From Chloroflexota bacterium (GTDB lineage: Bacteria; Chloroflexota; UBA11872), in the NCBI GenBank assembly GCA_022826485.1, contig JAJDUU010000028.1:1-64000 (forward strand): a DNA stretch of 64,000 nt, in the 5' to 3' direction. Under the pieces are notes generated by a model. That model had not been told where the DNA came from. It did no database searches and worked only from the letters and a program-made list of their open reading frames with translations. Made by a program: the position numbers and the translations under genes. Shown here piece by piece: positions 1 through 64,000 of the stretch (positions are counted from its first letter, which is position 1; each line of letters opens with the position of its first letter).

Positions 1-52
1 GGGGCAGCAGCAGGGTCTGGTTGGGCTCGTAGGGACGGAAGGTCGTCGGCAT
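1..52 (-). CDS. Transposase, N-terminal 17 residues only (IS1182-like), cut by window edge
   Basis: The window opens inside a minus-strand reading frame that starts with ATG at 52-50 and reads MPTTFRPYEPNQTLLLP before the edge. An opening of the form FRPYxPxQxxLLP is what I know from IS1182-family DDE transposases, which would catalyse cut-and-paste or copy movement of an insertion sequence. Only the start is visible, so neither integrity nor activity can be judged. The assignment rests on 17 residues and family memory; an unrelated protein with a similar start is possible. Confidence 0.5.
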   Translation of the reverse strand, partial: MPTTFRPYEPNQTLLLP

Positions 53-145
53 GGGCCACGTGCTCAGTCAACGGCTTGACCGATGTTCCCATGTTTCTAC
101 GGCGCAGACTCCTAGGGAACCGCTGAACAAATAGGAGACCCTTGC
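1..145 (-). mobile_element. Probable end of an insertion sequence
   Basis: The truncated transposase start lies about 80 bases inside a short motif, GGAGACCCTTGC at 134-145. Close relatives of that motif occur at 60986-60996 and at the very end of the window, 63988-64000, where GGAGACCTTTG is followed by CA. A motif shared by the outer edge of an IS and by other intergenic sites would fit an IS terminal repeat. The boundary is inferred, and the other IS end is not in the window. Confidence 0.35.
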
Positions 146-605
146 CGACATACGCCCCCATCCGTTCGGCAACTCCTTCGACAAGCTCAGGACGAACGGA
201 TGGGGACGCGGCCTACCGATTTAATTAGAGCATTTCTAGACCGAGACTCGCACCGGCTGGACCGCGAGGAAGAGGTCCCGCGAACGCGGCGGATGCCGCG
301 ACGCCGGTGGTTGGCATCGCTCCCGCAGGCGGCGATGGCAGGGGGTTACGCGACCTGCCCGGAGCGACAACGCGACCACCGCAGGCGGGACCTCTCCACA
401 CGGCGCGGCGAGGATACCATACAAAACACGAACAGGCTGGCGAGGCCGCATTGACTGCACGGGCCGTGCTCAATCGAGTGCGGCTCGGACGGCGGTGATT
501 GTCGAGTGACGAAGGGGCACTGCCTACCCACCATCGAGGACGAGCTGGTCTGCCGTATCCGCGCCAAGCATCGTTCCCTCTCCCTCTGACGCCTCCACAC
601 TCCCT
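146..605. other. Intergenic stretch without a recognisable gene
   Basis: No reading frame here has protein-like content. The only structure I see is an inverted repeat with arms TCCGTTCG (161-168) and CGAACGGA (193-200) around a CTTCGACAAGCTCAG core. It is a repeat module that recurs in a rearranged form at 33771-33834. Confidence 0.6.
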
Positions 606-690
606 CCGTCATTCCGGCGCTCCCCGCCCGTCATTCCCGCACCCCCGCCCGTCATTCCCGCACCCCCGTCCGTCATTCCCGCGAAGGCGG
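606..690. repeat. Four tandem units of about 21 bp leading into a palindrome
   Basis: Four units starting CCGTCATTCC begin at 606, 628, 649 and 670. Units two and three differ at one position, and the last unit runs into the full palindrome at 671-697. This looks like local amplification of the outer half of the dispersed palindromic repeat. There are too few units, and no spacers, for a CRISPR array. Confidence 0.85.
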
Positions 691-697
691 GAATCCA
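671..697 (+). repeat. 27-bp dispersed palindromic repeat, left flank of the GIY-YIG gene
   Basis: A hairpin with arms ATTCCCGC and GCGGGAAT and loop GAAG, with CGTC and CCA on the outside. An identical copy in inverted orientation lies at 1008-1034, just after the GIY-YIG gene. A third identical copy is at 41372-41398, and near copies are at 49574-49600 and 56672-56698. Confidence 0.95.
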
Positions 698-717
698 CCG
701 GTCCGTAGACTCAGCGC

Positions 718-1005
718 GTGAAAACCCCGTGCGTCTACATCCTCGCCAGCAAGCCCTTCGGGACCCTGTATATCGGCGTAACCTCAAACCTTATCCAGCG
801 CGTTTGGCACCACAGAAATGGATCAGTGGAGGGCTTCACCAAGCGCTACGGCGTGCGACGCTTGGTGTGGTACGAGGCGCATGAATCCATGGAGAGCGCC
901 ATTGGCCGGGAGAAGGCGATCAAGAAGTGGAATCGTGCGTGGAAGATTCGCTTGATCGAGGAAGGCAACCCGACGTGGATGGATCTGTACAGCGAAATCG
1001 TGTGA
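718..1005 (+). CDS. Small GIY-YIG nuclease (YhbQ/UPF0213-like)
   Basis: A 95-residue single-domain GIY-YIG endonuclease-fold protein. The family motif is seen as VYIL (residues 6-9) and LYIGVT (17-22), followed by conserved Arg (RVWHH) and the late ExAxxREKxIKKW helix (around residues 60-71) that carries the metal-binding Glu. Length matches the small stand-alone YhbQ-like subfamily; cellular role in that subfamily is poorly known, and nuclease action on DNA is inferred from the fold. The start is GTG with no clear ribosome binding site. The gene sits exactly between two identical inverted palindromes (671-697 and 1008-1034); the right one begins two bases after the stop codon. This may mean that the gene and the repeats travel together. 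Confidence 0.9.
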   Translation: MKTPCVYILASKPFGTLYIGVTSNLIQRVWHHRNGSVEGFTKRYGVRRLVWYEAHESMESAIGREKAIKKWNRAWKIRLIEEGNPTWMDLYSEIV

Positions 1006-1007
1006 AG

Positions 1008-1034
1008 TGGATTCCCGCCTTCGCGGGAATGACG
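1008..1034 (-). repeat. 27-bp palindromic repeat, right flank of the GIY-YIG gene
   Basis: Exact reverse complement of 671-697, so the two copies form perfect inverted ends around the nuclease gene. The hairpin right after the stop codon could also act as a transcription stop or mRNA stabiliser, but no T-run follows. Confidence 0.95.
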
Positions 1035-1057
1035 GAGGGGTTACGCAATGGTCTCCC

Positions 1058-1096
1058 CCGTATCGCGTACGGGGCAGGCTCTTCGCGGAAATGACG
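1058..1096 (-). repeat. Composite palindromic repeat, GTACGGGG module
   Basis: Carries the CCCGTA-TCGCG-TACGGG hairpin joined to GCAGGCTCTTCGC and GAAATGAC, a partial copy of the composite seen complete at 30301-30361 and 61065-61119. Confidence 0.75.
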
Positions 1097-1192
1097 AGTG
1101 CTAGACACGTTGGCGCAGGCCGAATGTCGGTGGTGGTCCGCCGTTGACGAAGGCGCTTGTCAGAATGCTTGGTTGGGTCGGTTAGCCGCCGC

Positions 1193-1945
1193 CTACGCCC
1201 CCTCCCACGGCTCCTGTAAGAAATCTCGGTCGACGACCCCAAAGTCCTCGGTGAAGTCCGACTCGACGTAGAACGCTCCCGTGAACTCGCGCGGCTCGAG
1301 CGCCGTCACGTCGAACACGGGTGAGGGGCGGAACTCCACGACTCCATCGCCCGCGCGGCTTACGTGGACCACCGTGTCCGTTCCCGGGCGACCGCCGGAC
1401 ACGAGTTGCAGCACGTCCAGCCCCTGGCCGTCGGCGCGGGGAATGACCTTGAGGCGCCACATCGGCGTCAGGTCCGGCAGATCTGCGGGGTCGCACGGCC
1501 GGTGCGCCGTCGAGCGCACGGCGGCGATATCCACCCCGCCGACAGAGGCGGTGGTGGCCATCACGCGTTCCGCCTGCTCCACGCGCATGTCGGCCCAGAC
1601 TTTCGGCGTGCCCCAGATTTCGCGGCCCGCCGGGATGCTGCCGCGCGAGTTCACGTACTGCACCACGACGTAGTAGCCCGCGCGACCCTCGAACCGGCAG
1701 CCCGCCGCGACGACGACGGCCTGAAACGCGCCGTAGTGGCTCGACCACGGGGCGTCCACGCCGATGGCGGCGCAGTCGCCGTCAGGCGCCGGCGTCAGGC
1801 ACTCGGGCAGCAGATCGGCCACGCGGCTCGGGTCCGCGCGGAACAGCACCGTCTGCGCGCGCATCCCGCGATAGCGCGCGGGAGGGCGCGGAAAGTAGGA
1901 CGAGGACACCGGCATCCCGTCGATCCGGTTCAGGGGAATGGGCAT
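1193..1945 (-). CDS. Acetoacetate decarboxylase-like (ADC superfamily) protein
   Basis: A 250-residue protein that matches the ADC fold family in length and in the key motif GREIWGTPKVWAD. With the chosen start the motif lysine is residue 115, the same number as the Schiff-base lysine of clostridial Adc. The next residue, lysine 116 in true acetoacetate decarboxylases, where it lowers the pKa of K115, is valine here. This argues against classical acetoacetate decarboxylation and for another Schiff-base or lyase/hydratase chemistry; the substrate is unknown. I chose the ATG at 1945 because GGGAGA lies about 8 bases upstream; the frame stays open to 2089 but that part is not family-like. It is transcribed divergently from pckA, with 1946-2124 as the shared promoter space. 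Confidence 0.8.
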   Translation of the reverse strand: MPIPLNRIDGMPVSSSYFPRPPARYRGMRAQTVLFRADPSRVADLLPECLTPAPDGDCAAIGVDAPWSSHYGAFQAVVVAAGCRFEGRAGYYVVVQYVNSRGSIPAGREIWGTPKVWADMRVEQAERVMATTASVGGVDIAAVRSTAHRPCDPADLPDLTPMWRLKVIPRADGQGLDVLQLVSGGRPGTDTVVHVSRAGDGVVEFRPSPVFDVTALEPREFTGAFYVESDFTEDFGVVDRDFLQEPWEGA

Positions 1946-2124
1946 GCACCGTCTCCCGTCGAACGCGCCGCGTCGCATTGTGGCCAGTGCCCGATCCACG
2001 GGCAACCATCGCTCGCCCGTGCGAATCTGTACCATCGGTGGGCCGGACGGCAGCTTCGTCCGGTTGTGGCGCACAGCCGTAACGGCCAATCAGGCGCCCG
2101 CCACCGAACTCAGGAGGCCGCTTC

Positions 2125-3732
2125 GTGTCGCATGCAGGTGACGACCCTCGATCGGGCTCGCTGGCCGCGCTAGGGATCAAGAATCACGGGCAGGTCTACT
2201 GGGATCTCCCCACGAGCCAGCTCTACGAGCACGCCGTGCGCGCGGGCGAAGGCGAAGTCGCGCATCTCGGTCCGTTGGTCGTGCGCACCGTTCCGCACAC
2301 CGGCCGGTCGCCGAACGACAAGTTGGTGGTGCGCGACGCCGAGCGCGCGGACGCCGTGTGGTGGGGCAATCACAACAAGCCGCTCGAGCCCGAGCGCTTC
2401 GACGGGCTCTTCGCGCGCCTCCGCGCCTACATGCAGGGACGGAATCTCTACGTCCAGAACTGCTTCGCCGGCGCCGATCCCCGCTACCGGCTCTCGGTGC
2501 GAGTGATCAACGAGCTGGCCTGGCACAACCTGTTTGCCCGCAACCTGTTCATCGTGCCGACGGCCGAGGAGCTCGCCGACCACGAGCCCGAGTTCACCGT
2601 CATCGACATGCCCGGCTTTCAGGCCGACCCCGACGAGGATGGCACCAACTCCGGCACGTTCATCGTGGTCAACTTCGCCGCGCGGGTCATCATCATCGGC
2701 GGCACCGCCTACGGCGGGGAGATGAAGAAATCCATCTTCACCATCCTCAACTACCTGCTGCCGCAGCGCGGCGTGCTGTCGATGCACTGCTCGGCCAACG
2801 TCGGCGCCGAGGGCGACGTCGCGCTGTTCTTCGGACTCTCCGGCACGGGCAAGACCACGCTTTCGACCGATTCCGGCCGACCGCTGATCGGCGACGACGA
2901 GCACGGCTGGAGCGACACGGGGATCTTCAACTTTGAGGGCGGCTGCTACGCCAAGACCATTCGCCTGTCCGCCGAGAACGAGCCGGAGATCTACCAGACC
3001 ACGCGGCGCTTCGGCACGGTGTTGGAGAACCTGCCACTCGACGCCGAGTCGCGCCGGCTCGACCTCGACTCGGACGAGATCACCGAGAACACCCGCGGGG
3101 CGTATCCCATCTCGCATCTGCAAAACGTGGTGCCGGGCGGCATGGCGGGACATCCCCGCAACATCGTGCTGCTGGCGGCCGACGCCTTCGGCGTGCTGCC
3201 GCCGATCTCACGGTTGACCACCGAGCAGGCCATGTATCACTTCCTGCTGGGCTACACCGCGCGCGTGGCCGGCACCGAGCGCGGGGTCACCGACCCGCAG
3301 GCCACATTCAGCGCCTGCTTTGGCGCGCCGTTCTTGCCGCTGCCGCCGCCGACTTATGCATCCATGCTGGGCCAGCGGTTGGAGCAGCACAAGCCGCAGG
3401 TGTGGCTGGTCAACACCGGCTGGCTGGGCGGTCCCGCCGGCGAGAGCGACCGCGTGCAGCTGCCGCACACCCGGGCCATGATCACCGCCGCGCTCAGCGG
3501 TGCCCTGGACGGCGTGCCGGACGCGGTCGAGCCGGTCTTTGGGCTGCGCGTGCCCACGACGTGCCCCGACGTCCCCGGCGATCTGCTCGACTCACGCGGC
3601 CAGTGGAGCGATCCCGCGCGCTACGACGCGCAGGCCGTGCAGTTGGCGCGCCGCATGCGCGAGGCGTTCCAGCCGTTCGCGGCGACGGTGTCGGCAGAGG
3701 TGTTGGCGGCGGAGCCTCCGGCCGGCGCCTGA
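2125..3732 (+). CDS. pckA: Phosphoenolpyruvate carboxykinase (ATP)
   Basis: A 535-residue cytosolic enzyme that converts oxaloacetate and ATP to PEP, ADP and CO2 at the start of gluconeogenesis. Family hallmarks are visible in order: the RSPNDK substrate motif (residues 61-66), the GG(T)AYGGEMKKS Mn-binding region around residue 195-205, the P-loop GLSGTGKTT at 237-245 with LIGDDEHGW just after it, and ENTRGAYP (about 318-325). The P-loop form and overall length are those of ATP-type, not GTP-type, enzymes. The start is GTG at 2125, set by an AGGAGG ribosome site at 2112-2117. The last 124 bases recur with few changes at 4051-4174. Confidence 0.97.
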   Translation: MSHAGDDPRSGSLAALGIKNHGQVYWDLPTSQLYEHAVRAGEGEVAHLGPLVVRTVPHTGRSPNDKLVVRDAERADAVWWGNHNKPLEPERFDGLFARLRAYMQGRNLYVQNCFAGADPRYRLSVRVINELAWHNLFARNLFIVPTAEELADHEPEFTVIDMPGFQADPDEDGTNSGTFIVVNFAARVIIIGGTAYGGEMKKSIFTILNYLLPQRGVLSMHCSANVGAEGDVALFFGLSGTGKTTLSTDSGRPLIGDDEHGWSDTGIFNFEGGCYAKTIRLSAENEPEIYQTTRRFGTVLENLPLDAESRRLDLDSDEITENTRGAYPISHLQNVVPGGMAGHPRNIVLLAADAFGVLPPISRLTTEQAMYHFLLGYTARVAGTERGVTDPQATFSACFGAPFLPLPPPTYASMLGQRLEQHKPQVWLVNTGWLGGPAGESDRVQLPHTRAMITAALSGALDGVPDAVEPVFGLRVPTTCPDVPGDLLDSRGQWSDPARYDAQAVQLARRMREAFQPFAATVSAEVLAAEPPAGA

Positions 3733-4050
3733 GTCTCGGCTCCCTGCGACATTGGGAGCATCCAGGCCGAGGCCATCCCAGCGGCAGCACGTTTGGCATG
3801 AACGTGGTGGCGAAGGAGAGGCCGGTAGCGCAGGCATCTCCGCATAGACCGGGCGCGCCGGAGTGTGCGCCAGCGGGATCGTTGCGACTCTAGCGGGCGG
3901 CCGCCCAATCCCCTGGCCACACCCCGGGACTATAACCTTCCGCGGCGGCGCGTCCCTCGCACTGATCCGGTGACGCTCACGATCAGGCCCACGGCGGCGC
4001 GAGCAGCGACAGGCCGTCGGCCTAGGAAACCGCGCCCAGGACTGGTGAGC
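3733..4050. other. Spacer between pckA and its detached 3' copy
   Basis: No gene recognised. The sequence is high-GC without a family-like reading frame and does not resemble the upstream part of pckA. The second copy of the pckA end is therefore not the tail of a full tandem duplicate. Confidence 0.6.
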
Positions 4051-4174
4051 CGACCCCGCGCGCTACGACGCGCAGGCCGTGCAGTTGGCGCGGCTCATGC
4101 GCGAGGCCTTCCAGCCGTTCGCGGCGACGGTGTCGGCTGAGGTGTTGGCGGCGGAGCCTCCGGCCGGCGCCTAA
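4051..4174 (+). pseudogene. Second copy of the last 124 bp of pckA
   Basis: Aligned without gaps at an offset of 442 bases to 3609-3732, up to and including the stop codon. I see only six or seven base differences. In the pckA frame four sense changes are silent (GAT/GAC, CGC/CGG, GCG/GCC, GCA/GCT), one is Arg to Leu (CGC/CTC), and the stop changes from TGA to TAA. Mostly silent change means the copy diverged while coding, for example as the end of another pckA allele or paralogue. There is no upstream pckA sequence, so it cannot be a working gene. Its TAA overlaps the stop codon of the convergent Yip1 gene. Confidence 0.85.
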
Positions 4175-4839
4175 GGCAGGACGCCGCCGAACGCCGCGCC
4201 GAACGCGCCCACGAGCACGGCGCCGACGAACAGGATGACGATGAGGATGACAAGGGCAATGACCGAGACGACCATCGTCGCGACGGCCTGACCGTCGCTG
4301 AGGCGCATCGACTCGCGGATCGCGAAGAAGCTGGTCGCCAGCACCCAGAGCAACACGGCCAGCTGCACGAAAAACCCCAGCACGGGAATGAACGCCACGA
4401 CGCCCACGACCCCGGGCGCATCCGCGAATCCGATGGCTCGAGCCACTGAGAGAAACTCCACGTCCTGCATGCTCGGGGCGATCAAGCGTGTGCCGACGAG
4501 CCAGGCGGCGCCCGACCAGGCCAGCCACCCGACGATGGCCGCGATGGGCGTGAACACCAGCCCCGTCACGATGCCCGTGAACACCAGCCCCGTCACGATT
4601 CCCGTCCCGCCGACGGGCTCCGCCGCCTCGTCGTTGAAGCCGAACCACGAAAGGTCGGGCAGATCGAGCAAATCGCCGATCAAGCCCGAGAACGTGGTCA
4701 CCAGTGCCACGATCACCACGACCTGAACCGCCTGACGCGTGGCCGTGGCGTCCGCCGCGACCTCGGCGTAGAGGCCCCGCTCGAACCGCGACGCGCGGAT
4801 CATTCGACTGAGGAGCTGACGCTCCGGCGCGTCCTCCAT
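4171..4839 (-). CDS. Yip1-family integral membrane protein
   Basis: A 222-residue protein with about five hydrophobic segments (starting near residues 40, 85, 105, 145 and 190) and the loose Yip1 layout: a short polar N-terminus, a Gly/Val/Ile-rich helix set and an FFAIRE turn before the last segment. The function of bacterial Yip1-domain proteins is not established. ATG at 4839 is preferred over TTG at 4842. A 27-bp tandem duplication in the gene (4551-4577 and 4578-4604, one mismatch) gives the repeated peptide GIVTGLVFT, extending one membrane helix. It lies 36 bases after nrdJ on the same strand and is probably cotranscribed with it. Confidence 0.7.
   Translation of the reverse strand: MEDAPERQLLSRMIRASRFERGLYAEVAADATATRQAVQVVVIVALVTTFSGLIGDLLDLPDLSWFGFNDEAAEPVGGTGIVTGLVFTGIVTGLVFTPIAAIVGWLAWSGAAWLVGTRLIAPSMQDVEFLSVARAIGFADAPGVVGVVAFIPVLGFFVQLAVLLWVLATSFFAIRESMRLSDGQAVATMVVSVIALVILIVILFVGAVLVGAFGAAFGGVLP
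4551..4604. repeat. 27-bp in-frame tandem duplication inside the Yip1 gene
   Basis: Two head-to-tail 27-bp units (4551-4577, 4578-4604) differ only at one base (4573 G, 4600 T). Being a multiple of three it keeps frame and repeats nine membrane residues. The near identity indicates a recent slip event. Confidence 0.95.
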
Positions 4840-4875
4840 CAAGCTACGCCGCGGGCTGGCTGCCGGCGAGCGACC

Positions 4876-7527
4876 TCAGCCGCAGTCGCTGTAGCCGCAG
4901 GAGATGCACTTGAGGCATCCCTCCGCCGACACCAGGTGGCTGCTGCCGCACGCGGGGCAGGCGCCGGCGAAGGACATACCCGTCGCCGACATCGTCGACT
5001 CCGACTCGACGTGTCCCATCGACGCCTGAGTCCCTGTCGCTGCCGGGGCCGCGGCGGCCGGCACGTGGGCCGACCGGTCGCCTTCCAGCGTCACGCTCGG
5101 CGGGGCGTAGGTGCCCTCGCCTTGCAGGTCGACCATCGGCACGTAGCCCTCCGGCTGCGAGCTCATGCGCCGCGCGACGACCTGCGCGATCGCGTCGCCG
5201 CACGAGAGCACGCGAGTTGGCCCGAATCCGGTTGGCCGGTGGCAGGTGATGCCGCGAAGGTGGCTGTGGACGATGTCCACGGGCGCGCCCGAGCGCAGCG
5301 CCAGCGAGACCAGGCGTCCAATCGCCTCGGTCTGCGCCGCCGCGCACCCGCCCGCCTTGCCCAACGTGGCGAACAGCTCGAACGGGGATCCCCGCTCGTC
5401 GTCGTTCACCGTCACAAACAGCGGTCCGCAGCCGGTGCGGATGCGTGTGGTGGTGCCGCGAATCTGGTCCGGCCGTTCCCGTTCCTGCGCCGCCATCATC
5501 GGCAGCGGCTCGGGGGCGGCGACCGGCGGCGCTGGCTCTTGCACCGGCACCGGCGCTGGCGTGGGATGCCCGTTGGACACCGCTGCCGGGGCGTGGGCAT
5601 GGCCGTTCGTGGCGGCCTCGACGACTGGCGGGGCCTCGTCGGCCGGGGCGTCCTCCCGCCGCGTGTTGTCGCCGGCGTCGCTCGTGGTCAGCACCTGCAG
5701 GTCGCGGCTGCCGTCGCGATAGACCGTCACGCCCTTGCATCCCAGCGTGTAGGCCAGGCGATAGCCCTGTTCGACGTCCTCGCGCGTGGCCTCATACGGG
5801 AAGTTGATCGTCTTGGACACCGCGTTCTCGGTGTGGCGTTGGAAGGCCGCCTGTACCCGGATGTGCCAATCCGGCGTCACGTCGTGCGCCGTCACGAAGA
5901 TGCGGCGGGCCGCCTCGGGAACCGCCTCCAGCGCCGCGAGCGCCGAGTCCGGCGTGTGCTCGGTGATGCGCAAGCTGCCGTGGTTGTCGGTGATAGCGTC
6001 CAGCAACGCGTCGCTGTAGAACCCGTGCTCGCGGGCGTACCGCTCGAACAGCGGGTTGACGTAGCGCAGCGAGGTGGCCGCATTGTCGTCGCCGTCGCGC
6101 ATCACGTTCTTCCAGAAGATCAGCGCGAACAGCGGCTCGATGCCGCTGGAGCAGTCCGCGATCATGCTGATGGTGCCCGTCGGCGCAATGGTCGTGACGG
6201 TGGCGTTGCGGCGTGGGGCGTGGCCCTGCGAGTCCCACAGCGAGCCCTCGAAGTTCGGGAACGCCCCGCGCGCCTCGGCCAGCGCCTCGGAGGCGCGCCG
6301 TCCTTCGTCGTTGATGCACTGCATCACCCGCTCGCCCAGCTCCTCGGCTTCGGGGCTGTCGTAGGCGATGCCCAGGGTGAACAGAATGTCCGCCCAGCCC
6401 ATGATTCCCAGGCCCACGCGGCGGTTGCCGTGCTTGACGATGGCGTCGATGTCCTCCAGCGGGAAGTTCGAGGCCTCCACCATGTCGTCCAGGAAGCGGA
6501 TGGACAGCCGCACGTCGCGGCGCAGCGCGTTCCAGTCGATCGCGGCGCCGTCGGCGGTCAGGTGCTTGCTGAGATTCAGGCTGCCGAGCACGCACGCCTC
6601 GTAGGGCAGCAGCGGCTGCTCGCCGCAGGGATTCGTCGTGTCCTGCCGCGCCACCGACGGCGTGGGATTGGTGCGCTCCAGCCGGTCCAAGAAAATCATG
6701 CCCGGTTCGCCGTTGAGCCAGGCGCCGTCCACCAGCTTGCGCCAAATCTCCGGCGCGCTGGCGCGGGCGGGCGTCTCAGTCACCGGGTCCACGTGCGTCG
6801 TGCCCGTGCGCGGATTCACCAGGTCGTAGTCGCCGCCTGATTCGACCGCCGCCATGAACGCGTCGGTCACGCCAACCGAGATGTTGAAGTTCGCAATCCG
6901 CCCGTCGCTCGTCTTGCAGCGAATGAAGTCTTCGATGTCGGGGTGATCGACGTTGAGGATGCCCATGTTGGCGCCCCGGCGCGTGCCCCCCTGCTTAATC
7001 TCGCCGCAGGAGTAGTCGATCATCGACATGAAGCTCACCGGTCCGCTGGCCACGCCGCCCGAGCTGCGGACGAAGTCCCCGCGCGGTCGAATGCGCGAGA
7101 AGTTGAAGCCCGTGCCGCCGCCGGTCTGGTGAATGATGGCGGCGTTCATGTCGGTGGTCTTGATGCTGCGCAGGTCGTCACCGATAGGCAGCACGAAGCA
7201 CGCCGCCAGCTGGGCGTAGCCGCCGGGCTTGCCCGCATTCATCAGGCAGGGGCTGTTGGGCACGAAGCGCAGCCCGCGCAGCAGCCCATACATGTCGTCG
7301 AAGAGCTCGCGATGCTCGGCGTCGTCCACCCAGTCCCGCTCGCGCTCGATATCGATCACGCCGCGCGTGACGCGCTCGAAGAATTGATCGACGTCTTCAA
7401 TGGGATGGTCCACGCGGTCCTTCAGGAAATAGCGCTTCTTCAGCACCGCGAGAGCGTTGTCGGACAAGGCCGGCCATGCCGCGGCGGCCGGCGGCGTGGT
7501 CAAAGCGGTGGCCCTTGTCTCTAGCAT
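4876..7527 (-). CDS. nrdJ: Adenosylcobalamin-dependent (class II) ribonucleoside-diphosphate reductase
   Basis: An 883-residue enzyme that reduces ribonucleotides to deoxyribonucleotides with a coenzyme-B12 radical, so it needs neither oxygen nor an iron subunit. In order: N-terminal region with [13 protein letters not shown], the [10 protein letters not shown] motif (about 91-100) carrying the first redox cysteine, [12 protein letters not shown] (136-147), NPCGEQPL near residue 300 with the substrate-site cysteine and glutamate, [18 protein letters not shown] near 450, and [17 protein letters not shown] domain ([12 protein letters not shown], then CHRPTGFGP) follows, and the protein ends with a CPACG / [13 protein letters not shown] cysteine-rich tail that shuttles electrons or binds zinc. 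The ATG at 7527 is preceded by GGAAGAGGAAG. No B12 riboswitch is visible upstream. Confidence 0.97.
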
Positions 7528-7599
7528 CGTCTTCCTCTTCCCCGTTCGACCGGAGATCCTGCTCCGGCGGAAGCGTCGCTCGCTTCCCTTGATTTAATT

Positions 7600-7632
7600 C
7601 TGGACAACAAAGGCGCTGCCTCCGCAGCGCCC
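7600..7632 (-). terminator. Rho-independent terminator of the 7648-7980 gene
   Basis: On the minus strand, GGCGCTGC, a GGAG loop and GCAGCGCC (7632 down to 7613) form a perfect 8-bp stem followed by TTTGTTGT. It stands just after the small gene and before nrdJ, so nrdJ probably has its own promoter in 7528-7612. Confidence 0.75.
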
Positions 7633-7647
7633 CTAGCGAATGACGAA

Positions 7648-7980
7648 CTACGCCCGGTGCGGTCGTCGCGGCATGGATATCCGGTACGTCGTTCCGCCGG
7701 CGGCCGAGGGCGCTTCGATCAGCGAACCGTCCTCTTCGACCCCCTGATCCAGCTGGGCGCGGACGTGCGCCAACCCCTCACGCAGGAGGAAGTCACGCGC
7801 GCCCCACGCACTCATGGATTCCTCGGGGAACGCCACCGTCATCGAGAAATCCTGCTCATCGCGCCGCAGTCCGAAGAGCACGAGGTCATAGGCCCCGGCC
7901 TCGGGAATGAACTCGGCGTAGTCGATGAAGAAGGATTTCCCGTCTCGCGTCTTGTGCATCTCCCCGATGATCTGAATCAT
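7648..7980 (-). CDS. Conserved-looking hypothetical protein, 110 residues
   Basis: I do not recognise this protein. The ATG at 7980 starts MIQIIGEMHKTRDG; the frame continues upstream to 8298 but that part is Arg-rich and not protein-like. The product is acidic to neutral, has no signal peptide or membrane segment, and its pattern (alternating strands FFIDYAEF, YDLVLFGLRR, FSMTVAF and one helix) suggests a small alpha/beta protein. It lies upstream of nrdJ on the same strand but is separated from it by a terminator. Upstream is the AT-rich region 8104-8180 with palindromes. Confidence 0.6.
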   Translation of the reverse strand: MIQIIGEMHKTRDGKSFFIDYAEFIPEAGAYDLVLFGLRRDEQDFSMTVAFPEESMSAWGARDFLLREGLAHVRAQLDQGVEEDGSLIEAPSAAGGTTYRISMPRRPHRA

Positions 7981-8321
7981 GGCTGTCCCGACGTCCCGGC
8001 CGCATGCTCGGGACGAGTACCTTCGCCTTTCTCTACGCCTACGGCGCGGCTGCCCCCCGCGCCGGCCGCAAGATGCGACTCGGTAGGCGCATGCTACCGC
8101 TTTGCGCCCCCAATGCACAACATCTGGGCGCATGGCCACATTATGGCCTATATATGGTGTCTTCCACGGTGTGGACACAGTGCTGTCACCAGATAAGGGG
8201 GAAATCCCGGACAAGCGGGGCCCGGAAGCTTGATTCCGACTCGAAGCGGCGCCCGCCCGCGCGACTAGGAGGGGATTACCCCGTCCAGGGCTGTCCACCG
8301 GCTATCCACAGGCCGGGGGAT
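7981..8321. other. 341-bp regulatory-looking spacer between the small gene and trkA
   Basis: This spacer has no recognised gene. It contains an unusually AT-rich core (about 8111-8165) with a palindrome GGCCA-CATTA-TGGCC at 8134-8148 and two weak NrdR-box-like sites. Near 8302-8310 it has CTATCCACA, one base from a DnaA box. The AT-rich core is the likely promoter of the 7648-7980 gene. Confidence 0.5.
8115..8160 (-). promoter_or_regulatory. Possible tandem NrdR-type boxes
   Basis: 8145-8160 (GGCCTATATATGGTGT) matches about 12 of 16 positions of the NrdR box consensus ACACWATATATWGTGT. 8115-8130 matches about 9 of 16. Their 30-base centre spacing is close to the 31-32 typical of paired NrdR boxes. 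They would serve the small gene upstream of nrdJ. Weak: counted by eye, and an AT-rich promoter could match by chance. Confidence 0.25.
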
Positions 8322-8978
8322 TTAGTCGTCCCCGCTGCTGGCTTCCACGATCTGGGCCAGCTGGTCGTCGCGCCCCACGACGACCAGCACGTCGTCCTCC
8401 TGCACCCGATCGGTCAGCTCCGGCATCACCACCAGCTCGTTGCCGCGCTTGATGGCGAGCACGGCGGCGTTGTGCCGCCCGCGCAGGTCCATGCTGGCCA
8501 GGGTGCGGCCGGCGAACGCCGCGCCGGCCGGGATTTGGGCGATGCCCAGGTGCGGCAGCAGCTCGAAATAGTCCATCGCGCGCGGGGCCTCGACCGACTG
8601 GGCCAGCCGCACGGCCATTTCCTGCTCGGGGAAGATCACGCGGTCCGCGCCAACCCGCTCCAGGATCGTGCGGTGCACGTCGCTCGACGCCTTGGCGAAG
8701 ATAAGCGGCACCTCGAGATTCTTGAGGTGCGTCGTGATCAGCACGCTGGCCTCGACCTCTGCCATCGCCACGATCGCCAACTGCACGTCGGGCGCCCCGA
8801 TCTCGCGCAGCACGTCCTCGTCGGTGGCGTCTCCGGTGACCACGGACTCGATATCCGGGGCGATGTCTTGCACCTCTCCGTGATCCTGATCGATCGCGAC
8901 CACGTCATGCCCCAGGCGCGTGAGGGTGATGGCCAGGTTGCGGCCAAAGCGGCCCAGACCGGCTACGAGGATGTGCAT
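8322..8978 (-). CDS. trkA: Potassium uptake regulatory subunit TrkA/KtrA (RCK domain)
   Basis: A 218-residue cytosolic gating subunit for the TrkH/KtrB channel. It begins with the Rossmann RCK-N domain: ILVAGLGRFGRNLA (3-16) binds the nucleotide, and acidic ends of the second strand (AIDQD near 28-32) and GDAT (about 49-52) complete the site. The RCK-C domain (about 140-215) ends with VLVVVGRDDQLAQI. One RCK unit, as in KtrA/KtrC, rather than the doubled Escherichia coli TrkA. It follows the channel gene by 21 bases on the same strand, so the pair is an operon. Confidence 0.93.
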   Translation of the reverse strand: MHILVAGLGRFGRNLAITLTRLGHDVVAIDQDHGEVQDIAPDIESVVTGDATDEDVLREIGAPDVQLAIVAMAEVEASVLITTHLKNLEVPLIFAKASSDVHRTILERVGADRVIFPEQEMAVRLAQSVEAPRAMDYFELLPHLGIAQIPAGAAFAGRTLASMDLRGRHNAAVLAIKRGNELVVMPELTDRVQEDDVLVVVGRDDQLAQIVEASSGDD

Positions 8979-8999
8979 GCGGGGATCGCTCGCTGACAG

Positions 9000-10445
9000 C
9001 TAGCCAACTTTGATCGTTTCCTCCGGAAATTGGATCAGCTCGGGCCGCTCGCGCGTCACCAGCGCCTGCGCCAGGGTCAGCGCGCCCAGCCGGCCGACGA
9101 ACATCGCGACCACCAGCACCGCTTTCGAGACCACCGAGAGGTCGGGCGTGATGCCGGTCGAGTATCCCACTACCGCAAAGGCCGAGATCGACTCGAACAG
9201 CAGGTTGCCCAGCGGGTGGCCCGATTCGCGCTCGGCCACGCTCATCACCAGCGTGGCCAGGAACACGGCCATCACGGAAAGCAGCACGACCGTGAGCGCC
9301 CGGGTCACCGTGACGGTGGCGATGGTGCGGCCGAAGGCCGTCGGTGAGCGGTGCCCGCGAATGTGGGACACCGCCGCCACGGTCAGCACGCCGATCGTGT
9401 TGAGCGTCACGCCGCCCGCGACCGACGCGGACGCCCCGCCGATGAACATCAGCAGCATGATGGCGGTCCAGGCGTCCAACCCCAGCGCGCCGAGATCCAC
9501 GGTCGTGAGTCCCGCGGTGCGATTGATGGTGTGAAAGGCGGCCGTGACCGTCCGCCCGCCCAGGTCGTCGTCGGCGATGGCGCCGCCGAAGGTCGGCGTG
9601 AGGATCCACAGGACCACGAACCCGACAATCGACACGACGAACATGGTGGTCAGTACCAGCTTGCTCTCCAGCGAGAGGCGGCGCCACGAGCGCCGGCGCA
9701 GCCCATCGAAGATCACCGTGAACCCCACCCCGCCCAGAACGCTGAGCGCGCCAAATGCCGCCAGCACGTTGGTGGCGTCCACCAGGCGTCCCATGCTGGC
9801 GGCGCCGGGCTCCACGTTGAATCCGGCGTTGGTGAAGGCCGAGATCGCGTGGAAGGCCGACCACCACAGGGGATTCTCTATCGCCGCGTCGCCGCTGGCG
9901 TACCACAGCACGAACCCGAACCCGACGGCCTCGGCGAACAGCGTCAATGCGGCGACGCGCCAAATCAGCCCCAGCAATCCGCCGGGCTGGTCCAGCCCCA
10001 ACGGCGTTCCGAAAAGGAGATGCTCGCGCGACGAGGTGCGCCGCCCGGCCAGCGTCAGGATCACCACCGCGCCGGTCACGAATCCAAGCGCGCCCACCTG
10101 GATCAGCACCAGGATCACGGCCTCGCCGAACGCAGTCCAGTGGTCCGCGGTCGAGACCACCGTGAGGCCCGTCACGCAGACGGCCGAGGTGGCCGTGAAG
10201 AGCGCGGTGATGACGTCGGTACCGCCGCCCTCGCTGGCAAAGGGCAGCAACAGCAAAATCGTGCCCACGGCGATCAGGGCCGCGAAGCCCGCGGCCAGGG
10301 TCACGCCCGGCCGCGACGTGCCGGGCGCCCGGGAACGCTTGCCGGCCTGCAGCCGTTGGGTCGCGCGGCGGCGCAGCGTGACCACGCGATCCGACAGCCC
10401 CAGGGGCTCCGGGATTCCCGGTGCGCCGCGGCGGCTAATGCTCAT
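9000..10445 (-). CDS. trkH: Potassium transporter TrkH/KtrB membrane subunit
   Basis: A 481-residue channel-like transporter with the four-fold pore-loop layout of the Trk/Ktr/HKT family. Recognisable loops are TSAVCVTGLTVV (first filter, near residue 90), FHAISAFTNAGFN (second, near 200) and FHTINRTAGLTTVDLG (third, near 310). The last is near SISAFAVVGYSTG (about 410). Each carries a filter glycine. The N-terminal 45 residues are basic and cytosolic. ATG at 10445 has GGGTGGG directly upstream. It is the first gene of the trkH-trkA operon. Confidence 0.95.
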   Translation of the reverse strand: MSISRRGAPGIPEPLGLSDRVVTLRRRATQRLQAGKRSRAPGTSRPGVTLAAGFAALIAVGTILLLLPFASEGGGTDVITALFTATSAVCVTGLTVVSTADHWTAFGEAVILVLIQVGALGFVTGAVVILTLAGRRTSSREHLLFGTPLGLDQPGGLLGLIWRVAALTLFAEAVGFGFVLWYASGDAAIENPLWWSAFHAISAFTNAGFNVEPGAASMGRLVDATNVLAAFGALSVLGGVGFTVIFDGLRRRSWRRLSLESKLVLTTMFVVSIVGFVVLWILTPTFGGAIADDDLGGRTVTAAFHTINRTAGLTTVDLGALGLDAWTAIMLLMFIGGASASVAGGVTLNTIGVLTVAAVSHIRGHRSPTAFGRTIATVTVTRALTVVLLSVMAVFLATLVMSVAERESGHPLGNLLFESISAFAVVGYSTGITPDLSVVSKAVLVVAMFVGRLGALTLAQALVTRERPELIQFPEETIKVG

Positions 10446-10577
10446 CCCACCCCCGAAATCCGACGCAGCCTAGCGCGCCGTCATGGCCGGCGTGATGGCT
10501 CGCGCCGCACCATCATGCGCCGTTTAGCGCGCGGTCGCTATGGCTGCGGTGCGAACGGCGTTGGGACGGCGCGCGGT

Positions 10578-11387
10578 CTACTCGAAGGCGAAGTTGGCCC
10601 GCACCACGGCGCGGATCATCACCTGTCCCGGAGGCGCCGCCGCGGCCAGCTTCGCCTGCGCCGGATCCACCTTCTTGGCAATTGCCGGGTGTACGTCGAC
10701 CTCTTCTTGAATGTTGATCAAGCCCGCCACCCGGCCCTGCAGCGCCTCGGCGATGGCCCGAGCCTTCTTGGCGGCGTCGATGGTCGCCAGGCGCAGCGCG
10801 TCCTCGGTGTGCGCTCCGTCGTCGGCCAGGGTGTAGGTCAGCGAGTGCAGGGCGTCGGCGCCGGCCGCGAATCCCGCGTCCACCACATCCGCCGCGCGAT
10901 CGAGCTTCGCGACGCGGATCCTGATCGACGTTGTGGCGGTGTAGCCGGTCGGCGCGCCCGCGCGCTCTCTGCCCTGGTAGGTAGGCGCCAGGGCGACGCC
11001 GCCGATCTGCACGTCATGGTCGTCGAGGCCGATGTCGTCGAGGTCTCTGACGGCCTCCGCCACGCCACTGGCAGCCTCGGCCGCATCGGCTCCCGCAGCC
11101 GCGGCCGAGGCCGCATTGGCCTCGACGCTGAAGACGACGATGGCCAGATCCGGCGTGCGCACCAACTCCCCCACGCCGATGACGTGCACACCCTGCGGCT
11201 GCTCCGGCGGCAAGAATTGCGGCAGGCCGCCGACGTCGACGGTGGCCGCGAGTTCCTCTTCCTCAGGCGCCGCACCCGCCTGGAATTGCTGCAGCGCCAG
11301 GAATCCCAGGACGATCAGCGCGGCCACCAGCACGACGATGAGGCCGATCTGGTAGATCCACGGGAGACGCCGGAAGAGCGCAAACAC
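10578..11387 (-). CDS. SIMPL-domain (DUF541) protein with N-terminal membrane anchor
   Basis: A 269-residue protein. Residues 10-35 form one strong hydrophobic helix after a short basic start, so the rest is likely outside the membrane. The SIMPL domain follows from about residue 62: VIGVGELVRTPDLAIVVFSVEA, then YTATTSIRIRVAKLDRAADVVDAGFAAGAD, and near the end the AxxKARAIAEAL helix. The final strand MIRAVVRANFAFE is typical of the family. Bacterial SIMPL proteins (YggE, BP26) are linked to stress protection, but no activity is known. It stands alone upstream of the trk genes on the same strand, with a 132-base gap. Confidence 0.85.
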   Translation of the reverse strand: MFALFRRLPWIYQIGLIVVLVAALIVLGFLALQQFQAGAAPEEEELAATVDVGGLPQFLPPEQPQGVHVIGVGELVRTPDLAIVVFSVEANAASAAAAGADAAEAASGVAEAVRDLDDIGLDDHDVQIGGVALAPTYQGRERAGAPTGYTATTSIRIRVAKLDRAADVVDAGFAAGADALHSLTYTLADDGAHTEDALRLATIDAAKKARAIAEALQGRVAGLINIQEEVDVHPAIAKKVDPAQAKLAAAAPPGQVMIRAVVRANFAFE

Positions 11388-11502
11388 GGACTAGGCCTGT
11401 CGATTCAGGGGCTGAGGCGGCCGACGCCGCTTGTCGAGCATAGGAAGGCGCGGCGCGACGGGGCAACTCCCAGCGTTGCCCCCGCGCCGCCGAAGGTCCG
11501 CC

Positions 11503-12108
11503 TTAGCCGCCGAAGCGGCGAGCGGCCTCGTCCCAGTTCACGACGTTCCACCACGCCGCGATGTAGTCCGGCCGCTTGTTCTGGTAGTTCAGGTAGTAGG
11601 CGTGCTCCCACACGTCCAGCCCCAGGATCGGCGTTCCCGAACCGTCCATCAGCGGGCTGTCCTGGTTCGGCGTGCTGGTGACGGCCAGCGAGCCGTCGGC
11701 CTGCTTGATCAGCCAGGCCCAGCCGGAGCCGAAACGGGTCGTGGCGGCCTGCGCAAATTCGTCCTTGAACGCGTCCAGGCTGCCGAAGGCGCTGTCGATC
11801 GCCGCGGCGAGCGCGCCACTGGGCGCTCCGCCGTCCGGGCCGAGCACCGTCCAGAAGAGGCTGTGGTTGGCGTGACCGCCCGCGTTGTTGCGCACGGCGG
11901 TGCGAATGCCTTCCGGCACCGCGCTCAGATCGGCGATCAGGTCCTCCACGCACATCGCGGCCAGGTCCGGGTGGTCGGCCAGCGCGTTGTTCGCGTTCAT
12001 GATGTAGGTCGCGTGATGCCGATCGTGATGGATCTCCATCGTCCGCGCGTCGATATGCGGCTCCAGCGCGTCGAACGCGTACGGCAGCGGCGGCAGTTCA
12101 TAGCCCAT
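11503..12108 (-). CDS. sodA: Superoxide dismutase, Fe/Mn type
   Basis: A 201-residue cytosolic enzyme that converts superoxide to hydrogen peroxide and oxygen. The four metal ligands are visible: His in [13 protein letters not shown] (near residue 26), His in [13 protein letters not shown] (near 80), and Asp and His in [14 protein letters not shown] (near 165-169). [10 protein letters not shown], and glycine in GPDGG following it, resemble manganese-type enzymes, but metal choice cannot be settled by eye. The start is ATG at 12108 with GGTGAGGAGA upstream; the open frame to 12246 is not family-like. A second, Cu/Zn-type dismutase is encoded at 17947-18510. Confidence 0.96.
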
Positions 12109-12220
12109 GCGGGTCTCCTCACCAGGCGGGCACATAGACCCAGGGTGGGTCGGATGCGATGAGAATCGTGCCCAATCGTAGCCTGCCGACGGAGTTGTAC
12201 GAAAACCCGCGCGGCGTCCG

Positions 12221-12226
12221 TATACT
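12221..12226 (+). promoter_or_regulatory. Possible -10 element upstream of tRNA-Leu(UAG)
   Basis: TATACT lies 62 bases before the tRNA. The best upstream partner, TTGTAC at 12195-12200, is 20 bases away, longer than the usual 17. Weak. Confidence 0.3.
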
Positions 12227-12288
12227 TGCCGCGGTGCCGTGCACACGCCCCGGTCCAGAACCCAGCCCTCGTGCGGCTCAGGTCGAGC

Positions 12289-12372
12289 GGGGAAGTGTCG
12301 GAACTGGTAGACGAGCGTGATTTAGGATCACGTGGAGATTTCTCCGTGAGAGTTCGAGTCTCTCCTTCCCCA
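12289..12372 (+). tRNA. tRNA-Leu, anticodon UAG
   Basis: Acceptor stem GGGGAAG (12289-12295) pairs with CTTCCCC (12365-12371), and A is the discriminator base. The anticodon stem CGTGA/TCACG holds loop TTTAGGA with anticodon TAG, reading CTA codons. A long variable arm (GGAGATTTCTCC) marks a class II tRNA, and the T arm is GAGAG-TTCGAGT-CTCTC. The CCA end is not encoded. It precedes tig by 51 bases on the same strand. Confidence 0.96.
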
Positions 12373-12423
12373 CCTGAACGCCCCGCCGCCGATCGCGGGG
12401 CGCGTTGGAGCGTGTGAGCACCC

Positions 12424-13839
12424 ATGCAGGCCACCGCCAGCAAGCTCGAGGGCAGTCGCGTCCGGCTCGACGTCGAGGTAGGCCCCGAGGATCTCCAGCG
12501 GGAATACGCGCGCGCCATTCGTCGCGTCTCCGGCCGGGTGAGCATTCCCGGCTTCCGCCGCGGCAAGGCGCCGCGCCGGATCGTGGAGAGCTACGTCGGC
12601 GCGGAGGCGGTCATGCGCGAGATGGTCGAGCATGTGGTGCCGCGGGCCTACACCGACGCGGTGGAGCAGACCGGCGTCGAGCCGCTCGATCAGCCGGAGC
12701 TCGATCTGCCCGACGTGCCATCCCTCGACGCGCCGCTGGTGTTCTCCGCCGAGGTCGCCGTCGCGCCCGACGTCGAGCTGGGCGACGTGTCCGCCCTTGA
12801 CGTCGAGGCCGAAACGCCCGAGGTGTCCGAGGAGGACGTCGAAGCCCAGGTGACGGAGCTGCGCGACATGCGCACGACCTGGGATCCCGTCGAGCGGGCG
12901 GCGCAACTCGACGACATGGTCCAGGTTGAGATTTCCATCGACGCAGCCGGGCTGCCGGAACCGGAACGCGAGCCCCAGGTCTACTCCGTGCGGCTCGGCC
13001 AAAACGGATTTCCCGCCGAGTTCGACCAAGAGCTCACCGGCACGTCGGCGGGCGACGAATACGCCTTTGAGAGCGAGATTCCGCTCGACGATCCAAATCC
13101 CGATCTCCGCGGGCGGCGCGTGACGTTCAGCGGCGCCGTGGAGAGCGTGAGCGAGGCGCGCCTGCCGGACCTGGACGATGCCTTCGCGCAAACCATGGCC
13201 GGGCTGGACTCCATGGACGCGCTGCGCGCCGACATTCGCGAGCGCATGCTGGAACAGCGCCGCATCGAGGCTCAGGCCAAGCTCGAGGACGACGTGCTCG
13301 ACGCGCTCGTCGACGCCTCCACCTTCGAGGTGCCGGCGGTGCTCGTGGAGCAGGAGCACGGGGCGCTCTTGGAGCGGGAAACGCAGGCCCTGGTGTCGCG
13401 CGGTGTCGCGGTCGATACCTACCTCGGCTCGATGGGCCAGACCCGGGACGAATGGGAGCAGCAGCTGCGCGAGCAGGCCGTGTTGCGCGTGAATCGCGGC
13501 ATCGTGCTGGAGCACTACGCCGACGCCGAGGAGATTCAGGCGGACGGCGACGAAGTCGTCGAGGAAATCGATCGCGTCGCGGCCGGCTATCCCGAGGCGC
13601 GGCAGGACACGGTGCGCCGCTCGCTGGCCCGCGACGAGGGGCGAGCCCGTATCGAATCCGCCATTCGAAATCGCAAGGCGTTAGCTAAGCTTGTGGAGGC
13701 GGTCACCGGCCACGCCGGGCCCGCGCATGACCAGCAGGCCGAGCACGACCCGGACCCCGACGTAGCGGCGGTGGCGGACGCCGCGGCGACGGAGGCCGAG
13801 CCGGGCGAAGCCCCGGAGTCGGAATCAGCCACCTCCTAG
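12424..13839 (+). CDS. tig: Trigger factor, ribosome-associated chaperone and prolyl isomerase
   Basis: A 471-residue chaperone that meets nascent chains at the ribosome exit tunnel. The N-terminal ribosome-binding domain shows the signature GFRRGKAP (residues about 43-50). The central FKBP-type region (about 150-245) is present but weakly conserved. The long helical C-terminal domain runs to about residue 430 and is followed by a 40-residue acidic, Ala/Glu-rich tail ([13 protein letters not shown]). The ATG at 12424 begins [19 protein letters not shown], the usual family start. It is the first gene of tig-clpP-clpX, the standard order for coupling folding and proteolysis. Confidence 0.96.
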
Positions 13840-13865
13840 CAACGGCAACGAAAAGAGTCACCGGC

Positions 13866-14477
13866 ATGGGTTTTCTCGTCCCCTACGTCATCGAGACCAC
13901 GGACCGCGGCGAGCGCGGCATGGATATCTACTCGCGCCTGCTCCGTGACCGGATCATCTTCTTGGGGACGCCGATCGACGACGCCGTGGCCAACACGATC
14001 ATCGCTCAGCTGCTGCTGCTCACCAGCGAGGACTCCGAGGCCGACATTTACATGTACATCAACTCGCCGGGCGGCAGCGTCGCCGCGGGCCTGGCGATCT
14101 ACGACACGATGCAGCATGTGGCGAACGACGTCGCCACGACCTGCCTCGGCCTGGCCGCCAGCATGGGCTGCGTGATTCTGGCGGGCGGCGCGCAGGGCAA
14201 GCGCTCCGCGCTCCCAAACAGCACCATGCTCCTGCACCAGCCGGCGCAGGGCATCGAGGGCTTCGTGCAAGCCACCGACCTCGAGATCCGCACCCGCGAG
14301 ATCATCAAGGTGCGCGAGCGGCTGGAGGGCATTCTGGTCGAGTCGACCGGACAGCCCAGGGAACGCATCCACCAGGACACGGACCGGGACTACTACCTGA
14401 CCGCGCCCGAGGCCGTGGAGTACGGCATCATCGACAACATCATGCCGGCGCGCGAGACTGCCGACGGTGCCGAATAG
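13866..14477 (+). CDS. clpP: ATP-dependent Clp protease proteolytic subunit
   Basis: A 203-residue serine peptidase that forms the 14-mer degradation chamber fed by ClpX. The catalytic triad is visible: Ser99 in GLAASMG, His124 in MLLHQPA, and Asp near 173 in [23 protein letters not shown] (about 66-73) supplies the oxyanion-hole glycines. The first residues, [11 protein letters not shown], resemble mature ClpP, so little or no propeptide is present. The gene lies 26 bases after tig and 42 before clpX, as one operon. Confidence 0.97.
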
Positions 14478-14519
14478 CGCAGCGCCGAGGCGAATCCCTC
14501 GGCCGCACGGGAGGCTCTG

Positions 14520-15788
14520 ATGGCCCGCGGCCGCTCGCCACGCACCAGCTATAGCTGCTCGTTCTGCGGCAAGACCCAGGAGCAGGTGCGCCGCCTCATC
14601 ACCGGGTCCGCCGGCGTCTACATCTGCAACGAGTGCGTGGATTTCTGCACCAGCATCATCAACGACGAGCAGGCGCGCACGCCCGGGCCTCGCCCGCTGG
14701 CCGGCGGCATCCCCACGCCCGAGCGGATCTTCGAGCAGCTGAGCGAGTACGTCATCGGCCAGGAACGCGCCAAGAAGATCGTTTCGGTCGCCGTCTACAA
14801 CCACTACAAGCGCGTGGCCGCCGGTCCCATGGCGGACGACGTCGAGTTGCAGAAGACCAACGTGCTGCTTGTTGGACTGACCGGCGTCGGCAAGACCGAG
14901 ATTGCGCGCACCCTGGCCCGCATTCTCAACGTGCCCTTCTGCATTACCGACGCCACCGCGCTCACCGAGGCGGGCTACGTCGGCGAGGACGTGGAGAACA
15001 TCCTCCTGCGCCTGATCCAGACCGCCGACTACGACATTGCGCGCGCCCAGACGGGCATCATCTACGTGGACGAGATCGACAAGGTCGCGCGCAAGGCCGA
15101 CAACCCGTCGATCACGCGGGACGTTTCCGGCGAGGGCGTCCAGCAGGCGCTGCTCAAAATCATCGAGGGCGCGGTGGTCAACGTGCCGCCGCAGGGCGGA
15201 CGCAAGCATCCCCACCAGGACTTCATTCAGATCGACACGCGCGACATCCTGTTCATCTGCGGCGGCGCCTTCGAGGGTCTCGACCGCATCATCAGCCGGC
15301 GGCTTGGACGCGGACCGCGGATCGGCTACGCCGACGGCGAAACGTCCGGCGAGGCCGTCAGCGTGGTGCACGAGGTCATCGCCGACGACCTGCTCAAATA
15401 CGGACTCATCCCCGAGTTTGTCGGCAGGCTCCCGGTCGCCGCGGCGCTTGACGCGCTCGAGAAGGACGACCTGGTCCGGATCCTCACCGAGCCCAAGACG
15501 TCGCTGGTGCGGCAATACCAGAAGCTGTTCTCGATGGACAAGGTCGAGCTGCAATTCACCGATCCGGCGCTGGAGGCCATCGCCGAGCGCGCCCTCGAGA
15601 GCAAGACCGGCGCCCGCGGGCTCCGCACGACGCTCGAAGAGTTGCTGCTCGACACCATGTTCAGCCTTCCGTCCGAGCGCGACGTCCGCACCGTCGTCGT
15701 GACGCCCGAGGCGGTCAACGACGACGCCGAGCTCATCCGCGTCACCCAGGCGCCCGAACCCGCCCGCGCCGCCGAGGAAACCGCCTAG
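14520..15788 (+). CDS. clpX: ATP-dependent Clp protease ATP-binding subunit ClpX
   Basis: A 422-residue AAA+ unfoldase. The N-terminal zinc domain is CSFC and CNEC (about residues 13-41). The Walker A motif reads GLTGVGKTE (about 120-128); most ClpX proteins have GPTGxGKT, so Leu replaces the usual Pro. The pore loop GYVGEDVEN, Walker [14 protein letters not shown], and IPEFVGRLP sensor region are standard. The ClpP-docking loop, usually IGF, reads IGY (RIGYADG), a conservative change. The gene closes the tig-clpP-clpX cluster and is followed by a hairpin repeat at 15807-15841 that probably ends transcription. Confidence 0.97.
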
Positions 15789-15806
15789 GCAATCGCCGAT
15801 CGAACT

Positions 15807-15841
15807 CCTTCCCCCTTCGAGGGGGAAGGTTGGGATGGGGG
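15807..15841. repeat. Hairpin repeat after clpX, likely bidirectional terminator
   Basis: CCTTCCCCCTT-CG-AGGGGGAAGG is a perfect stem, followed by TTGGGATGGGGG. A near-identical copy occurs at 56763-56801, downstream of rny, and a looser relative at 39580-39605. As it lies right after a gene end it may work as a terminator, though no T-run follows. Confidence 0.7.
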
Positions 15842-15923
15842 TCTCCGGTGGGCTTCCCGGTTCCCATCACCGCCCGTCCGGCACAATCGGCGCAACCGTC
15901 GATCCCCCCGACCGGAGACCAGC

Positions 15924-16805
15924 ATGCGTCGCTCCACCCGCCTGCGCCGGCGCCTCGACCGCGACGAGATCATCGTGCTGCCGGGCGCCTACGACGCCCT
16001 CTCGGCCACCCTGATCGAGCAGGCCGGTTTCGAACAGTTCTTCACCACCGGCTTCGGTCTGGCCGCCAGCACGCTCGGCGTCCCCGACATCGGGCTGCTC
16101 ACGCAGACGGAAATCATCGAGCGCTCCCGGCGGATCGCCAGCGTGGTGGACATCCCGCTGGTCGCCGACATGGACACCGGCTACGGCAGCCCGCTCAACG
16201 TCATTCGCACCGTGACGGAGTGCGTGCAGGGCGACATCGGCGGCGTGATCCTGGAGGACCAGGAGTGGCCCAAGCGCTGCGGTCACCTGGAGGGCAAGCG
16301 CGTCATCCCGCGCGAGGACCACGTGCAAAAGCTGCGCGCCGCCGTGCATGCCCGCGGCGACGACGACCTGGTCATCATCGCCCGCACCGACGCGCGCGCG
16401 GTCAATGACATGGACGACGCCATCGACCGCGGTCGCGCCTATCACGCCGCCGGGGCCGACGTGGTGTTCATCGAGGCGCCGCGCTCGCGCGACGAGCTGG
16501 GCGCCATTCGCGACGCGTTCCCAGCCGACGTGCCGCTGTTCGCCAACATGATCGAGGACGGCGCAACGCCGTTCTTGTCCGCGTCGGAGTTGCAGGACCT
16601 CGGTTTTCGCATGGTGGTCTATCCGCTGTCCGGTCTATTCGCCACCGCCGCCGTGCTCCGCGGCGTCTTCGGCGCGCTGCACAGCACCGGCACCACCACC
16701 GGCGCGGGACCCATGACGGGACTCGAGGAGTTCAAGACGCTCATCGGACTCGATCGGTTCAACGCCCTCGAAGCCGAGTTCGCCTCGAACGGCAGCGAGG
16801 GCTAG
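15924..16805 (+). CDS. Isocitrate lyase/PEP mutase superfamily enzyme (methylisocitrate lyase-like)
   Basis: A 293-residue TIM-barrel protein of the ICL/PEPM superfamily. These enzymes make or break carbon-carbon or carbon-phosphorus bonds next to a carboxylate, with Mg2+ held by acidic residues. Seen in order: LPGAYDALSA (about 19-28), the DMDTGYG metal motif (about 86-92), EDQEWPKRCGHLEGK (about 113-127) with the active-site cysteine of the KKCGH type, and IARTDAR (about 154-160). The KRCGH loop with cysteine points to the lyase side (methylisocitrate, dimethylmalate or related lyase) rather than PEP mutase. No prpC/prpD genes are nearby, so the substrate is open. Confidence 0.88.
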   Translation: MRRSTRLRRRLDRDEIIVLPGAYDALSATLIEQAGFEQFFTTGFGLAASTLGVPDIGLLTQTEIIERSRRIASVVDIPLVADMDTGYGSPLNVIRTVTECVQGDIGGVILEDQEWPKRCGHLEGKRVIPREDHVQKLRAAVHARGDDDLVIIARTDARAVNDMDDAIDRGRAYHAAGADVVFIEAPRSRDELGAIRDAFPADVPLFANMIEDGATPFLSASELQDLGFRMVVYPLSGLFATAAVLRGVFGALHSTGTTTGAGPMTGLEEFKTLIGLDRFNALEAEFASNGSEG

Positions 16806-16850
16806 AGTCCCGGCGGCCGGTATACCCACGGCATTTCGGTCGCACCCAAT

Positions 16851-16932
16851 GTCATTTCGAACGCAGTGAGAAATCTAAAGACGTCGGTGCAGGCTCCGCG
16901 CCCCTTAGATTCCTCGCGTTGCTCGGAATGAC
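16851..16932. repeat. Large imperfect inverted repeat, about 28-bp arms
   Basis: Left arm 16851-16879 starts GTCATTTCGAACGCAGTG, and right arm 16905-16932 ends TTGCTCGGAATGAC. The arms are imperfect reverse complements around a GC-rich loop. A single related arm is found at 56603-56631. It lies between two convergent genes and may act as a terminator; it looks like a dispersed repeat family. Confidence 0.85.
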
Positions 16933-16962
16933 ACTCAGGGACGATCGAAGTGACGGCGCCGG

Positions 16963-17736
16963 CTACCCCTGCCCCAACGCCTCAATCAAATCTTCCGTCA
17001 GCGCGGTGTAGAACCACCGTTCCAGGTCCAGGATCACGGCGCGCGTCAGGCTGAGACTGCCGATCGTCGCCCGCGTCTCGATGGCGCTGGTGGCGTCGCG
17101 CAGCAGGATCGGCGCATAGCCGCGGTCGCGCATCGCGTGCACGCCGTAGTCGCGGAACCGAATGCAGATGTTGGTGGCGAAGCCCGCGTAGATCAGATGC
17201 ACCAGGCCGCGTGCCTTGCAGGCCGCGTGCAGCTCCGCGCCGGTCGCCACCACCACGTCGCCCGACACCGGCGAAATCGACGGGTCGATGCCGTGAATGC
17301 GCCACCAGTCGGGCACCGGACCGTCGTAGTTTTCGGGAAGCTCCCCGGGGCGCTTGCGCAGCGAGCCGTAGCGACCCGTCGTCTCGCGGTATTCCTGGGG
17401 CGGCCAGTCGTCGACGGGCGGCGCCGGCGGCCCGGTCTCCCGGCTGTCGTGCCGCAGGGGCTCGAAGTCGGGCGCGACCCGCGGCGACGGGGCGTAGATC
17501 ACGGTAGCGCCGGCGGTGCGCGCCGCGTCCAGCAGCGGCCGGATGCGCGTGCGGCAGATCTCACCCGTGCGTTCCAGGTGCGACGGCATCGGATGCCCGG
17601 CCCACGTGTCCACCAGCACGATGGCGACCTCGGCCGCGTCCAGCTCGACCGTGGCGGCCGCATGCACGATGTTGGCCTCGGTGTTGTCGTCGGGGCCAAC
17701 GCTTTCCATCACCTGATAGCGCACGGGAAGCTGCAT
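16963..17736 (-). CDS. Isochorismatase-family cysteine hydrolase
   Basis: A 257-residue protein of the isochorismatase-like fold. The catalytic set is visible: Asp in ALVDTW-like VLVDTWAGHP (about 41-50), a Lys in the middle region, and the nucleophile Cys in YAGFATNICIRFRDYG, with the cis-peptide AT pair before it. Family members hydrolyse amides or vinyl ethers (nicotinamide, ureidoacrylate, N-carbamoylsarcosine). The insertion with WPPQEYRETTGRYG (about 120-135) is not one I can tie to a subfamily, so the substrate is unknown. It points toward the divergent sodC region and is a single gene with no obvious partner. Confidence 0.85.
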   Translation of the reverse strand: MQLPVRYQVMESVGPDDNTEANIVHAAATVELDAAEVAIVLVDTWAGHPMPSHLERTGEICRTRIRPLLDAARTAGATVIYAPSPRVAPDFEPLRHDSRETGPPAPPVDDWPPQEYRETTGRYGSLRKRPGELPENYDGPVPDWWRIHGIDPSISPVSGDVVVATGAELHAACKARGLVHLIYAGFATNICIRFRDYGVHAMRDRGYAPILLRDATSAIETRATIGSLSLTRAVILDLERWFYTALTEDLIEALGQG

Positions 17737-17946
17737 GGCCCATCCCTCCGGCCCGACCTCCGTCAGATGCTCCGCAGCATACGCCCAATCGCGGACCGCC
17801 TCGCGACCTGCGCGTGCCCGGCGCAGTGAAGGAGGGCATGTCGCCGGTCAATGGCGTTGCGACCCGCCGCCGCGGTTGGGAGGCCGCCAGCCATTACCAT
17901 GCCTGTAGTTTCGTGCTCCTCTGGCACCTTGGCAGGAGATCCGAAT

Positions 17947-18510
17947 ATGAGCGCCCGACATCATTACGGCACGGAGCGACGCGGGATCTTCCGTAGCGGC
18001 TGGCCCATGGTCGCCCTGGTTGCGCTGTTTCTCCTGGCGCTGGCCGCCTGCGACGGCCAGTCGGTGGACGAGGCGGACCTCGGTGTCACCGTGGTTGCCG
18101 CGATGGCCGGGCCGGACGGCGACTCGATGGGAACCGTCGCGCTGACGCAGGGGCCGAACGGCATGTTGGTCTCAGCTGACCTGACCGGCTTGACTGAGGG
18201 CTGGCACGGCTTCCACATTCACGAGACTGGGAGTTGTACGCCGGACTTCTCGGCGGCCGGCGGCCATCTGAATCCCGAAGACAAGGGGCACGGCTTTCTC
18301 CACGGCCCCAACCATCCTGGCGATATGCCCAACATCTTCGCCGGGGCCGACGGAACCGCGCGCGCCAACGTCTTCAACACCCAGGCGTCGCTGAAATCCA
18401 TCTTGGACGACGACGGTTCGGCCATCATCGTGCACGCCAAGCCGGACAGCTATGGCGAAGACCCGGGCGCCGGCGACCGCGTCGCCTGCGGCGTGATTAA
18501 TCGGAGCTAA
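17947..18510 (+). CDS. sodC: Superoxide dismutase, Cu/Zn type, lipoprotein
   Basis: A 187-residue extracytoplasmic enzyme. The ATG at 17947 has GGCAGGAGA upstream. A signal peptide with hydrophobic core MVALVALFLLALAAC ends in a lipobox (LAAC), so it should be lipid-anchored outside the membrane. Copper ligands appear in HGFHIHETGSC (two His, plus the disulfide Cys); the bridging and zinc His/Asp residues lie in GGHLNPEDKGHG and HPGDMPN; the last copper His is in IIVHAKPDSYG. DRVACGVI carries the second disulfide Cys. The shift to a surface form suggests defence against external superoxide, complementing the cytosolic Fe/Mn enzyme at 11503-12108. Confidence 0.93.
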   Translation: MSARHHYGTERRGIFRSGWPMVALVALFLLALAACDGQSVDEADLGVTVVAAMAGPDGDSMGTVALTQGPNGMLVSADLTGLTEGWHGFHIHETGSCTPDFSAAGGHLNPEDKGHGFLHGPNHPGDMPNIFAGADGTARANVFNTQASLKSILDDDGSAIIVHAKPDSYGEDPGAGDRVACGVINRS

Positions 18511-18652
18511 TGGCGGCGACACCCCGTCATCGCTGACGCCAACGCGGGACCGCCCGACACCGGACGCGGCACCGGTGATTCGGGACGATCAAAGGGCGTC
18601 CAGGCGTAGGGCTGCGCGCCACTTGGGCAGCGCGCGTTCGCTTTATGTTTGG

Positions 18653-18658
18653 TAGAAT
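18653..18658 (+). promoter_or_regulatory. Possible -10 element of the sbcD operon
   Basis: TAGAAT stands 40 bases before the sbcD start in a locally AT-richer stretch (TTTATGTTTGG). No convincing -35 is present at the right distance. Confidence 0.3.
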
Positions 18659-18697
18659 CCACGCCCCAATGAGGCGGACACCCACGAACCCATCCCG

Positions 18698-20005
18698 ATG
18701 ACGCCGCGGCAAATCCGGTTCGTCCATTTCGCCGACGTGCACCTGGGCTTTCGGCAATACGGCCTGGCCGAACGCGCCGAAGACTTCACCCGCGCCTTTG
18801 GCAGCGTCATCACCTATTGCCGTGAGGTGCAGCCGGACTTCGTGATCCTGGCCGGCGACCTGTTCGACTCCAAGTCCATCGACCCGCGCACCTACGCCGA
18901 CGCCGACGCCGGCCTGGCCCTCCTGGCGCAGGACGGGATTCCTGTGGTCGCTGTCGAGGGCAATCACGAGCGCTGGTTCCGCCGCGGTGAGCGCTCCTGG
19001 CTCTGGCAGCTCAGCCGCAGCAACCGGCTCCGACTGCTGCAGCAGATCGACCCCGAGCGCGAAGGCCTGGAGTGGCGGCCCTGGACCGCCGCGCGCGGCC
19101 ACGGCGCCTACACCGACATCGGGCCGGTGCGCATCTTCGGCGTGGAGTACCTGGGCGCGCGTCTGGCCGATCACTTGCCGCGGGTCATCGAGGCGGCACA
19201 GGCGACGCCCGCGGACGGCGTGCAGTTCCGTATCGGCGTGCTGCACACCGGCGTGGACGAGGAGTCGCCGGGCGGACAGGGCGGCGCCGCCGCCGCGGAC
19301 GTGCTGAAACTGCGCGGCATCGCCGACTATCTGGCGCTGGGGCACATCCACTACCGCTACGAAGTTCCCATCGAAGATCCCTGGATCTTCAATCCCGGGG
19401 CGCTAGAGGCCCACAGCATCACGGAAGGGCTCATGGGTGAGCCCGGACTGGCCGGCGCGGGGCGCGAGCGCGGGCTGTACGACGTCACGGTGGAACTCGG
19501 GGATCAGCCAAGAATCGACGCACAGTTTCTCGGCGACGTGGTCACGCGCCGGCCGTTCGTGCGTCTCGCCATCGACGTCACCGGGACCGAGGGTTTCGCG
19601 GCCCTGCGGCAGCAAGTCGCCGACGCTCTCGGCCCGCCGCCGCCGGATTCCCAACCGCGTCCGCTGGTCGAGATTCTGCTGCGCGGCGTGCTTGGTTTCG
19701 AGCGCGCGGCGCTGGATCAGCCTGCGCTGATCGAGCTTGTCCAGGATCACTTCAACCCGCTGCATGCGCGCGTGACGGTGGACGTGAAGCGCACGGTGGG
19801 CGCCGGGGTGAAGGTTCGCAGCGGTTCGCGGGACCAGATCGAGCGGGATGTCGTCCGCGAGTTGCTGTCCCAAGACCCGACGCTGGCCGCCGCCGCCGAC
19901 ACGCTGGCCGAGCGCACCCTCGAGCTCAAGCGCTCAGTCCTCGAAGGGCAGGACGAGGAAGCGCTGGCGTCGATTGTCGAAGGAACGTTGCCGTCGCCGT
20001 GCTGA
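18698..20005 (+). CDS. sbcD: DNA double-strand break nuclease SbcD/Mre11
   Basis: A 435-residue Mn-dependent nuclease that works with SbcC/Rad50 to open and trim DNA ends. All five metallophosphoesterase blocks are seen: FADVHLG (about 9-15), LAGDLFDS (about 51-58), GNHERW (about 88-93), a His in VLHTGVDE, and LGHIHYRYE (about 214-222). The C-terminal 150 residues form the capping and Rad50-binding part. ATG at 18698 opens MTPRQIRFVHFADVH. Its stop overlaps the sbcC start by 7 bases. It is the first of five coupled genes. Confidence 0.95.
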   Translation: MTPRQIRFVHFADVHLGFRQYGLAERAEDFTRAFGSVITYCREVQPDFVILAGDLFDSKSIDPRTYADADAGLALLAQDGIPVVAVEGNHERWFRRGERSWLWQLSRSNRLRLLQQIDPEREGLEWRPWTAARGHGAYTDIGPVRIFGVEYLGARLADHLPRVIEAAQATPADGVQFRIGVLHTGVDEESPGGQGGAAAADVLKLRGIADYLALGHIHYRYEVPIEDPWIFNPGALEAHSITEGLMGEPGLAGAGRERGLYDVTVELGDQPRIDAQFLGDVVTRRPFVRLAIDVTGTEGFAALRQQVADALGPPPPDSQPRPLVEILLRGVLGFERAALDQPALIELVQDHFNPLHARVTVDVKRTVGAGVKVRSGSRDQIERDVVRELLSQDPTLAAAADTLAERTLELKRSVLEGQDEEALASIVEGTLPSPC

Positions 20006-22932
20006 TCCATCGCGTCGAGCTCACCAATTTCAAGAGCTTCACCGCCGCGGCCATCGACATGGCCCCCGGCCTCACGGCCATCGTGGGCGACAACGGCGCG
20101 GGCAAAACGGCGATTCTCCAGGCCATTGGCTTGGCGGTGTTCGATGCGCGGCCCCGTCCTCTGGCGACCGCGATGCGCCACGGCGCGTCCGATGCGTCGG
20201 TTGCGGTCGAGTTCACCTCCGGCTACGACGATCGGTGCTACCGCATCACGCGCAAGCTGCACCGCACGCGTGAGCGTGGCACCGGAGCGCTGTCGCCGCA
20301 CGCGTCCCTTGACTCGGAGATCTTCGACGTCGAGCAAGGACGCGTGTTCGAGGAGCGGGCAGACGACGTGGAGGCCTTCCTGGCACAGCACCTGGGCGTC
20401 GCCGGGTTCAGCGGACCGGACGAGGTGTTCGACCATGTCGTCGGTGTGCCGCAGGGCCGGCTCACCGCGGACTTCCTCGACACCGCGAGCCTGCGCCGCG
20501 AGCGCTTCGATCCCATCCTGCGCGTCGACGAGTTCAGGCGCGCCGTGGACGACCTGCGCCCGTTGCTCAACCATTTCGACAGGCAGCGCGTCGCCCATGA
20601 ATCGAAGGCCAGCGAGCTGGGAATCCAGTTGGAGCGCCGGCCCGAGGCCGAGGCCGCGCTGGCCGAAGCGCAGCGCGAGGCGGAGGAGATCGCGCGGCGC
20701 CGCATCGAAGCGCAAGCCACGCTGGACCGGGCCCGGGAGGCCGCGCAGCGGCATGAGGCGGATGCCGAGGCGGCCAAGGTTGCCCTCACGGCGGCCAAGT
20801 TTGCCGACTCGCAGCTTCTTACGCTCCAGCAGGCCGCCCGCGAGGCCGACGACCGCGTGACCGAGGCCCGGCAGGCGGTCACGGAGCTATCCGAGACTCG
20901 CGCCGATCACGCGGCCTATGCCGCGGCGCGGGACGAGATCAAGCTGCTGGGTGACGTACGCGGCGAGCAGGAACGCCTGCTCCGGGGGCTGACGTCGCTC
21001 AAGGCGGACGAGGCGCGCGCCGCCGCCGCGCGTGACCAGGCGCATCAGGCTCTGCGGGAGGCGCAAGCGGCGGCGGATGGCCTCGCGGAGCTCGCGGCCG
21101 CCGCTGCCGCGGAGGCCGAGGCTTCGGCAACCATCCATGAGCTGAACGGCCGCCTGGCGGTGGCCAGGGCCACCGCGAATGGCGCCGACGGCGCGCAAGC
21201 GCAGGTTGTGGGAGCGCGGCGGGAATTTGCCGACGGTCTGGCGCGGTGTGACGCGGACGTCGAGACGTCGTCGGCGCAGGTCCAGCGCCTCGAAGCCGAG
21301 TTGGAGCAAGCGTCCACGCTACGGCTTCTCGTTGACCAGCTCGATTCGCGCCGCGCGGATGTGGCGGACCTTCGAGCCCAACGCGCCAGCGTGACGGCGG
21401 TGATGGCGGCTGACGACGAGGCCGCGGCGCTGCTGGCCGGCACGAAAGTCTGTCCGTTTTTCGATTCCGAATGCCGCAATCTGGCCGACGTTCCCGACGT
21501 GGCGCTGGTATTCGAGCAGCGCGCCTCGGGGCACCAGCGGCGCCTTCAGCAGTTGGCGAACGGCGAGGCCGCGGCGCAGGCGGCGCTGCGTGAGGCCGAG
21601 GAAGCCCAGCACCGCATGGGCGACCTCCCGGCTCGTCGGGGCGCGCTCGATGAGGCTCGGCGCTCGCACGCCGCCTATCACGCGGTGCTGGTGGCCCTGG
21701 GTCCGGTGTCGGCGGCGGCCGAGGGCAAGGGCGAAAAGGCGCTCGCGGCGGCCATCGACTCCGCCGAGGCCGCGCTGTCGCCTGCGGCGGGCCAGGTACA
21801 CGTCATCGGCGCGGCGCGGCGGCTGGTCGGCGCGCTTGAATCGCTGGCCGAATGCCGGCGAGCCGCCGCCGAGGCCGCCCGGCTGTCCGCCGAGGTCAAG
21901 GACGCGGAAAAGGTCCTGCAACCCCACGTCGGCGCCGGCGAGAGGTTGGCGCAGGCCCAGGCTCTGGCCGGCGAGCGGGACGCCAGAGGGCAAGCCGCGC
22001 GGCAAGCCGACGCTGACGCCGGGCGCGCCGGCGCTGCGCGGGCCGCCGTGGACGCCGCCCTGGGCGAGCTCGAACCGCGCCTTGTGGAAGTCCAAGCTGC
22101 GCAACGCAAGCTGGATGACTCCCGCGCCGGCCACGAACGCTACCTCCAGCACCAGCGCCTGGCCGGCGAGTCGGAGCAGCGCGCCGAGCGTCTTGAAGCC
22201 ATCCAGGCGCAGGTCCGCGAAGCCGTTGTGGTGACGGCGGATGCCTGGGGCGTGGCAGCCAGGCTGGGCGCCGCGGCCGATCCCGCGGTGCGAAAATCTT
22301 CGCGGGAGGCTCGCGACGCCGCCATCGCTCGCAAGACCGAACTCGACACCCGCGCCGAGGCCCAGGCAGCGCAGATCGCACAGCGGCAAGCCGAGCTCGA
22401 CCAACTGGCGGAGGTCGCGCGGCGTCTGGACGCCGAAAACCTCGCGGTAGCCCGAGCCAAAGCCCTGCGCGAGCGCACCGAGCTCATGCGCGGGGTGCTG
22501 CGGGCCGCCGGACCGCTCGTCACCGAGGCTCTGCTCGCCGACGTGAGCGAGGCGGCGGACGAGATATTCGGGGAGGTCCTCGGCGACCGCGCCGGACGCC
22601 TGCGCTGGACCTCGGACTACGACATCGTCCTCGAGCGCGGGGGCCACACGCGCAGCTTCCCCCAGCTCTCCGGCGGCGAGCAGATGACGGCGGCGCTCGC
22701 CGTGCGGCTGGCGCTGCTGCGCGAGCTGCTCCACATTGACGTCGCGTTCTTCGACGAGCCGACGCAGAATCTCGACGACACCCGTCGCACCAATCTCGCC
22801 GAGCAAATCCTCCGCGTGCGCGGCTTCGAGCAACTGGTCGTCATCACGCACGACGACAGCTTCGAGCGGCTGCTCGACCACGTGATTCACGTGCGCAAGG
22901 TCAACGGCGAAAGCCGGGTCGACGTCGCATGA
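19999..22932 (+). CDS. sbcC: SbcC/Rad50-type SMC-like ATPase
   Basis: A 977-residue DNA-tethering ATPase. N-terminal lobe: MLIHRVELTNFKSF and Walker A GDNGAGKT (about 31-38). Two long Ala/Glu/Arg-rich coiled-coil arms (about 185-470 and 510-830) flank the centre, where the zinc hook should be. There the sequence reads KVCPFFDSECRNL with Cys485 and Cys492, C-X6-C instead of the usual C-X2-C. C-terminal lobe: signature LSGGEQMTAALA (about 890-901), Walker B VAFFDEPTQNLDD and the H-loop VITHDD. GTG start at 19999, within the end of sbcD; the stop overlaps nurA by 4 bases. Confidence 0.94.
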   Translation: MLIHRVELTNFKSFTAAAIDMAPGLTAIVGDNGAGKTAILQAIGLAVFDARPRPLATAMRHGASDASVAVEFTSGYDDRCYRITRKLHRTRERGTGALSPHASLDSEIFDVEQGRVFEERADDVEAFLAQHLGVAGFSGPDEVFDHVVGVPQGRLTADFLDTASLRRERFDPILRVDEFRRAVDDLRPLLNHFDRQRVAHESKASELGIQLERRPEAEAALAEAQREAEEIARRRIEAQATLDRAREAAQRHEADAEAAKVALTAAKFADSQLLTLQQAAREADDRVTEARQAVTELSETRADHAAYAAARDEIKLLGDVRGEQERLLRGLTSLKADEARAAAARDQAHQALREAQAAADGLAELAAAAAAEAEASATIHELNGRLAVARATANGADGAQAQVVGARREFADGLARCDADVETSSAQVQRLEAELEQASTLRLLVDQLDSRRADVADLRAQRASVTAVMAADDEAAALLAGTKVCPFFDSECRNLADVPDVALVFEQRASGHQRRLQQLANGEAAAQAALREAEEAQHRMGDLPARRGALDEARRSHAAYHAVLVALGPVSAAAEGKGEKALAAAIDSAEAALSPAAGQVHVIGAARRLVGALESLAECRRAAAEAARLSAEVKDAEKVLQPHVGAGERLAQAQALAGERDARGQAARQADADAGRAGAARAAVDAALGELEPRLVEVQAAQRKLDDSRAGHERYLQHQRLAGESEQRAERLEAIQAQVREAVVVTADAWGVAARLGAAADPAVRKSSREARDAAIARKTELDTRAEAQAAQIAQRQAELDQLAEVARRLDAENLAVARAKALRERTELMRGVLRAAGPLVTEALLADVSEAADEIFGEVLGDRAGRLRWTSDYDIVLERGGHTRSFPQLSGGEQMTAALAVRLALLRELLHIDVAFFDEPTQNLDDTRRTNLAEQILRVRGFEQLVVITHDDSFERLLDHVIHVRKVNGESRVDVA

Positions 22933-24101
22933 CGCTGTCGCGAACCAAGGTGATCGAGGCGCTTGAGAGCCGGCGCGACGACTTCCTCACCCTCGACCAG
23001 GCGTTCGCGCGCGAGCTTGGCGACCTGCGCCGCGGCTCGTCGGCGCTGCGCAGCCTCACCGCCGCTGCGCTGGGAGACGCGCTCGGCGGACTCGACGAGG
23101 CCGAGGGCGCCTTTCCCACCCATGAGTGGGACACGACCCCCGACGGCTCGTGGTGGCGGCCGTTCGCGGCCGGCGCCGGCGACACCCATGAATCCTGGCG
23201 CGCCTGGGCCATGCGCACGCTCACCGGCGTCACCACCTGCGCCGTGGACGGAAGCCAGATCTATCCCTCGCCCGACTGGTCGATCGACGTGGGCGCGGTG
23301 CAGGTCGGACGTTTCGTCAACGGTCACGCCAAGGACGCCTATTCCAAGGACCTGCAGTTCGAGGCCATCCCGGCCACGGACCTCTTCGACGCCCAGAGCC
23401 AGGACTACCGGCCGCGCGAGTTGGTGGACCTGCGCCGCTTCGAGACCGAGTGTGCGGCCCTCACCGAGTGGATCGAGGACGCCGACGCCGATTCCGCGCG
23501 CCTCGCGATCTTCGACGGCAGTCTGATCGCCTCGTTCGTCACGAACCCGACCTATCGCGCGCGCTACGTGGCCGCGGTGGTGCGTCTGCTCGAGGCTTCG
23601 CAAGCACATGCGGTGCCGGTGGTGGGCTATATCGACGCCAGTCGGGCGCGCGATCTCGGGGCCATGGCGGCGGCGGTGCGGAACCTCGAGCCGCCGCGCC
23701 GCGTCACCGACGGCGTGTGGCTGCCGCGGGCCCCGTGGGGCGCGCGCACGCCAGCGTTCATCAGCGCGCGCAGCAAGGGGCTGGAGGATTACGGCGCCCA
23801 CGAGCGCTCGGTCGCGTTCGTTTATCTGCGCGCCTCGTCCCGCCGCCGCCCGGCGCGGCTCGAATTCCCTCGCTGGGTCGTCGAGGCCGACCGCACCGAA
23901 TGGATGACCGACGTCGTGCGCGCCGAGATCGTGGCCCAGGCCGACGGCTACCCCTACGCCGCCGAGACGGCGGACGCGCTGGCGGTGCTGACCCAGGCCG
24001 ACCGCGACCGGTTCCACGCGCTGTTCCAGGAGTTCGCCGATCGCCACGGCCTGGACGCCTATCTCTCCGGCAAGTCGGCCAGCAAGCGACGGCGTCGATG
24101 A
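22929..24101 (+). CDS. nurA: NurA-domain 5'-3' nuclease
   Basis: A 390-residue nuclease that in archaea forms a ring with the HerA translocase to resect DNA ends. Visible NurA landmarks: VDGSQIYPSPDWS with the catalytic Asp107, FDGSLI (about 196-201), GYIDASRARDL (about 234-244) and the C-terminal GYPYAAETADALAVLTQADRD region. The start and stop both overlap neighbours as ATGA, so sbcC, nurA, the 24098 gene and herA are translationally coupled. The set points to end resection by HerA-NurA together with SbcCD. Confidence 0.9.
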   Translation: MTLSRTKVIEALESRRDDFLTLDQAFARELGDLRRGSSALRSLTAAALGDALGGLDEAEGAFPTHEWDTTPDGSWWRPFAAGAGDTHESWRAWAMRTLTGVTTCAVDGSQIYPSPDWSIDVGAVQVGRFVNGHAKDAYSKDLQFEAIPATDLFDAQSQDYRPRELVDLRRFETECAALTEWIEDADADSARLAIFDGSLIASFVTNPTYRARYVAAVVRLLEASQAHAVPVVGYIDASRARDLGAMAAAVRNLEPPRRVTDGVWLPRAPWGARTPAFISARSKGLEDYGAHERSVAFVYLRASSRRRPARLEFPRWVVEADRTEWMTDVVRAEIVAQADGYPYAAETADALAVLTQADRDRFHALFQEFADRHGLDAYLSGKSASKRRRR

Positions 24102-24682
24102 CGCTCGCCAAGATCGTGAAGTCCAACTCGCACGTGGAGTACGTGGCCCAGGTCATGCGCCCCGGCGAGGTCGATCGAGCGCCCGCGCCCGCCGACTACG
24201 CCTTCGGCGCCTTCGTCGCGGTGCCGCGCTCGGACGGTGGAGTTGCCGTCGGCGTGGTCTTCGACACCACGCTCGTCAATCCCGAGTTCGGCGCGCTCGG
24301 CCCCCGCCTGACGACCGGCGCCGAGCTGCAAACGCTCGCCCCGGACCAGTTGCCCGAAACCGCCACCCTGATCGGCGTGCTGCTCCTCGGCGCTCGGTCC
24401 GCCAACGGCGAGGTGACCCAGGGCGTGGTCGCCCACGCCCTCAGCGTCGGCGATGCGGTTCACGGGCTGGAAGAGGCGGAATTCAGGGCCTTCCACGACG
24501 CCGACGACGGTCTGCGGGCGGCTTATCTGCCGCTGCTGCTGGCCCACGGGCATCCGCTGACCTCGGAGCTGGCCCTCGCGATCACCCAGCGACTGGTGGA
24601 AGCGTTTCCCGATCACGCGGGCGCGGTGGCCGTGCTGCGGGATTCCATCGCCTGGCGCACGCGCATCGAGGCCGCCGGATGA
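24098..24682 (+). CDS. Small protein of the HerA-NurA operon, HAS-barrel-like
   Basis: A 194-residue protein that I cannot name. The first 75 residues (IVKSNSHVEYVAQV, then FGAFVAVP, then GVAVGVVFDTTLVNPEFG) have the strand pattern of the HAS barrel found at the N-termini of HerA and F1 ATPases. The rest is mainly helical, with VVAHALSVGDAVHGLEEAEFRAFH and a C-terminal VAVLRDSIAWRTR helix. HerA, encoded next, has its own N-terminal barrel, so this protein may be an added subunit, adaptor or regulator of the HerA ring. ATGA overlaps on both sides. The call as a gene is firm; the barrel is inference. Confidence 0.75.
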   Translation: MTLAKIVKSNSHVEYVAQVMRPGEVDRAPAPADYAFGAFVAVPRSDGGVAVGVVFDTTLVNPEFGALGPRLTTGAELQTLAPDQLPETATLIGVLLLGARSANGEVTQGVVAHALSVGDAVHGLEEAEFRAFHDADDGLRAAYLPLLLAHGHPLTSELALAITQRLVEAFPDHAGAVAVLRDSIAWRTRIEAAG

Positions 24683-26364
24683 GTGGCGCCGTGTCCGTCG
24701 GCACGACCAAGGGACCGGGCGAGACCCCGCACACCTACACCATGGTCGCGCCGGACCCCGACGATCAGCTCAAGATCGGGGAGTTCGTGGCCTACGACGC
24801 CCGGGTCGATGGGAATCTGCGGTCGGTGCTCGGACGCATCGACGCGCGCCGCCCGCTCAAGCTCTATCCCGACGCCTTCATGGCCGACCCGCAGGTCGCG
24901 CCCGGCCGGGTGGCCGGTCTGATCGGCTTCGACCACGCGACGCCGGAGCTGTACGAGCTCGACGTCGCCGTGCTGGGCTACTTCGACGACGCGCTGGGGT
25001 TCGTGAATCCGCGGGTGGCGCCTCGCGCCGGGCGGCCGGTGTATCTCGTCCCGGACGATGTGCTGGCGCACGCGCTCTCCCGCGTTCCTCGCGGCCGGCC
25101 CGGCGCGGCGCACATCGGCAGCCTGCTCACGCGCGCCAGGGATCGGGTGCCCGTCACCCTTGACGTCAACGAGTTCGCCAGCACGCACCTGGCCATCATC
25201 GCGGGCACTGGCGCCGGCAAGAGCTACCTCGCCGGCGTGATCGTCGAGGAGCTGATGCAGCCGTCGGTCGGCGCGGCGGTCGTCATCGTCGATCCGCACG
25301 GGGAGTACGGGACGCTCGAGGAGATTGCCAACCACCCCGGGTTTCGCGGCCAGGACTATCGCGCGCGGACGCTGGTCGTGCGCCCCGAGCAGATCAAGAT
25401 CCGGCGGGACCTGCTGCATCCGAGCGACATCTATCAGCTCGTCGGCGCGACGCACGGCCTGTCCGGACCGCAGCGCGAGGTCCTCCGGCTGGCGCTCCGC
25501 GCCGTCGGCATCGACCGCGACCGCCGCTGGACCTATCGGCAGTTGACGGAAGCCGTGAACGACGTTGAGTTGAGCGGCGGCGCCCGCAACGCCGACGACG
25601 AGGGCACCGACTACATGCTCGTCAGGCGTGCGCTGATGTGGCGTCTCAACGCCACGCTCGGCCGCCAGGACGGCATCTTCGATGACTACGAGCACACCTC
25701 GCTGCAGGAGCTGATCCGGCCCGGGCAGTGCACCGTGGTGCAGCTCAACGAGGTGCCGCGCGAGGAGCAGCAGATCATCGCCGCGACGCTGCTGCGGCGC
25801 TCGTTCGACGGTCGCGTCGGCACCGCCAAGGGGCGCATCGGCTCGGAGGATGAGCAGTATCTCCCGGCGCCGGTGTTCACCCTCGTCGAGGAGGCCCATC
25901 ACTTCGCGCCGGCCGGCGAAGAGGTGCCCACCACCAACCTGCTCAAGCAGATCTTGGCCGAGGGCCGAAAGTTCGGGTTCGCCGTGGGTCTGATCTCCCA
26001 GCGGCCCGGCAAGCTCGACCAGGACGTGCTGAGCCAATGCATGACCCAGTGCATCCTGCGCGTGGTGAATCCCGTGGACCAGCAGGCCATCGCCGGTGCC
26101 GTGGAGAGCGCCGGTCGCGAGCTGCTGGCCGAGTTGCCGGCGCTCAGCAAGGGTCAGGCGATCGTGGCCGGGGCCGCGGTCAACACCACCGTGCTCTGCC
26201 GCGTGCGTCCGCGGCTCACGCCCCACGGCGGCGAGTCGCCCGACGTAGTGGACGCTTGGCGGCGGGCGCGGTCACAATTGCCGCCCGTCGATCGCTCGCT
26301 CGAGGCGGCTGACCCGGAGTCCGCGCGCACGCCCGAGGAACGGTTGTTCGGCTCGATTCAGTGA
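24679..26364 (+). CDS. herA: HerA-type DNA translocase (FtsK-HerA superfamily ATPase)
   Basis: A 561-residue hexameric DNA pump that drives NurA. The N-terminal HAS barrel (about 25-130, KIGEFVAYDARVDGNLRSVLGRID) is followed by the RecA-like core: Walker A GTGAGKSYLAG (176-186), VIVDPHGEYG (about 200-209), Walker B TLVEEAHHFAP (about 400-410, the EEAH pair is typical), and LISQRPGKLDQDVLSQC (about 437-453) with the sensor and arginine region. Length is close to archaeal HerA. It ends the sbcD-sbcC-nurA-24098-herA operon. Confidence 0.94.
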   Translation: MSGAVSVGTTKGPGETPHTYTMVAPDPDDQLKIGEFVAYDARVDGNLRSVLGRIDARRPLKLYPDAFMADPQVAPGRVAGLIGFDHATPELYELDVAVLGYFDDALGFVNPRVAPRAGRPVYLVPDDVLAHALSRVPRGRPGAAHIGSLLTRARDRVPVTLDVNEFASTHLAIIAGTGAGKSYLAGVIVEELMQPSVGAAVVIVDPHGEYGTLEEIANHPGFRGQDYRARTLVVRPEQIKIRRDLLHPSDIYQLVGATHGLSGPQREVLRLALRAVGIDRDRRWTYRQLTEAVNDVELSGGARNADDEGTDYMLVRRALMWRLNATLGRQDGIFDDYEHTSLQELIRPGQCTVVQLNEVPREEQQIIAATLLRRSFDGRVGTAKGRIGSEDEQYLPAPVFTLVEEAHHFAPAGEEVPTTNLLKQILAEGRKFGFAVGLISQRPGKLDQDVLSQCMTQCILRVVNPVDQQAIAGAVESAGRELLAELPALSKGQAIVAGAAVNTTVLCRVRPRLTPHGGESPDVVDAWRRARSQLPPVDRSLEAADPESARTPEERLFGSIQ

Positions 26365-26462
26365 TCGCGGTCGCGCGGCGTATTGAGGCGGTTCCCATTG
26401 CCCACCGGCATCGCTGAGCCGGCTGCTCCCGGCCGCCGGCGCAGCGGTTTGGCTCGGCGCTG

Positions 26463-27206
26463 ATGGCCAAGCTGACCCTGGTGATCCCGGCGTACAACGA
26501 GGCGCAGCGGCTGGGCGGCACCCTCGACGCGGTGGCCGCCTACCTGTCGCAGGCCGGCATCGACGCCAACGTCATCGTGGTGGACGACGGCAGCACCGAC
26601 GGCACGGCCGACGTCGCCGCGCAGTACGCCGTGTCGGGTCACCCCGTGGATGTCATCACCCTGCCCGGTCAGCGAGGGAAGGGCGCGGCCGTGCGCGCGG
26701 GGATGCTGGCCGCGGACGCCGACGTCGTCGGATTCGTGGACGCGGACCTGTCCACGCCGCTCGATGAATTGCCCCGAGCGCTGGACGCCTTCGACCGTGG
26801 CCATGACGTCGTCATCGGTTCGCGCGCTCTGTCTCGCAGTCGACTCCTCCGCGCACAGTCCCCGGCCCGCCGCGTCAGCGCCTGGTTTTTCCGCGGGATT
26901 GCGCCGATCACTGCCGGGCTGCATGGCTTTCCAGATAGCCAGTGTGGGTTCAAGTTCTTCCGTCGGGATGTGGCGCAGGAGTTGTTCGCGGCAACCGTGG
27001 TCGAGCGCTGGGTGTTCGACGTTGAAGTGCTGCGGCTGGCCGTGCATCGGGGATACCGCGTGGCGCAGATCCCGGTTGCCTGGCGCGATCACCCCGGATC
27101 GCGCCTGCGGCTCACTCGGGTCGCCTTCGGTGTGTTGCGCGACCTGGTGCGCATTCGGCTCCGGTTTGCGCTGGGAAGGTATGGGGCGGCCCGGCGCGCC
27201 GCCTAG
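26463..27206 (+). CDS. Family 2 glycosyltransferase, polyprenyl-phosphate sugar synthase type
   Basis: A 247-residue GT-A enzyme like dolichyl-phosphate mannose/glucose synthases, which move a sugar from a nucleotide to a lipid phosphate at the membrane. Motifs: VIPAYNEAQRLGGTL (7-21), VVDDGSTDGT (39-48), QRGKGAAVRAGM (70-81), the metal-binding VDADLSTP (about 92-99), SQCGFKFFRRD (about 159-169) and ERWVFDVEVL. DADLSTP is the form common in glucosyl/mannosyl-phosphoryl-lipid synthases. No transmembrane tail is present. It starts 98 bases after herA and probably is separate from that operon. Confidence 0.9.
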   Translation: MAKLTLVIPAYNEAQRLGGTLDAVAAYLSQAGIDANVIVVDDGSTDGTADVAAQYAVSGHPVDVITLPGQRGKGAAVRAGMLAADADVVGFVDADLSTPLDELPRALDAFDRGHDVVIGSRALSRSRLLRAQSPARRVSAWFFRGIAPITAGLHGFPDSQCGFKFFRRDVAQELFAATVVERWVFDVEVLRLAVHRGYRVAQIPVAWRDHPGSRLRLTRVAFGVLRDLVRIRLRFALGRYGAARRAA

Positions 27207-27465
27207 AATGTCCCCGTCGCGGCGGCCGCGCGTAGACTAAGCGGCCTCACCCCATCGCGTGCGTCCCGAACGCCGTGCGCGCGCGCTACGGCAGGAGATC
27301 GCCCGTCGTGTGGCGGATTACGAGAAGAGTGGGCGTCGCCGGTGACACATCGAACCGAGTCTCGGCTTGGCCGGGCGGTGCGCGCCAGCATCCGAGCCGG
27401 ATGTGAGCCGGCGCTAGGCGTGTCCATGGTGACCGAGACGCCCGCCGGGCGGGTGATGATCCTCC

Positions 27466-28092
27466 GTGGCTGACTTCCGCGAAGCCCTGTCGGCCTTCCT
27501 GGAAGTCAGCCAGTACCTCGGGCTGGCCTTGTATGTGGGCATCGAAGAGGTCGGCGTTCCGTTTCCGGTCCCTGCCGACACCCTGCTGGTGCTCATGGGC
27601 TATCAGGTGTCCCGCGGCGAGGCGCACCCGCTGCTGGTGATGCTGGTGACCGTCGGATCCGCCACGGCCGGAGCGTCCATTCAATATTGGCTGGGACGCT
27701 ACTTCGGCACGCGGTTGATCAACCGGCTGCGGGGCATCTTTCGCCTCAGCCACGAACGCCAGGAGCGCATCGAGGTTTGGCTACGTCGCTACCAGTTCTG
27801 GGCGGTGATCTTGCTGCGCCTGGTCCCGGGTTTTCGCGTCATCTTGACGCTGGTTTGCGGCGTGTCGCGCGTTGATTTCCGGCTGTTCGTGCCGTCGGTT
27901 GCCATCTCGGCCACCATCTGGGCCTCGATATTCGTGGGTCTCGGCTGGGCGCTCGGCGACGAGTACGAGCTCTTGGTGGAAGCCATCGAGGAGAACGTGA
28001 GCATTGGGGTCGTCCTCGCGGTCGTCGCCGGCGTGGTGCTCCTGGCCATCGGGGTCTTTCGCCTGCGGCGGCGCATCTTCCATCGCACCTGA
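27466..28092 (+). CDS. DedA-family (VTT domain) membrane protein
   Basis: A 208-residue inner-membrane protein of the DedA/SNARE-associated family, some of which move phospholipids or undecaprenyl phosphate across the membrane. The family E-x(n)-PxP entry is visible as GIEEVGVPFPVPADTLL (about 25-41), then Gly-rich GASIQYWLGRYFG (about 68-80), and the conserved FWAVILLRLVPGFRVILTLVCGVSRVDFRLF block (about 110-141) with the R-x-VPG motif. A last helix (about 178-200) ends in a basic tail. GTG at 27466 is the likely start, though no good ribosome site is seen. Confidence 0.9.
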   Translation: MADFREALSAFLEVSQYLGLALYVGIEEVGVPFPVPADTLLVLMGYQVSRGEAHPLLVMLVTVGSATAGASIQYWLGRYFGTRLINRLRGIFRLSHERQERIEVWLRRYQFWAVILLRLVPGFRVILTLVCGVSRVDFRLFVPSVAISATIWASIFVGLGWALGDEYELLVEAIEENVSIGVVLAVVAGVVLLAIGVFRLRRRIFHRT

Positions 28093-28132
28093 TCCCGGCC
28101 CGCGGCAACTCGCCGCCAATCGGGCGTCCGGC

Positions 28133-28534
28133 TTAGGACTTCTCCCGCGCCTCCGGATGCATGCGAGCAGCAGCCCGTTTCGCCAGGCTCACCCACGACG
28201 ACGTGCCCTGGCCGCGCCAGTCCAGGTCGTCCTGCAGCTTCATCAGCCGGTCGACGCGCCCCAAGCGCTCCGCGCGCTCATAGATCCGCAGCCACACGCA
28301 GGGCATCGACGGGTCGGTTTCGCACATGCCGTGCATGTCGGTTCCGCCGCACGGCCCGTCCCGCAGCCCCTTCGGGCAGGCCATCGGACAGATGAACGCC
28401 GTGTCCTGCAGGATGCAGTGGCCGCACATCTGGCAGCCGAACAGCGGGCGCTTGACCGCGCGCTCGACGAGCGTCAACGCCTCCGTCGGGGCCTGGCGGA
28501 CGGCGCGCTTGATGACCGTTGACGTGATTGACAT
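28133..28534 (-). CDS. Stand-alone MTHFR C-terminal-like zinc/iron-sulfur domain protein
   Basis: A 133-residue Cys-rich protein. The block GCQMCGHCILQDTAFICP followed by MACPKGLRDGPCGG (about 33-64) and a Cys in DPSMPCVW is that of the MTHFR_C domain, which accompanies methylenetetrahydrofolate reductases of acetogens, Chloroflexota and others, and probably holds an Fe-S centre or zinc. The metF catalytic partner is not next to it in this window; its neighbours are a DedA gene and a LysM gene. It may serve an unlinked MetF, possibly with the UroD-like methyltransferase at 59735-60886. Confidence 0.85.
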   Translation of the reverse strand: MSITSTVIKRAVRQAPTEALTLVERAVKRPLFGCQMCGHCILQDTAFICPMACPKGLRDGPCGGTDMHGMCETDPSMPCVWLRIYERAERLGRVDRLMKLQDDLDWRGQGTSSWVSLAKRAAARMHPEAREKS

Positions 28535-28684
28535 GGCTGTGGCGGCGCGGGGTGGGCAGTGCTCGATTATAGATACCGACGCCCCAGGAGCAGCGGCCGA
28601 AGTTTTGCAGCACTCAGGCCGCGCGCCGTGCGCGTCTGTTCGATTGCCACGCGGACGCCCGAACGTAAAACGGGGCCGACGCGA

Positions 28685-29311
28685 CTAGGGCGATGGCCGC
28701 GGCGTCGGGGGCGTTATCTGTCGCTCCGGAATCTGGAGCGGTCGGCCAACGAAGAGCTGCGACGGGTCGGCGATTTCATTGAGATCGGCCAGATCCTCAA
28801 CCGTCACGCCGAGTTCCTGCGCGATGGCGAACAGCGTGTCGCCGGCCTTCACCACGTAGACCTCATCCTCGGAGCCCGTTGGCGCCGACGGGGTTACGCG
28901 CTCGTCGGGCTGCGGCAGCTCGAGCTTCTGCCCCGCGAAGATGTTGTTCGGGTCCAGGATGCCGTTCTTGGCAGCCAGGTCCTCGACGGTGACGTTGAAA
29001 CGCTCGGCGATCAGCGCCAGCGTGTCGCCGCTCTGCACGGTGTAGGACTGCGGCAGCGGTGTCGGCGTGGGGGTTGGGGCCCGCGTCGGCGTGGGCGTCG
29101 GCGAAGGGATCGGCGGCACCGCCGCGCCCGGGGACGCCGTGGGCGTTGCGGACTCGCCGCCGAAAACCGGAAGGCTGTCGGAAGCCTGCGTCACCAGGAC
29201 CACCGCCACGACGGCGAAAATGGCGAGGCCAAGGGCTCCGAAGATCAACTCACGGCGTGCATCGGTCACGCGCGCCACTCTCCCGGCTGACGGCTCATCC
29301 CCGTTGCCCAT
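28685..29311 (-). CDS. Membrane-anchored protein with two LysM domains
   Basis: A 208-residue protein: short cytosolic start, one transmembrane helix (about 22-41, LIFGALGLAIFAVVAVVLV), then a Pro/Thr linker made of PTP repeats (about 62-87), and two LysM peptidoglycan-binding domains, YTVQSGDTLALIAERFNVTVEDLAA (about 90-114) and a second from YVVKAGDTLFAIAQELGV (about 152). No enzymatic domain is attached, so it may be a wall anchor or spore/envelope structural protein. The LysM domains start YTVQSGDTL/YVVKAGDTL, the standard form. Confidence 0.92.
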   Translation of the reverse strand: MGNGDEPSAGRVARVTDARRELIFGALGLAIFAVVAVVLVTQASDSLPVFGGESATPTASPGAAVPPIPSPTPTPTRAPTPTPTPLPQSYTVQSGDTLALIAERFNVTVEDLAAKNGILDPNNIFAGQKLELPQPDERVTPSAPTGSEDEVYVVKAGDTLFAIAQELGVTVEDLADLNEIADPSQLFVGRPLQIPERQITPPTPRPSP

Positions 29312-29406
29312 CCGCAGCGGGATGGCGGCGCGGAGTCTCGCTCGCGGTGTCGCCGAGTATAGCGGCGGGTGACCTTGCGCTTCCGGCCGGCGCTATGATC
29401 GGCGGC

Positions 29407-30144
29407 ATGCAAGCGCTGATCCTCGCCGCCGGCTGGGCCACTCGCATGGGTGATCTCGCCCGCGCCACGCCCAAGCACCTATTGCCCATCGGCTCGCGGT
29501 GCAGCCTGGACTTTGCGGTCGAGCGTCTGGCCGCGATCGACGACATGCAGCAGATCCACGTGATCACCCACGATGCCTTTTTTCCCCAGTTCGTCGACTG
29601 GGCCGCGGCGCATGAGCTGGCCCCGCGCCTGACGCTGCACAACGATCAGACCACCAGCGAAGCCACCAAGCTGGGCTCCATCGGCGACATCAAGTATTTC
29701 CTGGATACCGCACACCCCGACGACGACCTCGTGATCGTGCTCGGCGACAACGTGTTCGACTTCGACCTGCGGCCGCTGGCGACGCGAGCCGTAAGCAACA
29801 TCGTGGTGGGCCTCTACGACGTCCAGTCACTTGAGTTGGCGACGCGCTACGGCATCGTCGAGCTGGACGACGCTGATCGGATCGTCTCGTTCGTCGAGAA
29901 GCCGCCGGTTCCCCGGTCCACCCTGGCCGCGACCGGCATCTACGGCTTCCCGCGCGCCAACCTGGCCGATTTCGACGCCTACCTGAACGACGGGGGCAGC
30001 CCCGACAAGTTCGGGTCGGTCATGGAGTGGCTCCACACCCGCCGCACGGTGCTCGGCCAGGTGTTCCACGGGCGCTGGTTCGACATCGGCAGCCCCGACG
30101 AATACGAGCGCGTCAATCGCGAATTCGGCGGCGACCCGGGCTGA
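29407..30144 (+). CDS. Sugar-1-phosphate nucleotidyltransferase
   Basis: A 245-residue enzyme of the NTP-transferase family that couples a sugar-1-phosphate to an NTP, giving NDP-sugar for glycan synthesis. MQALILAAGWATRM(G) and PKHLLPIG (about 22-29) form the nucleotide-binding loop; LGDNVFDFDL (about 115-124) holds the metal Asp; FVEKP (about 161-165) and GIYGF follow; the end is GRWFDIGSPDEYERVN, typical of glucose-1-phosphate thymidylyltransferase-like proteins. The trinucleotide choice (dTTP, UTP, GTP) is not clear. ATG at 29407 is preferred, since it starts right at the family motif; ATG at 29395 would add four residues. Confidence 0.88.
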   Translation: MQALILAAGWATRMGDLARATPKHLLPIGSRCSLDFAVERLAAIDDMQQIHVITHDAFFPQFVDWAAAHELAPRLTLHNDQTTSEATKLGSIGDIKYFLDTAHPDDDLVIVLGDNVFDFDLRPLATRAVSNIVVGLYDVQSLELATRYGIVELDDADRIVSFVEKPPVPRSTLAATGIYGFPRANLADFDAYLNDGGSPDKFGSVMEWLHTRRTVLGQVFHGRWFDIGSPDEYERVNREFGGDPG

Positions 30145-30154
30145 GCGCTCACGG

Positions 30155-30235
<81 letters not shown>

Positions 30236-30274
30236 GGGGACGACTTTCAGAGTAACGGCCACGACTTCGATTCC

Positions 30275-30409
30275 GTGTAGGGGCGGCCCTCGTGGCCGCC
30301 CATCCGTCATTCCGGCGAAGAGCCTGCCCCGTACGCGATACGGGGCCGGAATCCAGTCCGGTCGATGCAGAAGGCCCACCGCATGTCGGGGCGGCCCTCG
30401 TGGCCGCCC
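30275..30409. repeat. Cluster of palindromic repeats between tRNA-Leu and the dioxygenase gene
   Basis: Contains GTAGGGGCGGCCCTCGTGG / GGGGCGGCCCTCGTGGCC hairpins (30277-30300, 30386-30409) and between them the complete composite repeat 30301-30361. In the composite, CGTCATTCCGGCGAA and CGGAATCCA are separated by a complete GCCCCGTA-CGCGA-TACGGGGC hairpin. Confidence 0.9.
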
Positions 30410-30418
30410 GTCAGCTCC

Positions 30419-31648
30419 CTACGCCGCGTGCTCCCAGCTGGCGATGAACTCGTCCACGGTGATGCCGCGCCGCATCCGCTCCAGGGAATAGGGAATCGGT
30501 CCCGACTGGTAGCCGGGCACGTAATCCTCGCCCTCGGGATCCAGGAGATGGTCCTCGAGCGCGCCGAATCGATGCCAGATCGTGTCGGCTTCGGCCTTGG
30601 TGAACCGTTCCGCAAACGGCGGTCCCCAGTTGAGCGAGATGCCGTGGCTTGACTCCGCGCGACGGCGGAACTCGGGCGGCAGGCTCGCCCAGTCCGGCCG
30701 CTTGAGGTTGTGGATGTGCATGGCGGCCTTGCAGAGCCAGATCGTCAGTTGCAGCTTGCTGGCCGCTCCCGCGCCGGGCCGCAGCGCCTCCAGCGCCTCG
30801 GTGTAGGCGCCCGCATCGCCGTCCAGCACCCCCCGCAGCGCGCGCTCGGTCTCGTCCTGCAACCTGGCTGTGCGCGCGGCCCACCGCTCGAACCACCCGC
30901 GCGCCTCCGCCGACAGATGCCGCGTGAACTCCAGGTCCTCCCAGTGGGGATAGATCGTGTGACCGCCGTGCAGGGTGCGGCGCTTGGGCTCGCTCATGTA
31001 GCGGCTGCCCCAGTGGATCAGGTAGTTGACGTAGACCAACACGTCGCCCGCGCGCAAATGGACCTGCTCGCCGCCGGGAATCGGTACCCGGGCGTTGTCC
31101 AGCAGGCTGCGATTCTCGGCCTCGGTGTTGATCCGCGTGTGGCTGCCGGGAACGATCCAAAACACGCTGTCGTCGTACAGCGGAATGTTCCACTGCATGT
31201 AGTTGGGCCCGTCTTCGACCAGGCTGTCCTGCATCGACTGCATCGGCCCCATGTCGATCGGGTGGATGTCGCGGTGCCACGGCGCCGGTCCGTAGTCGAA
31301 GGTGGGGTTGCACATCATCTGCATCGCGCTGATCCCGGCGTGCTCGTCGTCCAACAGCTCCGCGGCCAGACCGCGAATCGGCTCCGAAGCCCAGATCTCG
31401 ACCGCCTCGGCCGTATCCGCGTCGATGAACGTTTCGGTGTTGCTCAGCCGCGGTTGCATCGCGCTGTCCCAGAGACCGCCCGGCGGGTCGTCGGGCCCGC
31501 GCTCGCGCCGCCAAACCGCTCGCTGACGATCGAGCAGCGTCTCGAAGGTCACGCGCAGCGACGCCAACTGGTCCTCTGGAATCACGTCGCGCTTGACCAG
31601 ATACCCATCGCGCATCAGCTGCGCGCGATTGCTGGACGACATAGCCAT
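30419..31648 (-). CDS. Phytanoyl-CoA dioxygenase (PhyH) family protein
   Basis: A 409-residue non-heme Fe(II)/2-oxoglutarate oxygenase. The His-x-Asp pair is in APWHRDIHPIDMGP (about 122-135), and the distal His and the 2-oxoglutarate Arg are in NYLIHWGSRYMSEPKRRTLH (about 208-227). PhyH proteins hydroxylate small lipids, phosphonates, ectoine or natural products; the substrate here is unknown. ATG at 31648 has GGGGAGT 4-8 bases upstream; ATG at 31642 is an alternative. It is a single gene flanked by repeat clusters on both sides. Confidence 0.9.
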   Translation of the reverse strand: MAMSSSNRAQLMRDGYLVKRDVIPEDQLASLRVTFETLLDRQRAVWRRERGPDDPPGGLWDSAMQPRLSNTETFIDADTAEAVEIWASEPIRGLAAELLDDEHAGISAMQMMCNPTFDYGPAPWHRDIHPIDMGPMQSMQDSLVEDGPNYMQWNIPLYDDSVFWIVPGSHTRINTEAENRSLLDNARVPIPGGEQVHLRAGDVLVYVNYLIHWGSRYMSEPKRRTLHGGHTIYPHWEDLEFTRHLSAEARGWFERWAARTARLQDETERALRGVLDGDAGAYTEALEALRPGAGAASKLQLTIWLCKAAMHIHNLKRPDWASLPPEFRRRAESSHGISLNWGPPFAERFTKAEADTIWHRFGALEDHLLDPEGEDYVPGYQSGPIPYSLERMRRGITVDEFIASWEHAA

Positions 31649-31949
31649 CACTCCCCAGCAGCGCCAAGACTGGCCCCATCGTGGCACCCAGATGCAGTCC
31701 GGGCCAGCCGGTCCGCCGCAGACGGATAGCCCCTCGGCCCTAGGCGCCTTGCGTTCCGCACTCCGTCAGTCACTCCGATGAGTCGCCTGCCCCCGTCCGT
31801 CACTCCGGCGAAGAGCCTGCCCCGGACTTGATCCGGGGCCGGAATCCAGTCGGTGTCCGCTCTCCGCCGCCGGGATGAACATTCCGGGTAGGGGCAGGCC
31901 TTGTGCCTGCCCTTCGGCTCTTGGCTGGCGCCTCCACCCGGCGATCGCG
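31649..31949. other. Spacer with repeats between the dioxygenase and VapC genes
   Basis: No gene seen. 31795-31850 is a composite repeat whose inner hairpin reads GCCCCGGACTTGATCCGGGGC, a different hairpin in the same position as in 30301-30361. 31889-31918 is a GTAGGGGCAGGCCTTGTGC palindrome. Confidence 0.8.
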
Positions 31950-32336
31950 TCAGTCTCGAATCAGCCGCACCTCGGCATCCACGTCGAGCTCAGCCCAGGC
32001 CCGATCCGCCGTCACCGCCGGCAGCCCTCGCCGCGCGGCCAATTCCAGACAGGCCCGGTCGCCAAGCGAAAGGCCTCGGCGGCGAGTGGCGAGACGGGTG
32101 GCGGCGGTGGCAATGGCCTGCTCCTCGTCGAAAGGCACGATGTCCAAGTACAGGTGGGCGATGGAGCGTTCGACTTCGGTGAGCGACAGGCCAAGATCGA
32201 CGAGCCGGGCGGCGGTCTCGGCGACGTTCACCGCCGAGGCCAGCGCATCGCCGCGATAGCCGTCCACAATCTCTCCACCGGGCTCACCGCGCACGAACGC
32301 CACCATCGCCGACGCATCCAGCACGGCACGGCTCAC
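31950..32336 (-). CDS. vapC: PIN-domain toxin VapC
   Basis: A 128-residue PIN-fold RNase typical of VapC toxins that cut tRNA or rRNA. Acidic residues of the active site are visible: Asp7 in VLDASAM, Glu in NVAETAARL (about 38-41), Asp in LSLGDRACLELA (about 90-95), and a late Asp in TADRAW (about 109). It starts at 32336, 4 bases inside the preceding vapB gene, an ATGA overlap that couples toxin to antitoxin. Confidence 0.93.
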   Translation of the reverse strand: MSRAVLDASAMVAFVRGEPGGEIVDGYRGDALASAVNVAETAARLVDLGLSLTEVERSIAHLYLDIVPFDEEQAIATAATRLATRRRGLSLGDRACLELAARRGLPAVTADRAWAELDVDAEVRLIRD

Positions 32337-32830
32337 ATGGACTCCTCGGCGGCGGCCTCACGGCGGCGCTCTTTGATCAGCTCGTCCACCAGGCTCACAC
32401 CCTCGGGCACATAACGGGCGATCATTTCACGAATTCGACGGGTTTCGGTCGCGTCGCTGACGATGTGAAGGTCCTCGCCCTCCAACCGCATGATCACGGC
32501 GTCGCCTTCCCTGATGCCGAGGGACGCGCGGAATGCCGCCGGGATCACCACCCGCCCGCCGGGACCGATCGTGGCTCGAACTTGCTCCGGCGCCGGATCC
32601 GCGGCTGTCGCGGCTTCGTCCCGCACAGGTCGGCTCAACTGGGTTTCCATATGGCCCGACTGCACCAGCACATTGCGCACATGCTGGTAGCGGATGCCGA
32701 GGCTTCGGGCGATCTCGGACCGGCTGTAGCCCGCGCGAAACAGCGCACGGATCTTGTCGGACTTGGTCGTCAGGCCGACAACGACCTGCTCCGCGGGCTG
32801 TCTATCGTAGTCATAGGTGTGCGTTGCCAT
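32333..32830 (-). CDS. vapB: VapB-like antitoxin with HTH and AbrB-like domains
   Basis: A 165-residue protein built of two DNA-binding-type parts. Residues about 22-58 form a helix-turn-helix (KSDKIRALFRAGYSRSEIARSLGI then YQHVRNVL), and residues about 83-125 a SpoVT-AbrB swapped hairpin (ATIGPGGRVVIPAAFRASLGI, AVIMRLEGEDLHIV). A C-terminal helical tail of about 35 residues should wrap the toxin. Most VapB proteins have only the AbrB or a ribbon-helix-helix part, so the extra HTH is unusual; it could set the operator. ATG at 32830 with CTGGAGC upstream is chosen over TTG at 32836. Confidence 0.85.
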   Translation of the reverse strand: MATHTYDYDRQPAEQVVVGLTTKSDKIRALFRAGYSRSEIARSLGIRYQHVRNVLVQSGHMETQLSRPVRDEAATAADPAPEQVRATIGPGGRVVIPAAFRASLGIREGDAVIMRLEGEDLHIVSDATETRRIREMIARYVPEGVSLVDELIKERRREAAAEESM

Positions 32831-33009
32831 TGGCAAAGCTCCAGAATTTGGATGTAACAGTTAGACTGTCATATGAACCTATCTCTGTCAAACAAACAGT
32901 TTGCTTGCATTGCTCGATCGTCGCGGCATCCAGCCTCGGGCAACACGAGTCAGCGCCGACGGATGTCGATCACGACTGCTGCCCCCGCGCTCGGCTAGCC
33001 TGGAACAAG

Positions 33010-33729
33010 ATGCATGATCGGCCCCCGCCGCTTCCGGCCAGCTTGCGAAACCACTACCAGTGGCTGCTCGCACGATCCGACGCGCCGCCCTCGCGCTTGC
33101 TCGACATCGGCGCGGGGCAGGGGCGGCTGCTGAGCCTGGCCGGCGAGGCTGTGCGCGAGCGGCTCGTGGGAATCGACCCCAAGAGACCCGGCGAACGCGC
33201 CGATTCTCGAATCGCGCGCGTGATCGGCGATGGCCAAAGGCTCCCCTTCGCCGGCAACTCGTTCGACTTCGTGGTCGAAACAGAGACCCTCGAGTGGGTC
33301 CGCGACCCTGTGTCGCTGCTCCGCGAGGCCGCGCGCGTCTGCTCGCCTGACGGCCTCGTCGTGACGGACGACACCGACTGGGACACCCTGGTGTTCGCCG
33401 CCGGCGACGCGAAGCTGGGCCGCCGCATCCTCCGCGCGTTCTGCGACTCGGGACCAAATGGCTGGATCGGCCGCATGGCCCCGTCGCTCATGCGCCGCGC
33501 CGGCCTGCGCGCCATAGAGGTCCACGTCCGCGTGATCGCAGAACAGGAATTCAAGCCCGGCGCCCTCAGCTTCTGGCAGGTCCAGGTCATCGACGAGTGG
33601 CTGCGAGCCAAAGCCCTCGTAACCACCCAAGAACTCAACGACTGGCGCGCCGACCTCCACCAAGCCGCCGACTGCGGCGACTACCTCTTCAGCGCCAACC
33701 GCTACGTCTGCGTCGGCCGGCCCGCGTAG
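33010..33729 (+). CDS. Class I SAM-dependent methyltransferase
   Basis: A 239-residue Rossmann-fold methyltransferase. Motif I is LLDIGAGQGRLL (about 28-39), the acidic end of strand two is GIDP (about 52-55), motif II-like RVIGDGQRLPFAGNSFDFVVE (about 69-89), and EAARVCSPDGLVV (about 105-117). This is the UbiE/Methyltransf_11 pattern of small-molecule methyltransferases, not the DPPY/NPPY pattern of DNA methylases. Its frame stays open upstream to 32533, but that sequence is not protein-like. It stands between VapBC and McrBC; whether it serves either is unknown. Confidence 0.85.
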   Translation: MHDRPPPLPASLRNHYQWLLARSDAPPSRLLDIGAGQGRLLSLAGEAVRERLVGIDPKRPGERADSRIARVIGDGQRLPFAGNSFDFVVETETLEWVRDPVSLLREAARVCSPDGLVVTDDTDWDTLVFAAGDAKLGRRILRAFCDSGPNGWIGRMAPSLMRRAGLRAIEVHVRVIAEQEFKPGALSFWQVQVIDEWLRAKALVTTQELNDWRADLHQAADCGDYLFSANRYVCVGRPA

Positions 33730-33770
33730 ATCAAGGGATTGTTTGGCCGAGTCGATGGACGCCTACCCAA

Positions 33771-33834
33771 TCCGTTCGCCCCCGTATCGCGTACGGGGCA
33801 GGCTCTGAGCTTGTCGAAGGGTCCGCCGAACGGA
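33771..33834. repeat. Nested palindromic repeat
   Basis: Outer arms TCCGTTCG (33771-33778) and CGAACGGA (33827-33834) enclose a CCCGTA-TCGCG-TACGGG hairpin, GCAGGCTCT and GAGCTTGTCGAAG. These same modules occur separately at 161-200, 1058-1096 and 30301-30361. It ends the methyltransferase gene region and faces mcrC. Confidence 0.85.
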
Positions 33835-33938
33835 TTGGGGCACGCGGATACCTACGCATAGGTGCTCGTTTGGAGTTCCCCAAGGGTCATCCGGCAAACT
33901 GCTCGCCCGGACGCACCACTCAACCGGTTCGGCCCTCT

Positions 33939-35168
33939 TCAGGCCGCGCGGTTCAGGTGGCGGGCTTGGTCGCGTAGCGCGTGCACTCGCTGGGCCAATC
34001 GCTTGACGGACGCCAACACCTCATCCAGAGTCCCGTCCAAGTCCAGCGCGGCGACTTCCAGCCGCTTGCCCGCGTGGCGGACCTCATATTTTGAGCTGTC
34101 CGCCTCGCCCTGAGCGTAGACGAGCAGACCGCCCGGCAGGTCCAGCGCGGTGGCGTAGGCCAGCAACTGGTAGAGATCGGCGTTAGGCACGCTGCGCACC
34201 TGCGTACGCTTGTACTTCGCGTCGCCCACGAACGTGCAGACGCCTCCGTCCCACCAGGACAAATCTGGCTTGATGGGCAGTCGCCCTTGCATAGCGAGCG
34301 TAATGCGGTGCGGCAGGTCTTGATCGGAGCGGAGCACGCGCTCGGACACACGCAACTCGTCCCTCAGCGCCTGAGTCACGAACTCCTGAAAGAGCGTGTT
34401 CATGTCGATCAAGAAGCCGGCGGCGCGCACGGTCCCGCGGCTGGACTGAAAGGCGCTGTGCCGCAGGATCAGCCGCGACAGCCCCACCACGTCGCGGTAG
34501 TGCTGGTTCAGCCGGTCGAAGCTGACCTGCGGCAGGCTGTTCGGCGGGAATGCAACCAGCGAGACGTTGTCGAGCAATCCCGCGATGCGCCCCAAATCTC
34601 GGCGCGCTTTCGGCGAACGCAGCCGCATGCCGCCCAGCCGCGCAACTGCCGCCTTCACCAGGCGGTTCGCCAGGATGTCGTCCGTGAACTCGTCGTATCG
34701 GACCTCAACCGGCAGGGGCAGGCCAAACCTGCGCCGCAGCTGGTCGTCAAATCGGATGCGCCCGCGCACCGTGGGCAGCGCCTCTTCGTGGGTCAGATAG
34801 CCATGCAGCAATCCGCGCGCAAAGGCCCGCCGGGCCGCGGCTGCCAGCGCAAGCGCCAGCGTGTCCGGCAGCGCCGGCTGTTCCTCGAAGTCGAACCAGC
34901 GCCGGTCCTGATGCTTGAACATTCCCATGGCGTAGCAGGCCAGCGACAGCAGCTGCGGGATGCCGATCTTGGGCTGGATGAGCACCGACAGGCCGCCGAT
35001 TTCAAGCGCGCCCACGGTTGACCCTGGCGTCAGCGTGTAAGCATCACTCTTGCCCAGCGCCGGTTCGATGGTCAGCGAGAGCGGTGAGTCCCCAAGCGCG
35101 TCGCGCTCCTGGACCGAGAGCGGATAGGGCTGGCTCGGTTTGTACTCGCGCAGATTAATCCGACGCAT
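33939..35168 (-). CDS. mcrC: McrC-type nuclease subunit of a type IV restriction system
   Basis: A 409-residue partner of the McrB motor. The N-terminal part (MRRINLREYKPSQPYPLS, VGALEIGGLSVLIQPKIGIPQLLSLACYAMGM) is the McrC domain contact region, and the PD-(D/E)xK nuclease site is seen as LPIKPDLSWW (about 325-334) and FVGDAKYKR (about 341-349). With McrB it should cut DNA carrying modified cytosines. The start is ATG at 35168, 14 bases inside the end of mcrB, so the two are coupled. G+C is higher than in the mcrB 5' half. Confidence 0.92.
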   Translation of the reverse strand: MRRINLREYKPSQPYPLSVQERDALGDSPLSLTIEPALGKSDAYTLTPGSTVGALEIGGLSVLIQPKIGIPQLLSLACYAMGMFKHQDRRWFDFEEQPALPDTLALALAAAARRAFARGLLHGYLTHEEALPTVRGRIRFDDQLRRRFGLPLPVEVRYDEFTDDILANRLVKAAVARLGGMRLRSPKARRDLGRIAGLLDNVSLVAFPPNSLPQVSFDRLNQHYRDVVGLSRLILRHSAFQSSRGTVRAAGFLIDMNTLFQEFVTQALRDELRVSERVLRSDQDLPHRITLAMQGRLPIKPDLSWWDGGVCTFVGDAKYKRTQVRSVPNADLYQLLAYATALDLPGGLLVYAQGEADSSKYEVRHAGKRLEVAALDLDGTLDEVLASVKRLAQRVHALRDQARHLNRAA

Positions 35169-37479
35169 CGCCGGCGCCGTCTGCCTTGTCGAGTTCGTCG
35201 GGATCGCCGACAGTCGGTTCCGGCTGGCCCTCGGCTTCGGCACGCAGGTCGTCCAGGTCGAAGTCGTCCAGACGTTCAGACTCGCCAAATAGGCGCTCTT
35301 CGATGTAGGGAAGGACGTTGTGCTCCCAGGTCAGGCGCACCTTTTCCTCGTTGAGGTCGGGGTTGCCGGACTCGTCGGTTTGCATGAAGTAGCTCGGCCC
35401 GATGGCGGCGTGCTCGTCAGCCAGCTTCTTGTTTGCGAGATCGACCACGCTCTCCACCCACGCCGGCTCCAGCGCATGCTTGGCCAGCCAGCGCCCGAGT
35501 AGCCCCTGCACCGGCGCTTTGTCGGGATGGAACTCCATGAAATGGAAGCGGCGGCGCAGCGCCAGGTCCACCAGCGCGATGGACCGGTCGGCGGTATTCA
35601 TGGTGCCGATGATGTAGAGATTCGTGGGCAGCGAGAACGGTCGGTCGGAATACTGGAGGTGCATCTTCTCGTCGCGGTACTCCAGCAGGAAGTACAACTC
35701 CCCGAACACCTTGGCCAGGTTGCCGCGATTGATTTCGTCGATGACCAGAAAGTGCTTCGCGTCTGGCGCTTTCGCCGCCGCCTCAGCCATGTCGAGCAGC
35801 GGCCCGTTCCTGAGTACGAAGCCGACTTGTTCCCCACCGGGCGCTGGACGGAATCCCTGTACAAAGTCCTCATAGGCGTAGGACGGATGGAACTGAACCA
35901 ACCGCACGCGCTCTTCAGAACCAGCCAGATACTCCGCGAGCTTCCGCGCCACATAGGTCTTGCCGGTGCCGGGCGGGCCCTGAAAGATGATCTGCCGCTT
36001 GTCGTTAAGGCTCAGCAAAGTCTCGATCTTGCGAAGCTCGTCAACGTCAAACAGGAGATCCTCGGCCAGCACTTCAAGCGGGTCAGGGGGGTCGTCAATC
36101 TCCCCGCCCTGGAGCTGCCACACCACTCCCTGCGCGTCAAGGCGGTCTCGTAGAGTCAGTCCACGATCAGCGGCTTCCTCTATGAGCCGGTCCAGGAAGC
36201 CCAGCGAGTGTTCGTACATCGCCGCCTCATCCGAGTCCCGTGCAGGCTGGTCATATCCGGTGCTTTCATAGGCTTTACTGAACGGGTTTACGCGAAACGG
36301 CGGGTTTCTCTTAACTTCCAATCCCATAAGCAAGACGGAGATTACATTTAGTCGGGTTCCTTTCCCGCTTATTACTGACCGCGGGAATAGGCCGCAAAAG
36401 GATCGGATTCGTGCAGAAACCGATGATGGATCCCGCTTCCAAATCGCTTGCAGCGCCTGTAGCGCGTCGTCAGGGGATTCTGTGATCCAGTCACGGAAAC
36501 GCGCCTGCAATATGCCGAAAATGAGGTTTCCTGCGATCGCACTCTTTACCAGATTGGACCAGTCGTTCGCGCCGGCAAGCGCCGCATCACGCGCCAAAGC
36601 AATCTTTCCGCCGATTTCAATCTTATAGTTGTTCTCTAGACTGTCTAAATCTGTAGTATCAACAAGTCTCTTGGCTCGCTTGATATACTCGTCCCAAGGA
36701 TCGTATTGGTGATCCCATACACTTCGAATATCAGTATCAAAGAAGTCTATGTCTCGGTCTTTCTCGACTTCGAGGCCCCGGCGAATCTGTACCAATTCCC
36801 GGTCAAGGTCGTTGGACCGCTCGTCAAGCTGATCAACAAAGGCCTCCGCGATAAGCTCCTTCTGCTTCCTTGGAAGGACGCGCTCAAACGTGTCTGGGTC
36901 GACAAGATGCAGCAACGCGGCCGCCTGGATATAGGATTGCGAGTTAGTCAAGACCATCACCGATTGTTTGAACTTCCAAGAATCATCGAGGATCACGACG
37001 CGCTGATCTTCGGTCTGATCCTTTAGCCACTCAGCTAACCTTGCAATCAGCCGTAGATGTACATGGCGACGGATTCCGAAATCTGGTCCGGGATTGCAGA
37101 TGCCGCTGTCAAGTGCTTTATCGAGTCTTTCAGGGAGTGGAGCGTCTCGCCTGGCCCAGCCTAGGACTTTCATGATCTGATCTCGCTTAACACTGCCACT
37201 AGTTGCATCGTTGATTAAGAAGTGAACGTAAAGTAGCTCGGCGGCAAGTTGGATCGTGTTGGGTGAGGCTCTTACGAGGCTCTGCTCATACCGGCCGATG
37301 AAGGTGCCTTGACCGACGGATTCGGTGTCGACCCGCTCGAGAAACTCCTCGATGGTTTGCGATGACCAAACCGGCTTGCCGGGTGTGAAGAGGGAGCCAT
37401 CGTTGCGCAGGGCGGAATCGACCCATTGCTGTGCTGCGGCGTAAATCCCGGCTTCCTCCGCCTTGGCTAGCCTGGCCAT
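35155..37479 (-). CDS. mcrB: McrB-type AAA+ GTPase of a type IV restriction system
   Basis: A 774-residue motor and recognition subunit. The C-terminal McrB AAA+ core has Walker A GPPGTGKT (501-508), FHPSYAYEDFVQGFRP, Walker B FLVIDEINRGNLAKVFGELY, and the McrB-specific IIGTMNTADRSIALVDLALRRRFHF. The first 480 residues should hold the recognition domain. They do not show the known DUF3578, SRA, YTH or EVE patterns and I do not recognise them. That half of the gene is also poorer in G+C: about 45% in 36301-36360, against roughly two thirds nearby. This is a sign of transfer or of a swapped domain. ATG at 37479 with GAGGGCG upstream. Confidence 0.93.
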   Translation of the reverse strand: MARLAKAEEAGIYAAAQQWVDSALRNDGSLFTPGKPVWSSQTIEEFLERVDTESVGQGTFIGRYEQSLVRASPNTIQLAAELLYVHFLINDATSGSVKRDQIMKVLGWARRDAPLPERLDKALDSGICNPGPDFGIRRHVHLRLIARLAEWLKDQTEDQRVVILDDSWKFKQSVMVLTNSQSYIQAAALLHLVDPDTFERVLPRKQKELIAEAFVDQLDERSNDLDRELVQIRRGLEVEKDRDIDFFDTDIRSVWDHQYDPWDEYIKRAKRLVDTTDLDSLENNYKIEIGGKIALARDAALAGANDWSNLVKSAIAGNLIFGILQARFRDWITESPDDALQALQAIWKRDPSSVSARIRSFCGLFPRSVISGKGTRLNVISVLLMGLEVKRNPPFRVNPFSKAYESTGYDQPARDSDEAAMYEHSLGFLDRLIEEAADRGLTLRDRLDAQGVVWQLQGGEIDDPPDPLEVLAEDLLFDVDELRKIETLLSLNDKRQIIFQGPPGTGKTYVARKLAEYLAGSEERVRLVQFHPSYAYEDFVQGFRPAPGGEQVGFVLRNGPLLDMAEAAAKAPDAKHFLVIDEINRGNLAKVFGELYFLLEYRDEKMHLQYSDRPFSLPTNLYIIGTMNTADRSIALVDLALRRRFHFMEFHPDKAPVQGLLGRWLAKHALEPAWVESVVDLANKKLADEHAAIGPSYFMQTDESGNPDLNEEKVRLTWEHNVLPYIEERLFGESERLDDFDLDDLRAEAEGQPEPTVGDPDELDKADGAGDASD

Positions 37480-37560
37480 CGCGCCCTCGCTTGTCTATCT
37501 AGTCTTTACTGGAGATTCGGGCGCCCAGATGGTAGTGGGTGCCGTCAGGGTCAGCGCCCT

Positions 37561-37690
37561 CATACCCGTATTGCGGCACCGGGCAGGCTCTACGCCTGGC
37601 ATCCAGCGCGCCTCTAGATTCGACCGGACTGGATTCCGGCCTTCGCCGGAATGACGGAAGGGGCTGTCGCTGCGACGGAATGACGGCGGG
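37561..37690. repeat. Repeat cluster between mcrB and pyrE
   Basis: 37627-37657 is a GGATTCCGGCCTTCGCCGG hairpin copy of the dispersed palindrome. Before it is a decayed GCACCGGGCAGGCTC composite (37570-37592), and after it part of another copy (GCGACGGAATGACGG). No gene seen in 37480-37704. Confidence 0.85.
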
Positions 37691-37704
37691 CTTATGCAAC
37701 GGCC

Positions 37705-38292
37705 TCATTCGGAGAGGGGACTGGACGTGCTTTCGGGCTGCTCGAAGTCATCCAGCGTGAAGACGCTGGCTGCGGGGACGTCGATCTCCGCCATGGCGGC
37801 CTCGTAGCCGGCCAGGCGGTCGACGAGGGCGATGGCTAGGACTACTTCGAGGTCCAGGCCGGCTTCTCGCAGGCAGCGCGTCGTGTAGACCAACGACCCG
37901 CCGCTGGTCGCGGCGTCGTCGACGATGACCACGCGCATGCCGCGCTGCAGCGGGCCTTCGATGACGCGCTCGGTGCCGTGGTCCTTGCGTTCGCTGCGGA
38001 CGAACAGCCCGGCCAGCGGCTGATCGGTGCCGGCGCTCAGCAGCATGGCCGCGGCCACGATCGGGTCCGCGCCCACGGTGGGTCCCGCGACGGCGTTGGC
38101 GTCGGGCGCACGCTCCCGGATCAACTCCAGCACGGCGTTGCCGGCCAGGTGCGCGCCGTCGGGATCCAGCACGACCTGCTTGCCGTCGAAGAAGTACGAA
38201 CTGGTTTGGCCGGACGAGAGCTTGAACGTGCCGGTGATGAACGAGCGTTCTTGCAGCATGCGGCGCAGTCGCTCGCGATCGGAGTCGGCCAT
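37705..38292 (-). CDS. pyrE: Orotate phosphoribosyltransferase
   Basis: A 195-residue pyrimidine biosynthesis enzyme, joining orotate to PRPP. Seen: FKLSSGQTSSYFFDGKQ near residues 23-39 (the SGxxSxYY(F)D orotate site), GPTVGADPIV, the mobile-loop RSERKDHGTERVIEG (about 99-113), and the PRPP motif VVIVDDAATSGGS (about 120-132). ATG at 38292 with GGGAGGTGA is the start. It is a lone gene; the rest of the pyr pathway is not in the window. Confidence 0.94.
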   Translation of the reverse strand: MADSDRERLRRMLQERSFITGTFKLSSGQTSSYFFDGKQVVLDPDGAHLAGNAVLELIRERAPDANAVAGPTVGADPIVAAAMLLSAGTDQPLAGLFVRSERKDHGTERVIEGPLQRGMRVVIVDDAATSGGSLVYTTRCLREAGLDLEVVLAIALVDRLAGYEAAMAEIDVPAASVFTLDDFEQPESTSSPLSE

Positions 38293-38457
38293 CGGCTTCA
38301 CCTCCCGGGCGCCGGTCGCGGCCGGGCGCCCACAAGGGGCGCTCCTACGCGGAATTCCGAACACACGGGCCCGGAGGACGTGCCCCGGCGGCGCGAATCG
38401 GGCCATTATGCGTCAATGGGCCTTCAACACGACCTTTCGACATGAGGAGCTAGCGCA

Positions 38458-39498
38458 ATGGCCTCTCTCAAGGCGGCGGTGATCGGACTCGGCGGCCACG
38501 GCAACAACCACCTCGAGATGATTGCCGACGCGCCCGAGATGCGGCTCGTCGGCGTTTCGGATCTCGACGAGCAGCGCCTGGCCGCGGCGGCTGCCTTCGA
38601 ACCCGAGGTCGCCACCACCGACTACCGCGAGATGCTCGACCGTTCCCGCCCCGACGTGGTCTACGTGGTCACGCTGCCCGGGCACCTGCTTCCCATCGTG
38701 CGGGAGTGCCTGGAGCGCGGCATCCATACCTCTGTCGAGAAGTCGCCCGGCAACACCAGCGCCGACACCGCCGCCATGATCGAGGCCGAGGCCGCCAGCA
38801 CCGCCATGGCCATCGCCTCGTTCAACCGCCGCTATTTCCCGCAGGTTCTCGCCGTCAAGCGGCTGGCGCTCGCCCGCGGCGGCCCCGTGCACGCCGCCGC
38901 CACCTACAACAAGAACCCGAGCGACAAGGTGGTCGAGAACATGAGCCTTGGCCTGATGCCGCCGGCGTTGATCTGCGACTCCATTCACCACGTCGATCTG
39001 CTGCGCTGGCTGGTGGGGGACTCGATGGAGACGACCGGCGTCGTCACCCACGTCCACGCCGAGACCTACCGCTCCAGCCCGGCGCGTGAGCGGCACAACG
39101 CCGTAATCACCTTCGCCAACGGCGCCCGCGCGGTGCTGATGTCGCACTTCGGCGTGGGGACGCGCATTCAACGGGCCGAGCTGCACGCCGAGGACTTCTC
39201 GGCCTACATGGACCTCACGCGCATGAGCCCGCCCGAGGAGGCGCACCGGCCCGACACGTTCGAGCTGTTCGCCGACGGCGATCCCTACGCAGCGCCGCTG
39301 GACCTCGCGCCCGAGGGCGGCCCCTATTTCAACGAGACGCGGCACTTCGCCGACTGCATTCTCAACGGCCGCCGCCCCTGGAGCACGTTGGAGGACGCCC
39401 TGGTGACCATGCGGCTCTGCGAGGCCATCTACGCCGGTCACAAGGGCCCGTTCGATGGCGACACGGCGTCCTCCGATCCCCTCTCCCTGGATGGGTGA
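38458..39498 (+). CDS. Gfo/Idh/MocA-family oxidoreductase
   Basis: A 346-residue NAD(P)-dependent dehydrogenase for sugars or inositols. N-terminal Rossmann: AVIGLGGHGNNHL (6-18) and an acidic GVSDLDEQ at the end of strand two, favouring NAD. The catalytic-lysine motif, usually EKP, is EKSPGNTSAD (about 102-111). The C-terminal domain has the SIHHVDLLRWLVGD block with the metal-like His pair. Substrate unknown. Its neighbour 39683-41230 is a GH172 protein on the same strand, with 184 bases between them holding repeats. Confidence 0.9.
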   Translation: MASLKAAVIGLGGHGNNHLEMIADAPEMRLVGVSDLDEQRLAAAAAFEPEVATTDYREMLDRSRPDVVYVVTLPGHLLPIVRECLERGIHTSVEKSPGNTSADTAAMIEAEAASTAMAIASFNRRYFPQVLAVKRLALARGGPVHAAATYNKNPSDKVVENMSLGLMPPALICDSIHHVDLLRWLVGDSMETTGVVTHVHAETYRSSPARERHNAVITFANGARAVLMSHFGVGTRIQRAELHAEDFSAYMDLTRMSPPEEAHRPDTFELFADGDPYAAPLDLAPEGGPYFNETRHFADCILNGRRPWSTLEDALVTMRLCEAIYAGHKGPFDGDTASSDPLSLDG

Positions 39499-39525
39499 GG
39501 GTGGGGCCTGCGAAGGTGCGTGACT

Positions 39526-39615
39526 ATGTTTCCCAGGCTGCCCGCAGCCTGGGCCACCGGACACTGAAAACCCCTCATCCCACCCTTCTCCCGCAAGGGG
39601 AGAAGGAGCCGGGCC
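39526..39615. repeat. Repeat cluster between Gfo/Idh and GH172 genes
   Basis: 39531-39560 holds CCCAGGCTGCCCGCAGCCTGGG, a stem that recurs (ACGCAGCC form) at 52097-52122. 39580-39605 has CCTTCTCCCGCAAGGGGAGAAGG, a relative of the hairpin at 15807-15841. Confidence 0.85.
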
Positions 39616-39682
39616 TGCCCTTCGGTTCACCGGAGACGCGGCATCACGGCCCCGCCATTCGGAATGAGAAAGAGCATCGACC

Positions 39683-41230
39683 ATGAGTCCTGATTGGCTC
39701 GCATTGCCGGAGCACTTCGCGCCCGCGCGCGTCACGACATACCAGGCCCTGCCGCCCGACACTCCCGTCACGTTGGCGCAGCTCGACGGCCCCGGCTGCA
39801 TCCGCCGCATCTGGGCCGCCAGCGTGCGCCGGCCCACGCCCGCGCACCAGCGCCAGATCGTGCTGCGCATGTATTGGGACGGTGCGGAAGTGCCTGCCGT
39901 CGAGGCGCCGCTCGGCGACTTCTTCGGCCAGCTTCACGGCTTGCCGCCCTATCCGCTCGACTCGCGCTACCTCACCAGGCAGGTCCACGCCGGATACACG
40001 GCCACGTTTCCCATGCCCTTTCAGCAGGGGGCGCGCATCGAGGCCGTGGCAGGTCCGGGCGTGGGCGACGACGGGATCCTGCTGCAGACCGATTGGCACG
40101 CCTACCCACCGGAGTCCTTCACGCAGCCGCTGCGCTTCCACGCACAGTTCCGGCGCGAGAACCCCTGCGAGGCCTTCGGACGAAACTACCTGCTGCTGGA
40201 TGCCGTGGGCCGCGGTCGCTTTCTCGGCTTCAACTACGGCGTGGCCGTGCGCGACGACCGGGCGCGTTGGTCGCACGCGGGCGCCGACAACATCTATGTG
40301 ACAAACGCCGCCGACGCCCCCGAGGGACCGTTTGCCCATCTGCGCGGCGCGGGGGGTGAGGATGCCTTTGGCGCCTCCAACGGCGGCGTGCTGCACCGGC
40401 CCTCCACGCATCTCGACCAGGGCGTGCCCTACTACGCGCAGGAGGACCTCGGCCCGGCGTTGGCCCGGCACACGCTGGCGGCCTATCGCTTCTTCGAGGC
40501 CGACGCCATCCCCTTTGGCCAATCGCTCCAGGTTCGCTTCGGATCGATGGCCAACGACATTTGCAGCACGGCGTATTGGTATCAGGAGCCGCCTCACCGG
40601 CCCTTCGTCCGCATGCCGGGCTGGGACCAACTCCTGCTCGGAACGGACTTGCCGTACGACGACACCGGCGCCCCGGAGCCGGAACCGCGCTGGCAACTCC
40701 TCGGTCCGTTCCATCCGGATGAGGAAGCGGCGCTGGACGCGGCTGCCGACCGTGCCGGCGCCACCGAGAGTTTCTCCGAAACCGGCTACCCGGCCGACTC
40801 GCCGTGGCGCCGCGAATCGCGGCACATCGCGCGCTGGGCGCCGGCCGCCGACATCAACGGCTTCGTGGACTTCTCGCTGACCTTCCGCCCCATCGGCCCC
40901 GAGAACTCGCTCACCTATCCGGCGGTCGGCCTGGCGGAAACGTGGCTGCACGCCGATGCGGACGACGCGGTAACGCTGCAGATCGGCTGGGTGAACGAGC
41001 TGCGGCTACGCGTCGGCGACGGTCCGTGGGAGTCGCTCGGCGGCCACGCCTACTTCCGCAACCGGGAGCATCGGCTGTCGCTGCGGCAGGGCTGGAACCG
41101 GCTTCAGATCAAGCTCGACAACCCCGACGACGGACTGGCCCTACACGCGTGGGGGTCCTGGGTCTTCGCCATGCGTGCCATCGACGACCGCGGGCGCGAG
41201 CTCGCGCTGCATCCGGAGCGCGCCCGCTAG
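39683..41230 (+). CDS. DUF2961 / glycoside hydrolase family 172 protein
   Basis: A 515-residue protein with the GH172 N-terminal pattern: QLDGPGCIRRIWAA (about 32-45), VLRMYWDGAEVPAVEAPLGDFFG (about 61-83), QAGARIEA-like QQGARIEAVAG and, near residue 263, the STHLDQGVPY stretch. Characterised GH172 enzymes are fructofuranosidases and arabinofuranosidases acting as oligomers. A C-terminal beta domain of about 130 residues (from about 375; ADINGFVDFSLTF to WNRLQIKLDN) resembles a carbohydrate-binding or hexamer-forming jelly roll. There is no signal peptide, so it works inside the cell or on imported sugars. Confidence 0.85.
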   Translation: MSPDWLALPEHFAPARVTTYQALPPDTPVTLAQLDGPGCIRRIWAASVRRPTPAHQRQIVLRMYWDGAEVPAVEAPLGDFFGQLHGLPPYPLDSRYLTRQVHAGYTATFPMPFQQGARIEAVAGPGVGDDGILLQTDWHAYPPESFTQPLRFHAQFRRENPCEAFGRNYLLLDAVGRGRFLGFNYGVAVRDDRARWSHAGADNIYVTNAADAPEGPFAHLRGAGGEDAFGASNGGVLHRPSTHLDQGVPYYAQEDLGPALARHTLAAYRFFEADAIPFGQSLQVRFGSMANDICSTAYWYQEPPHRPFVRMPGWDQLLLGTDLPYDDTGAPEPEPRWQLLGPFHPDEEAALDAAADRAGATESFSETGYPADSPWRRESRHIARWAPAADINGFVDFSLTFRPIGPENSLTYPAVGLAETWLHADADDAVTLQIGWVNELRLRVGDGPWESLGGHAYFRNREHRLSLRQGWNRLQIKLDNPDDGLALHAWGSWVFAMRAIDDRGRELALHPERAR

Positions 41231-41371
41231 GCGACGTTTGCAATATTGGGCGACATCCCACGCCCAAGCCTCGGGTCACCCTCACCCCAGTATCGAGGGA
41301 CCGTTGCAAGACCCAGCCGAGCTTAAGGATGACCGGCCGAATCCAATCTACCCCCAGGTTCAATGAGGGGT

Positions 41372-41398
41372 GGATTCCCGCCTTCGCGGGAATGACGG
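41372..41398 (-). repeat. 27-bp palindromic repeat, identical to the GIY-YIG flanks
   Basis: Identical over all 27 bases to 1008-1034, 40 kb away and with no GIY-YIG gene beside it. It lies in the gap between two convergent genes. Confidence 0.95.
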
Positions 41399-41434
41399 AT
41401 AGGAGGGGAAGTTCGCGAACCGCCCCTCGACGAC

Positions 41435-43222
41435 TCAGCCCGGCGCGATCGTCGTCATGTCCCAGCCGCCCAGCCGGCGAATCGGCACGGTCGGGTTCGC
41501 CAGGCTCGGCTCGCCCGCCTGGCGCCAGGCCTCGATCTCGTCCTGGTGGCCCAGCCGGCGCAGCGCGTTCCACGGCGCCTGATGGTTGGCGCGGAACCAC
41601 GAGCCCGCGCAGTCCCACACGAACAGGTGCTCGGCCCCGGCGCCGTAGAGCATCGAGGCCATGCGGCGGTAGTCCTCCGCGCTCAGATCGCGCGGCATCA
41701 GGTTGGGCGCCATCAGGCAGCGTGTGCCGCGCACCGCCTCCACAAACGGCTGAATCTGCTCGCCCGACATCCACGTGTCCTCGGCCACCGGCAGGGCCAG
41801 CGGCGCGGGACTGTAGGGAATTAGCGTGTCGATCAGGCCCTCGCGCGCCCAGGTGGCCACGTCCATACCGAAGTAGTCGTTGTCGGCCTGCGTGCCGAGC
41901 ACGCACACCGAGATGTCGATTCGCTTGCCGTGGCGCGCGGCGCTGGCGGCGTCCATCTCGGCGCGCACCCGCCGCATGAAGTCCGTCAGCACGGCGGCGC
42001 GGTGGGCCAGCCAGCGGGGATCGCGCTCGTCCAGGTCGTGCGGGTCCTCGCCGAACTTGCGCTTGAAGCTCTCGACCAGCGGCGCCTCGTAGTCCAGGTA
42101 GGGCGGCCGCCGGTTGAACAGCAGCGCGATGCCGTCGACCGGATAGGCCGCCATTTCGCGCAGCACCGACAGGCAAAACTCCTGGGTTTCCTGAAACGCA
42201 TAGGACAGCCGCGGCAGGGTTCGTCCCTCCCGGTCGATGCAGTGCAGCTCCGGGTGCCGCTCGAAATACCCGCCCGCGAAGAACCCCTCCATGGTGGTCG
42301 GCGGATAGGTCCACGCCGCCAGCCGGTAGCTGGCGTGGAACTCCATCCCCAGGTCGTGGGTGTGCCGCAGCGCCACGTCCACCGGATCGATGCCCTTGCG
42401 CCGGAACTCCCGAAAGCTCTCCACCAGCAGGCGCTCGCCCAACCGGCTGTAGCCCTTCAGGTCGAGATCGGCGGGATTGCGTCCCACGGTGGTGTCGTAG
42501 TAGAGCTTGTCGCCGCCGCCGACCTCCCAATAGATGCGCCCAAAGTCCGTCTCCCGGTAGGGCTCGACCTCGCGCCGAATCTCCTCGGCGGTCGTCGTGC
42601 GATAGGTGTAGGGATAGAACGCGTCGTTGTGCCCGAAGAGCCGGCGGGTGGAGGCGTCGCGCAGGTCCTGCTCGTGCGCCGCCGCCTCGGCGTCGGAGAG
42701 CGGCACGAGCTTGACGTAGGCGATCTTGGTCGACTCGCCCTGAATCGTCCCCGGGCCGTCGCCCGCCGCCAGGCGCCGCGTGATCTGCTCGAAGACCAGG
42801 TCCTGGCCGTCGAGCTTGGCCACGCGCCAGAACAGCTCCTCGAACCGGAGCCGGCGCATGTGCCCGTCCAGCCCGCGCGGCGGCTCCCAGCGCAGCATCG
42901 AGTAGGTGTCGTCGCCGCTCAGTTTCACCAGCACCTGCTCCAGCCAGCCCTGGTCCTCATTGGTCGGGTGAAATCCCACGCTGATGGCGTGCCAGCCGCG
43001 CCGATCCATGGGATAGGTGACCGCCGGCGACTGCGATTCGAAGCCGGCCCATAGCAGCACCCCGTGCAGGTCCTCCGTCTCGTAGGGCAGCGTCTGCCAG
43101 GTGCCCGGGCGCAGGTCGGACGCCAGCGCCGACGCGGGGGTGGAGCGGTCCAGATCGGTCAGGTAGATGGGCTCCGCCTGATAGCCCCGGTCGGCCAGAA
43201 GATCACGCGCTGTATCGGCCAT
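41435..43222 (-). CDS. Probable glycosyl-hydrolase-like (GHL10-type) TIM-barrel protein
   Basis: A 595-residue protein with an N-terminal beta region (about 1-170; LHGVLLWAGFESQS, YSMLRWEPP), and a TIM-barrel-like centre where AYQLAAWTYPPTT-type, YPVDGIALLFNRRPPYLDYEAP and FKRKFGEDPHDLDERD resemble GHL10 proteins (COG1649). The last part (FVWDCAGSWFRANHQAPWNALRRLGHQDEIEAW) is shared by unknown paralogues of planctomycetes and sponge symbionts in my memory. The start is ATG at 43222 with AGGGAGC upstream. It is transcribed convergently with the GH172 gene. Substrate unknown. Confidence 0.7.
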   Translation of the reverse strand: MADTARDLLADRGYQAEPIYLTDLDRSTPASALASDLRPGTWQTLPYETEDLHGVLLWAGFESQSPAVTYPMDRRGWHAISVGFHPTNEDQGWLEQVLVKLSGDDTYSMLRWEPPRGLDGHMRRLRFEELFWRVAKLDGQDLVFEQITRRLAAGDGPGTIQGESTKIAYVKLVPLSDAEAAAHEQDLRDASTRRLFGHNDAFYPYTYRTTTAEEIRREVEPYRETDFGRIYWEVGGGDKLYYDTTVGRNPADLDLKGYSRLGERLLVESFREFRRKGIDPVDVALRHTHDLGMEFHASYRLAAWTYPPTTMEGFFAGGYFERHPELHCIDREGRTLPRLSYAFQETQEFCLSVLREMAAYPVDGIALLFNRRPPYLDYEAPLVESFKRKFGEDPHDLDERDPRWLAHRAAVLTDFMRRVRAEMDAASAARHGKRIDISVCVLGTQADNDYFGMDVATWAREGLIDTLIPYSPAPLALPVAEDTWMSGEQIQPFVEAVRGTRCLMAPNLMPRDLSAEDYRRMASMLYGAGAEHLFVWDCAGSWFRANHQAPWNALRRLGHQDEIEAWRQAGEPSLANPTVPIRRLGGWDMTTIAPG

Positions 43223-43286
43223 TGCTACACGCTCCCTGTCGATTTCCGTGTAGGGGCAGCCCTCGTGGCTGCCCGCTCGAAGCCCC

Positions 43287-43802
43287 TTATTGGCCGTCCC
43301 TAGAAATGCCCGGCCCCTCGTAGAACCCGCGCCGCCAATACACCAACGGCTGCCCCTCCCGCATCGACCCGTCGACGACCTCACCCACCACGATCGCGTG
43401 GTCCCCGAGCACCGTCGTGCTGATGCGGCGGCAGACCACCACGCCCAACACGTCGCTCAGGACTGGCAGCCGGTCGTCCCAGCCCGTCCACGACACCTGG
43501 TCGAACTTATCGGTGGCGCTGGAGGCAAAGAGCTTGGCCACGTCGGCCTGCGCCGCGTGCAACAGATGCGCCGCAAAGTGGCTGCCCGCCGTAAGCGCGG
43601 CATAGCTGTTGCAGGTTTCGTCCACGCAGACGATCACCGACGGCGGATGGGCGGAGTACGACGTGATCGAGGTGACCGTGAGCCCCCGCGGCGAGCCGTC
43701 GGCGGTCGCGCCCGTCACCACCGCGACGCCCGAGGCCAGGGCCGCCATCGACGCTTTGAACAGCGCGTCGACGTCCGCGGCGGGCGTTGGCGGCACGGTC
43801 AT
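43287..43802 (-). CDS. Flavin reductase-like domain protein
   Basis: A 171-residue FMN-binding split-barrel protein of the HpaC/ActVB type, which reduces flavin for a partner monooxygenase. Typical landmarks: ALASGVAVVTGATADGSPRGLTVTSITSYSAHPPSVIVCVD (about 21-61) and the HAIVVGEVVDG strand (about 136-146). The family's late Tyr/Arg region is YWRRGFYEGPG. No monooxygenase is next to it, so the partner is not known. Divergent from the DEAD-box gene, with about 77 bases between them. Confidence 0.9.
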   Translation of the reverse strand: MTVPPTPAADVDALFKASMAALASGVAVVTGATADGSPRGLTVTSITSYSAHPPSVIVCVDETCNSYAALTAGSHFAAHLLHAAQADVAKLFASSATDKFDQVSWTGWDDRLPVLSDVLGVVVCRRISTTVLGDHAIVVGEVVDGSMREGQPLVYWRRGFYEGPGISRDGQ

Positions 43803-43879
43803 CGCAGGGCCCTCGAGTCCGTCGGGTGGCGCGCCGGTGCCACGATACTACTGCGCGGCGGTTGCGCGATTGTGTATGG

Positions 43880-45286
43880 TTGAGAAAGCTAGAGGCGCCC
43901 AGCGCACCACGTAGGGCGCGGGCCGCAGACATCGATCGGCCCACCGCGGGCGCCAGTTGCTGCAGAAGGGCACCCGCTATCGAGAGTTTCACCGCGCTGC
44001 GCGTCCGACCGGATCTCGTCGACGCGCTGGCGGCCGACGAGATCACCAGTCCCACCCCCATCCAAGCCGCCTGCATCCCCCACCTGCTCGACGGCCGCGA
44101 CGTCGTCGGGCAAGCCCGAACCGGATCCGGCAAGACCCTGGCCTACGCCATCCCGCTCGTTGAAGACTTCGACCGCGATCACCCGCGCGTCCAGGCCCTG
44201 GTGCTGGCGCCGACCCGTGAGCTTGCCGAGCAGATCGGCACGGTCATCGACCCGTTGCTCGGTCCGGACCTCCCGCCCGCGGTGCGCATCGTCGGCGGGC
44301 TCAGCTACACCCCGCAGCGCCGCGCGCTCGCCGAGGGCGCGCAGGTCGTGGTGGGCACGCCGGGTCGGGTGCTGGATCTGATCGAAAGCCGCGATCTGAA
44401 CGTCGACGACCTGCGCATGCTCGTCATCGACGAGGCCGACCGCATGTTCGACATCGGCATGGCGCCCCAGGTCGAGTCGATCCTGCGCTATTCGCCCACG
44501 TCCCGGCAGACGGCGCTGTTTTCGGCCACCGTGCCGGGTTGGGTCGCGCGGCTCACGCTGCGCCACCTGCGCGATCCCGAGCACGTCGCGCTCGACACCC
44601 GGCCGGAAGACCTGCCCGATATCGACCACGAAATCTGGGTCGTGCCCGAGATGGAAAAGGCCACGGCCGTCGAGGGCATCCTGCAGCAGTCGCCCGGCGT
44701 GCCCACCATCGTCTTCGGCCGCACCCGCCGCGGGGTCGACCTGCTGCGCGACCGTTTGCGCCGCCGCGGGCTCCGGGTAGACGCCATTCAGGGCGGCATG
44801 CCCCAGCCCTCCCGGCAGCGTGTCATGGATCGGTTTCGGCAGGAAGAGATCGACGTGCTGATCGCCACCGACGTCGCCGCCCGCGGATTGGACATCATGG
44901 GCCTGGCCCAGGTGATCAACTACGACATCCCCGATCACCCCGACATGTTCACCCACCGCACCGGCCGCACCGGCCGCATGGGCCGCGCGGGGCGGTCGGT
45001 CACCCTGGTCAGCGGCGCCGGCCTCGACCGGCTGGCCTCGATCGAGTACTCGCTGGAACGCCGCATTCCGCGTCGGTATTGGGATGAGATCAAGACCGAG
45101 TTCCTGCCGGAGGCCGACGAACCTGAGGAAGCGCCTGCGGCCGCCAACGGCCGACGCGTGATGCCCGGCGAGCGCCTGAGCGGCGGCAAGGTGAAAGCCA
45201 ACGGCGCGGATGGCCGCGGACCCCGCTCGAACCGTCGCCGCCGCCGTCCGCGCAAGGCCGGGGCTGAGGCGTCCGGCGGGCGTTAG
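43880..45286 (+). CDS. DEAD-box RNA helicase
   Basis: A 468-residue RNA-remodelling ATPase. In order: Q motif region SFTALRVRP with ITSPTPIQAACIP, motif I ARTGSGKT (about 71-78), Ia PTRELAEQ, GG (VGGLSY), Ib VGTPGRVLDL, II DEADRMFD (DEAD), III SAT, IV IVFGRTRRG, V ATDVAARGLDI, and VI HRTGRTGRMGRAG. The C-terminal tail is basic (RRRRRPRK) and could bind RNA. The start is uncertain: no ATG lies near the Q motif. TTG at 43880 is my choice because it is the last start-type codon before the domain that leaves some leader; no ribosome site is clear. Confidence 0.93.
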   Translation: MRKLEAPSAPRRARAADIDRPTAGASCCRRAPAIESFTALRVRPDLVDALAADEITSPTPIQAACIPHLLDGRDVVGQARTGSGKTLAYAIPLVEDFDRDHPRVQALVLAPTRELAEQIGTVIDPLLGPDLPPAVRIVGGLSYTPQRRALAEGAQVVVGTPGRVLDLIESRDLNVDDLRMLVIDEADRMFDIGMAPQVESILRYSPTSRQTALFSATVPGWVARLTLRHLRDPEHVALDTRPEDLPDIDHEIWVVPEMEKATAVEGILQQSPGVPTIVFGRTRRGVDLLRDRLRRRGLRVDAIQGGMPQPSRQRVMDRFRQEEIDVLIATDVAARGLDIMGLAQVINYDIPDHPDMFTHRTGRTGRMGRAGRSVTLVSGAGLDRLASIEYSLERRIPRRYWDEIKTEFLPEADEPEEAPAAANGRRVMPGERLSGGKVKANGADGRGPRSNRRRRRPRKAGAEASGGR

Positions 45287-45468
45287 CCCGCCCGACTCGC
45301 CATAGGATTCGGCACGGGTGGGTCAATGCGGGTGTGGATCGTCCCGACGCTGCGCGTGCGTGATCAGTGCTACGGCACCGACAGGAAACGCCTGGCAGCA
45401 TATGGTGTCGGAGGTACACACTGCGTCAAATGGAATCTGCCCTCGGCAGCCGAACGTAGGGCGGTACG

Positions 45469-45475
45469 AAGGAGG
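45469..45475 (+). promoter_or_regulatory. Strong ribosome binding site of the DM13 gene
   Basis: AAGGAGG, 5 bases before the ATG at 45481, is a full match to the anti-Shine-Dalgarno. It is stronger than the sites of most genes here and suggests good expression of the first gene of this operon. Confidence 0.8.
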
Positions 45476-45480
45476 CTGAC

Positions 45481-46224
45481 ATGACTCGACGACGAGTGCT
45501 GATCGGCGGCGGAGCAGTCGGAGCCATCGTGGCGGTGGTGATCGCCTATTGGCTGATATCGCCGCTCTTTCGCGACACCGTGGTGGACGAGGCGTTCCCA
45601 TTCGAGGTGCCGGAACCCGCCGCCATGGAGACCATGACCGAGGAAGAGAAACAGGAGATGGTCGCCGAGTTCGAGGCCGCCATGCCCACCTTGATGGAAA
45701 TCGAGGCTCTTGCCGAGGCGGACCGCATGGCGGTCCAGGAGCGCGTGATGGAGGCGGCTGCCGTCATGCCCGACACCGTGATGGATGAGCCGATGCCGCC
45801 CATGCCGGCGGCGGAGGCCACGCCGGCGCCGGAAGCTACGCCAGCGGCGGAAGCCACGCCAACGCCGGAGGCCGCGCCGCAGCCCGAGCGCTTGCGCGAG
45901 GGCCAATTCCGCGGCGCCGACAACTTCCACCGCGGCTCCGGAACGGCCACGATTTTCCGCACCCCCGACGACAAGCTGGTGCTGCGCCTCACGGACTTCA
46001 TGGTCACCAATGGTCCGGCGCTCAGCGTGCTGCTGTCCTCGTCGCCCGCGCCGGCGTCCAGTCAGCAGCTGGGCGAGTACATCGACGTGGGCGCGCTGAA
46101 GGGCAACATCGGCAACCAGAACTACGAAGTCCCGGCCGGCACCGACCTTTCGGCGTACAACAGCGTCGTCATCTACTGCGTGCCGTTCCGCGTCGTGTTC
46201 GCGACCGCCACCCTCCCCGCGTAA
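45481..46224 (+). CDS. Membrane-anchored DM13-domain protein
   Basis: A 247-residue protein. Residues 1-27 are a basic start plus one hydrophobic helix (signal anchor), so the rest is outside. Residues about 50-85 are a Met/Glu-rich helix with many methionines. Residues about 100-138 form an EATP/EAAP repeat linker. The C-terminal DM13 domain (about 142-247) shows GQFRGADNFHRGSGTA, LVLRLTDFMVTNGPALSVLLS and the late YCVPFRVVFATATL with the family's nearly invariant Cys. Iyer, Anantharaman and Aravind proposed that DM13 domains take part in electron transfer. It is followed after one base by the flavoprotein gene, so the two probably act together. Confidence 0.88.
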   Translation: MTRRRVLIGGGAVGAIVAVVIAYWLISPLFRDTVVDEAFPFEVPEPAAMETMTEEEKQEMVAEFEAAMPTLMEIEALAEADRMAVQERVMEAAAVMPDTVMDEPMPPMPAAEATPAPEATPAAEATPTPEAAPQPERLREGQFRGADNFHRGSGTATIFRTPDDKLVLRLTDFMVTNGPALSVLLSSSPAPASSQQLGEYIDVGALKGNIGNQNYEVPAGTDLSAYNSVVIYCVPFRVVFATATLPA

Positions 46225-46225
46225 G

Positions 46226-48067
46226 GTGCGCCGCCGGCGCGCCGGTCGCCTGGTGACGCGCATCGCGCGTGAGCCTGTCGCGATCGGCGCCCTGGCGGGA
46301 GCCGCCGCGGCGCTCGTGTTTCTCGTTCCCGCGACGCCCATGGGCGGGTTCGACGGTTTGCTCGGGTCGCCGGTCGACGGCGCGCTGCTGGCCGTGCATC
46401 TGGTCATCGGCGCCGCGGCGGGAGCGGCGTACGCGCGCGTGATTCCGCTGCACCGGCGCGGCGAGCACGCCTCGCGCATCACGCTGGCCCTCATGGCCGG
46501 GCTCGGCCTCTGGATCGTCGGCCCGCTCACCATCGGCCCCGCGCTCGACGGCGCCGCGCCCACCTGGTCGGTCGAAGCCGCGTCACGGCACTTCCCCAGC
46601 CTCATCGCGCATCTGATGTTCGGCGGCGGTCTCGGCGTGCTGCTCGCGCTGGCAGCTCGGGCAGGCGTCGGCCGCGGCGCCGACGCGTCAACCGCCTCCC
46701 GAGAGGCGAGGCAACCGCTGCGCGTGGTGATCATCGGCGGCGGCTTCGCCGGCATGGGGGCCGCGCAACGCTTCGAGGAGCTGAACCGCCGGGACATCCC
46801 CCTGGACGTGACCCTGGTGAGCCGCAGCAATTTCCTGCTGTTTACGCCCATGCTGGCCGAGGTCGCGTCGAGCGGCCTGGACGCCCAGGCGATCTCGGCG
46901 CCCATCCGCGTCGCCTGCCCGCACACGCGTTTCCGCCACGCCGACGTGCGAGCCGTCGATACCGACGCCAAGCGAGTCACGGCGCTGACGGTCGGCTCCG
47001 ACGCAACCGAGGAGATCGCCTACGACCATCTGATCGTGGCGGTCGGCTCCGTGCCCGCGTTCTACGGCCTCCCGGGCCTTGCCGAGCACGCCTTCACTCT
47101 CAAGACCCTGGAGGATGCCGCCCGCCTGCGCAACCACGTCATCACGGCGCTGGAGACCGCCGAGCAGCAGACCGACGGGCCCGCGCGGCAGGCGCTGCTG
47201 ACGTTCGTCGTGGCCGGAGGCGGATTCGCGGGAACGGAGGCCATCGCCGAGCTGTTCGACCTCGTCCGCAGCGTGCGCCGCTACTACCCCGGCATCGCAC
47301 GCGACGAGCCGCGCTTTGTGCTGGTGCACTCCAGCGACCGCATCATTCCCGAGCTGAGCCGCGAGTTGGGCGACTACGCCCGCGAACGGCTGGAACGCCG
47401 CGGCATCGAGTTCGTGCTCGGCCAGCGCGTGGCCGCCGCCGATGCCGAGAGCGTCACCCTCGACGACGGCGCCCGGCTTCCCACGCGCACCCTGGTGTGG
47501 ACCGCCGGCAACCAGCCCAGCCCGCTCTTGCGCGGCATGCCCTGTGAGCGCAACCGTCGCGGCCAGCTCGTCGTCGAGCCCACGTTGCAAGTGCCGGGGC
47601 TCGACGGCGTGTGGGCCCTGGGCGACGGGGCGCAGGTGCCGGACGTGCACCGGCCCGGCGCCTTTCACCCGCCCACCGCCCAGCACGCGATCCGGCAAGG
47701 CAAGGCCGTGGCCGACAACGTCGTGGCCGTCGCGCGCGGGCAGGCGCCCAAGCCGTTCAGCTATCGCGCGGTCGGCTCGCTGGTGGCGCTCGGGTCCCGC
47801 ACCGCTGCCGCGGAGGTGGCCGGCCGCAAGTTCTCGGGCTTCGTCGCGTGGGTCATGTGGCGCACGATCTACTTCACCAAGCTGCCGGGCATGGACCGCA
47901 AGGTGCGGGTGGCGCTCGACTGGGCCATCGATCTGCTGTTCCCGCGCGACATCGTGCTGCTGCCAGGGCCGTCGGACGCGGTGGAGTCGAGCGCCGGTGG
48001 TCGTGACGGCGCGGCCGATCCCCGTCCCGCACCCGAGCCGGTCGCCCCCGGAGCGTCGGACGCATGA
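46226..48067 (+). CDS. NDH-2-type FAD/NAD(P) oxidoreductase fused to an N-terminal four-helix membrane module
   Basis: A 613-residue protein. Residues about 15-150 form a hydrophobic module with the motif GLGLWIVGPLTIGP then PTWS and LIAHLMFGGGLG, also found three times in the next gene. The flavoprotein part starts near 165: VVIIGGGFAGMGAA (first Rossmann, FAD), VVAGGGFAGTEA (about 328-340, NADH), VWTAGNQPS, GDGAQVP near 470, and a C-terminal FVAWVMWRTIYFTKLPG membrane-binding stretch typical of type II NADH dehydrogenases. It should oxidise NAD(P)H and reduce quinone or a partner. GTG at 46226, one base after the DM13 stop; its stop overlaps the next start (ATGA). Confidence 0.88.
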   Translation: MRRRRAGRLVTRIAREPVAIGALAGAAAALVFLVPATPMGGFDGLLGSPVDGALLAVHLVIGAAAGAAYARVIPLHRRGEHASRITLALMAGLGLWIVGPLTIGPALDGAAPTWSVEAASRHFPSLIAHLMFGGGLGVLLALAARAGVGRGADASTASREARQPLRVVIIGGGFAGMGAAQRFEELNRRDIPLDVTLVSRSNFLLFTPMLAEVASSGLDAQAISAPIRVACPHTRFRHADVRAVDTDAKRVTALTVGSDATEEIAYDHLIVAVGSVPAFYGLPGLAEHAFTLKTLEDAARLRNHVITALETAEQQTDGPARQALLTFVVAGGGFAGTEAIAELFDLVRSVRRYYPGIARDEPRFVLVHSSDRIIPELSRELGDYARERLERRGIEFVLGQRVAAADAESVTLDDGARLPTRTLVWTAGNQPSPLLRGMPCERNRRGQLVVEPTLQVPGLDGVWALGDGAQVPDVHRPGAFHPPTAQHAIRQGKAVADNVVAVARGQAPKPFSYRAVGSLVALGSRTAAAEVAGRKFSGFVAWVMWRTIYFTKLPGMDRKVRVALDWAIDLLFPRDIVLLPGPSDAVESSAGGRDGAADPRPAPEPVAPGASDA

Positions 48068-49524
48068 TCCGGTCCGACCGGCTCGCCGCATGGCTGCTGA
48101 CCGGCGCGCTGGCCGGGCTGGTGGGCGGCGTGGTGCTGGCCCTGGCCATGCTGGAGCTGGGGATGATGGCGTCCATGGCGCTCATCGTCACCGCCCGCGA
48201 GTCGCTGGGCGTCGGGCTCCTGGTGCACTTCGCCCTCTCCGCCATCTTCGGCGTGCTATTCGCGGCCCTCGTGCGCAACCAGGCGCGCCGCAACGACGCC
48301 CTGGTGTTCTGGGGCCTCGCCTACGGGGCGGTCGTGTGGTTCCTGGACCCGCTCACTCTCTACCCGCTCACGTCCGGCCAGCCGGTCACCTGGTCGCTGG
48401 CGGCGGCGCAATCGTCGTTCGACTTGCTGCTCGGCTTCCTGCTCTACGGCGCGACGACGGGCCTGGCGCTGCTGGTCCTGAGCCGGCCGGTCGTGCGCCG
48501 GCCCTCGCTCACGGGCCTGGGACTTGGAGCTGCCGCGGGACTGGCGGCGGCGGCCATCGCGGCAGGCCTGCTGAACGACCAGGGGCTGACGCCCACATTC
48601 GCCGCGCTGCCGTCCGACACGGCCGGGCCGCCGGCCTGGCTGGCCGCGCTGGTCATCGGCGCGGTCGCCGGCGCGGGATTCGCGGCCCTGGCCCAGCGCC
48701 CCAGCGACAGCGCCGGGGCCGGACTCGTGCGCGGCGCCATGTATGGCTTTCTACTCTGGGTCGTGCTGCGGCTCACGATCCTTCCGCTGATTCTGGACGG
48801 CGGCCTCCCCTGGTCGGCGGGCGCAGCCGCGGAGGCCTACCCCTCGCTGCTCGCCTATCTGGTCTTCGGCGGCTTTCTGGGCGTGGGCTATCAGTGGCTG
48901 CGCAAGCTCTGGCGCGTCCTCTTCGATGAGATCGACAGCTCCGACGACGAGGAAGGCGTGGGGACCCGCGGCCTGCGCGCCCTCGGCCGCGGCGTTGCCG
49001 CCGGCGTGGTCGGCGGACTGCTCTTTACCTACGTCATGATGCAGGTCGGCGCGCTGCGCGGCGTGGCCGGCCTCATGGGCGGCGAGTCGCAGATCGCGGG
49101 CCTCGTGATCCATCTAGTCATCGCGATGCTCTTCGGCGCGGCCTACGGCCTGCTGTTCCGCCGCCAAAGCTACGACGCGGGCTCCGCCGTGGGTTGGGGC
49201 GTCTCCTACGGGTTCTTCCTCTGGATTCTCGGCCCGCAGATCCTCATGCCCATGCTGCTCGGCGCCACGCCCGCCTGGTCGGCCGCCGGCGCCGCCTCAT
49301 TGACCGCGAGCCTGGTCGGCCACCTCGCCTACGGCGCGGGCCTGGGGCTGACCTATCACTGGTTCGAGACAAGGCACAACCCCTGGTGGATTGCCCGCCG
49401 CCAGGCCGACGAGGCCCGCCTGCAACGCCGCCGCGAGGCCCTCCAAAGCGCCGCCCCGGCCCTCTGGGCGCTGGTGCTCGTCGTGGGTCTGACGCTGCCG
49501 GTAATCCTGGGTGCACCGGCGTAA
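48064..49524 (+). CDS. Polytopic membrane protein made of three copies of one module
   Basis: A 486-residue protein with about twelve membrane helices. I find three copies of a module of about 130-150 residues (about 8-140, 155-285, 305-440). The shared pattern is G-x3-W-x5-7-L-x-P-x-L, then P-x-W-S-x2-A-A, then L-x-[YF]-G-x3-G; for example FLWILGPQILMPML and PAWSAAGAASL in the third copy, FLWVVLRLTILPLIL and LPWSAGAAAE in the second. The same pattern occurs once at the N-terminus of the NDH-2 fusion encoded just before. Function unknown. A role as membrane partner or anchor of the flavoprotein is inference from coupling and shared module. Confidence 0.85.
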   Translation: MIRSDRLAAWLLTGALAGLVGGVVLALAMLELGMMASMALIVTARESLGVGLLVHFALSAIFGVLFAALVRNQARRNDALVFWGLAYGAVVWFLDPLTLYPLTSGQPVTWSLAAAQSSFDLLLGFLLYGATTGLALLVLSRPVVRRPSLTGLGLGAAAGLAAAAIAAGLLNDQGLTPTFAALPSDTAGPPAWLAALVIGAVAGAGFAALAQRPSDSAGAGLVRGAMYGFLLWVVLRLTILPLILDGGLPWSAGAAAEAYPSLLAYLVFGGFLGVGYQWLRKLWRVLFDEIDSSDDEEGVGTRGLRALGRGVAAGVVGGLLFTYVMMQVGALRGVAGLMGGESQIAGLVIHLVIAMLFGAAYGLLFRRQSYDAGSAVGWGVSYGFFLWILGPQILMPMLLGATPAWSAAGAASLTASLVGHLAYGAGLGLTYHWFETRHNPWWIARRQADEARLQRRREALQSAAPALWALVLVVGLTLPVILGAPA

Positions 49525-49543
49525 CCGGTCCTTTAGAGTGCAT

Positions 49544-49686
49544 GTGTAGGGGCGGTTCGCGAACTGCCCCCATCCGTCATTCCCGCGGAGGCGGGAATCC
49601 AGGCCCAATCTGGCAGCAGCCACACACTAGACGCGCACCCATCGCCGCGCGGTTGAAACGCAGGAGCGGGTTTCAAACCCGCCCCT
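49544..49686. repeat. Repeat cluster after the redox operon
   Basis: 49544-49569 is a GTAGGGGCGGTTCGCGAAC palindrome. 49574-49600 is the 27-bp dispersed palindrome with one base changed in the loop (GGAG for GAAG). 49661-49686 is a GCGGGTTTCAAACCCGC palindrome that recurs at 50165-50190. Confidence 0.9.
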
Positions 49687-49751
49687 AACCGACCCGCATT
49701 TCGGCAAGCCGACTACGCTGACGCCGGGATTGCATTCTGGGAGCAACCACG

Positions 49752-50147
49752 ATTAGCAAGTACGAGACGCCGCTCACCCGGCGCTATTGGGACTCAGTCG
49801 GCGGGACGCTGATGGAGGAGTTCCGCGCGGTCCGGGGATCGGCGGCCCAAGGACATCGAGATCTGGACGGGGTGATCATCCCAGCCGGTCCAAAGCTGAT
49901 CCTGGATCGGGCGGAACACGCCACGCAGGACCTCAAGGACAAGGACATCATCGTCGTCCAGACTAAGACGGGGAGGCTTGGCATGTACCTGCTGGGACAG
50001 GCTCTCTTTTCCCGCGAGCTGATGCGGGTCTTCAATCCCAGGACGGTCATGTCCGTGGCCGTGTGCGAATGGGACGACGCGGCCCTTCGACCGTTGGCAG
50101 AGAAGTACGGCATCGAGGTCGTGTGCTACGGAGACTCCGCCACGTGA
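49752..50147 (+). CDS. Small unknown protein, probable ATT start
   Basis: A protein of 131 residues that I do not recognise, reading SKYETPLTRRYWDSVGGTL and then EEFRAV near its start. A strand-turn-strand pattern (DGVIIPAGPKLIL, DIIVVQTKTGRLGMYLLGQALFSRELM, SVAVCEWDD, GIEVVCYG) suggests an alpha/beta fold, possibly nuclease-like. No ATG, GTG or TTG precedes the conserved-looking opening; the first ATG (49812) would remove it. An ATT at 49752 has GGGAG 8 bases upstream, so I take ATT as the start; CTG at 49737 is the alternative. The first in-frame stop upstream is at 49719. Confidence 0.6.
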   Translation: MSKYETPLTRRYWDSVGGTLMEEFRAVRGSAAQGHRDLDGVIIPAGPKLILDRAEHATQDLKDKDIIVVQTKTGRLGMYLLGQALFSRELMRVFNPRTVMSVAVCEWDDAALRPLAEKYGIEVVCYGDSAT

Positions 50148-50196
50148 TGCGAGCGCTTGGCCCGTAGGGACGAGTTTCAAACCCGCCCGTTCCAAT

Positions 50197-50640
50197 CTAC
50201 CCGCCCGTCTCCCCGCCCGGAATCCGGTCATACCGCCGGATGCACATCCCCTGCGACCGCTGCATCCCGAAGCGCGCGTAGTACGCCTGCACGTCCGGGT
50301 CGCACAGCACGTCCACCATGTAGAGGTCCTTGAGCTGCTTCAGCAGCCGCCCCATCAACTCCGAGCCAATCCCTCGGCCCTGCCACTCCGGCAGCACCTC
50401 CAGCAGCGAGATGTAGGCGCTCAACACCCCGTCGCTGATCGCGGTGACGAACCCCACCACATGGTCCGATTCCTTGTCGATTGCCACTACCAGGTGCGCG
50501 CTCCCGTGCAGGATGTCGAGGTGCGCCTCCCGCGTCGGCTGCCGCAGCCAATCCACGAAGAAGCCCGTCAACTGGCAAGCCTCCAGCCCGTCGGCGGTGT
50601 CGCGGTACTCGATCACGGTCGATCCGTCAGGGCACGCCAT
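50197..50640 (-). CDS. GNAT-family N-acetyltransferase
   Basis: A 147-residue acetyltransferase. The acetyl-CoA site is LLEVLPEWQGRGIGSELMGRLL (about 79-100), with the Q/R-x2-G-x-G/A pattern; YYARFGM (about 126-132) holds the family Tyr. SHLVVAIDKESDHVVGFVTAIS forms strands two to four. The acceptor is unknown. ATG at 50640 with GGGAGG upstream is preferred over TTG at 50646. Confidence 0.9.
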   Translation of the reverse strand: MACPDGSTVIEYRDTADGLEACQLTGFFVDWLRQPTREAHLDILHGSAHLVVAIDKESDHVVGFVTAISDGVLSAYISLLEVLPEWQGRGIGSELMGRLLKQLKDLYMVDVLCDPDVQAYYARFGMQRSQGMCIRRYDRIPGGETGG

Positions 50641-50822
50641 AGGCAAACCTCCCTCGCGGCGAGTGCGGATAGTCCTGCTCGATCAGCAACTCCAGCAGCC
50701 GCTCGCGCAGATCGCGGCGCGCGCCGCTGCATGCTACCCGGCGCTCAGCGCAGTCTTCGGAACTCGCCGCGGCATCCGCCTATCATCAGTCCAACAGCGG
50801 CCCCGCACGGAAAGCAACCGCC

Positions 50823-51968
50823 ATGCGCATCACCGACATCCGCACGATTCCGATCTTCGCCGAGCACCGGAACATCAACTACCTCATCACCAAGGTCGAG
50901 ACCGATCGGGGCATCTACGGCCTGGGCGAGTCGGCGATCGCGGGCAAGGAACGCGCCGTGGCGGGCGTCATCGAACACTTCCGCCCGCTGTTGATCGGCG
51001 AGGACCCGCACCGCATCGATCACCTGTGGCAGCGCATGTTCCGCGGCAGTTTCTTCAAGGCCGGGCCTATCCTGGGCGCGGCGATCTCCGCCATCGACAT
51101 TGCGCTCTGGGACATCAAGGGCAAGGCGCTGGGCGTTCCCGTCTGGGAGCTGCTGGGCGGCAAGTGCCGCGAGGGCGTGGTCGCCTACCCGCACGTCACC
51201 GGCAAGACCCTGGACGACCTGCTGGCCGACGCCGACCGCGCGCTGGCGCAGAGCTATCGCTTCGTGCGCTACGGCTTCCCGGGCGTCGAGGCGCAGGGCG
51301 GGGTGCTGGAACCGCGGCGCGCCGTGCCGGCCTGCATCGAGTTCACCGAGGCCATGCGCCGGCACGTGGGGCCGGACATCGAAATCTGCATCGACTTCCA
51401 CACCCGCCTCGACCCGAACGAGGCCGTGCGCCTGTGCAAGGGCCTGGAGCCGCTGGACATCTTCTTCGCCGAGGATCCCGTGCGCTCCGAGCGGCCCGAG
51501 GCCTATGCCTACGTGCGCCGCCACACCCACATCCCCATTGCCGGTGGCGAGGAGCTGGCCTCCAAGTGGGACTTCCAGCCGCTCATCGAGGGCGACCTGA
51601 TCGACTACGTGCGCACCGACCTCTGCATCGTCGGCGGCTTCACCGAGGCCAAGAAGATTGCCGGCTGGGCCGAGTCGCATCATCAGTACCTCGCCCCGCA
51701 CAGCCCCATGGGTCCGATCTCGCTGGCCGCGTGCGTGCACCTGGATATCGCCAGCCCGTTGGTCGGCGTGCAGGAGCTGCCCGAGGTGCCCGGCGCGCTG
51801 GCGGACGTGTTCCCGCAGCAGATGACGTTCGAGGACGGCCACCTGATCGCCCCAACCGCGCCCGGCATCGGCGTCGACATCGACGAGGAAGCCGCGGCCA
51901 ACCACCCGTTCCAAATGCGCCCGGTGCTGGAACTCCGCCGCGAGGACGGCTCGGTCACGAACTGGTAG
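50823..51968 (+). CDS. Enolase-superfamily sugar-acid dehydratase (galactonate/mannonate dehydratase-like)
   Basis: A 381-residue enzyme of the mandelate racemase subgroup. The capping domain is MRITDIRTIPIF to about 120, and the barrel holds metal ligands: Asp in ICIDFHTRL (about 197-205), Glu in FFAEDPV (about 221-227) and Glu in AGGEEL (about 247-252). His in IDFHTRL plus His in LAPHSPMGP (about 298-306) are the acid/base residues expected in D-galactonate/D-mannonate-type dehydratases. The AlloSW-like ALWDIKGKALGVPVWELLGG (about 95-114) is standard. With the Gfo/Idh and GH172 genes it suggests sugar-acid catabolism. No operon partner is adjacent. Confidence 0.9.
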   Translation: MRITDIRTIPIFAEHRNINYLITKVETDRGIYGLGESAIAGKERAVAGVIEHFRPLLIGEDPHRIDHLWQRMFRGSFFKAGPILGAAISAIDIALWDIKGKALGVPVWELLGGKCREGVVAYPHVTGKTLDDLLADADRALAQSYRFVRYGFPGVEAQGGVLEPRRAVPACIEFTEAMRRHVGPDIEICIDFHTRLDPNEAVRLCKGLEPLDIFFAEDPVRSERPEAYAYVRRHTHIPIAGGEELASKWDFQPLIEGDLIDYVRTDLCIVGGFTEAKKIAGWAESHHQYLAPHSPMGPISLAACVHLDIASPLVGVQELPEVPGALADVFPQQMTFEDGHLIAPTAPGIGVDIDEEAAANHPFQMRPVLELRREDGSVTNW

Positions 51969-52272
51969 CCAGTCACCGCGAAGAGCAAATGTAGGGGCGG
52001 TTCGCGAACCGCCCCAATCAAACCGCGACCAGCGCCTCAGCCCGAATCCGGTGGCCCGCGCTGCGTGCAGCGTGGGACCAGCTGCGGATGAATCTCCCAG
52101 GCTGCACGCAGCCTGGGCCACCGCGCAGCCGATGCCTCACCCGGCGCCGCTGATCTTCCTCCGTGTAGGGGCGCCCCTTGTGGGCGCCCGTGACTCCCGC
52201 GCCGATTGGTGCGTCTCGGTCCGGGCAGCCACGAGGGCTGCCCCTACTCGGACTCGGGCATAGGCCCGTCGC
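51969..52272. repeat. 304-bp spacer filled with palindromic repeats
   Basis: No gene. Palindromes: 51991-52013 (GGGGCGGTTCGCGAACCGCCCC), 52050-52072 (GCGCTGCGTGCAGCGTGGG), 52097-52122 (CCCAGGCTGCACGCAGCCTGGG), 52165-52190 (GGGGCGCCCCTTGTGGGCGCCC) and 52228-52250 (GCAGCCACGAGGGCTGCCCC). It lies between two convergent genes. Confidence 0.85.
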
Positions 52273-52899
52273 CTACGCCGGCCGATCCTCGTCCTTGGTC
52301 GCCTTCAGCTTCTTCGCCCGCTCGATCTGGCCGTGCACGTGCAGCACGCGCTGGGCGGCGGTGAGCTGGGTGGCGATGGCGAGGAACCACATCGCGCCGC
52401 TCAGCACCCCGAACGGCGTGAGCAGCGCGATGCCCAGCACGATCAGCCGCTCCGGTCGCTGAAAGACGCCGACCTTGCACTCCACGCCCAGACCCTCGGC
52501 GCGGGCGCGGGTGTAGCTGATCAGCATGGACCCGATCAGCGTCAGCAGCGCGAGCACGACTTCCGCCCGTGCGCCAACCTCGACGAAATACCAGGTGAGC
52601 CCGGCGAAGATCACGCCCTCGCCCCAGCGATCCAGGGTCGAGTCCAGGAACGCGCCAAAGTCCGACCGCCGGTTGCTGACGCGGGCCACGGCCCCGTCGA
52701 ACATGTCGAACCCGCCGCTGAACAGCAGCATCACGCCGCCGGCGACCTGCCAGCCCAGCGCGATGATCACGGCTGTGGGGAAGGCCAGCACCAGCCCGGT
52801 GATGGTCAGCACGTTGGGATCAATGCCCGTGCGGGCCAGCGGCGTCACCACCCGCTCGGCCAGCCGGCGGGATCGGGCCTGCATGCGCTGGTTGATCAT
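52273..52899 (-). CDS. CDP-alcohol phosphatidyltransferase, PgsA/phosphatidylinositol-phosphate synthase-like
   Basis: A 208-residue membrane enzyme. The family motif D-G-x2-A-R-x8-G-x3-D-x3-D is complete as FDGAVARVSNRRSDFGAFLDSTLDR (about 66-90), and about five other hydrophobic helices follow. It transfers a phosphatidyl group from CDP-diacylglycerol to an alcohol. The gene comes last in a minus-strand operon with ino1, an LpxL/PatA-like acyltransferase and a PimA-like glycosyltransferase. Mycobacteria have the same three-gene order pgsA1-patA-pimA, so inositol-1-phosphate is the likely acceptor. ATG at 52899 overlaps the upstream stop by ATGA. Confidence 0.88.
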   Translation of the reverse strand: MINQRMQARSRRLAERVVTPLARTGIDPNVLTITGLVLAFPTAVIIALGWQVAGGVMLLFSGGFDMFDGAVARVSNRRSDFGAFLDSTLDRWGEGVIFAGLTWYFVEVGARAEVVLALLTLIGSMLISYTRARAEGLGVECKVGVFQRPERLIVLGIALLTPFGVLSGAMWFLAIATQLTAAQRVLHVHGQIERAKKLKATKDEDRPA

Positions 52900-54080
52900 C
52901 AGCGAGCCGCCGCTTCCGCCGCGCTGGGCGTGAAGGCCCAGTAGCGACCGCCGATTTCGCGTTCGTTGAGCAGCTCTTCGTAGTAGTCCACCACTCGGGA
53001 CGCGATCTTGGGCCAGGCGAATGCCCGGGCGCGCTGCTCGCCGAACGCCGACATCTGCGCGCGCTTGGCGTCATTGCGCATCAGGCGCAGCAGCGTACGC
53101 GCCAGCGCCGCGTCATCCTTGGGCGGCACCAGCAGCGCGCCCTCGCCGTCCAGCAGCAGCGCGCGGTAGCCCGGAATGTCGCTGGCCACCACCGGCAGGC
53201 CGGCGGCCATGGCCTCCAGCAGCACCACCCCCTGGCTCTCTCCGCCGAGCGCCGGCGAGCAGAACACGTGTGAGCTCTTGAGGTAGCGCTGCTTGTCCTC
53301 CTGGCTCACGTAGCCGGTGAACACGACGTTGCGCAGGCCGAGCTGGTCGACCTGGCGCTGATAGATGCGGCGCTGGCGCGGACGGTGCGTCCCCACCAGC
53401 ACCAGCCGGGTGCGGGGCTGCATCTGCTGGACCAGTTGCATCGCGCGCAGCAGCACCGAAAGTCCCTTGCGCTTGTCGAAGCGTCCGACGAACAGGATGT
53501 TGAAGCAGCCGTCGGCAAGCTGGGGCAGCGGCTCGACCTCGCGGCCGTAGAAGTCGACGTCGATGCCGTTGGGAATGATGCGGTACTCACCGCGGTAGGA
53601 GCGGTACACCAGATCCCGCGCCGCCTGCGAGACCGCGATCTTGCCGTCCAGCTTGCGTTGCAGCCGGCGAATGAGCGGCCGCGTGGTGTGATAGACGAAC
53701 GCCGACTTGCGCGCCGCGTGGAACGTGCCGACATTCAGCGCCTTTGAATGGCGCAGCACCGTGAGCGGCAGGGCCGGCACGAGCGGTTCCTGCAGATGGA
53801 CCACGTCGAATTGGCGCTCGTCCAGGAAGCGGCGCACGCGCGGCAGCAGCGCCGGCGACAGCGTGAGCCGCGCCGTCGACTGATTCACCGGCAGCGGCAC
53901 GATGCGGCGTCCGACGCGGTAGAAATTGGGGTTCTCCACCTCGGGCGTCTCCGCCGACGACGGCGCCATGATCGCGACGTCGTGTCCGAGCGCTCGGAAC
54001 TCGCGGTCCAGGGCCAACACGTGCTCCGTCACCCCGCCCGGGTACGGGAAGTCGTAGGGCGAGACTTGCAGAATGCGCAC
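52899..54080 (-). CDS. PimA-like GT4 glycosyltransferase
   Basis: A 393-residue GT-B enzyme. The opening VRILQVSPYDFPYPGGVTEHV is very like that of the mycobacterial phosphatidylinositol mannosyltransferase PimA, whose GGV(x)xHV loop binds the nucleotide sugar. GKIAVSQAARD, YRIIPNGIDVDFYG, NILFVGRFDKRKGLSVLLRA (about 189-208), and the donor site ALGGESQGVVLLEAMAAGLPVVASDIPGYR (about 283-312; E-x7-E form) complete the GT4 pattern. GDP-mannose to a phosphatidylinositol acceptor is the inferred reaction. GTG at 54080 shares bases with the upstream stop (TAGTG). Confidence 0.88.
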   Translation of the reverse strand: MRILQVSPYDFPYPGGVTEHVLALDREFRALGHDVAIMAPSSAETPEVENPNFYRVGRRIVPLPVNQSTARLTLSPALLPRVRRFLDERQFDVVHLQEPLVPALPLTVLRHSKALNVGTFHAARKSAFVYHTTRPLIRRLQRKLDGKIAVSQAARDLVYRSYRGEYRIIPNGIDVDFYGREVEPLPQLADGCFNILFVGRFDKRKGLSVLLRAMQLVQQMQPRTRLVLVGTHRPRQRRIYQRQVDQLGLRNVVFTGYVSQEDKQRYLKSSHVFCSPALGGESQGVVLLEAMAAGLPVVASDIPGYRALLLDGEGALLVPPKDDAALARTLLRLMRNDAKRAQMSAFGEQRARAFAWPKIASRVVDYYEELLNEREIGGRYWAFTPSAAEAAAR

Positions 54081-54940
54081 TAGTCGGCGGCCTCCCACAT
54101 GGACCGGAACATATACCACTGCTCCGGCGCCTTGCGGATCAGCGTCTCCAGGTCCCACATCACCTGCTGCATGCCACGCTGCACCGCCTCGTCCCGCGGC
54201 ATGCTTCGATCCCAGAAAATCGGCGGCATGGCGTGCCCGGTATAGGTGCCGTCGCCGTTGCGCGTCATGCCGCCCACCAGCAGCGGACTGCCGGCGCGCT
54301 GGGCCAGGGCGGCCGCCCCCGGCGGCACCCAGGCCGGGCGCCCGAAGAACTCGACCTGCATGCCGCGGCCCGGCGTGGGCCGGTCGGCCAGCAGCGCGAC
54401 ATACTCGCCGCGGCGCAGCGCGCGCAGAATCTCGCGCGCGGCGTTCCCAAGCTGGATGCTCTGGAGGTTCAGCTTCGCCCGCACGTGGTCCAGCATGCCG
54501 GTCACGGCGCGGCTGCGCATGGTTTCGGCCACCACGTGCGTCGGATGGTCCAGCGAGACCAGCCCGCCGCACCACTCCCAGTTCCCGAAATGGGCCGTGA
54601 TCATGATGCCGCCCTTGCGCTGCTCGTGGAGCGCCTTGAAGTGCTCATAGCCCTCGACGCCCACCGTCCGGCTGATCAAGTCCGCTTGCGACAGCCGGAA
54701 GCTGCGCAGGAAGTCGATCACGTGATCCACGAACGCCACCACCGACCGCCGGGCGAGGTCTTGCGCGCGCGGGTCCGACGGCGGCAGGTTCAGCACCACC
54801 GCCATATTGGCGATCGTGTTGCGACGCACGCGCGGCACGAGCAGGAAGACCAGCGTGCCCAGCACGCGCGCGACCGCCGCCGAGATCGGTCGCGGTATCC
54901 AACCGACCAGATGCGAGCCGAGCTCGAACAGGGCGATCAT
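54080..54940 (-). CDS. LpxL/HtrB-PatA-type lipid acyltransferase
   Basis: A 286-residue LPLAT-family membrane-bound acyltransferase. The HxxxxD/E motif is AHFGNWE (about 114-120); DRPTPGRGMQVEFFGRP (about 192-208), GAAALAQRAGSPLL (about 213-226) and the C-terminal WYMFRSMW are as in LpxL and PatA. In Gram-negative bacteria such enzymes acylate lipid A; in mycobacteria PatA acylates PI-mannosides. The PimA-like and PgsA-like neighbours favour the second role. The start directly abuts the ino1 stop. Confidence 0.9.
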   Translation of the reverse strand: MIALFELGSHLVGWIPRPISAAVARVLGTLVFLLVPRVRRNTIANMAVVLNLPPSDPRAQDLARRSVVAFVDHVIDFLRSFRLSQADLISRTVGVEGYEHFKALHEQRKGGIMITAHFGNWEWCGGLVSLDHPTHVVAETMRSRAVTGMLDHVRAKLNLQSIQLGNAAREILRALRRGEYVALLADRPTPGRGMQVEFFGRPAWVPPGAAALAQRAGSPLLVGGMTRNGDGTYTGHAMPPIFWDRSMPRDEAVQRGMQQVMWDLETLIRKAPEQWYMFRSMWEAAD

Positions 54941-56047
54941 CTACGCGGGATCGGCCGCCGATCCGGCCGCCGCAACCGTGGCCGACGCAATGAACTCCTC
55001 CACCATGTCGTGAGCTTCGGCATCGGTGTACTGAATGGGCGGCGACTTCATGAGGTACGCCGACGGGCCTTCCAGCGCCCCCGACACCCCGCGCGTCATT
55101 GCGATCTTGCAGCAGCGCACCGCGTCGATCACGATGCCCGCCGAGTTCGGCGAATCCACGACCTCGAGCTTGAGCTCCACGTTGAGCGGCTGTCCGCCGA
55201 AGGACTCACCCTCCAGGCGGATGAAGGCCCACTTGCGGTCGCCGAGCCACTCGACGTAGTCGCTCGGGCCGATGTGGACGTTGCCCGACCCGATGTCGTA
55301 CTCCAACTGACTCGTCACGGCGTTGGTCTTGGATACCTTCTTTGACTCCAGCCGCTCGCGCTCCAGCATGTTCTTGAAGTCGGAGTTTCCGCCGACGTTC
55401 AGCTGGTAGGTGCGCTCGAGATTGACGCCGCGGTCCCGGAACAGCCGGGTCAGGACCCGGTGCACGATCGTGGCCCCAACCTGCGACTTGATGTCGTCCC
55501 CGATGATGGGCACCTGCGCTCGCTCGAAGCGCTGCTGCCAGTAGTCCTCGCGCGCGATGAACACCGGCATGCAGTTGACCATGGCGCAGCCCGCCTGCAA
55601 GACCTGCTCGACGTACCACTTGGTGGCTTCCTCGCTGCCCACCGGCAGGTAATTGATCACCACGTCCGTGTGGGTGTCCTGCAGCAGTTGGACGATGTCG
55701 TCCGTCGAGCCGTCGGCTTTCACCACCGTGTCCGCCATGTAGCGGCCGATGCCGTCGTGGGTCATGCCCCGCGCCACCGTCACGTCCTGGTGCGAGACGT
55801 CGGAGAACTTCACCGTGTTGTTCGGCACCGCGAAGATCGCCTCGCTCAGGTCGGTTCCAACCTTGTTGCGGTCGACGTCGATGGCCGCCGAAAACTCGAT
55901 ATCGCCAACGTGATAGGGACCCAGCACCGTGTGCATGAGCCCGGGGATGAACTCATCGGCGGGTGCGTCGCGATAGTGCGCGACCCCCTGCACCAACGAC
56001 GAGGCGCAATTGCCGACGCCAATGATCCCGACGCGAACCGTGGACAT
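54941..56047 (-). CDS. ino1: Myo-inositol-1-phosphate synthase, actinobacterial/archaeal type
   Basis: A 368-residue NAD-dependent enzyme that cyclises glucose-6-phosphate to inositol-1-phosphate. [16 protein letters not shown] (8-23) binds [20 protein letters not shown] (about 130-146), [32 protein letters not shown] (about 181-195), [13 protein letters not shown] (about 211-223), and [12 protein letters not shown] (about 232-243) hold the catalytic Lys and Asp residues. Short form of about 370 residues as in mycobacteria, not the 500-residue eukaryotic type. First enzyme of the inositol-lipid operon, 10 bases after the ArsR-type regulator. Confidence 0.95.
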
Positions 56048-56057
56048 GGTGACTCCC

Positions 56058-56420
56058 TTACGAACGTGCGGCGCCCGAGCCCGGGCGTTCCGCGGTGTGT
56101 GCCTTTTGCACGGTGACCAGATGCTCCAAATAAGTTGTCAGCTCTTCATGCAGCGCCTCCAGCTGCTCGGCGACCAGCGAGTACTTCACCAGGCGCCCCT
56201 CACGCCGCGCCCGCACCAGGCCGGCCTGGCGCAGCCGTCGCACGTGCCACGACACCAGCGGCGGGCTGTGGCCCACCACCTCGGACAGCTCGGCCACCCC
56301 CTGGTCCGGGTTCTCGGACAGCCGCTGCAGGATCCGCAAGCGCGTGCCCGACCCGAGCGCCCGGGCGTACGAGCGCATGCCCAGGATGTCCCAGTCGTCC
56401 GGCGGTGTCGTTGGAGGCAC
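56058..56420 (-). CDS. ArsR-type winged-helix regulator of the inositol-lipid operon
   Basis: A 120-residue HTH protein: [62 protein letters not shown] (about 20-82) is the typical ArsR wing. The recognition helix is [11 protein letters not shown]. There are no metal-binding cysteines, so it does not sense metals by the classical ArsR site. It lies just upstream of ino1 on the same strand and probably controls that operon, perhaps in response to inositol or osmotic state (inference). GTG at 56420 gives [11 protein letters not shown]; an internal ATG at 56378 is possible, since no Shine-Dalgarno stands before the GTG. Confidence 0.85.
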
Positions 56421-56427
56421 GATACAT

Positions 56428-56445
56428 AAAGAAAAGTTTTTCTTT
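56428..56445. promoter_or_regulatory. Perfect AT-rich palindrome, candidate operator of the ArsR-type regulator
   Basis: AAAGAAAA-GT-TTTTCTTT is a perfect 8-bp inverted repeat with a 2-base centre, beginning 8 bases upstream of the regulator's GTG start. It is the only AT-rich symmetric site in a very GC-rich zone and fits an 18-bp site for a dimeric winged-helix protein. It would also overlap the promoter and thus allow autorepression of the regulator-ino1-patA-pimA-pgsA operon. Confidence 0.55.
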
Positions 56446-56557
56446 CGGTAGACCCTAGCGCGCCCGCGACCGCGTTGTCAAAGCGCGGCGGACCGCAAGT
56501 GCTGGTCCAGCGCCGTCGCCGTCTCCCGCACCCTCTCGGTCACTTCCGTGCCGTAGA

Positions 56558-56614
56558 CATTCCGAGCCGCCCCAACCTGTCGTTCCGAGCTGCCCCAACC
56601 TGTCATTCCGAGCC
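56558..56614. repeat. Two and a half tandem 23-bp units
   Basis: CATTCCGAGCCGCCCC and following AACCTGT (56558-56580) is repeated with two changes at 56581-56603 and partly at 56604-56614. It looks like slip duplication within the dispersed GTCATTCCGAG repeat. Confidence 0.8.
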
Positions 56615-56845
56615 GAAGGCGAGGAATCTCAGACGCACGAGCACGGCCGCGGAGATGACGCGTCGCCCCTCCGTCATTCCGGCGAAAGCCGGAATCCAGC
56701 GACCGTTGAACCTGTGCACCCACGTCCAAGGGCGCCCACGACGAACTCCAAGGTCCGTTCCGACTCCTTCCCCCTTCCAGGGGGAAGGTTGGGATGGGGG
56801 TCACGCTCCCGGCGGGCCGGTAGTCCCGCGCGTCCCGCCCCGACG

Positions 56846-58399
56846 CTACTTCGCGTACTCGACCGCGCGCGTTTCCCGAATCGCCGTGATCTTGATCTGT
56901 CCGGGGTACTCCAGCGACTCCTGGATGCGATCGGCGATCTCCCGCGTCAGGCGGTGGACGCCCAGCTCGTCGATCGAGCTGGGTTGCACCATCACCCGCA
57001 GCTCGCGCCCGGCCTGGATGGCATAGCAGGACTTCACGCCGTCGAACGAGCCGGCGATTTCTTCCAGCTTCTCCAGGCGCTGCAGATAGCGCGTCACCGT
57101 CTCGCGGCGCGCCCCTGGACGCGAGCCCGAAATCGCGTCCGCCGCCGCCACGGCAAAGGCCTCGAAGCTGCGCAGCTCCACCTCGAAGTGGTGCGCCTCC
57201 GCGGCGTGCGCCACGTCGTCGCGCACCCCGTGCCGGCGCAGCAGCTCGCCGCCGATCAGCGCGTGGGGGCCGTCCACCTCATGGTCGATGCCCTTGCCGA
57301 TGTCGTGCACGAACCCGGCCGTGCGCGCCAGCTCCACGTCGCCGCCAACCTCGCTGGTCATGGTCGCCGCCAGCAGCGCCACCTCTAAGGAGTGACTGAG
57401 TACGTTTTGTCCATAGCTGTGGCGGAATCGCAATCGCCCCATGTAGCGCAGGATCTCGGGCGGCAGGCCCGTGATCTTGGCGTCAAAGGCGGCCCGTTCG
57501 CCCTCCTGGGCGATGATTTCCGTGACCTCGGACTGGGCCTTGGCCACAGCCTCCTCAATGCGGGCCGGGTGGATGCGGCCGTCCTCGGTCAGTCGTCGCA
57601 GCGCCACCCGCGCCACCTCGCGGCGCACCGGGTCGAACGCGGAAAGCACCACGGTTTCGGGCGTGTCGTCGATGATCACGTCCACGCCGGTGGCCGCTTC
57701 CAGGGCGCGAATGTTGCGGCCCTCGCGTCCGATGATCCGACCCTTCATGTCGTCGTTCTTGAGGTCCACCACCGAGGTCGTCACCTCGGTGGTGTGGGAC
57801 GCGGCCACGCGCTGCAGCGCCAAGCCCACCAGCCAGCGCGCGCGGGCTTCCGCCCGCTCCTTGGCGTCGGCCTCGACCTGGCGCACCATCTGCTCGGCGT
57901 CGGCGGACACCTCTTGCTCGATGCTGCGCACCAGCTCCGTGCGCGCCTCGTCGCGGGTCAGGCTGGCCGCGCGCTCCAACGCCGCCAGGTGCTCCTGGCG
58001 CGCCGCTTCCTGCGCCTGCGCGTCGGCCTCGAGCTGGCGCCGCGCCGCGTCGAGCTCGGCCTCGCGGGCCAGCGACGCGCGCTCGCGCTCCTCAAGCGCC
58101 CCGGCGCGCGCCTCCAGCCGCTCGTCCCGCTGCTGCGCGCGCTGCTCCTGGCGCTGAATCTCGCGGCGACGGTCGGCCAATTCGCGCTCGCCCGCTTCCC
58201 AGGCTTGGCGCGCATTTCGCGTGGTGGTCTCGATCAGGGCTCGTTGCTGGGCTTCGGCGGCCTTCAGCTCCTCCTCGATCCGCTGCGCGAGGGTGCGCAT
58301 GCGCGATCCGGATAGCCAAACTTGATAGAAGTAGCCCGCCACGAGCCCCAGGGCGAGCATCGCCACGCCGGCGATGATCGCTATCAATGGGGCAGCCAT
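56846..58399 (-). CDS. rny: Ribonuclease Y
   Basis: A 517-residue membrane-anchored endoribonuclease that starts mRNA decay. N-terminal transmembrane helix (about 4-26, LIAIIAGVAMLALGLVAGYFY), a long Arg/Glu/Ala coiled coil (about 35-195), a KH RNA-binding domain with KGRIIGREGRNIRALE (about 213-228), and an HD domain with RHSYGQNVLSHSLEVA, FVHDIGKGIDHEVDGPHALIGGEL (about 346-369) carrying the metal-binding HD pair. Length and order match the family. It begins with ATG at 58399 and is followed by the repeat region 56421-56845. Confidence 0.97.
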   Translation of the reverse strand: MAAPLIAIIAGVAMLALGLVAGYFYQVWLSGSRMRTLAQRIEEELKAAEAQQRALIETTTRNARQAWEAGERELADRRREIQRQEQRAQQRDERLEARAGALEERERASLAREAELDAARRQLEADAQAQEAARQEHLAALERAASLTRDEARTELVRSIEQEVSADAEQMVRQVEADAKERAEARARWLVGLALQRVAASHTTEVTTSVVDLKNDDMKGRIIGREGRNIRALEAATGVDVIIDDTPETVVLSAFDPVRREVARVALRRLTEDGRIHPARIEEAVAKAQSEVTEIIAQEGERAAFDAKITGLPPEILRYMGRLRFRHSYGQNVLSHSLEVALLAATMTSEVGGDVELARTAGFVHDIGKGIDHEVDGPHALIGGELLRRHGVRDDVAHAAEAHHFEVELRSFEAFAVAAADAISGSRPGARRETVTRYLQRLEKLEEIAGSFDGVKSCYAIQAGRELRVMVQPSSIDELGVHRLTREIADRIQESLEYPGQIKITAIRETRAVEYAK

Positions 58400-58674
58400 G
58401 GCTAGCCTCCAATAGGTTGATGGTGGGGTATGGCGTCAAAAGGTTCATGTCCGCAATAGCTCCGGCGCGTGGCGCGGAGCGCACCCGATGCTAACGGGCA
58501 TTTGATTTACGCGCCACCAAGCGCGGGCGTGGCGTCGACCCGATTTGCCGTTGGGCAGCGGCAAGGCGGCCCGACGTCCGGGGGTAGACCCGCCATACCC
58601 TCGAGTTTGCTGCGGGCGACATTGGGCTGAATTCCCGCATCTGTCGGAGAGACGGAACCCATGTGGCCCACTGC

Positions 58675-59550
58675 CTAGCTCCATGGCCCGAAATCCATCA
58701 GCAGTGGTGGAATATCCGGGAGTTCGCGTTCGACGTGGTCCACGGTTCCGAGCGGTGGTCCTGCCCGGACGAATCTCCCCGGGAGCCACCAGGTGCCCTC
58801 CGTGTCCCACGACCACAGCATCGTGGCGCCGGCCGCCGAGTTGTGGCGAACGAATGGCGCGGTCAGCAGCGCCATGAATGTCAGGTGGACGCCGTCCCAC
58901 TGCGTGGCCACGCTCGTCCAGTCCGGCACGAGCGTTCCGACTCCGGCCGGGCTCTGAGGGTCCCGATTCGTTCGAGGATGGGCCACGCACAGCGCGTGCC
59001 AGTCGGCGGGACCGACGATTTCCAGCACGCGCGCGGACTCGTCGACCTCGGCGTCGAATCGGGAGTAAGCGGAACTCGACACCCAGTCCCCAACACCCCG
59101 CCCGATCACAGCGTCGAGGCACGAGTACTGTCCACGCAGCGTGGAGGTGATCCGCCATCCCACGGGGCGTTCGGCGTAGTCCTCCCACTTCAAATTCCGC
59201 TCGGACGACGCCGTGCGAGAAGCGACAGTTTCCAATTCGTCGCTGGTCACGAGCACCTGCCGGGTCCTGTCAAAAGGGGCCTTCCACCAGCGGCTGTCCG
59301 GATGGGCCGCCACTTGGTAGGCCGCGTTCTCCAGGCGTGAGCGCAGTGAGAACGCGGTGCGCACATCCCGTTCGAACGTGGGCGACCATGGATTGACGAC
59401 ATTCGAGGCAATTGCGGCTCGCACGAACGCTTGTGGGGGTGTGACGGCGAGACTGACGGGAATCCGGTCCCGCTCCATCGTCGACAGGAAGCAACACCCC
59501 ACGGGGGAGCGCAGGATCCGGGCGGCCCAATCATCGGTCCGGGGTTCCAT
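58675..59550 (-). CDS. Hypothetical protein, 291 residues
   Basis: I do not recognise this protein. It begins MEPRTDDWAARILRSPVG at ATG 59550, with GGTGGGCG upstream. It has many Trp residues (NPWSPTFERD, SRWWKAPFDR, ADWHALCVAHP, MLWSWDTEGTWWLPG), no signal peptide and no membrane segment; mixed alpha/beta content is likely. SWDTEGTWWLPGRF near the C-terminus could be a binding pocket, but that is guesswork. The gene stands alone between rny and the divergent UroD-like gene. Confidence 0.65.
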   Translation of the reverse strand: MEPRTDDWAARILRSPVGCCFLSTMERDRIPVSLAVTPPQAFVRAAIASNVVNPWSPTFERDVRTAFSLRSRLENAAYQVAAHPDSRWWKAPFDRTRQVLVTSDELETVASRTASSERNLKWEDYAERPVGWRITSTLRGQYSCLDAVIGRGVGDWVSSSAYSRFDAEVDESARVLEIVGPADWHALCVAHPRTNRDPQSPAGVGTLVPDWTSVATQWDGVHLTFMALLTAPFVRHNSAAGATMLWSWDTEGTWWLPGRFVRAGPPLGTVDHVERELPDIPPLLMDFGPWS

Positions 59551-59734
59551 CGCCCACCGTTTTACTGGTTCCGGCACCCACCGGCGCGCGGCTCCTCAGC
59601 CAGAGCCAGGGCGGGTGGTCTGCTCATGATGAGTCTAGTCCTACCGACTGAGCAACTACCCGCCTGAGCGGCGCCGCCTCCCACCTATACTGGACACGGC
59701 AACGACTGGGCCGGCGGCAGACCGGGAGAGCCAA

Positions 59735-60886
59735 ATGACTCCGACCAACGGCGCGGCGACGATGACGGGCCGCGAGCGCTACGTGAACGCGCTGCTCGGC
59801 AAGCCGACCGACATGATCGCCGTGGGCAGCCCGACGTCGCTGGCCACCTACGAGCAGATGCGCCTGCTCGGGGTTGAGTGGCCCGAGGCCCACTACTCCG
59901 CCGAAGCCGTGGCGCTGCTCGCCGAACGCAGCTACACCGATCTCGGCTTCGACACCATCGCCCCCTATTTCTGCATCATCATGGGCGCGGCCGCCCTCGG
60001 CGCGACGATCGACTGGGGCTCGGACCCCTGGGAGTTCGACAAGTCCAGCGGCAAGATCATCACCGGCCCCCGCATGCCGGCGGTGAAGCCGCCTCCCCCT
60101 TGGGTCACTCCCGACGACATCGTGATTCCCGACGACTTTCTCGAACGCCGCGAGTCGCGCGCCATCATCGACGCCATCAAGATTCTCCGCGCCGACCACC
60201 CGGACGCCGGCATCGTCGGCAAGGTCATGGGCCCGTGGACACTGGCCTATCACATGTTCGGGCCGCAGGAATTCCTCATCAACGTGATTCTCGACCCGGA
60301 CTATGTGCACCAGGTGCTCGACAGGCTGCGGCACGTGTCCGTGATGTTCGCCAATGCCCAGCTCGAGGCGGGGGCGGACGTGATCACGCTCGCCGACCAC
60401 TCCACCGGCGACCTGGTCCGCGCCGAGACCTACCGTGATTACCTACTGCCGGTGCACCAGAAGATCACGCCCCTGATCGAGGGGCCGGTGATCCTCCACT
60501 GCTGCGGCAAGACGATCGACCGCATGCCCTACATCACCGAGGCCGGGTTCGAGGCCTTCCACTTCGCCACCGAAAACAACCCCCACGAGGCCAAGCAGGC
60601 CGTCGGTGACTACAAGCTGGTGGGCAATGCGAGCAATTTCATCACCCTGCTGACGGGTCGACCGGAAGATGTGGCAGTCGAGATTGACGACCTGCTGGCC
60701 GCCGGCGTTGACATCATCGCGCCCGAGTGCGCCGTGCCGCCCCAGGTGCCCGACGCCAATCTGCGCGCGGTCGTCCGGGCCGCCCGCGGCCAATTCGAGC
60801 CGGATCCCGCCGTGACCGACGCCACGAACATGGCCGACGACTACCGCGCGCAGGTCGCCGCGCAGAGTGGCGCGCTGCCGAGCTAG
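59735..60886 (+). CDS. UroD-family methyltransferase (MtaA/MtbA/CmuA-like)
   Basis: A 383-residue TIM-barrel protein of the uroporphyrinogen decarboxylase superfamily. The start TGRERYVNALLGKPTD (about 11-26) and the zinc motif ILHCCGKTIDRM (His-x-Cys, about 252-263) plus Cys in IIAPECAVPP (about 328-337) mark it as a corrinoid:thiol or corrinoid:folate methyltransferase rather than true UroD, which lacks these. Substrate unknown; no corrinoid protein gene is adjacent. GGGAGAGCC lies before ATG at 59735. The MTHFR-C-like gene at 28133 might share one-carbon metabolism (inference). Confidence 0.85.
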   Translation: MTPTNGAATMTGRERYVNALLGKPTDMIAVGSPTSLATYEQMRLLGVEWPEAHYSAEAVALLAERSYTDLGFDTIAPYFCIIMGAAALGATIDWGSDPWEFDKSSGKIITGPRMPAVKPPPPWVTPDDIVIPDDFLERRESRAIIDAIKILRADHPDAGIVGKVMGPWTLAYHMFGPQEFLINVILDPDYVHQVLDRLRHVSVMFANAQLEAGADVITLADHSTGDLVRAETYRDYLLPVHQKITPLIEGPVILHCCGKTIDRMPYITEAGFEAFHFATENNPHEAKQAVGDYKLVGNASNFITLLTGRPEDVAVEIDDLLAAGVDIIAPECAVPPQVPDANLRAVVRAARGQFEPDPAVTDATNMADDYRAQVAAQSGALPS

Positions 60887-60969
60887 GCGCTCGTCGCGCG
60901 GCGCGTCCGGCGCCGTCCGATTCGCCTGGTCGCGCACCGTGCGGGGACGACCATTGCCCAAACCCCCGC

Positions 60970-61165
60970 CGTCATTCGCGCGAAGGGAGACCTTTGAATA
61001 AAGGGGCAGGGGCGGTTCGTGAACCGCCTCTCCGCCACGCATCCAGGTGCCCCCAAGTTCGACCGGACTGGATTCCGGCCCCGTATCGAGTACGGGGCAG
61101 GCTCTTCGCCGGAATGACGGAGGGGTTACGCAGAGGTCTTCGAAGGCGGGAATCCAGCCCGCCGT
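60970..61165. repeat. Repeat cluster before the deacetylase gene
   Basis: 60986-60996 is the GGAGACCTTTG motif also found at the window end; 61003-61028 is a GGGGCGGTTCGTGAACCGCC palindrome; 61065-61119 is the complete composite repeat in reverse orientation, containing GGCCCCGTA-TCGAG-TACGGGGC; 61140-61155 is a half copy of the 27-bp palindrome. Together these leave no room for a gene in 60887-61172. Confidence 0.85.
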
Positions 61166-61172
61166 CTGACTC

Positions 61173-62402
61173 GTGACCGACGACCGCGACGACTCGCAAG
61201 ACGTCGCCGAGCGCTGGCGGGGGCTGAGCGGCATCCCCGTCGAGGCGGCCTTCCTGCACGCCTTTCGAAGCGCCGGCGCCCGGCAGTTGGGCTATCCGCT
61301 GACGCCAGGCCTGTTCCTTGACGACACCCTGGTCCAATACTTCACCCACGGCCGCCTGGAAGCGCCCGGCCCTTCCACGCCATGGCCCGTTGGCGTCCCC
61401 CGGCGCACGGACCTCGGCGAGCACCTGGCACGCGCGCTGGCCGGCGCCGAGCCCGCGCCGGAGTCCCTGAGCGTCTTCGAGGCCGCGCTGGACACGCCCG
61501 AGGGCCGAGCCCGCGCCGGTTCGAGCGTGGGTTCGGCCATCAACTGGCGCGGCACGCCGACCCAGCTGTTTCAGCGCGACATTGTTCGCCTCATGCCGGT
61601 GTCGCCCGGCACCCGGCGTCCCGTGCGCGGCAATCTTGGCGAGCTCTACGTCGGGCTCAGCTACCAGGAACGGGACCGCGGCGAGGGCGAACCCTCACCC
61701 ATCGCCCGACCGTTGGTTCCGACGCCGGAGCCGGTGACCGCGCCGGTGCTCACCTACCACCACACGCGCGGCGCCGACGCCTTCCGCGACCACCTCACGG
61801 CCCTGCTTGATGCGGGTCTGGAGCCGGTCTCCTTCGACCAACTGGTGGCGGCCATGGAGGGATGGGCCACGCTGCCGCCCCGCGCCTTCGCCCTCACCTT
61901 CGACGACGGCTGGCTCGGGCAGTACTACGACGCGCTGCCCGTCCTCCTCGAGCTGCGCGTCCCCGCCACCTTCTTCGTGCTGCCGGGATTCGACCGGCAT
62001 GGGCAGGGCCACATGACCGTCGACCAGATACGCGAGGTGCGCGCCGCCGGCATGACCGTGGGCTCGCACACGCTCAACCACGCCCGTTTGCCGTCCCTCA
62101 TCAGACAAAACCTGGGCGCGGCGCAGGCCGAGGTCGTTCTCTCCCGGTCGGATCTCGAGCGCGACGTCGACGGCGTCGACTATTTCGCCTATCCGAATGG
62201 CCTCTACGACGACGACGTCATCCAGCTCGTCCGCGATTCCGGCTACCGCGCCGCCGTGACGACCGTTCCCGGCCTGGTGCATTCGCTCGACCGCCGCTTC
62301 GAGTTGCGCCGCGTGGGCGCCAACGCGTGGGGGTCGTTGGCGGCTACGCGCACGGCGATCCGCGACGCGGCCGCCGTCGAGGGGGTCGAGTCGCCGATCT
62401 GA
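61173..62402 (+). CDS. Polysaccharide deacetylase (NodB homology) domain protein
   Basis: A 409-residue protein: about 180 N-terminal residues that I do not recognise, then a NodB-type deacetylase domain. Visible motifs are ALTFDDGW (about 238-245, TFDDG with catalytic and metal Asp), MTVGSHTLNHARL (about 296-308, the S/T-H-x3-H metal site), and YFAYPNGLYDDD (about 337-348). It removes N-acetyl groups from a cell-surface polysaccharide. No signal peptide or lipobox is visible at GTG 61173, so the cell side is unclear; a downstream start is possible. It is 65 bases before recF on the same strand. Confidence 0.88.
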   Translation: MTDDRDDSQDVAERWRGLSGIPVEAAFLHAFRSAGARQLGYPLTPGLFLDDTLVQYFTHGRLEAPGPSTPWPVGVPRRTDLGEHLARALAGAEPAPESLSVFEAALDTPEGRARAGSSVGSAINWRGTPTQLFQRDIVRLMPVSPGTRRPVRGNLGELYVGLSYQERDRGEGEPSPIARPLVPTPEPVTAPVLTYHHTRGADAFRDHLTALLDAGLEPVSFDQLVAAMEGWATLPPRAFALTFDDGWLGQYYDALPVLLELRVPATFFVLPGFDRHGQGHMTVDQIREVRAAGMTVGSHTLNHARLPSLIRQNLGAAQAEVVLSRSDLERDVDGVDYFAYPNGLYDDDVIQLVRDSGYRAAVTTVPGLVHSLDRRFELRRVGANAWGSLAATRTAIRDAAAVEGVESPI

Positions 62403-62467
62403 CTTGCGCGCAGGGTGGACAATCGCGCCACCATCAGTTCCCGGCGAGGGTCGCCGCTCCGCGTCCA

Positions 62468-63595
62468 ATGCACGTCGCCGCGCTCCACCTGCTCAACTTT
62501 CGCAACTACGCCCGGCTCGATCTCGAGCTGCCGCTCGGCCCCCTCGTGGTGCATGGGGGCAACGCGCAGGGCAAGAGCAACTTGCTGGATGCGGTGCACA
62601 TCCTGGCCACGGGCCGCAGCCTGCGCAGCGGGCCCGAGGCCGCCTGGATCAACGTGGACGCGCCCGACGCGGCCCACTTTGCGCGTATCCGGGCGCACGT
62701 CCAGGCTGCCGCCGAAGAGGAGCACCTGGAGCTTGTCGTGGCCCGGACGAGCGCCGGGCGCGGCGTCAGGCGCCGGGTGCGCATCGGCGGCGCCGCGCGG
62801 CGGTTGGCCGATCTGCCGGGCCGATTGCAAGCCGTCAGCTTCGCGCCGGCGGATTTGACGCTGCTCACTGGTCCGCCGCGCGAGCGGCGGCGCTGGCTGG
62901 ACATGGCGCTGGCGCAGCTCGATCGCGACTATATGGCGGCGCTGGTCGACTACGACCTCGTGCTCACCCGCCGCAACGCCCTGCTCCGCCGCATCCGCGC
63001 CGGTCAGGCCCGGCCGCCGGAGCTGGACTTTTGGGACGCGCGTCTCGCCCCGCTCGCGGATCGGATCGTGCGCCGGCGGCAGGACTTCGCGGAAGCCCTG
63101 CAGCCGTTGCTGGCCGCGGAGTATGCGCGGATCACGGACGATCCAACCCTCGCCCTCGGCTACGCCGCCACGGCGACAGGCGAGGGGCCCGCGGAGCTTG
63201 CGGAGGCGCTGCGGCAGGCGCGGCCCGCCGACATCGAGCGTGGCGCGACGAGCCTCGGGCCGCATCGAGACGATCTCCTGCTGCATCTCCGCACGCACCC
63301 GCTGGCCAGCTTTGGCTCGCGCGGCCAGCTACGCTTGGCCGGGGTGGCACTCAAGTTGGCCCAATTCGAGCTTGCCCAGCGCCGGACCGGTGAACGGCCG
63401 GTGCTGCTGCTCGACGACGTGGAGGCCGAGCTCGACCCGCATCACCGCCGCCTGCTGCTGGAACGGCTGGCGCCGGCGGCGCAGACGTTCATCACCACCG
63501 CCGATCCGGCCGGCCTGGACACGCCCATGCTCGCCGACGCGGCCTGGCTGCTGGTCGAGGGCGGCCGCATCCGGGCGACCAATGCCCCGGCGTAG
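62468..63595 (+). CDS. recF: DNA replication and repair protein RecF
   Basis: A 375-residue ABC-type ATPase that loads RecA at gaps. MHVAALHLLNFRNYARLDLEL is the typical start; Walker A is HGGNAQGKSNLLDAV (about 34-48; the family has GxNGxGKTN), then SFAPADLTLLTGPPRERRRWLD (about 119-140), a signature-like SFGSRGQLRLAGVALKLAQFEL, and Walker B VLLLDDVEAELD (about 312-323). The end THSADPA-type loop is ITTADPAGLD. dnaA and dnaN, the usual neighbours, are not in the window. Its 3' end overlaps the DUF721 gene by 14 bases. Confidence 0.94.
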   Translation: MHVAALHLLNFRNYARLDLELPLGPLVVHGGNAQGKSNLLDAVHILATGRSLRSGPEAAWINVDAPDAAHFARIRAHVQAAAEEEHLELVVARTSAGRGVRRRVRIGGAARRLADLPGRLQAVSFAPADLTLLTGPPRERRRWLDMALAQLDRDYMAALVDYDLVLTRRNALLRRIRAGQARPPELDFWDARLAPLADRIVRRRQDFAEALQPLLAAEYARITDDPTLALGYAATATGEGPAELAEALRQARPADIERGATSLGPHRDDLLLHLRTHPLASFGSRGQLRLAGVALKLAQFELAQRRTGERPVLLLDDVEAELDPHHRRLLLERLAPAAQTFITTADPAGLDTPMLADAAWLLVEGGRIRATNAPA

Positions 63596-63920
63596 GTCGG
63601 GCTCCCTCCGACCGCTCGCCGATTTGCTCGCGGAGCTCGGCGAGCGCCCCGACATGCGCTATGGCCGCCGTCGGCTCGAAACGACGCAGGCGATCGAGGC
63701 CGCCCTGCGCGCCGTCTTGGGCAACGACGCCGCCGCGCGGTGCCGGCCGGCGGGCTATGCGGGACGGGCCGCGATTCTGGCCTGTCGCTCCAACGCCTCG
63801 GCCCAGATCGTGGGCATGCAGGTACCCCGAATCATGGACGAGGTGCGGCGCCGCGTGGCCCATGCCGACGTGCGGGAGCTGCGCCTGACCGTCGCGCCCG
63901 AGTATTGGGCTGAAGGCTAG
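63582..63920 (+). CDS. DciA-like DUF721 protein
   Basis: A 112-residue basic protein with the DUF721 opening RPLADLLAELGERP (about 9-22) and the later pattern CRPAGYAGRAAILACRSNASAQIVG then VPRIMDEVRRRVAHADVRELRL (about 55-100). DUF721 includes DciA, a helicase loader/operator for DnaB, and its gene commonly follows recF in actinobacteria and others. ATG at 63582 overlaps recF. The overlap couples it to recF and supports a role at the fork. Confidence 0.85.
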   Translation: MPRRRSGSLRPLADLLAELGERPDMRYGRRRLETTQAIEAALRAVLGNDAAARCRPAGYAGRAAILACRSNASAQIVGMQVPRIMDEVRRRVAHADVRELRLTVAPEYWAEG

Positions 63921-63987
63921 TGGGCCGGGGCGCCTCGTAGAAGCTGACATCCCTGCCCACGGCGTCGATTCGGTCCCCTCTCCCACA

Positions 63988-64000
63988 GGAGACCTTTGCA
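63988..64000 (+). repeat. Window-edge copy of the GGAGACCTTTGCA motif
   Basis: The window ends in GGAGACCTTTGCA, related to 134-145 and 60986-60996. It may be the edge of another IS copy or repeat continuing past the window. Confidence 0.4.

Follow-up and report, generated by a model that had tools for sequence, protein, structure and literature searches.

Textbooks present NDH-2 as a surface-bound NADH dehydrogenase of a single subunit. The DUF1440/DUF6789 family, on the other hand, is to our knowledge uncharacterised and without established function, and searches of the open-access literature for DUF1440 together with NDH-2, for DUF6789 and for fused NDH-2 in Chloroflexi returned nothing relevant. 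The NDH-2 motifs GxGxxG, GxGxxGxE, GD and AQxAxQ/AQxAxR have been tied to the FAD, nucleotide and quinone sites, and AQxAxR, found in 15% of NDH-2s, counts as an established variant of the quinone site (PMC5299459). At the locus described here, an NDH-2-type flavoprotein carries a DUF1440-type membrane module at its N-terminus and is encoded beside a protein made largely of three further copies of that module. The two genes form a conserved pair, and both this pairing and the anatomy of the proteins are firm.

The locus belongs to the window, that is, the whole 64,000-nucleotide stretch of Chloroflexota DNA analysed, and its three coupled ORFs, all on the + strand, read as earlier described. 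The first (45481–46224) encodes a DM13 protein with an N-terminal membrane anchor, a DM13 domain containing Cys233 and, between the two, a Met-rich acidic stretch (10 Met in residues 46–105). Its TAA stop (46222–46224) is separated by one base from the GTG start (46226) of the 613-aa flavoprotein (46226–48067), whose own end overlaps the triple-module gene in an ATGA (ATG at 48064, TGA at 48065–48067). The latter gene (48064–49524) specifies a membrane protein of 486 aa with 13 predicted membrane helices. A short palindrome, attcccgcggaggcgggaat, found 3' of it at 49575–49600, resembles a dispersed intergenic repeat.

Pfam assigned Pyr_redox_2 and NDH2_C (PF22366; 35.5 bits, cut-off 27.7) to the flavoprotein, whose catalytic core spans residues about 165–580 (46718–47965, + strand) and includes two nucleotide-binding motifs, the GD pair, AQxAxR and NDH2_C. 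The GxGxxG (FAD) and GxGxxGxE (NADH) motifs were kept in 23/23 fused rows of the alignment, as were G466 D467 and A485 Q486 x A488 x R490 (AQxAxR). Solved NDH-2s proved to be the closest solved relatives in a profile search (E down to 2e-107), and the core model superposed on them (Foldseek, 9mqy, E 4e-35, TM 0.84 by target). Motifs, family and fold thus bore out the NDH-2-type reading of this protein, and by its family the fusion likely reduces a quinone. At the position that follows the second Rossmann strand, an acidic residue is usual for NADH, and Glu is indeed kept there in five of the eight unfused relatives; the residue is His in all 23 fused rows, with Arg two positions further on in 16 of them, which may indicate use of, or a shift towards, NADPH. 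Complex I, a haem-copper oxidase and CtaA were found in the window's genome as well; it therefore has a respiratory chain of its own, and the fusion is not its sole NADH entry point. Some NDH-2 relatives of the fused clade lack the module and carry a C-terminal cyclic-nucleotide-binding domain (L102:7179-8765, L103:6957-8612 and L104:7957-9672, Pfam-confirmed for L104).

The four-helix module of the fusion occupies residues 9–148 (46250–46669, + strand) and matched the three modules of the neighbouring protein with E-values of 3e-14, 6e-18 and 5e-21 in pairwise blastp run without low-complexity mask or composition correction. When the triple protein was used as the query of a whole-genome search, the fusion module was recovered independently (E 8e-11), and a stand-alone module from another family matched the third module of the window with E 2e-26 and 43% identity. 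From these blastp, whole-genome and stand-alone matches we conclude that the shared module reflects common ancestry rather than chance, which upholds the strong point of the original prediction. The triple protein scored 52.2 bits with DUF1440 (cut-off 34.7) and also matched DUF6789, and DUF1440 was matched by all 24 triple-protein homologues. Single copies, that of the fusion included, fall under the curated DUF1440 cut-off, yet the blastp and whole-genome matches make the fusion module clearly homologous to those of the triple protein. It had been anticipated that a DUF1440-type module with an unrelated role would speak against a redox system; the module is DUF1440-type by Pfam, but that family has no established role and the gene surroundings seen in this survey point to redox.

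The internal repeats were also recovered largely as predicted. Delimited by blastp and a structure model, the three copies lie on the + strand at residues 5–143 (48076–48492), 149–285 (48508–48918) and 303–440 (48970–49383); however, the protein does not end with them, as the model adds a thirteenth, C-terminal membrane helix (residues 464–482; 49453–49509, + strand). Likewise, the module motifs had been given correctly overall, but P-x-W-S is inexact, being V-T-W-S in copy 1 and L-P-W-S in copy 2. The model of the triple protein (pLDDT 86, pTM 0.88) shows four long helices in each module and one more at the end, 13 in all, interspersed with short ones, whereas the fusion module yielded a model of middling confidence only. 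In 24 homologues, K+R make up 21% of the predicted inner loops vs 4.6% of the outer loops, and this enrichment would place the helix ends with highly charged loops on the cytoplasmic side. In this orientation the W, G-P, P and W-S positions, which are strongly conserved, and one histidine each on TM2 and TM4 come to lie towards the predicted outer side, opposite the enzyme. For module 3, the predicted topology puts six to seven residues between each histidine (H350, 49111–49113; H420, 49321–49323; + strand) and the outer end of its helix; alignment columns identify the counterparts of the two in the fusion module as H58 (46397–46399) and H129 (46610–46612; both + strand).

Both histidines were kept in 15/15 stand-alone modules and in 23 of the 24 third modules, and they were either both present or both absent in 101 of 109 modules, rows that are related and do not make an independent tally. 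This both-or-neither pattern argues for a linked role of the two residues. They are, on the other hand, missing from most second modules, including that of the window, and the pair has been lost from the fusion modules of more distant lineages, so it is not needed everywhere. The triple protein and the fusion module contain no Cys, and no column exceeds 15% Cys across the 109 modules; a thiol relay of the DsbD/CcdA/VKOR type was rejected on account of this lack of conserved membrane cysteines. By sequence, the triple protein had no solved relative, and Foldseek returned no known fold below E 0.2. The best VIA-align score (Z 6.0 over one module, to MmpL helices) is within the range of unrelated helical bundles, and the absence of a fold match does not imply a new fold. 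No structural or profile match connected the modules with a quinone- or haem-binding membrane family. COX15/CtaA also carries histidines on paired helices; no homology to CtaA was seen, with an hhalign probability of 0.1 against a small 16-row CtaA profile.

The conservation of the locus was surveyed in 101 relatives and 400 genomes of Chloroflexota, with neighbourhoods rebuilt by a home-made gene caller. Wherever the triple-module protein occurred, a module-bearing NDH-2 was encoded directly upstream on the same strand, which amounted to 24 loci in 23 genomes of five families: six genomes of the window's genus, 11 of the sister genus and, from four further families, G091, G286 (two loci), G304, G328, G358 and G383. 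Seventeen of the 23 genomes belong to one family and many loci are near relatives, so that the independent weight of the survey is that of five families; the three f21 genomes have an estimated contamination of 8–10%, and in G015 the contig ends within the fusion gene. In a quick tree of the NDH-2 domain alone, computed without bootstrap, the fused enzymes formed one clade (SH-aLRT 98), and a single fusion event can therefore explain them. One pattern-limited genome scan beyond the phylum returned only Chloroflexi, and a plasmid search uncovered two single modules from Deinococcus; we do not take this to mean that other phyla lack them. Both pairs of G286 are preceded by a DUF417/DoxX-like membrane gene (L154:6344-10180 and L184:3950-7629), and in G383 (L156:6204-12847) the surroundings of the pair are those of thiol redox, with a CcdA-redoxin fusion and another CcdA-like gene beside it.

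The DM13 protein conformed to its description as membrane-anchored and Met-rich with a conserved Cys; it scored 64.5 bits with PF10517 (Pfam cut-off 25) and Cys233 was kept in 16/16 aligned DM13 proteins. Its linkage to the pair is a different matter. All six genomes of the window's genus (6/6) have the DM13 gene immediately 5' of the pair. In the sister genus, all 11 genomes with the pair (11/11) carry DM13 on a separate contig, beside a polyketide-cyclase-like protein and unrelated genes, and neighbourhood reconstruction placed none near the pairs of G091, G286, G304, G328, G358 and G383. DM13 also occurs without the pair in G006 and is widespread without it in the class. Thus, of the proposal that the three coupled genes act as one system, the fusion and triple-module pair stood, being strict across five families, whereas DM13 is linked in the genus only; we rejected it as a core part of the conserved unit and regard it as a lineage-specific neighbour. 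A redox role for DM13 is nonetheless plausible. In G019, of the same order as the window, the gene sits inside a UbiA-UbiX-UbiD cluster (L174:5950-9542), which suggests a link to quinone metabolism, and in G025 and G029 it lies beside CtaA.

Stand-alone modules keep company of their own. A Crp/Fnr-type regulator was found in 10 of 13 single-module regions of the phylum that were inspected and also near the module of G038, and these eleven regions further contain a small thioredoxin-like protein (9/11) and DUF3179 (5/11). CcdA-type and DsbA-like proteins adjoin one stand-alone module region (L160). At E 1e-6, the Crp and thioredoxin-like queries had no match in other NDH-2 or DM13 neighbourhoods; DUF3179, a family for which selenoprotein members bearing a UxxC/T motif have been listed (PMC9312934), is also present in three DM13 neighbourhoods (L099, L100, L178). 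The module of Deinococcus taeanensis has a Crp/Fnr regulator and a pyridine-nucleotide oxidoreductase as its neighbours, and that of D. peraridilitoris lies not far from a VKOR-family gene. This company supports the view that the module belongs to redox biology and is the best indirect evidence for it. The recurrent Chloroflexota cluster of a stand-alone DUF1440-type module, Crp/Fnr, a small thioredoxin-like protein and often DUF3179 spans L160-L172, with examples at L161:6311-10362, L170:7251-8895 and L172:426-3682.

Read from sequence or structure prediction, the anatomy, the NDH-2 motifs and fold, the shared module, the conserved pair and the single fused clade lead us to favour, at a little under an even chance, a two-gene membrane redox unit, namely an NAD(P)H:quinone oxidoreductase on a dedicated membrane platform. 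The flavoprotein would oxidise cytoplasmic NAD(P)H and presumably reduce a membrane quinone, as NDH-2s do, but unlike an ordinary NDH-2 it would be built onto the membrane via its four-helix DUF1440-type module. Fusion and cognate 13-helix protein probably assemble into one four-module platform, outside of which DM13 would remain. The redox job of this platform beside the flavin, the weakest step of the scheme, would most simply be quinone or quinol handling near the outer leaflet, the side on which the paired histidines and the conserved W, G-P, P and W-S are clustered. The strict pairing, the single clade, the intact NDH-2 motifs and the respiratory chain of the genome speak for such a unit, as do histidine conservation, loop charges and the redox neighbours of stand-alone modules; histidine loss, the lack of a quinone or haem family match, the middling model of the fusion module and the near-relative loci weigh against it. 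Its strongest rival, which we regard as doubtful, is that the modules serve purely to attach an ordinary NDH-2 to membrane and partner, with no handling of cofactor, quinone, electrons or protons. That NDH-2 is self-sufficient elsewhere, that the histidines are dispensable in many module copies and that no cofactor family matches are all in its favour, but a separate gene with three more modules, strictly paired with that of the enzyme, exceeds the needs of an anchor; moreover, conserved residues cluster towards the predicted outer side, opposite the enzyme, and stand-alone modules occur among redox genes without any NDH-2.

The role of the module may be that of a scaffold, quinone handling or a haem-like electron path, the last being the least supported. 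A bolder reading along this line, which we consider improbable, makes the DUF1440-type module itself a membrane redox unit: its TM2 and TM4 histidines, at the same depth in the outer half, would bind haem b or quinone, fusion and partner would link cytoplasmic NAD(P)H with the outer face by a path of several centres, and the stand-alone modules, among them YagU, would likewise be redox proteins. We deem it quite improbable that, as originally proposed, electrons pass from NAD(P)H through the flavoprotein and across the membrane via the modules to an external DM13. The invariant gene order within the genus, an anchor that puts the DM13 domain outside, the UbiA-UbiX-UbiD and CtaA contexts of other lineages and histidine pairs towards the outer half would fit such a path; however, pair and DM13 part company in the sister genus and the other families, and no cofactor chain was identified in modules that also lack cysteines. 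Very improbable, finally, is a proton path or a device against pH stress that the NAD(P)H enzyme would gate, conceived after YagU, an acid-induced DUF1440 protein whose mutation lowers survival at pH 2 about three-fold (PMC1626474). YagU keeps both histidines, but its mechanism is not established, its resemblance to these modules is barely detectable, and stand-alone modules lie with redox genes.

The favoured two-gene redox unit would make this conserved lineage, with its module-welded enzyme and 13-helix partner, an unusual two-subunit NDH-2, and the pair offers a concrete lead to the function of DUF1440/YagU proteins, which are uncharacterised. The key prediction, a quinone or haem at the histidine pair, extends to the stand-alone module, which is about 145 residues long. 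As for the DM13 family (PF10517), the window's protein has the family score and the conserved Cys in common with it, and its Met-rich stretch recurs in the sister genus and some relatives of the order, being shortened or absent elsewhere. With DUF1440 (PF07274, which includes E. coli YagU) and DUF6789 (PF20587) the locus shares the four-helix module, both histidines of which align in YagU, but here three copies are joined in one protein and a fourth is fused to an enzyme. With the mycobacterial NDH2 (9mqy) and the Caldalkalibacillus thermarum NDH-2 (4nwz), the fusion shares fold, FAD and nucleotide motifs, GD pair and NDH2_C, and the AQxAxR variant of the quinone motif is common to it and its NDH-2 kind, whereas it differs from them in its N-terminal four-helix module, its obligate 13-helix partner and the His that follows the second Rossmann strand in place of the usual acidic residue.
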